22,588 nt of DNA, taken from positions 1-22,588 of IMG/VR virus record IMGVR_UViG_3300012984_000036; one strand, written 5' to 3'. Source of the stretch: a virus. The position numbers and the translations under genes are program-made. Shown piece after piece: positions 1 to 22,588 of this stretch (the first letter of the stretch is position 1; every line of letters starts with the position of its first letter). The notes under the pieces were generated by a model. It did not search any database. It saw only the letters and a list, made by a program, of their open reading frames with translations, and was not told where the DNA came from.

Positions 1-22
1 TTCAAAATTGTATTAAAAGAAA

Positions 23-81
23 ATCCCCCTTGGTTGATTTCGGCCCGCGTGCCTGCGTTCCTACTCTCACCCAAGGGGGAT
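23..81 (-). terminator. Probable intrinsic terminator of the leftward early operon
   Basis: Perfect 11-bp inverted repeat (ATCCCCCTTGG at 23-33, CCAAGGGGGAT at 71-81) with a 37-nt loop. Read on the minus strand, the stem is followed by TTTCTTTTAATAC, the U-rich tract expected of an intrinsic terminator. It lies about 95 bases past the last leftward gene. The long loop is unusual, and a processed or protein-bound hairpin is an alternative. Confidence 0.55.
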
Positions 82-138
82 CGTGTATAATTAACGCCAG
101 GCACTGCGCAATTGTTTCTATTTCAAATGTCGTTTTTA

Positions 139-175
139 CCCCTCAAACCTCCAACAAAGAGGGGAGTTTTATTTT
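139..175 (+). terminator. Probable intrinsic terminator for transcription entering from the left
   Basis: CCCCTC (139-144) pairs with GAGGGG (159-164) around a 14-nt loop and is followed by AGTTTTATTTTT on the plus strand. The T tract is only on this side, so the terminator acts on rightward transcripts coming from outside the window and meets the leftward operon head-on. Confidence 0.55.
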
Positions 176-429
176 TAACGTAAATGTTTTGGCTTTTTTA
201 TGCCGTTCAATTGGTAGTGATCCATCGTTCTGAAATCAAACGTAGGCCCATCCTGACCCAGCAAATGGATGTATCCGCTACCGGTCGCATTTAGCTTTAT
301 TCTGATCTCACAGTCCATATAGGGCGGATTATCGTGCCCAAATACTGAACTATCTTGAGGATACGCAATCCTCAATCCTTCGATAAACTTGTGAATAGCG
401 TCGGTGAAATCTGCAAATGGCTTTTCCAT
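175..429 (-). CDS. Hypothetical protein, last gene of leftward operon
   Basis: An 84-residue protein beginning MEKPFADFTDAIHKF. I do not recognise a family. The N-terminal 25 residues look like an amphipathic helix; the middle is rich in aromatic and polar residues with a possible beta-strand pattern (CEIRIKLNATGSGYIHLLG), and the C-terminus is basic (KKPKHLR). There is no signal peptide or membrane segment. It is separated from the upstream gene by about 55 bases and is the last reading frame before the leftward terminator. The ATG at 429 is the only sensible start. Confidence 0.6.
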   Translation of the reverse strand: MEKPFADFTDAIHKFIEGLRIAYPQDSSVFGHDNPPYMDCEIRIKLNATGSGYIHLLGQDGPTFDFRTMDHYQLNGIKKPKHLR

Positions 430-484
430 AGTTTTTTATTTATATACCTGGAAGTGTGACTTTTTCATACCAATTCCGGTTCAG

Positions 485-721
485 TCATTCCATCTTTAAA
501 AACTCACCATTGATTACAATTCCAACCTCAGCCCAGGCCTGCTTTTTGAAGGGGTCACTTTCTAATCGGATCTGGCCTTTTATGAAATCCAACACTCTGC
601 CGACGTTTAACCGGCTGTGGGAACGGTAGCGCTTATACACATCGATCATGCCGACGATGTCTTTGTCGTACTCCTGGGGCCTCTTCTCGAAGGCGTAGGA
701 GAATCTAATATTTTCCTCCAC
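485..721 (-). CDS. Hypothetical protein
   Basis: A 78-residue soluble protein starting MEENIRFSYAF, with many charged residues and no membrane segment. A central stretch (IVGMIDVYKRYRSHSR) and a later one (GRVLDFIKGQIRLE) look helical. No family is recognised. Its start overlaps the end of the preceding gene by 17 bases, which supports co-translation in the leftward early operon. Confidence 0.6.
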   Translation of the reverse strand: MEENIRFSYAFEKRPQEYDKDIVGMIDVYKRYRSHSRLNVGRVLDFIKGQIRLESDPFKKQAWAEVGIVINGEFLKME

Positions 722-887
722 GTTGCTTGTATTTTCGTTTGCGATCTATCCCTGTGGTCTTGTTGGCGAACATCCAGTCAGAAATTTCATCAGAGAAAAC
801 AAAGTTGTATGAGCATTTGTACTTCTGTGTTGCTGGCGAGATTCCGTCTTTGCTGATCTTTCGGCGCTTTAATACTGATGTGCTCAT
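705..887 (-). CDS. Small basic hypothetical protein
   Basis: A 60-residue, strongly basic protein (MSTSVLKRRK at the start, DRKRKYKQRGGKY at the end). The ATG overlaps the stop of the upstream gene as ATGA (884-887), the coupling pattern seen throughout this phage, so the start is well supported. The charge would suit nucleic acid binding, but no known fold is visible and this is only an inference. Confidence 0.55.
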   Translation of the reverse strand: MSTSVLKRRKISKDGISPATQKYKCSYNFVFSDEISDWMFANKTTGIDRKRKYKQRGGKY

Positions 888-1111
888 AGATTTATCTTTT
901 TAGTCCAAAACTCTTCTGTTGGTCGTCCGCATTCGTTGCAACACATGATTGATGTTTCACCATGCTTTATTTTTTCAGGGCATCGACACTGTGGCGGAAG
1001 CTCCAAATTTTCGATAAGCACTCTGCGGAGCCATCCGATAAGCTCTATCTTTTTGAACTTCATCATTTCCTTTTCCCACTCAGGGCCGAATAATTCGTAA
1101 TCGTCTTTCAT
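884..1111 (-). CDS. Small cysteine-rich, probably zinc-binding protein
   Basis: A 75-residue protein when started at the ATG overlapping the upstream stop (ATGA, 1108-1111); a start four codons earlier at 1123 is also open. The C-terminal half carries clustered cysteines (CRCPEKI, then CCNECGRP), a spacing that resembles a small zinc ribbon. The N-terminal half is charged and helical (FGPEWEKEMMKFKKIELIGW). No family is recognised. Metal binding is inferred from the cysteine pattern alone. Confidence 0.6.
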   Translation of the reverse strand: MKDDYELFGPEWEKEMMKFKKIELIGWLRRVLIENLELPPQCRCPEKIKHGETSIMCCNECGRPTEEFWTKKINL

Positions 1112-1239
1112 GTGTGAAACCATTTTATAAGGTAGTAACTCGCTATAGTGACCGCGATCAGCTTAAAGAGAAAGTAAATCCAGCGCTCGGTGTATGTAAG
1201 ACTATCGAGCCACGAATAATATCTGTCAATCCAGTGCAT
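1108..1239 (-). CDS. Small single-pass membrane protein
   Basis: A 43-residue protein (MHWIDRYYSWLDS...) with one hydrophobic helix near the C-terminus (IYFLFKLIAVTIASYYLI) and a short KWFHT tail. A longer frame opens at 1311, but that extension lies entirely inside the upstream gene, so the ATG at 1239, which overlaps it by 14 bases, is the more likely start. No family is recognised. Early phage membrane proteins of this size often act on the host envelope, but nothing here shows that directly. Confidence 0.5.
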   Translation of the reverse strand: MHWIDRYYSWLDSLTYTERWIYFLFKLIAVTIASYYLIKWFHT

Positions 1240-1387
1240 GTCCAATGATGATCGCCGCTGCGGTAACAATGGCCACGCCAACGCACAAACCGATGAAAAT
1301 GCACCACCCATAACGATGGATCAAGTTAGGGCAAATCTCTTTCGGATAATCCTCGACGTCGCTGTCTTCGTAAATTTCGTGTTTCAT
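1226..1387 (-). CDS. Small single-pass membrane protein
   Basis: A 53-residue frame starting MKHEIYEDSDVEDYPK. An acidic N-terminus is followed by one strongly hydrophobic helix (WCIFIGLCVGVAIVTAAAII) near the C-terminus. The start overlaps the stop of the upstream gene as ATGA (1384-1387), and the end overlaps the next start by 14 bases. The arrangement suggests a tail-anchored inner-membrane peptide. The family is unknown. Confidence 0.6.
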   Translation of the reverse strand: MKHEIYEDSDVEDYPKEICPNLIHRYGWCIFIGLCVGVAIVTAAAIIIGHALD

Positions 1388-1725
1388 ATATAAATTTCGT
1401 TTATCCTTCGTTCGTAGTCGGATTGGGCGAGTTGCTTGCCGTGGTCGACGTCAGTGCAGTCTAAGAAAATAGGACCTGGCAATACGACTCTATTGAGAGA
1501 TTCCCTGACTCTGTATTCACCGACTGCCGTACTAGCACGCCAAACGTCAAATGCTTTATCAAATTCCCACGGCATTGGTTTCAACTTCGGCTGCTGGTCG
1601 CGGGCCCATTTTCCGCATTCAATAAATCCCTCTCGTTTACCCCACGAGTACTCATGATTTATGTTCATGTCTGGGAAACGCCTGATAGCTTCTTTTTCAA
1701 TTTCTTCGTCGGTCGGGTGTTTCAT
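1384..1725 (-). CDS. Hypothetical protein
   Basis: A 113-residue soluble protein. The N-terminus (MKHPTDEEIEKEAIRRFPD, then a stretch with YSWGKREGFIECGKWARDQ) resembles the small 'AA.yA...GY..G..yGF..GAkwar' helical motif common in phage proteins of unknown function in Bacteroidota. The remainder shows no recognisable domain. It lies 6 bases from the upstream membrane gene and is coupled by ATGA to the downstream one. The function is not known. Confidence 0.6.
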   Translation of the reverse strand: MKHPTDEEIEKEAIRRFPDMNINHEYSWGKREGFIECGKWARDQQPKLKPMPWEFDKAFDVWRASTAVGEYRVRESLNRVVLPGPIFLDCTDVDHGKQLAQSDYERRINEIYI

Positions 1726-1731
1726 AATTCT

Positions 1732-1947
1732 CTATTTAGGCAAAGTTCTAAAGTCTCCGTCTGCATCCAGATGGGCAGGAGGCCATCCTTTCAAAAGGAC
1801 CATCACCATTCTAAATAATCTACCAAATATTTGAATGGCACCGTTGATGGTGAAGTAAAAAAGTCCGTTCCAAAGTAGTGCTCCGCCAATGAATTCCCAG
1901 AATCCTGATAGAGTGAAATCGAGTAGTTTTGAAAATAGGCTTATCAT
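1732..1947 (-). CDS. Small membrane protein
   Basis: A 71-residue protein with two likely hydrophobic segments: residues about 5-30 (LLDFTLSGFWEFIGGALLW) and about 29-52 (FYFTINGAIQIFGRLFRMVM). The C-terminal tail (PPAHLDADGDFRTLPK) is polar. It follows the exonuclease gene after a 34-base gap. The family is not recognised, and a role in the envelope is inferred from hydrophobicity only. Confidence 0.55.
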   Translation of the reverse strand: MISLFSKLLDFTLSGFWEFIGGALLWNGLFYFTINGAIQIFGRLFRMVMVLLKGWPPAHLDADGDFRTLPK

Positions 1948-1981
1948 TTTGAAAGGGTTTGGATAAGTGCAAGTTTCTCCT

Positions 1982-2689
1982 TCACGGCTTTAGTTTATTA
2001 AGGAATTCGCGACACTCTTCGACGCGGGTATGAATGCCATCGATCTTCTTTTGGTCCCGGGGAATGATGAATTCAATGTACCGATCCTCTAAAGGAATGT
2101 CATCGAACTTCATTGCCGTTTCCAGGTATTCGCAGGCTTGTTTAAAGACTTCATTGTTCTCCGGATCAGCGACACCCATTTTCCATTTTAGCTTGTTCAT
2201 TTCGTCCAGGATCAAAGGGTCCGGAGTACTCACCAGGCAGTAAACCAATCGTGCTTCAGGTGCGCCGGATAGGTCCATATAGCCTTGCAATTGGTAGTCA
2301 TAGTCCGAGTTCAGCGCCTTTACCAAATTAGCAAAGAAGGTGTAAATATCCCAGGACGATTTGAGATCGATAATTAGTGACGCGGTCCGGATGCTGTCAC
2401 CTTGATAAAGGTCCGGCAGCCCAGTTATGTAATCGTTGTTTAAACGCTCTTCATTCTTTTTGTAGAATATCTTTTTGGCGCGTGAATATAGGGTGATTGA
2501 ATCCTCTTCAACTTGCAGGCCCTTCTTCAGGTATCGGTTGATGATCTCCTTTTCCCGGCCGTACTTTTCTTTGATCCAGCATTCAAGTAGGTGGGCCTTG
2601 CATGTTTCCCCCAGCGGTTCCTTAGTGCGGCTGCTTGTCATTATCCTTCCAAGGGAAGAGCATCGGAATTTGTATTCTCCCCAATTCAT
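1982..2689 (-). CDS. YqaJ-like PD-(D/E)XK exonuclease
   Basis: A 235-residue protein. The core of the PD-(D/E)XK nuclease fold is visible: an N-terminal helix with conserved acid (GLQVEEDSITLY, about residues 58-69), P-D at 92-93 in ITGLPDLYQGD, D-x-K at 108-110 in LIIDLKSSWD, and a Q-x-Q-x-Y helix (YQLQGYMDL, about 132-140). This is the layout of phage YqaJ/lambda-exonuclease relatives, which resect double-stranded ends to give 3' single strands. Its start overlaps the recT stop by four bases (ATGA, 2686-2689), the classic exonuclease-annealase pair. Length is typical. I am confident of the nuclease family and less sure of the subfamily. Confidence 0.88.
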   Translation of the reverse strand: MNWGEYKFRCSSLGRIMTSSRTKEPLGETCKAHLLECWIKEKYGREKEIINRYLKKGLQVEEDSITLYSRAKKIFYKKNEERLNNDYITGLPDLYQGDSIRTASLIIDLKSSWDIYTFFANLVKALNSDYDYQLQGYMDLSGAPEARLVYCLVSTPDPLILDEMNKLKWKMGVADPENNEVFKQACEYLETAMKFDDIPLEDRYIEFIIPRDQKKIDGIHTRVEECREFLNKLKP

Positions 2690-3606
2690 TGCTGTGCTGC
2701 TTTAAGTTCGTCCAACTTCACAGTGTACAAATCCAAATGCTCGTCCTTTAGATGGGGCTCCACGGCTTTAAGGTCTTCCAGCGTCTTCGCGTCGCTGATC
2801 ATCAAAACTACGCGTTCGCTTTCTTTGTCAATTATTTCGGGTTCATTGTCGACGTATGTCACGTCTGTTGTTTCAACATCGTTTACTATCGCCTGGTCAA
2901 AGATGACGGCCTTTTGCATCTCTATGGATAGCGGGGCATCGCCCTTGGAAAGATTCAGCTTTGTGACTGTCTTGAGGCACATGGATTCGAAGTCATCCAC
3001 CCATAGGCCCTTTCCTTTCTTGTAGGTCTGGCTGTATTTCTTCGCGTGCCGTTCGATTTTATTAACGGTCATATACAGGGAGTGGGTATATCCGTTCAAC
3101 AGTTCGAAGTAGCTGAGGTAACCGACTACCTTTTTTGAATCCCTAACCTCTTCGTCCTCTATCCAGGCAAAAGTGATTTCGCCCGTCATCCGGTTGACAG
3201 CCTTTATTTCGCCTTCCCTGACGTCTGTAGCGTTCATTATCTTGAACTGACCAGAACGTAGGGCAAGTTGTTTAAAGCCCTTAAAACCTAGCTGGAATTG
3301 CGCCACCTGCTTTGTTTGCCATACTCCTTTATCATCCTTGTAATTTTGATTGTATGGGACGATGAAAGCGAACCCCAATTGGTTGTTTAGCGGAAGGTCC
3401 AAAGTAGCGGCCACGGCGGCGGAATGATAAACGCTGTGAGGATCGGCTTTTGCTAGCAAAGCGTTTGATGCCACGATTTGAAGGACTGAAGTAATAAAAG
3501 ATGGTGCGCGCTTCCCGAGCATTTCCTGAAACTTATTGCGCACCTCGTCCCTTCCGAAAAGGTTCTTAACTGTTAACTGTGTGTCTGGTTTTTGTTCGTT
3601 GTTCAT
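2686..3606 (-). CDS. recT: RecT family single-strand annealing protein
   Basis: A 306-residue protein with the RecT signatures: NNQLGFAFIVPYN (about 74-86), QFQLGFKGFKQLALRSGQF (103-121), a KIERHAKKYS motif (183-192) and WVDDFESMCLKTVTKLNL (202-219). RecT anneals complementary single strands and promotes strand invasion. Its partner here is the YqaJ-like exonuclease encoded immediately downstream and coupled by ATGA. Beyond about residue 240 the tail is acidic and variable, as in other family members. The pair would serve replication-linked recombination or repair of phage ends. The ATG at 3606 gives the normal family start. Confidence 0.93.
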   Translation of the reverse strand: MNNEQKPDTQLTVKNLFGRDEVRNKFQEMLGKRAPSFITSVLQIVASNALLAKADPHSVYHSAAVAATLDLPLNNQLGFAFIVPYNQNYKDDKGVWQTKQVAQFQLGFKGFKQLALRSGQFKIMNATDVREGEIKAVNRMTGEITFAWIEDEEVRDSKKVVGYLSYFELLNGYTHSLYMTVNKIERHAKKYSQTYKKGKGLWVDDFESMCLKTVTKLNLSKGDAPLSIEMQKAVIFDQAIVNDVETTDVTYVDNEPEIIDKESERVVLMISDAKTLEDLKAVEPHLKDEHLDLYTVKLDELKAAQQ

Positions 3607-3635
3607 GATCAGAAGTTTAATGGTCTTGTTTTCTC

Positions 3636-3860
3636 CTACTTTATTGCGTCCTGAAGAAATTTTTGCAACTCAATCAGCACATCAATCCGGCCCCACTGAT
3701 AGTCATTGTTGCCCATTCCCGTTTGATGGTTTTCGGTGAACTGTTCATGACATTGCCTTATCATACCGGGAAGCTCTTGCAGAATATGGTCAACCGCTTG
3801 TTTACTTCTGGCCATTGAATTTCCGGCTCCTATTGAATAAGTGAGTGGTTTGATTTTCAT
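3636..3860 (-). CDS. Hypothetical protein upstream of recT
   Basis: A 74-residue protein (MKIKPLTYSIGAGNSMARSK...). A longer frame opens at 3944, but its first 28 residues lie within the upstream gene. The ATG at 3860 overlaps that gene's stop as ATGA (3857-3860) and is the likely start. The sequence is soluble and mostly helical: SKQAVDHILQELPGMIRQCH is one segment and WGRIDVLIELQKFLQDAIK another. No family is recognised. It lies 29 bases before recT in the early operon. Confidence 0.6.
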   Translation of the reverse strand: MKIKPLTYSIGAGNSMARSKQAVDHILQELPGMIRQCHEQFTENHQTGMGNNDYQWGRIDVLIELQKFLQDAIK

Positions 3861-4180
3861 TTTAGTTCTATTTGCGTTTCGAAAATAATTGTATAGTCGG
3901 TGTTTAGCTCTTCTCGGATGGCTTCTTTCAAAACCCAAAGCCAATCTGATTCATCCATGACCGGGAACCATGCTCCTTTTTTGGTCTGCGAAAGCTTCAA
4001 TTCAACGAATCTCACTTGTCGATCAAATTCGTAGTAGTTCCCAGTGAACTTGTATTTGCAGAAGTCCTCCAGGTCATCTTCTATCTCGCCGATGAAATCC
4101 AGTGTTTTGTATTTCGGTTGGGGTGATTCTTTTTGAGCCGGGGGCCAGTTGCCTTCGAGTTGCTTAACGTCTAATGACAT
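3857..4180 (-). CDS. Hypothetical protein
   Basis: A 107-residue acidic soluble protein (MSLDVKQLEGNWPPAQ...). The central region is rich in aromatics and acids (DLEDFCKYKFTGNYYEFDRQ) and the C-terminus alternates strand-like and helical stretches, ending FETQIELK. No family is recognised. It is separated by 12 bases from the upstream gene and coupled by ATGA to the next one. Confidence 0.6.
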   Translation of the reverse strand: MSLDVKQLEGNWPPAQKESPQPKYKTLDFIGEIEDDLEDFCKYKFTGNYYEFDRQVRFVELKLSQTKKGAWFPVMDESDWLWVLKEAIREELNTDYTIIFETQIELK

Positions 4181-4192
4181 AGTATTTTTGGT

Positions 4193-4411
4193 TTAATGGT
4201 TATCTGCTATTCCGCCTGACCAGGCCCGTTCGTCGCCACCATCTTTCAGGTGATGCTTTGACCATTGGATATAGGCCTCTGCGGTTACTTTCGTTGGGTA
4301 GCTGCGGTCAAATTCATCATTGAAGTTTCTCACAGCCTGGATCAGGCGCACCATTCTTTCGGGATGGCCCTCTCCATAATCGAAGTCCTCAAGGTATTCG
4401 TTGACTGTCAT
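4193..4411 (-). CDS. Hypothetical protein
   Basis: A 72-residue acidic protein (MTVNEYLEDFDYGEGHPERM...) with a probable helix RMVRLIQAVRNFNDEF and a W-rich C-terminal third. The start overlaps the upstream stop as ATGA (4408-4411). There is no membrane segment and no recognised family. Confidence 0.6.
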   Translation of the reverse strand: MTVNEYLEDFDYGEGHPERMVRLIQAVRNFNDEFDRSYPTKVTAEAYIQWSKHHLKDGGDERAWSGGIADNH

Positions 4412-4605
4412 ACAGAAGCCGGTTCATCCACAACCACAGTGATAAGTGTACGGGCGTTCCAGGTCTTCCTAAAACCATTGATGCCCAGGTCTACTTTGCC
4501 CGATGGAGTATTGAGTCCGCGACTAGGAGCATGCGTAACGATCTCACCGGTTGCCAACTTCTGGCCTTTAGATAAGAATTGAGCTTGAACTTCTTTGCGT
4601 GTCAT
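4408..4605 (-). CDS. Hypothetical protein
   Basis: A 65-residue protein (MTRKEVQAQFLSKGQKLATG...). The predicted composition is of short strands, with GEIVTHAPSRG in the middle and a strongly hydrophobic strand near the end (TLITVVVDEPASV). The fold might be a small beta-barrel, but no family is recognised. It follows three bases after the 30-residue leader peptide gene and overlaps the next gene by ATGA. Confidence 0.55.
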   Translation of the reverse strand: MTRKEVQAQFLSKGQKLATGEIVTHAPSRGLNTPSGKVDLGINGFRKTWNARTLITVVVDEPASV

Positions 4606-4608
4606 AAT

Positions 4609-4701
4609 CTATATTTTTGACTGTGTGATAATAACAAAAAGGAGAGAGCCGAAAGCCGGGAGCATCAGGGCTAAGTCGATCAATTCAAATTTATTTTTCA
4701 T
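4609..4701 (-). CDS. 30-residue membrane peptide, first gene of leftward operon
   Basis: A frame of 30 codons starting MKNKFELIDLALMLPAFGSL and ending VIITQSKI. Almost the whole central part is hydrophobic, so a single membrane helix is likely. It is the first frame downstream of the leftward promoter candidate and ends three bases before the next gene's start. It is too short for a family match, and its reality rests on position, spacing and composition. Confidence 0.5.
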   Translation of the reverse strand: MKNKFELIDLALMLPAFGSLLFVIITQSKI

Positions 4702-4731
4702 GGGTGGTTTCTTGTTTCTGAATGTCTTCGA

Positions 4732-4762
4732 CAAAGTAAGAAAGAAGATTTGACTTGCGCAA
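4732..4762 (-). promoter_or_regulatory. Bacteroidota-type promoter candidate for the leftward operon
   Basis: On the minus strand the box TTACTTTG (4732-4739) differs from the Bacteroidota -7 consensus TAnnTTTG at one position, and a TTG (4760-4762) lies 20 bases upstream, close to the expected -33 spacing. The first leftward start codon is about 30 bases downstream. The TTG lies in a short palindrome, TTGCGCAA (4754-4761), next to the repeats that may bind a repressor. Confidence 0.45.
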
Positions 4763-4803
4763 CATTTTATGCAAGAAATATTTTAAATATTTTATGCAAG
4801 AAA
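4754..4803. repeat. Operator-like direct repeats between divergent promoters
   Basis: The 15-mer ATTTTATGCAAGAAA occurs exactly twice, at 4764-4778 and 4789-4803, with start points 25 bases apart. A palindrome TTGCGCAA lies at 4754-4761, and TTGC/GCAA half-sites recur through the stretch. The location between two divergent promoter candidates and beside a small HTH gene is that expected of operators controlling a phage transcription switch. The binding protein is inferred, not shown. Confidence 0.55.
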
Positions 4804-4806
4804 GTT

Positions 4807-4835
4807 TTGCAGATCGGAATTTATTTCTACTTTTG
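4807..4835 (+). promoter_or_regulatory. Bacteroidota-type promoter candidate for the rightward operon
   Basis: TACTTTTG (4828-4835) matches TAnnTTTG exactly and a TTG (4807-4809) lies 18 bases upstream. The HTH gene starts nine bases after the box, so the leader would be very short. The second copy of the 15-bp repeat ends at 4803, immediately upstream, so a bound protein could block or help this promoter. Confidence 0.5.
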
Positions 4836-4843
4836 AATCAGTT

Positions 4844-5002
4844 ATGATGACGATCGCAGATTACGCAAGTAAAATAGGCGTTAGCGCCGCAACTGTTTAT
4901 TCCTGGATTTACCGGGGGCAGGCAGAAAAGAATGGATTTCGTGTTCACCAAATTGGGAAAATAAAATTGGTGGAGGAGCTTAAGAAAATAAAGGTAAAAT
5001 GA
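4844..5002 (+). CDS. Small helix-turn-helix DNA-binding protein
   Basis: A frame of 52 codons. MTIADYASKIGVSAATVYSW forms a clear helix-turn-helix (about residues 2-21), followed by a short wing-like stretch (FRVHQIGKIKLVEELKK). This is the excisionase/MerR-type HTH arrangement common in small phage regulators. The gene lies right beside the repeated operator-like sites and is the first of the rightward operon, so it is a good candidate for a Cro-like regulator or an excisionase. A second ATG directly follows the first. The stop overlaps the next start as ATGA. Confidence 0.75.
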   Translation: MMTIADYASKIGVSAATVYSWIYRGQAEKNGFRVHQIGKIKLVEELKKIKVK

Positions 5003-5643
5003 AATTTCAAACCGGCATATACTTTCTTATTAAAGGGTCTGATATAATTTACATCGGAAAAACAACCAGATACCCTTTGAGACTGAAATATCATAACCAG
5101 CAAAAAATGGATTATGATACGGTCAAATTCATTGAGTGTGAAAAATCGAAGCTTGGATTATACGAACGACGATGGATAGTAAAATTTGAGCCCAAACACA
5201 ATGGCACGTTCCTTCAAAAGATTGATGCCAAGAAAATAAAGATCCATCCACGAACTATAAAAATCAGAATGAAATTCAGGAAGCTAACAGAGAAATCGAT
5301 GATTGGATTCGGCTCTTATCGTGACTGGACCGTTGAGGCATTGCTAAAGCACGGCAAGCATGTTGATCTTTGCCAAATGTATTTCAACATGTCGCACATT
5401 ACCTTTTTTGATAACATTCTGGATTTACTAAAGATCACAGAGGCCTGGAGGATTCAAAAGCCAGGGAGCGATAGGGATAAAGGTCGTGACTTTACTCACT
5501 TCAATTATCCGGATGAAATGGAATTACGGACGGCAAATGCCAAAAGACATGAATATAAAAAAAGCAAAGAATACCTGAAGTCGGCAGGAATGCACAATAG
5601 AGACAAGGGTTATCATCAAGCTTTCAACCATGGAAAAAGATGA
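4999..5643 (+). CDS. GIY-YIG nuclease domain protein
   Basis: A 214-residue protein. The N-terminus has the GIY-YIG motif pair: GIYFLIKG (residues 6-13) and IIYIGKTTRYPLRLKYH (about 16-32), with a later E-x2-W element (LYERRWIVKFEPKHNGT) matching the catalytic Glu and Asn region. This family cleaves DNA with a single metal ion. The C-terminal 110 residues are basic and may bind DNA (RDWTVEALLKHGKHVDLC looks like a helical binding module). It may be a free-standing homing endonuclease, or an early phage nuclease involved in recombination with its NinG-like neighbour. It is coupled by ATGA at both ends. Confidence 0.78.
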   Translation: MKFQTGIYFLIKGSDIIYIGKTTRYPLRLKYHNQQKMDYDTVKFIECEKSKLGLYERRWIVKFEPKHNGTFLQKIDAKKIKIHPRTIKIRMKFRKLTEKSMIGFGSYRDWTVEALLKHGKHVDLCQMYFNMSHITFFDNILDLLKITEAWRIQKPGSDRDKGRDFTHFNYPDEMELRTANAKRHEYKKSKEYLKSAGMHNRDKGYHQAFNHGKR

Positions 5644-6065
5644 TCAAAACGCGCCCACAGAAGACAAAGACAACCAGCCAGCTTATAAAGGAGTTGGATG
5701 ACATTTTCTCTTTGTATGTCCGTCTTAATGAAGCAGACGCATATGGCACGGTCACATGCTTTGTAACTGGCGAAAGAGTTTATTATAGGGATGCAGATGC
5801 AGCTCACTTCATCGATAGAGCGCACATGGCCACGCGTTGGGACACTGAAAACGTACACGCCTGCACTCAGGAGACAAACAGATATGACCCTGACCATAAG
5901 AAAAAATACAGGCTTGCGATGGTTCGTAAATATGGCGCCGGTACGGTGGAGAGTCTTGAGGTACATTCAAGATCACTCATGAAGCGGACGGCTCACGAAC
6001 TGACCGAGACGATCGAAACATTTAAGGAAGAAGTAAAGAAGCTTCGCGCTTTGAAGAAGATATGA
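5640..6065 (+). CDS. NinG/Rap-like recombination protein
   Basis: A 141-residue protein similar to lambda NinG (Rap), a Holliday-junction endonuclease that stimulates phage recombination. Visible signatures are CFVTGERVYYRDADAAHFID (40-59), RWDTENVHACTQETNRYD (66-83) and KKKYRLAMVRKYGAGTVESL (87-106). In the usual family each zinc knuckle has two cysteines; here only C40 and C75 remain, so two of the four metal ligands are gone. It is shorter than lambda NinG and lacks most of its N-terminal extension. It follows the GIY-YIG gene by ATGA overlap and fits with RecT and the exonuclease as a recombination set. Confidence 0.8.
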   Translation: MIKTRPQKTKTTSQLIKELDDIFSLYVRLNEADAYGTVTCFVTGERVYYRDADAAHFIDRAHMATRWDTENVHACTQETNRYDPDHKKKYRLAMVRKYGAGTVESLEVHSRSLMKRTAHELTETIETFKEEVKKLRALKKI

Positions 6066-6238
6066 AACCATTAATTGCATTCAATTTGCCCAGCGCCCGA
6101 TTGTCTACATTGTTTGCGGCGATTTACGCAGCCAGTAAGAACATGAATATCAATCGCGCTAGGTCAAAATATTTCTCATTTGAATCGAAAAGGGCCTTAT
6201 ATGTTTTTCATTACTGGCTGATATTCGAATTCTTTTGA
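6062..6238 (+). CDS. Small hypothetical protein downstream of ninG-like gene
   Basis: A 58-codon frame starting MKPLIAFNLPSARLSTLFAA. The ATG overlaps the stop of the ninG-like gene (ATGA, 6062-6065). The N-terminal half is hydrophobic and helical, the middle is basic (NINRARSKYFSF), and the C-terminus is aromatic (YVFHYWLIFEFF), so membrane association is possible. No family is known. It is the last frame before the structured RNA stretch. Confidence 0.55.
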   Translation: MKPLIAFNLPSARLSTLFAAIYAASKNMNINRARSKYFSFESKRALYVFHYWLIFEFF

Positions 6239-6245
6239 AAGACAC

Positions 6246-6626
6246 GTCCGGAGTCGCCGGACAGTTTAAAAAGTAGCCGGGTAATGTTGCCCGGCAAATC
6301 AGGTGGCGGAATTAGACGCCGACGAGGTGGGAGTAAACATAGACCCATCGATGGCGGGTAGCGGCTCCGCAAGACCAGTAATAGGACCCGACATGGGGCC
6401 GCGTGCAGGTATAGAATCCTGCCCTGATTATTTAAATTGAGTCCAGCAAGGCAACGCCCATACTTTCCCAAGTGGCATAATCTGGACAGGGAGATTAATT
6501 GGTGAGGTGGTTTTTAGCCGGGCATCGGAAAGATGTCGTCAACGCGGGCCCGCAAGGCAGGCGATACTGGAGAGGTAACAGCTCCGGATATGAGGTTCGA
6601 ATCCCGCATTTTGATGGTGTCCGGCT
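6246..6626 (+). ncRNA. Candidate large structured RNA in a gene-free stretch
   Basis: About 400 bases (6239-6640) carry no convincing reading frame but many hairpins: GTCCGG/CCGGAC (6246-6262, loop 5); GCCGGG/CCCGGC (6276-6295, loop 8); the tRNA-like fold at 6297-6430; GTCCAG/CTGGAC (6441-6487) enclosing GCC-ACTT/AAGT-GGC; and an outer helix AGCCGG/CCGGCT (6516-6521 with 6621-6626). The outer helix encloses GCATC/GATGT (6522-6536), CTGGAG/CTCCGG (6567-6587) and a T-loop-like GGTTCGAATCCC. The sequence is richer in G and C than its neighbours. TTTGAAAGAC recurs at both borders (6234-6243, 6630-6639). I do not recognise a known class. The strand is taken from the tRNA-like part and the flanking genes. 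Confidence 0.5.
6297..6430 (+). ncRNA. tRNA-like RNA with enlarged middle, possibly tRNA-Leu-derived
   Basis: A perfect 7-bp acceptor-like helix (AATCAGG 6297-6303 with CCTGATT 6423-6429, discriminator A6430) is followed by TG and a D-arm-like hairpin (GGCG/CGCC, 6305-6320). Its sequence TGGCGGAATTAGACGC is that of tRNA-Leu D-arms minus three bases that include the invariant GG. The T-stem GCAGG/CCTGC (6405-6422) abuts the acceptor strand exactly as in tRNA, but the loop is TATAGAAT instead of TTCGAAT. The 84 bases in between hold GGTGGG/CCCATC with a 12-nt loop and CGGGT/ACCCG instead of a normal anticodon arm. The total of 134 nt is too long for a standard tRNA. CCA is not encoded. Confidence 0.5.
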
Positions 6627-6640
6627 TAATTTGAAAGACT

Positions 6641-6853
6641 ATGAAGACAAAAGAGGAAATATTTGGTCCTGGGTGGCCTTACATATTTGATGCCAGCAAA
6701 AATTTTTACACGAAAGAACACACTTTTCAAAAGGCGGACGAATACGCCGAAGAGTACGCGAAGGCGTTCCTGATCTGGACTAGGAACAATAAAACCTATC
6801 CAATGGACGCCCAAACGTGTTTAGAAGCTTTCAAAGAATCCCTAAAGAAATAG
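6641..6853 (+). CDS. Hypothetical protein
   Basis: A 70-residue soluble protein (MKTKEEIFGPGWPYIFDASK...). The middle (FQKADEYAEEYAKAFLIWTR) is a probable amphipathic helix. It is the first gene after the structured RNA stretch and its start lies a few bases past the GAAAGAC repeat. A 37-base gap follows. No family is recognised. Confidence 0.55.
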   Translation: MKTKEEIFGPGWPYIFDASKNFYTKEHTFQKADEYAEEYAKAFLIWTRNNKTYPMDAQTCLEAFKESLKK

Positions 6854-6890
6854 CCCAACAGCTTTTTAAAACGAAACCAAATTCAAAAAT

Positions 6891-7277
6891 ATGAAATTAA
6901 GCCAGACACAAGCGAAAGCGATAGCAGAAACAGCAATTCAAAGGATCAATTCTGATGCTGACAAGCGAAAAAAAGATGCCGTAAAAAAGATTGAATCAGA
7001 TCCAGAATATAAAAAACTGAGGGTCTTATCGTCAAAGGCAAAGCTGGCATATGATGAATTGAGTAATTTGGAACATAAAATTGAATCCAGATACGACATC
7101 AGTATAAGCACGTCTTACGGTAAGGTGTCCCACAGTCCGAACCGACGCCATCACGACCCATACGGCGATTTCGCAAAACAGATACGACGTGAGGTAACGT
7201 TGCTCACAATTGAATCGGATAAATTCAAAACCAGCGAAGACATAATTAATCACATGGTTAAAAAATATTCGGTATGA
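6891..7277 (+). CDS. Hypothetical protein with helical N-terminus
   Basis: A 128-residue, highly charged protein. Residues 1-70 are rich in Lys, Glu and Ala (QAKAIAETAIQRINSDADKR, then KAKLAYDELSNLEHKIES) and probably form a coiled coil. The middle contains a basic, histidine-rich stretch (SPNRRHHDPYGDF). The family is not known. The stop overlaps the next gene's start as ATGA (7274-7277). Confidence 0.6.
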   Translation: MKLSQTQAKAIAETAIQRINSDADKRKKDAVKKIESDPEYKKLRVLSSKAKLAYDELSNLEHKIESRYDISISTSYGKVSHSPNRRHHDPYGDFAKQIRREVTLLTIESDKFKTSEDIINHMVKKYSV

Positions 7278-7531
7278 AGCGCCTTTGGACCCTATTCATC
7301 AATCCCTGGTTCTTCATGCCTGTAGGCCTTGGATTCGCCCTTCTTACCTGGTTGGACTTCGCCATGAGGCATTGCAATCAGGTTATCGAGATGTGGCCGT
7401 GTCTCAGTTTTATGGGGAAAACCTTCTTCGTTATCACTGCTGTCTCGTTCGGGGGAAACGTCGCTGTCAGGATTCTATACGTTACCCTGTGGCCAGTACT
7501 TAAATGGATCGCTAACCTTGTAAAACTATGA
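7274..7531 (+). CDS. Small membrane protein
   Basis: An 85-residue protein with hydrophobic segments at about residues 9-30 (NPWFFMPVGLGFALLTWLDF) and 47-72 (MGKTFFVITAVSFGGNVAVR and onward), possibly a third at the C-terminus (LWPVLKWIANLVKL). The number and size of segments could fit a holin, but no lysin gene lies nearby, so this remains unproven. It is coupled by ATGA on both sides. Confidence 0.6.
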   Translation: MKRLWTLFINPWFFMPVGLGFALLTWLDFAMRHCNQVIEMWPCLSFMGKTFFVITAVSFGGNVAVRILYVTLWPVLKWIANLVKL

Positions 7532-7800
7532 TCGAAATATACAGAGAGGATGAAAAATGCAAGGTGAAGATAATTTCTAACCAGGTGCCTTTTCATTTCA
7601 TGTTCACCCACAATGCTGAGCATGCCGCCTATGCCGCGTTACTTGAAAGTAGTCTCCAAAAGCAATTATGGGATTTCATGGAGCGGGCCAGAAGAGATGC
7701 ATACAACCTTGGATGGAAAGACGCCAAGCAACACCATCGTAAAAGGGAAGATTTCAACTGCACGCCTCAAATAGTTAAAACTGATGACATAGCATGGTAG
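7528..7800 (+). CDS. Hypothetical protein
   Basis: A 90-residue soluble protein (MIEIYREDEKCKVKIISNQ...). A helical segment (LQKQLWDFMERARRDAYNLG) is followed by WKDAKQHHRKRE; the AYNLGWKDAK stretch resembles the 'A.. .GW.dGk' element of small phage proteins of unknown function. No assignment is possible. It overlaps both neighbours slightly. Confidence 0.6.
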   Translation: MIEIYREDEKCKVKIISNQVPFHFMFTHNAEHAAYAALLESSLQKQLWDFMERARRDAYNLGWKDAKQHHRKREDFNCTPQIVKTDDIAW

Positions 7801-8177
7801 CCCAATTACTTCAAATCCTAGCAAATTTTTGGCCCTCTTTAGCCCTGCTTTGCCTTTCGGCTATACCGGCAGCGTACATGCATTGCCATGATCATGGTAA
7901 GCTAAAACCAATCGGCAAGTCAATGGGATTCTTTGGCACAACTCAATGGATGCGAAAATACAAGTATGTGAACAATGTCAGGATGCCTGCCTTTTTGGGG
8001 TCGACAACGATATTTGTGGCCTACACCGATGCGTATCACGCCTCCCAGGCCCTCATGAGGATATTAATGAGCCTTTCCGTTACACTGGCTATTGGTGCGC
8101 CTTGGTGGGCTATAATCGCTATTTGGTGGACGTACGCCGGAGTTCACGCAGCTTTTTATAAAATATTAAGCCGATGA
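7794..8177 (+). CDS. Polytopic membrane protein
   Basis: A 127-residue protein with about four hydrophobic segments: residues 4-27 (LLQILANFWPSLALLCLSAI), a short one near 65-80 (PAFLGSTTIFVAY) and a long stretch from about 87 to 122 (MRILMSLSVTLAIGAPWWAI and following). A conserved-looking soluble loop, GKSMGFFGTTQWMRKYKY, follows a His-rich AYMHCHDHGK. I do not recognise a family. The start overlaps the previous gene by seven bases and the stop overlaps the next by four. Confidence 0.6.
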   Translation: MVAQLLQILANFWPSLALLCLSAIPAAYMHCHDHGKLKPIGKSMGFFGTTQWMRKYKYVNNVRMPAFLGSTTIFVAYTDAYHASQALMRILMSLSVTLAIGAPWWAIIAIWWTYAGVHAAFYKILSR

Positions 8178-8500
8178 CATACGAAGAAAAAGTCTTTCAA
8201 CACACAGGATTAATTATGAATACCTCCGGAAATCCCACAAAGACAGCGAAAGACAAGGAAGAAGCCTGGAATATCCAGAAACTGCCGGAAGACGGTCAGC
8301 CTCACGGTTGGATTCAGTGGAAAGGAACTGACGTTTGCATGGACATACATTGCGAGTGCGGCGAGCTAACCCATGTAGACGGCGATTTTTGCTACCATGT
8401 TAAATGCGGTAGCTGCGGCGCGGTGTACTTTTGCAATGGCCACATCGAATTGATTAAGCTAGAAACAGAACCTGATAGTTGCATACTTGAATCAGAATAA
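8174..8500 (+). CDS. Phage zinc-ribbon protein (CxCG type)
   Basis: A 108-residue protein. Its core GWIQWKGTDVCMDIHCECGE, followed by HVDGDFCYHVKCGSCGAVYF, matches a small zinc-ribbon family widespread in phages, with C60/C62 and C78/C81 as likely zinc ligands and extra cysteines at 55, 73 and 87. The biochemical role of this family is not established to my knowledge. The ATG at 8174 overlaps the upstream stop as ATGA, which favours it over the internal Met at residue 15. Confidence 0.75.
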   Translation: MTYEEKVFQHTGLIMNTSGNPTKTAKDKEEAWNIQKLPEDGQPHGWIQWKGTDVCMDIHCECGELTHVDGDFCYHVKCGSCGAVYFCNGHIELIKLETEPDSCILESE

Positions 8501-8510
8501 AAAATACCCT

Positions 8511-8993
8511 ATGAAAAAGCTAACCTACCTCCTCCTTTTCGGTCTCCTGGCATGCGCCGGTACAGACCCTGAACCCGTAAAACAACCCATCAAAGAGCGA
8601 GTGACCTGCTTTTTTGATACTTGGTACATAGTCCACAACGCCCCAGGCGGAGCCATTCCATACGGCACCCACATTACCTACAATATCACCCCGAACGTGA
8701 TCACCGCCAACCATTCTGTTTTGCAGTACACCATGAAAGTAAAGAACCTGGGCCCGCAGACAGTAAAAGTCATGGGAACGATCACCAACATGAACGCTAT
8801 CCTGGCTACTAACCAATTCACCACAAAAACGCTATTCACCACGGATTGTCTTTTGGGTGCGACAAACGATTTCCTGGAGGTATATAAAGTAGGATCCGGA
8901 ACGAATGGGGCTAACGTAGTTGTGACTTTGACCGCGGTAAACGCTTCACACTTGCTAGGTTCCCCTGTTTCAAACTCAATGGTGTTCCAATGA
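8511..8993 (+). CDS. Lipoprotein
   Basis: A 160-residue protein with a lipoprotein signal peptide: MKKLTYLLLFGLLACAGTDP, with the lipobox LLAC and Cys at 18. The mature part is rich in Thr, Asn, Gly and Val in alternating patterns (VLQYTMKVKNLGPQTVKVMG) and is probably an all-beta domain. The upstream extension to 8487 lies partly in the preceding gene and would bury the signal peptide, so the start at 8511 is chosen. Possible roles are superinfection exclusion or modification of the host outer envelope; neither is demonstrated. Confidence 0.7.
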   Translation: MKKLTYLLLFGLLACAGTDPEPVKQPIKERVTCFFDTWYIVHNAPGGAIPYGTHITYNITPNVITANHSVLQYTMKVKNLGPQTVKVMGTITNMNAILATNQFTTKTLFTTDCLLGATNDFLEVYKVGSGTNGANVVVTLTAVNASHLLGSPVSNSMVFQ

Positions 8994-9100
8994 AAAAGCT
9001 TATTTTTATACTCGCCACCGCACTATTTTGTGCATCATGCGCCCCGAAGGCTTATCGCGACACTTACACCTATCTGGATCATAAACCGAACCTGAAATGA
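8990..9100 (+). CDS. Very small lipoprotein
   Basis: A frame of 36 codons. MKKLIFILATALFCASCAPK reads as a signal peptide with Cys17 as the likely lipidated residue, followed by a polar tail of about 20 residues (AYRDTYTYLDHKPNLK). It overlaps the previous and next genes by ATGA. Its small size and lipid anchor recall outer-membrane spanin subunits or entericidin-like peptides, but no partner is evident. Confidence 0.6.
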   Translation: MKKLIFILATALFCASCAPKAYRDTYTYLDHKPNLK

Positions 9101-9288
9101 GATTCAGCCAAAGGATTCAGGTTGGGCGAACCGACCGACGCTACACTGAATTTGAAAAAATGGTCGCTGACTGGCCTAAAGAACGCCTGGAATTGGAGGT
9201 TTCACTGATACAAAACAAGCGAAGCACACTAACCAGGAGCCAAAGAGACCGTGTTTTAGATCTTCACAATAAACTAAAATCAAAATGA
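9097..9288 (+). CDS. Small basic hypothetical protein
   Basis: A 63-residue, highly charged protein (MRFSQRIQVGRTDRRYTEFE...), probably one long helix pair (LELEVSLIQNKRSTLTRSQR and DRVLDLHNKLKSK). No family is recognised. It is coupled by ATGA overlaps to the lipoprotein gene before it and the membrane peptide after it. Confidence 0.55.
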   Translation: MRFSQRIQVGRTDRRYTEFEKMVADWPKERLELEVSLIQNKRSTLTRSQRDRVLDLHNKLKSK

Positions 9289-9410
9289 CAATCCTCATCT
9301 CAACGATTATCGCCATCGTGGTCATATCTGTCGCTGGCATTTTAATAGGAAAGTGGATCCGTAAAATGGAGGAGAAAGACGTATTTTGTGAGAGGGACGA
9401 AGAAGCATGA
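9285..9410 (+). CDS. Small single-pass membrane protein
   Basis: A frame of 41 codons. The N-terminus is a strongly hydrophobic helix (ILISTIIAIVVISVAGILIG), followed by a charged cytoplasmic-type tail (KWIRKMEEKDVFCERDEEA). It overlaps both neighbours by ATGA. An inner-membrane spanin-like or holin-like role is possible given the lipoproteins next door, but the tail is too short to span the periplasm. Confidence 0.6.
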   Translation: MTILISTIIAIVVISVAGILIGKWIRKMEEKDVFCERDEEA

Positions 9411-9889
9411 ACGTAGCTAACACAGCATTTTTCGCAGCCACCCGATTAACCGGGCGAGGGGGTTCGGGAGCCTATAATGGAAGCCCTGAAGAGCCTAAAA
9501 AGAGTTGGGTGGCCATTTGGTGGTATCCGCTCGCCACATTATCCGCAATAATCACTCTGTTAATGGTAGGGTATGTATTTTACCATCAGCAGCCATACTG
9601 CGGCACGATCACTTACACGGCCAAAACGACCCATCACCACAAAAACAATACTTACGATGACCCTTTATGGGTTATTCAGTTCGAAGTCGGCCAAAAGCAT
9701 TCATTCAGGCCTTCATGGGTTGACTTTTCATCCTACGATGTCGGTAGTAAGGTTTGCGTTCCGATGAAAAAGAGGCAAATGGAGGGTCACAATCATGATG
9801 AAACTATTTTCACGACCCTAGCGCTGATCACCATTTCGATGATTGTATTTATGATCCCATGGCTATTTGAGAACGCGGACAAGATTTAG
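9407..9889 (+). CDS. Membrane protein with extracytoplasmic domain
   Basis: A 160-residue protein with two membrane helices, at about residues 36-60 (IWWYPLATLSAIITLLMVGY and on) and about 135-155 (LALITISMIVFMIPWLF). Between them lies a soluble domain of about 75 residues with paired cysteines (PYCGTITY and SKVCVPMKK), a histidine cluster (KTTHHHKNN) and a strand-rich pattern. DUF3592-like membrane proteins have a similar layout, but the match is weak. It is the last gene before the terminase module. Confidence 0.6.
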   Translation: MNVANTAFFAATRLTGRGGSGAYNGSPEEPKKSWVAIWWYPLATLSAIITLLMVGYVFYHQQPYCGTITYTAKTTHHHKNNTYDDPLWVIQFEVGQKHSFRPSWVDFSSYDVGSKVCVPMKKRQMEGHNHDETIFTTLALITISMIVFMIPWLFENADKI

Positions 9890-9927
9890 GATTTGCGAAT
9901 AATCAACTAAAGACGTAGTTTTAAAAT

Positions 9928-10350
9928 ATGGCAGCAGGTAGACCAACGAAGTATTCTGAGGACATTTTAAAGCTCACCGATCAATATATCACCGGGTGTG
10001 AGGATGAAGAGCAAACAATCGTATCAGGGGAAAGCGAAAAATTCACATCCTATAAAGTCAGGGTAAAGGTAAAGATGCCAACCATTGAAGGATTGTCGCT
10101 TTATTTGAATGTTCATAAGGACACAATTTTCGAATGGGACAAGCAACACAAAGAATTTTCCGACTTGCTTAGTGTGTTGCGCGCAAAACAATGCGATAGA
10201 TTGATAAATAAAGGCCTTTCTGGCGATTATAACCCATTTATTGCCAAATTGATACTATCCAAACACGGATACGCAGAGAAGCAGGAGATAGAACATTCAA
10301 CCCCTGAGGATCAGGTTTTCACCATTGGAGGCCAAACCATCAAATTCTAG
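9928..10350 (+). CDS. Terminase small subunit
   Basis: A 140-residue protein. The N-terminus AAGRPTKYSEDIL is characteristic of phage terminase small subunits, and a helix-turn-helix follows (TIEGLSLYLNVHKDTIFEWD, about 52-71) before an oligomerisation-like region (RAKQCDRLINKGLSGDYNPF). It would bind packaging-start DNA and regulate the large subunit. The large subunit gene follows directly and overlaps by about 26 bases. This is one of the best-supported assignments in the window. Confidence 0.85.
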   Translation: MAAGRPTKYSEDILKLTDQYITGCEDEEQTIVSGESEKFTSYKVRVKVKMPTIEGLSLYLNVHKDTIFEWDKQHKEFSDLLSVLRAKQCDRLINKGLSGDYNPFIAKLILSKHGYAEKQEIEHSTPEDQVFTIGGQTIKF

Positions 10351-11650
10351 GGTTCTTTTCGAGCCTTATCCCAAACAGCAGGAGTTCATAGAGGCCATTT
10401 TTTCATGGCTTTACACGTTTCTAACCTATGGCGGCGCTATGGGTGGAGGCAAGACTATTGTTTGCTTTGGTGCCCTAATTACACTTTCAAAATTATTCCC
10501 AGGCTCAAAATGGTGTGTTATTCGCGATTCAATACCCACTTTAAAACGGACCAGCCTTGAATCGTTCAAGAAAATAGTCCCCACCAACTTCATAAAGACC
10601 TTCAATCAGAACGATTTCATTTACACGTTCAAGAATGGCAGCCAGATCATGTTCATGGCCGAGAATTTCGAGCAAGACAAGGAATTTAACCGGTTTAAGG
10701 GACTTGAAGTGAATGGGTTTTTACTCGAGCAGATTGAAGAGCTCCAAGAGGAACTACTGAACATCTGCTTTATCCGGGCTGGCCGGAATAAGATCGATAA
10801 GATGCCACCTCGCCCATTGATCCTGGCAAATGTCAATCCTACCCTTTTATGGCCTAAAAAACGAGTCTATGAACCGTGGAGCAAAGGAAAATTGCCTCCC
10901 GATTGGTTCTATCTGCCGGCAAAGATCTATGATAACAAGACTTTGGCTGAGGACGAACACTACATGCACAATGTCACGGCCCATTTGGATGACATAAGCC
11001 GCCGACAAAAGATCGATGGGGATTGGGATGCGTTTGCCATCGATAAACCTTATTTGTACAAATTCGACATTAAAAAGCATGTAATTGAGTCATACAAGCC
11101 CAATATTCATCTCCCCATCCTGATCAGTTTTGACTTCAATGTCGAACCAATGACGGCCATTGTAGGCCAGCAAATTGATAATTTAACCGCTTATATTTTC
11201 GATGAATTTGAGATCGAAACAGGATCCACTGAGGAGATGTGCGAGCTCATAAAGGCTAAATACAAGGATTGGCGCATGAATATGGACGTGACTGGGGACG
11301 CCACGGGCCGCAATCGCACCTCAGTAACACGCGGCAATCTTAATCACTACCGGGTAATAAAGGATGAATTAGAGCTTTCGGATAACGAAATAAGGGTCCC
11401 ATCCGTGAATATGGCCCATAAAGACTCACGGGTTCTTTGCAACTCAATACTTCAGCACGCCGATGTGTTCATAACAGCCAATTGCGAGAAGGTAATCCGA
11501 GATTGCACCTATGCCCAGGTCGATGAATTCGGGGAGTTGATCAAGACAAAGGACGAGGGGAGACATTTTTTTGACGAAACCCGCTATTTCTGGCATACGA
11601 TTTTCCCTGATTTCATTAAGGCACCCGAAAAATATCGGCGCGAGGAGTAG
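10325..11650 (+). CDS. Terminase large subunit
   Basis: A 441-residue packaging ATPase-nuclease. The Walker A-like motif GGAMGGGKT is at 36-44; the Walker B/Glu motif GFLLEQIEEL at 131-140; the nuclease acids are D270 (LISFDFNVEP), about D325 (DVTGDATGRN) and about D417 (HFFDETRYFWHTIFPDF). Length is normal for the family. There is no ATG before the ATPase motif. The most likely start is TTG at 10325, inside the small subunit gene and in another frame; this is uncommon but keeps the family's N-terminal adenine-binding region (EPYPKQQEFIEA). It threads concatemeric DNA into the procapsid and cuts it. Confidence 0.92.
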   Translation: MEAKPSNSRVLFEPYPKQQEFIEAIFSWLYTFLTYGGAMGGGKTIVCFGALITLSKLFPGSKWCVIRDSIPTLKRTSLESFKKIVPTNFIKTFNQNDFIYTFKNGSQIMFMAENFEQDKEFNRFKGLEVNGFLLEQIEELQEELLNICFIRAGRNKIDKMPPRPLILANVNPTLLWPKKRVYEPWSKGKLPPDWFYLPAKIYDNKTLAEDEHYMHNVTAHLDDISRRQKIDGDWDAFAIDKPYLYKFDIKKHVIESYKPNIHLPILISFDFNVEPMTAIVGQQIDNLTAYIFDEFEIETGSTEEMCELIKAKYKDWRMNMDVTGDATGRNRTSVTRGNLNHYRVIKDELELSDNEIRVPSVNMAHKDSRVLCNSILQHADVFITANCEKVIRDCTYAQVDEFGELIKTKDEGRHFFDETRYFWHTIFPDFIKAPEKYRREE

Positions 11651-11656
11651 GAAATA

Positions 11657-11669
11657 AGTTATATTTTGC
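11657..11669 (+). promoter_or_regulatory. Possible promoter box ahead of RHH gene
   Basis: TATATTTTGC (11660-11669) resembles the Bacteroidota -7 box with one extra T, 14 bases before the ATG of the ribbon-helix-helix gene. The 9-mer AGTTATATT (11657-11665) recurs at 22483-22491, ahead of the tape measure gene. No TTG is seen at -33, so the call is weak. Confidence 0.25.
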
Positions 11670-11682
11670 ACTACATTCGTGC

Positions 11683-11841
11683 ATGGCAAAACCAAAACAC
11701 ACCAGATCGGTATATTTCAAAGAGCCTTATCTTTGGGAAAAGATCGCTCAGGCTGCCTTAGATCAGAATCGATCGGTGAACAACTATCTGGAAACACTCA
11801 TTTCGGCTCATTTACTTAACGAGGCAATAAAGAAACCATAG
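11683..11841 (+). CDS. Small ribbon-helix-helix-like DNA-binding protein
   Basis: A frame of 52 codons. SVYFKEPYLWEKIAQAALDQ, then NRSVNNYLETLISAHLL, fits a ribbon-helix-helix fold (one strand, a helix, a turn with NRSVNNY, a second helix) as in Arc/CopG repressors. It stands between the terminase genes and the glycan cassette, preceded by a possible promoter, so it may control the cassette. The fold is inferred by eye only. Confidence 0.6.
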   Translation: MAKPKHTRSVYFKEPYLWEKIAQAALDQNRSVNNYLETLISAHLLNEAIKKP

Positions 11842-11843
11842 CC

Positions 11844-12218
11844 ATGCAGGTAATCATCGAAGAATCGGAATACAAAAGGCTTCTAGCAGTTGAGGCTCAC
11901 CTAAAGGAGGTATTTGCGACCATCGCAGAAGAGGCCAAGAAATCCGAATTCGCCGTAAGTTTGAATGATGCCTATACCGGTATGGGTGGCTATCGTGAAT
12001 ACCCTGTTTCGTTCATAATCTGCAATCCAAGTGAAATAACTAAGGAATTAGTTAAAAGAAACGCGGAGGAAGACAAAGAGATCGTTAAGCTACTTGGACA
12101 CCTGCGTGTTATGGCTACGGAAGTTGCCCCTATGTTAAATTTCAAAAAGAAGACCATGGGCGAAATCATAAAGGAGCGTCACGGATACTATGCTTTACCT
12201 TACGAATTCAAAGTATGA
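11844..12218 (+). CDS. Hypothetical protein
   Basis: A 124-residue soluble protein. The N-terminus MQVIIEESEYKRLLAVEAHL looks like a strand followed by a helix; the middle has AYTGMGGYREYPVSFIICN and the C-terminus MGEIIKERHGYYALPYEF. No family is known. It starts two bases after the RHH gene and overlaps the following small frame by ATGA. Confidence 0.55.
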   Translation: MQVIIEESEYKRLLAVEAHLKEVFATIAEEAKKSEFAVSLNDAYTGMGGYREYPVSFIICNPSEITKELVKRNAEEDKEIVKLLGHLRVMATEVAPMLNFKKKTMGEIIKERHGYYALPYEFKV

Positions 12219-12349
12219 AGCCGCAATTTATATTCAGGAACAATTCATGGTATTGCGTCATCAAACTGGATGATAACGGCGCGCGCCAATGGAATCTTTT
12301 TGAGCAAGGAGCTTGGGTGCCAAAGTTCATAACCTGTCCAAAAGTATGA
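12215..12349 (+). CDS. Very small hypothetical protein
   Basis: A frame of 44 codons (MKPQFIFRNNSWYCVIKLDD...) that overlaps both the preceding stop and the next start by ATGA. It is rich in aromatic residues, with three Trp (SWYC, QWNLF, AWVPK), and its pattern suggests a small beta-sheet. Its reality rests on the precise stop/start coupling on both sides. Confidence 0.5.
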   Translation: MKPQFIFRNNSWYCVIKLDDNGARQWNLFEQGAWVPKFITCPKV

Positions 12350-12876
12350 CTTACAGCGTAATAGGATGCGGCAGCTCGGGAGAACATTGGGACGGCCACG
12401 GCCTAGCCATAGGCGTAAACGACTGCTTCAAATTCGGCAAGCGCACACCCATTCTTTTGATCGCTAACCACTTTTCGAAGTTCCCGGCGGAGAGAGTTGA
12501 AACAATAAAGCAGCACAACCCTACAAAGTTTTACACGGACAATAACTCATGGAGACATATTTTCCCGAACTATATCCAGGTGCATTTGAGGAGCTGGGAC
12601 GGGATATTGAGAAAGGAACCGGACAGACTTCAGCATGCCAACTCTTCCCCATTTATTGCGATGTCTCTAGCTTATAATTTAGGCGCGTCTAAAATTGTTC
12701 TTTACGGGGTTGAGTTTAATGATCACCCGCATTTCAGGAATGGGATGGAGAAAATGGAGGTCAGGCAGTACAAACAGTTCATCGATCGCCTTCGTGAGAA
12801 AGGCGTTAAGGTTGTACTCGGCGCACCTGGGTCTTTGTTGGAGGAGTTTTTAACGTTTGAAAAACAGATCGCATGA
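12346..12876 (+). CDS. DUF115/GT42-like sugar-transferase-fold protein
   Basis: A 176-residue protein. A Rossmann-like N-terminus (SVIGCGSSGEHW, then GLAIGVNDCFK), a middle NSSPFIAMSLAYNLGASKIV and LYGVEFNDHP recall DUF115/MAF-type flagellin glycosylation proteins and the CST-I sialyltransferase group. This suggests transfer of a nucleotide-activated sugar. It is shorter than bacterial relatives and likely just the core domain. A TTG at 12313 opens the frame earlier, but the ATG at 12346 overlaps the upstream stop (ATGA) and is preferred. It is the first gene of the glycan cassette. The family call is moderate and the substrate unknown. Confidence 0.6.
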   Translation: MTYSVIGCGSSGEHWDGHGLAIGVNDCFKFGKRTPILLIANHFSKFPAERVETIKQHNPTKFYTDNNSWRHIFPNYIQVHLRSWDGILRKEPDRLQHANSSPFIAMSLAYNLGASKIVLYGVEFNDHPHFRNGMEKMEVRQYKQFIDRLREKGVKVVLGAPGSLLEEFLTFEKQIA

Positions 12877-13310
12877 GGAGTGCATTTATCGATAAGATTC
12901 TAGCCCAGGAATACATAAATAGACTCCACAGGCATCATATCGCTAGCATTGGCCATAGGTTTAGTATTGGCGCGTTTAAAAATGATATTTTGGTTGGTGT
13001 TGCTATGGTTGGAAATCCTGTGGCTAGAATGTTAAATGACGGCAAGACTATTGAAGTTAACCGGCTATGCACTGACGGAACGCGTAACGCATGTAGTTTC
13101 TTATATGCAGCATCAGCCCGTGAGGCCAAAAAAAGAGGATATCAAAGAATTGTTACATATATACTTGAATCTGAATCGGGTGCTTCCCTAAGAGGCGCAG
13201 GATGGATTAAAACGAGATTCGTCAAAGGCCAGTCGTGGCATAGAGAAGATAGACCAAGAATTGATAAACATCCAATTTCAAACAAATGGAGGTATGACAA
13301 GATTCTGTAA
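12873..13310 (+). CDS. XF1762 family protein (GNAT-like)
   Basis: A 145-residue protein with features of the phage XF1762 family: HRHHIASIGHRFSIG (19-33), LVGVAMVGNPVARML, TIEVNRLCTDGTRNACSFLY (59-78), then AAGRE-type helix (ASAREAKKRGYQRIVTYILE) and a W-HREDRPRIDKHP tail. Related proteins are usually described as acetyltransferase-like; the reaction is not established to my knowledge. A relation to the phage Mu Mom DNA modification enzyme is possible but is my inference. It is coupled by ATGA to the sugar-transferase-like gene upstream. Confidence 0.78.
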   Translation: MRSAFIDKILAQEYINRLHRHHIASIGHRFSIGAFKNDILVGVAMVGNPVARMLNDGKTIEVNRLCTDGTRNACSFLYAASAREAKKRGYQRIVTYILESESGASLRGAGWIKTRFVKGQSWHREDRPRIDKHPISNKWRYDKIL

Positions 13311-13497
13311 ACGCGGGAAAAGGGTTAACAATCGTTTACCTAAAAAGTATGATGAAAAGGATCTAAGAAAGGCTTTCGAGGCCGGCAGATCGGATAATGC
13401 AGAATGGGGATTTTGTCAGCACGAATTTACCACATTTGAACACTGGAAAGAATTTCTTAAACATGGCAAGAAAATAGGAGGATTCTTTAAAGTATGA
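13294..13497 (+). CDS. Small hypothetical protein
   Basis: A 67-residue basic protein (MTRFCKRGKRVNNRLPKKYD...). A GGAGG sequence just before the ATG at 13294 is one of the few good ribosome-binding sites in the window and decides the start; the longer frame begins inside the previous gene. The middle has FEAGRSDNAEWGF-like and HWKEFLKHGK segments. No family is recognised. It overlaps the previous gene by 17 bases and the next by ATGA. Confidence 0.6.
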   Translation: MTRFCKRGKRVNNRLPKKYDEKDLRKAFEAGRSDNAEWGFCQHEFTTFEHWKEFLKHGKKIGGFFKV

Positions 13498-13589
13498 CAC
13501 ACATCCACTCCTTCAAAAAGTCTCACTTCATCTATCCTAACGGCCTCCTTTGGGTTTGCTCGTGTGGAGAAAAACGGTACGCGTCATGA
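13494..13589 (+). CDS. Very small protein with CxC motif
   Basis: A frame of 31 codons (MTHIHSFKKSHFIYPNGLLW then VCSCGEKRYAS). The CSCGEK end looks like half of a zinc knuckle, with the histidines of HIHSF as possible further ligands. ATGA overlaps exist on both sides. It is too short for homology and the call rests on the coupling pattern. Confidence 0.45.
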   Translation: MTHIHSFKKSHFIYPNGLLWVCSCGEKRYAS

Positions 13590-14251
13590 AGTATTGCACC
13601 ATCATACCAGACAGAGGCGATCGCGACGAGTTAACGCGTTTCAGGCTTCGTCAAATTCGTGACAAATGGCAAATGCCTAATCTTTATGATTGGCCAGCAG
13701 GCGACACGCTTCTAATGGATGAATCTCCAAAGTCAGATAAAATGGATCTCATTCAACGTGTCAAAGATGGAATATCGGACGCAAAGACGTTGAGATATGA
13801 TTTCGCGTTCATCATCGAAAACGACGACTACTACCCGGCCGACTACATCAAAAATCTACTGCCTTTGCTCGGCGGTTTGGACTTCATCGGCTGGCAAAAC
13901 ACCTTCTACTACAACATCAAAACCCGAAGATATTCCCGTCTCGAACATGAAACACATAGCTCACTTTTCTGCACCGGCTTTAGATTGTCTGCTTTGGATT
14001 ATTTTGAATGGCCACCGGATGATTATCCCTTTCTCGATATAGCTTTGTGGAAGCATGCAAAGCAGTCTGGGAAGAACTGGAAGCTGCTTAGGACGGACAA
14101 TCCTTGCGTGGGCATAAAAGGACACGGCATGGGGAAAATGGGCGGAAAAGGGCATAGAATGGAGCTAAACCGGGCCGATCCTGAAATGAAGTGGTTCCGG
14201 GAGAAATTGAACGATGAGGAGGCTTTTAAATTTTACCAGTCGATAGTATGA
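13586..14251 (+). CDS. Glycosyltransferase-like protein (GT-A type)
   Basis: A 221-residue protein. It opens with a strand MKYCTIIPDRGDRDE, as many GT2-like enzymes do, and has an acidic metal-binding-like motif at 78-81 (FAFIIENDDYYPADYI). After it comes GGLDFIGWQNTFYYN and an HSSLFCTGFRLSAL region typical of acceptor-site substrate loops. Activity: transfer of sugar from a nucleotide sugar, donor unknown. The frame opens at 13550, but the ATG at 13586, overlapping the preceding stop, gives the expected N-terminal strand. The cassette context supports the assignment. Confidence 0.7.
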   Translation: MKYCTIIPDRGDRDELTRFRLRQIRDKWQMPNLYDWPAGDTLLMDESPKSDKMDLIQRVKDGISDAKTLRYDFAFIIENDDYYPADYIKNLLPLLGGLDFIGWQNTFYYNIKTRRYSRLEHETHSSLFCTGFRLSALDYFEWPPDDYPFLDIALWKHAKQSGKNWKLLRTDNPCVGIKGHGMGKMGGKGHRMELNRADPEMKWFREKLNDEEAFKFYQSIV

Positions 14252-14403
14252 TAACGAACATTATTGGAATCACATTTTCCGCTCTCGGTGTTGTATACTG
14301 CATATACCGGTATGGCAAAGGGAACAAGGAAGCTATTAACACCGCCATAGCTTTATTTGGCCAGGTGATATTGTGGATTGTAATTATGCTTGTAGAGAAA
14401 TGA
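14248..14403 (+). CDS. Small membrane protein in glycan cassette
   Basis: A frame of 51 codons. Two hydrophobic helices are visible: TNIIGITFSALGVVYCIY at the N-terminus and ALFGQVILWIVIMLVEK at the C-terminus, joined by a basic loop (RYGKGNKEAIN). It overlaps both flanking glycosyltransferase-like genes by ATGA. It may anchor the neighbouring enzymes, but that is a guess. Confidence 0.6.
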   Translation: MITNIIGITFSALGVVYCIYRYGKGNKEAINTAIALFGQVILWIVIMLVEK

Positions 14404-15086
14404 GCAAAATTTCACTCATACATCCGAGTCGTTCCAGATCTTCAAAAGCCATCGAAGTTGCAAAGAGGTGGATTGCTCAGGCCGGAGAACAAGTGGAGTA
14501 TATTTTGTCCATAGATTCAGACGACCCTGAAAAAGCCCTTTATTATCATTTGTTCTTGGGGCGCCGAATTATCTGCAAAGACAACCGATCTGCCATTGAT
14601 GCCATCAACAACGCCGCTAAAGAGGCAACAGGAGACATTTTTGTAGTAGTGTCTGATGACTTCGATTGCCCTTCACAATGGGCAACATCATTGCTTCGAT
14701 GCGTTGAAGGCCGAACTGATTGGATTGCAAAGACAAACGATGGAATCCAGCGTTGGATCATCACATTGCCAATAATGGACCGGGCTTATTATGATCGGTT
14801 CGGATACATTTATCATCCTGACTATATGCACATGTTTTGCGACACACACATGACAGCAGTAGCCGACTTAATCGGCAGGAAGATAAATCTGGAATTGAGG
14901 TTCCCCCACAACCACTATTCAGTAGGCAAATCAGATCGCGATGACATCAACATCCGCGCCGACAAAACATGGGGACAAGGCGAATACACTTTCATGAAAC
15001 ACTATCGAAATAACTTCGGGCTTGTTGATCCTCCTGGTAGAATAACGGATCAGAATTTTCTAAACTGGGTAAATCAAAAGCGATGA
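14400..15086 (+). CDS. Glycosyltransferase-like protein (GT2-like)
   Basis: A 228-residue protein. KISLIHPSRSR starts the Rossmann-like sheet; ILSIDSDDPEK (35-45) follows a first half that binds nucleotide; NRSAIDAINNAAKEATGDIF (62-81) is the GT2 helix before the DxD strand, and VVVSDDFDCPSQW carries the acidic motif (D86, D87, D89). A late W/H-rich segment (FPHNHYSVGKSDRDD) could hold the acceptor site. The start at 14400 overlaps the previous stop as ATGA. The GT fold call is good; sugar and acceptor are unknown. Confidence 0.78.
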   Translation: MSKISLIHPSRSRSSKAIEVAKRWIAQAGEQVEYILSIDSDDPEKALYYHLFLGRRIICKDNRSAIDAINNAAKEATGDIFVVVSDDFDCPSQWATSLLRCVEGRTDWIAKTNDGIQRWIITLPIMDRAYYDRFGYIYHPDYMHMFCDTHMTAVADLIGRKINLELRFPHNHYSVGKSDRDDINIRADKTWGQGEYTFMKHYRNNFGLVDPPGRITDQNFLNWVNQKR

Positions 15087-15274
15087 AAAGGATTTGGGTG
15101 TACATATTCTATGCATTTTTCGCGTCGTCGTTTGTGATTTATGCATATCTATTCTTTGCCAATGATGGATTTAACCATGTATGGACTCCGTGGCAAAAGA
15201 TGCAGATATTTTGGCCGTCCACAATTCCGGCACTAATTTCTTTGATCGTGTTTTTAATCGCCAGAAATAAATGA
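15083..15274 (+). CDS. Small membrane protein in glycan cassette
   Basis: A 63-residue protein with two membrane helices (VYIFYAFFASSFVIYAYLFF and FWPSTIPALISLIVFLI) joined by a short loop containing WTPWQKMQ. Like the 51-residue protein upstream, it is inserted between two glycosyltransferase-like genes with ATGA overlaps. No family is known. Confidence 0.6.
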   Translation: MKRIWVYIFYAFFASSFVIYAYLFFANDGFNHVWTPWQKMQIFWPSTIPALISLIVFLIARNK

Positions 15275-15861
15275 AGAAAGACGAAATTTTACTATCGATT
15301 TTGATTTGTACGATTCCATCACGGAAGCATTTCCTTGTACGTCTAAAAAACATCCTGAATGAACAAGTTATTCCATGGTTTGAGCATGTCGAAATACTTG
15401 TTGATGGTCGCGAAGGAATCAGTATAGGTGAGAAAAGAAATTCACTACTCGATAGAGCTAAAGGTCGCTTCGTCGAATTTTGCGATGACGATGATCGTCC
15501 TGGGGATACATACATTTCAAGCACGATGATTGGCATCGAAAAAGATGCAGACTGTTGCAGCCTTAAAGGAATAATGACAACCAACGGGAAGGATAGGCGA
15601 ACATTCATTCATTCTATCAAATACAAAGAATACCGTGAGTTCAACGGAATTTTTGAGAGATTTCCAAACCACTTGAATTGCATCCGAGCCTCAATCGCCA
15701 AGCAATTCAAGTTCCCCGAAACAAACCACGGAGAAGACACAGATTGGGCGACTCAGATTTTCAAGTCAGGGCTTATAAAAACGGAATTTTGGATTGATGA
15801 TGTCATTTATTTTTACGAGTACATCAGTCCGGAGGTGAGGAAACAATTGAACTACCATTAA
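15271..15861 (+). CDS. Family 2-like glycosyltransferase
   Basis: A 196-residue protein and the clearest GT2 in the window: LLSILICTIPSRK (7-19) as first strand, EILVDGREG (41-49), GEKRNSLLDRAKGRFVEFCD (53-72) with the DDDD metal-binding cluster at 72-75, and NHGEDTDWATQIFKSGL, where E155-D156 fits the catalytic-base 'ED' motif. It is compact, lacking C-terminal membrane helices, so it likely acts in the cytoplasm. ATGA overlap upstream; the next gene starts one base after its stop. Confidence 0.85.
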   Translation: MKKDEILLSILICTIPSRKHFLVRLKNILNEQVIPWFEHVEILVDGREGISIGEKRNSLLDRAKGRFVEFCDDDDRPGDTYISSTMIGIEKDADCCSLKGIMTTNGKDRRTFIHSIKYKEYREFNGIFERFPNHLNCIRASIAKQFKFPETNHGEDTDWATQIFKSGLIKTEFWIDDVIYFYEYISPEVRKQLNYH

Positions 15862-15862
15862 A

Positions 15863-16735
15863 ATGGCGAAACCAGAAACAATAAAAGGCGCAATCTCATT
15901 TAGTCTATTCGGCTATGGTCGGGTGACGCCGGCAAACACGTTCGAATTCGATACCTACTGCCGTGGCTTTTTCATAAACATGCGCATCAACCGCGTGCTT
16001 TATCCTGGCTGGACAACGATCCTCAACATCGACCACGAAACCTATAACTCTCCTTACAAAGAGCTTTTTGAGTACATGGTTGGCCAGCGCTGGATCAAAG
16101 TGCATAAGTCACCAGATAACGAACCGCTTTGCAAGGCCATGCTTTGGAGGCTCAAGCCTGTCTACTTCTATACGCATCCTGAATGGGATTACACGCACGT
16201 TTTGTTTCGAGACACTGACTCTATCGGAACTTATCGCGAGGCCCAGGCGGTCACGCAATGGATCGAGGAGGACAAAACTATTCATTGCATCACAGATTCA
16301 ATCTCACACAACATTCCTTTCATGGGCGGTATGACCGGCGTTCGGCCCGGATATTTTAATGAAAGAATGGGAGTTGGAACATGGGATGAACTTTTGGAAC
16401 TGTCTAAGGGCATTGACTTTTCACACAAGGGAAGCGACCAGACGTTTTTGAATCGATTCGTTTATCCGCGTTGCGCTGATTCGAGTAGCGAACACTTTTG
16501 CCTTGGCATGGTTCATAATCTTCCCGAAGGAAACGGGCGACATTACTCCATTCCGGATATTGAAGTGCCTGGCGTAGACGTGAATCATAAATCGCTCAAC
16601 GATTGTGCCGGCCACATCGGATCCAGTGGTTATTATGAACCTCCAATGCTGCGATGGTTGAAGAACGTTGATCCGAATCGCGAAGAGTACAAAGAAATTG
16701 AAAGCAAGTACCCGCGCTTGTTTTTCTGGAGTTAA
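15863..16735 (+). CDS. Glycosyltransferase-like protein with DTD motif
   Basis: A 290-residue protein. AISFSLFGYG (10-19) opens the fold; LCKAMLWRLKPVYFYT (89-104) and HVLFRDTDSIGTYREA (112-127) have the helix, strand and DxD (DTD at 117-119) typical of GT-A proteins whose donor site reads 'K...R..pi....yD.vl.rDsDs'. The late part has SHKGSDQTFLNRFVYP, a pattern like the 'DQ..lN' motif of GT8-like enzymes. It is the longest enzyme of the cassette. The start (ATG) follows the preceding stop by a single base; a 26-base gap follows before the HNH gene. Confidence 0.78.
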   Translation: MAKPETIKGAISFSLFGYGRVTPANTFEFDTYCRGFFINMRINRVLYPGWTTILNIDHETYNSPYKELFEYMVGQRWIKVHKSPDNEPLCKAMLWRLKPVYFYTHPEWDYTHVLFRDTDSIGTYREAQAVTQWIEEDKTIHCITDSISHNIPFMGGMTGVRPGYFNERMGVGTWDELLELSKGIDFSHKGSDQTFLNRFVYPRCADSSSEHFCLGMVHNLPEGNGRHYSIPDIEVPGVDVNHKSLNDCAGHIGSSGYYEPPMLRWLKNVDPNREEYKEIESKYPRLFFWS

Positions 16736-16761
16736 ATCGTAAATTGTATTCGCAACCCAAT

Positions 16762-17325
16762 ATGAAAACATCAAAGATATGCCTCGTGATTTTGTGCCTC
16801 TTGCCAGTTCTGGCGGTTGGGTTGCCGCAATCTCATGGGGCTATTTCTTTTATGAAAGAAATACAGCTCACTAGAAATCAAGTGGCAATTGTTGACGATG
16901 ATATTTTTGAATATCTAAATCAATGGAAATGGCGCGCAATGCCTGCCAGAAAGCAACACTATGCGGCTAGGGTAATTTATCCATCAAAGCAAAATTTATT
17001 GATGCATCGATTTATTATGGATGTGATTGATAAGCCAGATATATTCGTAGATCACAGAGATAGAAACCCGTTAAATAATCAAAAATCAAATCTAAGACTC
17101 TGCAACCGAAAACAGAATACCTATAATCAAGCTCCAAAACCAGGATGCACGTCCAAATATAAAGGTGTTTGTCTATATAAAGGCAAGTGGAGATCATCCA
17201 TGAAGCATGATGGTATAACTATAAACATAGGCGATTTCGAATCTGAAATAGACGCCGCGCTTGCATACAATGCAAAGGCGTTAGAATTGCAAGGTGAGTT
17301 TGCGTACCTAAATCAAGTATCATGA
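16762..17325 (+). CDS. HNH endonuclease with AP2 DNA-binding domain, unusual N-terminus
   Basis: A 187-residue frame in three parts. Residues 1-30 (KTSKICLVILCLLPVLAVG...) look like a signal peptide or membrane helix, which is out of place in a DNA-cutting enzyme. From Met31 on (MKEIQLTRNQVAIVDDD) a normal HNH homing-type endonuclease follows: VDHRDRNPLNNQKSNLRLCN (96-115) is the HNH core, and TSKYKGVCLYKGKWRSSMKH onwards is an AP2/ERF-type DNA-binding domain. The true start may be the internal ATG at 16852. The coding sequence looks richer in A and T than its neighbours, and the gene breaks the ATGA chain only on its upstream side. Probably a mobile free-standing endonuclease. Confidence 0.82.
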   Translation: MKTSKICLVILCLLPVLAVGLPQSHGAISFMKEIQLTRNQVAIVDDDIFEYLNQWKWRAMPARKQHYAARVIYPSKQNLLMHRFIMDVIDKPDIFVDHRDRNPLNNQKSNLRLCNRKQNTYNQAPKPGCTSKYKGVCLYKGKWRSSMKHDGITINIGDFESEIDAALAYNAKALELQGEFAYLNQVS

Positions 17326-18158
17326 AATACATAATTTTGTCTGTAAACGAATCGCCAGAATATTTTTTCTATGTCCCCCTGACCTGCTGGGCCTGGCGTC
17401 GCATAGGCTGGACCCCGATCCTTTTCTATCACCGCGAGAACGAAAGCGACTCACTTACGCCAGTGGAGGAACTTGTCGCCAAATATTCCAGTGTTGAAAC
17501 TCATTTCTTGAAGTCTATTCCTGGTTATCGTAGCGACACTATCACGCAGACATCCCGTCTTTATGGAACGTGCGTTAAGGATGGCTTCATCATGACAGGG
17601 GATATAGATATGATCCCATTGTCCGATTACTGGCAGCATGAAGTTGACGACGACACTATCACGGTTTACGGACATGACCTTACCGGGTACACGCAATACC
17701 CGATCTGTTACATAGCGATGAACTCAGCCAACTGGGCCAACGTGATGAACATTTCCGGAAAGGATTACAATGCCTTCCTTGAAAGGGACCTCAAGACAAT
17801 GCCACAGGCCCTCAGCAAGGACTTCAATCATTATTGGGGATGTGATCAGGACTTAATCACAGAGCGCCTACAGGGAAAGCAAATCAAAATTATCAACCGT
17901 GGGCAATACTCCAACGGATATGCCAAAGGCCGCATTGATCGCGGAGCCTGGTCAGTGGATCACGAACAACTGATCGACTGTCACGATCACCGCGACTTGT
18001 TCAAGCATTTCTACACCAAAGAAATACCAGAGGATCAAAAAATGCTATACGCCCGAAAGTGGTTTGAGCATCTTCAAATGCTTGCCCGGGTTTGGCCTAA
18101 TGAAGATTTCAATTGGTACTTCGATTTCATGGAACAATATGCTAAACTTGTACAATGA
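17322..18158 (+). CDS. Glycosyltransferase-like protein with DID motif
   Basis: A 278-residue protein. The N-terminal strand MKYIILSVNESPEYFFYVPL is followed by RRIGWTPILFYH. GFIMTGDIDMIPLSDYW (88-104) carries the DxD (94-96), consistent with a GT-A metal site. ITVYGHDLTGYTQYPICYIA and HYWGCDQDLITERL (acid pair after a Trp-Gly, as in GT8-like enzymes) come later. The WFEHLQMLARVWPNEDFNWY end is aromatic. The ATG overlaps the stop of the HNH gene as ATGA. Donor and acceptor are not known. Confidence 0.75.
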   Translation: MKYIILSVNESPEYFFYVPLTCWAWRRIGWTPILFYHRENESDSLTPVEELVAKYSSVETHFLKSIPGYRSDTITQTSRLYGTCVKDGFIMTGDIDMIPLSDYWQHEVDDDTITVYGHDLTGYTQYPICYIAMNSANWANVMNISGKDYNAFLERDLKTMPQALSKDFNHYWGCDQDLITERLQGKQIKIINRGQYSNGYAKGRIDRGAWSVDHEQLIDCHDHRDLFKHFYTKEIPEDQKMLYARKWFEHLQMLARVWPNEDFNWYFDFMEQYAKLVQ

Positions 18159-18880
18159 ATAAGCGTTGTATCGTAAACGTGGCCACGGGCGAGTTCTATT
18201 GCAAACAGCAGTTAGCATTAAGAAATTCAGCCAGATACTATGTGAATCAGACTATAATAATTCAATCCGATCGGCCTAACGTCATGTTCAGAGACGATCC
18301 GTCAAACTCTGGAATAGATTTAATTTTATGGCATGATTTATTTCCTGCTGGAAAGACTCACGAAGAATCGCCATATGGGTTTAAGCTTAGGGCCATTAAA
18401 GCAGCCTATAAGGAAGGCAGAAGCTCTATTTTGTGGGTCGACAGCCCTGCATCCCTAATAAATGGCCTTGATCCAATCTTCGAAAAGATCGAAAAACACG
18501 GATACTACGCCATGTCCCACCACGACCCGCTAGAAAACTGGGTAGGAGACACGGCCCTAAAACGCTTTGGAATGACGCGTGAGCAACTCAAAGGCTTTCA
18601 CCTGCCCTCCGGTTCATGCTACGGTTTTGATCTGTCTCAGGCCTGGGTACGCCGTCTATTCGACATGTTTTGCCAGTACGAAGAAGAGGGGCTTTTCAAA
18701 TCAGAGGTGATCGGTACGGATAAGTGGCACCGACACGACGAGGCTATTTTGGCTTTGCTGCTCATTCAGCATAGTTTACCGGTTTTTTTCAACGACCCGC
18801 TTTTTCAAAGTGACTCACCGGAATGCGTGATCCGATCCGGCGCTAATTGGACTCAGGACGCTAAAGTTTATGGAGGATGA
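18155..18880 (+). CDS. GT-like protein without a clear DxD
   Basis: A 241-residue protein. The fold resembles its neighbours: VNVATGEFYCKQQLALRNSA, GFKLRAIKAAYKEGRSSILW (75-94), but the strand that should end in DxD reads ILWVDSPASLI (92-102), with only D96. A second acidic site, KWHRHDEAILALLLIQHSLP, is present later. Such sequences could be metal-independent transferases or inactive partners. It is coupled by ATGA on both sides, to a glycosyltransferase and the FkbM methyltransferase. Confidence 0.6.
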   Translation: MNKRCIVNVATGEFYCKQQLALRNSARYYVNQTIIIQSDRPNVMFRDDPSNSGIDLILWHDLFPAGKTHEESPYGFKLRAIKAAYKEGRSSILWVDSPASLINGLDPIFEKIEKHGYYAMSHHDPLENWVGDTALKRFGMTREQLKGFHLPSGSCYGFDLSQAWVRRLFDMFCQYEEEGLFKSEVIGTDKWHRHDEAILALLLIQHSLPVFFNDPLFQSDSPECVIRSGANWTQDAKVYGG

Positions 18881-19485
18881 AAGATCTTCGATGCATCGAT
18901 GAACACACGTTTGATAGGGGTTTGCTTTCCGGCAAGTTAGCTATAGATGCCGGTTGTCGTGGCTGGCTATTTAGCATGGCCATGCGTGATTTTGGATGTG
19001 AAACACTTGCTTTGGACATTGAAAACTTCTATCCTAACATTCCTGAGGGAATCCACTATCAAAATGCAGCCTTATGGGATAAGGGTGAATTTATTGACGC
19101 TTATTTCTTCGGAAACGGAACGGCAAATTTCATAAAAGGTGTAAACGAGACGCCTTATAATGGTCCTGATAGACCATGTGAGACTAAAATGGTTAGAGCA
19201 TTCCCATTGAATCATATCATAAAATGGTGCAAGTGTCAAGAGATTGACATTCTAAAGACAGACATAGAAGGAAGTGAATACGGCGTTCTAATGAACATAA
19301 CCAAAGACCTATTGCCGCGTCAAATAAGCTGCGAATTTCATCCACACTGCCACACGGAGTTACATAACAGATGGTTTGATACAGTATTGGCGCATCTTTC
19401 TCTATGGTATGATGTTTCATTTCATTCGAACTATACACAATATCCTTCACTCGACACTCTTTTCATTCGGAGGGACTTGCTATGA
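18877..19485 (+). CDS. FkbM family methyltransferase
   Basis: A 202-residue protein. AIDAGCRGWLFSMAMRDFG (22-40) is the SAM-binding motif I region; LALDIENFYPN has the acidic end of strand 2; IDILKTDIEGSEYGVLMNI is the diagnostic FkbM signature (D-I-E-G-x-E). The end (ISCEFHPHCHTELHNRW) has histidines near the expected active site. Such enzymes O-methylate hydroxyl groups, often on sugars. Position between glycosyltransferase-like genes suggests sugar methylation, which would cap or vary a glycan. ATGA overlaps on both sides. Confidence 0.85.
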   Translation: MKDLRCIDEHTFDRGLLSGKLAIDAGCRGWLFSMAMRDFGCETLALDIENFYPNIPEGIHYQNAALWDKGEFIDAYFFGNGTANFIKGVNETPYNGPDRPCETKMVRAFPLNHIIKWCKCQEIDILKTDIEGSEYGVLMNITKDLLPRQISCEFHPHCHTELHNRWFDTVLAHLSLWYDVSFHSNYTQYPSLDTLFIRRDLL

Positions 19486-20174
19486 AAATATTCGCCTTCT
19501 GCTACTCCTGCAAACGTGACGAGGACCTATCTGAACTGATGGTCGATACACTCATAGCCAATGCTATCCCAATGATCGAGCAAATCAGAATTAAAAACAC
19601 TGACGACACGCTCTACGGAAATGGTTCCGGATGGGAAGCATCGATGATGAAACTACAAGGCCTGCGCGACATGCTTTCAGACTATAACATAGGCGATGGC
19701 GATTTCATCCTATCAGTAGATAGCGATGTAGTCTTTACTTCACCGGAAGTATTTCAATGCCTGGACCAACGCTACGGCATCATAGGAACTGTCAGCGATC
19801 AACCATGGGTAACACGCCACGGAGTTTGGGGCCATTGCTCAGGAGCTTTAATGTTCATCCGTGGAGACATCGCCAAAAAGATGGCAGCCCTCGAAAAGCA
19901 TCGCCTCGACAAAATAAGAATCGAAGACTTCAAAGCATACGACATCACCGAAAACGAGGATGTTGTTTTAAGCTATCTAGCGATGATTTGTGGGGCCGAG
20001 GCAATGAACTTGCCCAGTAGATTGAGTAGTGGTAATTTTGAGTTTGACGTTACGCATGACGCGTTGAAGTCATTTTACCACCTCAATTACTGTCCTACGG
20101 AGTTCATGGGGGAAAAAGTTTCGGGAAAATGGCAAATCCCGGCAGTTTTGAGACGTAAAGGAATAGAATTATGA
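19482..20174 (+). CDS. Glycosyltransferase-like protein with DSD motif
   Basis: A 230-residue protein. MKIFAFCYSCKRDEDLSEL opens the fold; GSGWEASMMKLQGLRDMLSD precedes the metal-binding strand DFILSVDSDVVFTSPEVF (74-91, DSD at 80-82). GVWGHCSGALMFIRGDIAKK is the acceptor-side loop pattern and ITENEDVVLSYLAMICGA the catalytic-acid region. This is a good GT-A match. The pattern resembles nucleotide-diphospho-sugar transferases found in phages and bacteria; substrates cannot be inferred. Confidence 0.78.
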   Translation: MKIFAFCYSCKRDEDLSELMVDTLIANAIPMIEQIRIKNTDDTLYGNGSGWEASMMKLQGLRDMLSDYNIGDGDFILSVDSDVVFTSPEVFQCLDQRYGIIGTVSDQPWVTRHGVWGHCSGALMFIRGDIAKKMAALEKHRLDKIRIEDFKAYDITENEDVVLSYLAMICGAEAMNLPSRLSSGNFEFDVTHDALKSFYHLNYCPTEFMGEKVSGKWQIPAVLRRKGIEL

Positions 20175-20701
20175 CGCGCGAACAATTCATTCACAACTAT
20201 GAAAACTGGGATTCCTACAAACCGCTTCTTTGGGAGGCCCTGGAGCGAACCGCTGGCGACATAATTGAAATGGGCACTGGCAAAGGATCAACCGCATTGC
20301 TTCACGAGTATTCATCGGAAACAGGCCGTAAGTTGTGGAGCTATGAGGCCGATTATGATTGGTGGAAAACGGCATTAATCCATGAATCACTGAATCATAA
20401 AGTAATATGGACCGGAAGTGAGCCGAACGAGTGGAATATAGTTTATCTACATCATGGTAACAGGGTTCGAAACATTGGAGTAGTCTTCATTGATCATGCA
20501 CCTGGCGAGCGAAGGAAAGTCGATATTAATATCCTGCGAGACGTGGATATAATCGTAGCTCACGACACAGAGCCATCGGCCGACCACGGCTACCAGATGC
20601 GAGACGAAATAAAGAAGTTCAAGTATTGGAGAGACTTTGAGACGCCGGGTGCCTGGGCCTCGATTATGAGTAATTTCGTAGATGTAACCAAACCACTATG
20701 A
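20171..20701 (+). CDS. Class I SAM-dependent methyltransferase-like protein
   Basis: A 176-residue protein. GDIIEMGTGKGSTALLHEYS (29-48) is a clear motif I (E-M-G-T-G-K-G). LWSYEADYDWWKTA puts the acid E at the end of strand 2, and VVFIDHAPGERRKVDINILR followed by DIIVAHDTE is strand 4-5 as in the Methyltransf_24/cephalosporin hydroxylase-like group. It may methylate a sugar hydroxyl in the product of its neighbours. ATGA overlaps on both sides place it in the same translation unit. Substrate is unknown. Confidence 0.75.
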   Translation: MTREQFIHNYENWDSYKPLLWEALERTAGDIIEMGTGKGSTALLHEYSSETGRKLWSYEADYDWWKTALIHESLNHKVIWTGSEPNEWNIVYLHHGNRVRNIGVVFIDHAPGERRKVDINILRDVDIIVAHDTEPSADHGYQMRDEIKKFKYWRDFETPGAWASIMSNFVDVTKPL

Positions 20702-21444
20702 AGCTGGCCGCTATTTTCAATGTTTGGATGGATAGCATTGAATTGCTCGGCAGGGCTATAGAATGCATGCCCGCTGAAGAGATAATAATAGTTTGGTCCG
20801 AATATTCCAATAGAGGTGAACGTGCCACGCCATACCTTTATATGTATGGTCAAAAGGTGCACTTTGTTCAGTGTGAACCAAAATCATACAATAATCCGGC
20901 GGATAGTGAAACCAGAAAGCGAAATGCAGGATTACATAAGGCAAAAGAGCTCGGGTGCACGCACTTCATAATGTGCGATTCTGATGAATTCTACATTAGG
21001 GAAGAATTTGAAGAAACCAAAAAATTATTTGATAGTACTTGCATTTACGGAGTTGTTCACCCCGTAAGAGTTTATGTGGGGAGACCTACTTTGTGGTGCG
21101 ATGATCACACTTTAGTGCCTGGTATTCAAAGGCTTTTTGATGATTCTGAGGTTGGCTTTTTTCAGCGATACCCTTTCGCGTATGATCGTGAAGGAAATGC
21201 TCATATTGACCCCACTCGGCGGCCTAACACTGACATCGGAATTGATAAAAGTCCTTTCTTCATGCATCACATGAGCTATGTAAGACAAAATATAGACCTG
21301 AAGATCAGAAACAGCTCGGCCAACTTACGCCGTTCAGAAGCCGCCATAAAGCGCGACATCGCCAACGCCGCGCCGGGTTACATGAGCGAACTTTACCACC
21401 GTGAGTTAAAGGAATCAGAGAACTTATTCGGAATAACAATATGA
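20698..21444 (+). CDS. Family 2-like glycosyltransferase
   Basis: A 248-residue protein. MKLAAIFNVWMDSIELLGRA resembles GT2-like 'AiynVyD..E.L..si' N-termini. SETRKRNAGLHKAKELGCTH (70-89) is the pre-DxD helix and FIMCDSDEFYIREEF has the DSD at 94-96. A WCDDHTLVPGIQRLF region and a final MHHMSYVRQNIDLKIRNSSA match the pattern seen in GT2-type proteins of 'glycosyl transferase family 92/2' kind. It is the last enzyme of the coupled cassette, ATGA overlap with the DUF1360-like gene. Confidence 0.8.
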   Translation: MKLAAIFNVWMDSIELLGRAIECMPAEEIIIVWSEYSNRGERATPYLYMYGQKVHFVQCEPKSYNNPADSETRKRNAGLHKAKELGCTHFIMCDSDEFYIREEFEETKKLFDSTCIYGVVHPVRVYVGRPTLWCDDHTLVPGIQRLFDDSEVGFFQRYPFAYDREGNAHIDPTRRPNTDIGIDKSPFFMHHMSYVRQNIDLKIRNSSANLRRSEAAIKRDIANAAPGYMSELYHRELKESENLFGITI

Positions 21445-21734
21445 CAGACTTTTTATTATGGATAGAGATTTCATGTTTTTGGATATGGGGTATTCACTTC
21501 TGCTTCAGAGAGAATCAGATATTTGGTAAAGTGGGCGATTGGCTCTATGGCAGGCTCCCAAAATGGTTGTGCAAGCCTCTGTTCAAATGCCCTATGTGCA
21601 TGGCCTCAATCCACGGTACGGTCCTTTATTTGGCCTCTCCTATGCATTATCTTTGGTACATGCACCTGCTTTTCGTGGTAGCTTTATGCGGATTAAACGA
21701 CATCATCGACGGTTTAACGGCAGATTATGATTAA
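21441..21734 (+). CDS. DUF1360-like membrane protein
   Basis: A 97-residue protein with three hydrophobic segments (LLWIEISCFWIWGIHFCF; SIHGTVLYLASPMHYLWYMH; LLFVVALCGLNDIIDGL) and a FKCPMCMASIHGT motif around residue 50. The C-P-x-C near the start of a membrane helix is typical of DUF1360 and similar small membrane proteins found in phages and bacteria near sporulation or cell-envelope genes. Function is not established. It joins the cassette (upstream ATGA) and overlaps the next gene by eight bases. Confidence 0.65.
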   Translation: MTDFLLWIEISCFWIWGIHFCFRENQIFGKVGDWLYGRLPKWLCKPLFKCPMCMASIHGTVLYLASPMHYLWYMHLLFVVALCGLNDIIDGLTADYD

Positions 21735-22338
21735 GAAACTCAAAGCTTTATTCACCAGCAAAGAACCGGCCTTCAATCTCCATCACCCGGACCTGGCCAA
21801 CAAAATCGTTTTTGCCTTCGAGTGCGGCGGCAAGAAATACTACCGCTTTGGCGATGCTGAAAACTCCAATGAAATAGCTATGCCCACCGGGCGGTACAAG
21901 TTTTACCTTGCCTTTCTACAGGAGGTTGAATTGCGCATGACATTGCCTACGCTTCAAAAGTATTTGGCCGAGCTCAGAAAGGCATTAGAAGGCGGCCAGG
22001 GACAAGTAAAGTTAGGGCGAGCCTGGGAGCTGATCATTTCAATGGAGGGACGCACAAAGCTTGCCTTTGAGCCTGCGACCGTCCGCCGGCTAGCTTCCGT
22101 CACTTACTTCGACGAACACGAGGATCTAAGCGACTATGACCGGGCTTATTGCGACAAAAAACTGGCCCATTGGGATAAATATGATGGCTTAGGTTTTTTT
22201 TTGAGGACGCCGATCAAGGAATTATGCGGGCTCAGCGGTATATCACTCAACGATTTGACAGAATATATGAATCAGATGGACGCCGTAATAAGAGATTTGA
22301 CTCCCGACACCCAGATTCAATCCTCGACGAGTTCATAA
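21727..22338 (+). CDS. Probable tail assembly chaperone
   Basis: A 203-residue soluble protein (MIKKLKALFTSKEPAFNLHH...) with KIVFAFECGGKKYYRFGDAE, a helical LQEVELRMTLPTLQKYLAEL, and a late Tyr/Asp-rich stretch. I do not recognise a family with certainty. It lies immediately before the probable tape measure gene and is overlapped by a second frame shifted by -1, the layout of phage tail assembly chaperones (lambda G/T). A run of nine T's (22194-22202) is at the start of the shared open region and could allow slippage (codons GGT TTT TTT TTG). Position supports the role more than sequence does. Confidence 0.5.
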   Translation: MIKKLKALFTSKEPAFNLHHPDLANKIVFAFECGGKKYYRFGDAENSNEIAMPTGRYKFYLAFLQEVELRMTLPTLQKYLAELRKALEGGQGQVKLGRAWELIISMEGRTKLAFEPATVRRLASVTYFDEHEDLSDYDRAYCDKKLAHWDKYDGLGFFLRTPIKELCGLSGISLNDLTEYMNQMDAVIRDLTPDTQIQSSTSS

Positions 22339-22343
22339 CCGGC

Positions 22344-22484
22344 ATGGACTACCAGATTAAATTGGTGGCTGATTTCAATAGTTCGGAGGAAGAAAGATGG
22401 CGACGGGCCTCCTGGTATGACTTCAATCACCATATTGATTCACTCAGGAAGCGCAAAGAGGCCATAGAACAGCGAGAAAATTAG
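22344..22484 (+). CDS. Downstream frame of the putative tail chaperone pair
   Basis: From the ATG at 22344 the protein is 46 residues (MDYQIKLVADFNSSEEERWR...), strongly charged and helical. The same frame is open from 22185, overlapping the previous gene in the -1 frame; an ATG at 22224 would give 86 residues but needs a 115-base overlap. Residues just upstream of 22344 (PDSILDEFITG) look protein-like, which suggests translation enters from upstream by -1 frameshifting. Both independent start and frameshift product are possible. It may be the T-like extension of the chaperone. Confidence 0.5.
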   Translation: MDYQIKLVADFNSSEEERWRRASWYDFNHHIDSLRKRKEAIEQREN

Positions 22485-22485
22485 T

Positions 22486-22494
22486 TATATTAGC
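22486..22494 (+). promoter_or_regulatory. Possible promoter box ahead of tape measure gene
   Basis: TATATTAGC differs from the Bacteroidota -7 consensus TAnnTTTGC at one base. It shares AGTTATATT (22483-22491) with the candidate at 11657. No good -33 TTG is visible. Confidence 0.22.
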
Positions 22495-22544
22495 GTTAAA
22501 ATGGCCGTCAGGCGAAACCCACATCACATGAAGACATCAATTTC

Positions 22545-22588
22545 ATGGCCGATCGGACGGTTAACATCAACATCAATTATAAGGTAAA
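22545..22588 (+). CDS. Start of a probable tail tape measure protein (cut by window end)
   Basis: Fourteen codons are visible (MADRTVNININYKV) before the window ends. This opening, with alternating Asn and Ile after MAD-T-V, resembles N-termini of tape measure proteins in Bacteroidota phages. The position right after a chaperone-like pair agrees. Tape measure proteins set tail length and are typically very long, which cannot be checked here. A 28-codon frame starting at 22501 overlaps this and is probably noise. Confidence 0.5.
   Translation, partial: MADRTVNININYKV

Follow-up and report, generated by a model that had tools for sequence, protein, structure and literature searches.

The window, i.e., the whole stretch of DNA analysed here, corresponds to an entire IMG/VR record (22,588 bases) and represents a fragment of the genome of an uncultivated phage. 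In its left part, the minus strand encodes RecT and an exonuclease, the plus strand NinG together with small genes. The two terminase genes are followed by two small ORFs and then by 9.1 kb of closely packed genes (12313–21444), hereafter the cassette, which bears out the original prediction of about 9 kb of coupled genes behind the terminase subunits. A DNA similarity search with the terminase–cassette junction against cultured phages gave no match. The terminase and cassette genes and the adjoining gene M are as follows, with letters as our handles.

9928..10350, plus strand: terminase small subunit (Pfam PF16677, GP3_package, 1.1e-21; phrog_606, 3.1e-14)
10325..11650, plus strand: terminase large subunit, TerL (phrog_979, 4.7e-18; 61–73% identity in relatives)
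12313..12876, ATG at 12346, plus strand: A, putative DUF115/GT42-like (sialyltransferase-like) protein, core gene (phrog_4603, 7.5e-5)
12873..13310, plus strand: B, Mom-like acyltransferase, predicted DNA modification (phrog_1384, 1.9e-33; Pfam Mom, 1.5e-4, below cut-off)
13550..14251, ATG at 13586, plus strand: C, predicted GT-A glycosyltransferase (GT2-like), core gene (structure model; invariant ExDD)
14248..14403, plus strand: C2, small protein with two transmembrane-like segments (hydropathy)
14373..15086, likely ATG at 14400, plus strand: D, predicted GT2-like glycosyltransferase (phrog_14945, 9.8e-20)
15083..15274, plus strand: D2, small protein with two transmembrane-like segments (hydropathy)
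15271..15861, plus strand: E, predicted GT2 glycosyltransferase, homologue of Che8 gp108 and LittleE gp15 (phrog_14775, 8e-36)
15863..16735, plus strand: F, putative GT-A-like glycosyltransferase, motif-based (invariant RDxD; profile searches without match)
16744..17325, plus strand: HNH endonuclease insert (PF13392, 3.2e-6; phrog_99, 2.4e-33)
17322..18158, plus strand: G, predicted GT-A glycosyltransferase, GT8-like (model of medium confidence, pLDDT 72; invariant GDxD)
18155..18880, plus strand: H, putative GT-A-like protein, motif-based (invariant D96; syntenic in relatives; profile searches without match)
18877..19485, plus strand: I, FkbM-type methyltransferase (PF05050, 4.5e-6, above cut-off)
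19482..20174, plus strand: J, putative GT-A-like glycosyltransferase, motif-based (invariant DSD; PF01762, 0.0036, below cut-off)
20171..20701, plus strand: K, possibly methyltransferase-like, glycine-rich motif recognised by eye (invariant E33, G35, G37, G39)
20698..21444, plus strand: L, predicted GT2-like glycosyltransferase, DxDE (profile–profile match to C, 80.7%; iterated C HMM, 7e-17)
21441..21734, plus strand: M, small membrane protein, conserved beside N (hydropathy; synteny in most relatives)

The cassette is thus predicted to consist of the GT42-like A, eight GT-A-type enzymes, three of them recognised by motif only, and the FkbM methyltransferase I. A single row of late genes next to the tail genes would thereby supply about nine glycosyltransferases of different kinds and one or more methyltransferases. 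The cassette also holds an unconfirmed second methyltransferase-like protein (K), a Mom-like acyltransferase specific to the window and the HNH endonuclease. H, the Mom-like gene and the HNH gene had been overlooked in the original prediction. The HNH gene is a probable homing endonuclease that interrupts the cassette and stands outside the glycan pathway; one relative (G004) has no HNH gene between F and G. Gene borders from A to M are mostly four-base ATGA stop/start overlaps, M and N overlap by eight bases, and 22545 is the first position of the tape measure gene, so that the cassette is packed in one unit with the tail genes.

Profiles and models back C, D, E, G, L and I in their expected roles but give no profile support to F, H, J and K. 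Sequence, profile or model thus supports the GT-A type for C, D, E, G and L, and the same type is proposed for F, H and J from motif and context only. The seven acidic motifs singled out beforehand all coincide with acidic residues, and aligning 6 to 17 homologues shows no variation at these positions. The invariant residues are E90/D92/D93 in C, D95/D96 in D, D72/D74/D75 in E, D117/D119 in F, D94/D96 in G, D96 in H, D80/D82 in J and D94/D96/E97 in L. E can be assigned securely as a glycosyltransferase from its matches to the PDB glycosyltransferases 5tz8 (4.3e-9) and GalT1 (3.5e-8). There is good reason to regard D as one too, given its matches to Streptomyces phage glycosyltransferases and to Pfam PF00535 (2.9e-4, slightly below cut-off). 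C had no useful match by sequence, and its viral matches include the Che8 glycosyltransferase Q855A2 (2.5e-6). The model of C (pLDDT 87.8) is closest in the PDB to the GT-A enzymes WrtF, heparosan synthase and SpsA (probability 1.00, E about 1e-5; TM-scores moderate, mostly 0.43–0.55). For G, the best PDB matches of the model were a GT8 protein, UGGT, GlyE and glycogenin, from 4.7e-7, and tblastn gave one weak match, in an uncultured phage. PDB profile searches with F, G, J, L and K yielded no useful match.

The expected DUF115/GT42-like protein may be represented by A, whose PHROG match is weak, as are its nine PDB profile matches (E 0.05–0.15), although all of these are to GT42 sialyltransferases, and we call A GT42-like only weakly. 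Two methyltransferases had been proposed; I was recovered as such, but K shows a glycine-rich motif and had no match in profile searches. Neither A nor C has a tblastn match in cultured phages. Profile comparison links C to E (91.7%) and finds no links among F, G, H and J. The enzyme families are distinct, and a glycan and methylation cassette built of non-redundant enzymes (GT2-like C, D, E and L; GT8-like G; GT42-like A; FkbM I) is supported. These families agree with the earlier proposal of a multi-step, methylated glycan made by enzymes that are not recent copies of one gene.

As anticipated, the next genes belong to the tail, with a chaperone-like pair joined by a conserved −1 slippery site and the beginning of a tape measure gene:

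21727..22338, plus strand: N, tail assembly chaperone (G-like); in relatives it lies just ahead of the tape measure gene
22194..22202, plus strand: slippery run GGT TTT TTT TTG, −1 frameshift from N into O
22224..22484, plus strand: O, −1 frame extension of the chaperone (GT-like); the open −1 frame (22185–22484) runs past the stop of N
22545..22588, plus strand: start of the tail tape measure protein, truncated where the contig stops; MADRTVNININYKV is also the start of an 810-aa protein of G004

That 810-aa protein matches PHROG tape measure families; PHROG assigned N no name. The slippery sequence is identical in G004, and the same T run occurs in G003.

Relatives were gathered via the terminase and via C, and nine long genomes among them reveal the gene order beyond the contig end: seven carry a cassette (G002, G003, G004, G010, G011, G012, G013), one belongs to a sister clade (G016) and one has no cassette (G022). 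Exact end repeats of 127, 120 and 90 bases in G002, G010 and G011, respectively, make these three look complete. In all nine, TerL is followed by a cassette or nothing, then N, the tape measure gene, further structural genes, the portal gene (in G004, phrog_7376, 4.3e-17) and a capsid candidate (in G004, 363 aa at 37698–38789), which is placed by position and bears no PHROG name. Every long relative, with or without a cassette, has its portal gene behind the tape measure gene. The idea that the cassette stands in the place of head genes therefore does not hold, and replacement or loss of head genes is ruled out by the portal positions in relatives. None of the nine long genomes has head genes at the TerL–tail junction, and nine loci (L065–L073) have TerL, N and tape measure with nothing in between. 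The tail-first order is thus independent of the cassette, which occupies an otherwise empty TerL–N junction.

In a TerL tree, cassette-bearing loci form one clade (support 100/99) that pairs with the sister clade (98/95). As the midpoint root serves for drawing only, gain rather than loss of the cassette, or the reverse, can be inferred but is not fixed by the tree. Sister-clade members carry E and H homologues, and some also D, upstream of TerL, with M–N downstream. In two of them (G016, G017) the region downstream of the portal contains an E-family gene, and in G016 this gene, a methyltransferase-like gene (recognised by eye; Pfam without match) and the capsid candidate follow one another closely. 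The E profile found no homologue in G019–G022, four records of the cassette-less group. Within the cassette clade, A and C occur in every member whose contig is long enough to include them, and the remaining cassette genes turn over rapidly. In G001 and G002, for instance, the set is shorter and includes other glycosyltransferases as well as a methyltransferase, and FkbM and Methyltransf_24-like genes are found in G012. Between G001 and G002, RecT and exonuclease are about 98–99% identical but A, C and the other cassette enzymes 56–85%. Their tape measure proteins also differ (67% identity), so that fast change is not confined to the cassette.

We interpret the cassette of this uncultivated lineage of tailed phages as a module for virion glycosylation that is expressed late and was inserted where the terminase genes give way to the tail genes, and assign this reading a probability of about 0.62. 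Soluble cytoplasmic glycosyltransferases of several families would take up host sugar nucleotides, and freshly synthesised proteins of the particle (capsid, tail tube or fibre) would receive an oligosaccharide assembled stepwise. Its methylation would fall to the FkbM enzyme, perhaps together with K. We infer the acceptor, the order of steps and the sugars, as well as the benefit, which might lie in shielding, adsorption or stability. A virion target is favoured by the ATGA overlaps that couple the genes, in a run that lies downstream of TerL and reaches through M to the chaperone N. Judged by similarity, E shares its family with a gene from a cluster proven to glycosylate phage virions: it shares 35–36% identity (tblastn) with Che8 gp108 and LittleE gp15, and the family HMM matches them at 4e-38 and 7e-46, respectively. 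Che8 gp108 lies beside gp109–110, and LittleE gp15 directly follows the major capsid gene. The Che8 capsid carries glycans according to the accounts of Freeman 2023 in PMC11256854 and PMC12363180, and the latter names gp110 as the essential Che8 glycosyltransferase. Cluster O phages modify both their capsid and their tail tube by means of three glycosyltransferases and an O-methyltransferase (PMC11600133). Against this reading, none of the cassette families matches Che8 gp109 or gp110, F, H, J and K are without profile support, and the lineage is known from genes alone. Tentatively, the particles could bear a long multi-sugar methylated glycan made by up to nine non-redundant transferases, with alleles swapped between close relatives producing O-antigen-like variation of the virion surface.

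Of the three targets that had been left open, virion proteins are favoured and DNA is poorly supported; host surface glycans come between them as an improbable but serious competitor. Here, the lipopolysaccharide or capsule of the infected cell would be altered, blocking superinfection or re-adsorption. Enzymes of the FkbM, GT2, GT8 and GT42 types commonly take part in making envelope glycans, and the first three also serve lipopolysaccharide and capsule synthesis, which speaks against a virion target, as do the small membrane proteins C2, D2 and M, which could indicate the envelope. However, no glycosyltransferase of the window has transmembrane segments, so that the membrane-bound enzyme of such systems is missing from it. 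GtrA (PF04138) is absent from 8 relatives while the control was positive, in an envelope search of the relatives that consisted of GtrA. The coupling of the cassette to late tail genes is likewise unlike seroconversion genes, which are usually expressed alone, from the prophage.

Hypermodified DNA, with glycosyltransferases decorating modified bases against restriction, appears a very improbable target. The Mom-like DNA modification gene inside the cassette would suit it, and DNA-acting phage glycosyltransferases are already known (Pyle 2024, as cited in PMC12619734). Yet the Mom-like gene is missing in 8 relatives and was found in this window only. The thymidylate-synthase-like hydroxymethylase PF00303 is missing in 12 relatives (control positive) and the C5 DNA methylase PF00145 in 8; like that of GtrA, these absences concern relatives, the window's own genome being incomplete. 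A search for Tet/JBP dioxygenases in 8 relatives gave zero matches, with the positive control also silent. Equally hard to sustain is a variable island of unrelated cargo between terminase and tail with no joint pathway: gene content does differ strongly among relatives, and G001 and G002 diverge in the cassette far more than in RecT and exonuclease, but glycosyltransferases and methyltransferases make up most of the identifiable content in the relatives examined, A and C are retained in all members reaching them, and catalytic residues are invariant.

As to the host, our guess, suggested by flavobacterial matches and by missing Shine-Dalgarno signals, is a member of the Bacteroidota. Phages of Elizabethkingia, Leeuwenhoekiella and Riemerella are among the relatives of the portal and RecT, and SD-like motifs precede 3 of 25 starts, which is background level. 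The sole close match among genome contigs, a phage contig that was probably binned wrongly into a Paceibacterota MAG, was rejected as host evidence. To our knowledge, glycosylation of phage particles is known mainly from a few mycobacteriophages. Were virion proteins the target, particle glycosylation would extend to a separate environmental lineage with a much larger, fast-changing enzyme set, and the relatives would offer a natural cassette series with which to study the role of virion glycans beyond animal immunity. The lineage also represents a phage group in which tail genes stand ahead of head genes after the terminase.

Our literature search brought up no account of a comparable cassette or gene order, and comparison is with systems that are alike in part. 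Gtr seroconversion clusters of temperate phages (GtrA-GtrB-GtrC) are likewise phage-borne glycosyltransferase genes, but they include GtrA and a membrane glycosyltransferase, neither of which was found here. Phage DNA glycosylation (T4-type hydroxymethylcytosine, Tet/JBP-linked hypermodification) shares glycosyltransferases and, in the Mom-like gene, a fitting neighbour, whereas no base-hydroxymethylating gene was detected in the relatives. The glycosyltransferase block gp15–gp21 of LittleE (Omegavirus) is closer: it contains the E homologue gp15 and lies within a late structural operon, the head operon, between capsid and head–tail connector genes instead of between terminase and tail chaperone. 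With Che8 (gp108–110) and Corndog of cluster O, the likeness consists in the GT2 homologue (E to Che8 gp108) and, for cluster O and Corndog, in the pairing of glycosyltransferases (three there) with a methyltransferase (there an O-methyltransferase) in one cluster. These phages have about three glycosyltransferases as against about nine here, GT8-like and GT42-like enzymes included; they carry them at another place in the genome, and the lineage described here has no detectable DNA similarity to them. Their glycan target has been shown, whereas ours is read from genes. The cassette is most likely an enlarged variant of this known type of virion-glycosylation system.

Across the wider phage group (loci L065-L073 and L058-L064, genomes G016 and G022), the terminase is followed by tail chaperone and tape measure genes and the portal lies ~10 kb farther on; the gene order is thus tail before head. 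A 51-kb phage contig of the window's clade (L026) is assigned to a Candidatus Paceibacterota MAG, which is probably a binning error. In the sister-clade phage G016, a gene pair is placed after head genes and before the capsid candidate:

G016 29811-31328 (reverse-complement coordinates): glycosyltransferase of the family of E, the GT2 cassette gene, and methyltransferase-like gene

Two further genes lie inside the window's cassette, and a third to the left of the terminase:

12873-13310, + strand: Mom-like DNA modification gene
16744-17325, + strand: HNH endonuclease insert between F (GT-A-like by motif) and G (GT8-like)
8487-8993: lipoprotein-like gene, signal LLLFGLLACAG

No Mom-like gene was found in the eight relatives examined, and another small gene occupies its position in G004. 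The HNH gene overlaps G by ATGA; the G011 cassette likewise holds an HNH gene. The lipoprotein-like gene could encode an exclusion or envelope protein; its G004 homologue shares 80% identity despite variable neighbours.

The tail chaperone gene N ends, shortly 5' of the tape measure gene, in:

22194-22202, + strand: conserved slippery run GGTTTTTTTTTG
22185-22484, + strand: open -1 frame

This is a predicted classical programmed frameshift of the tail assembly chaperone type.
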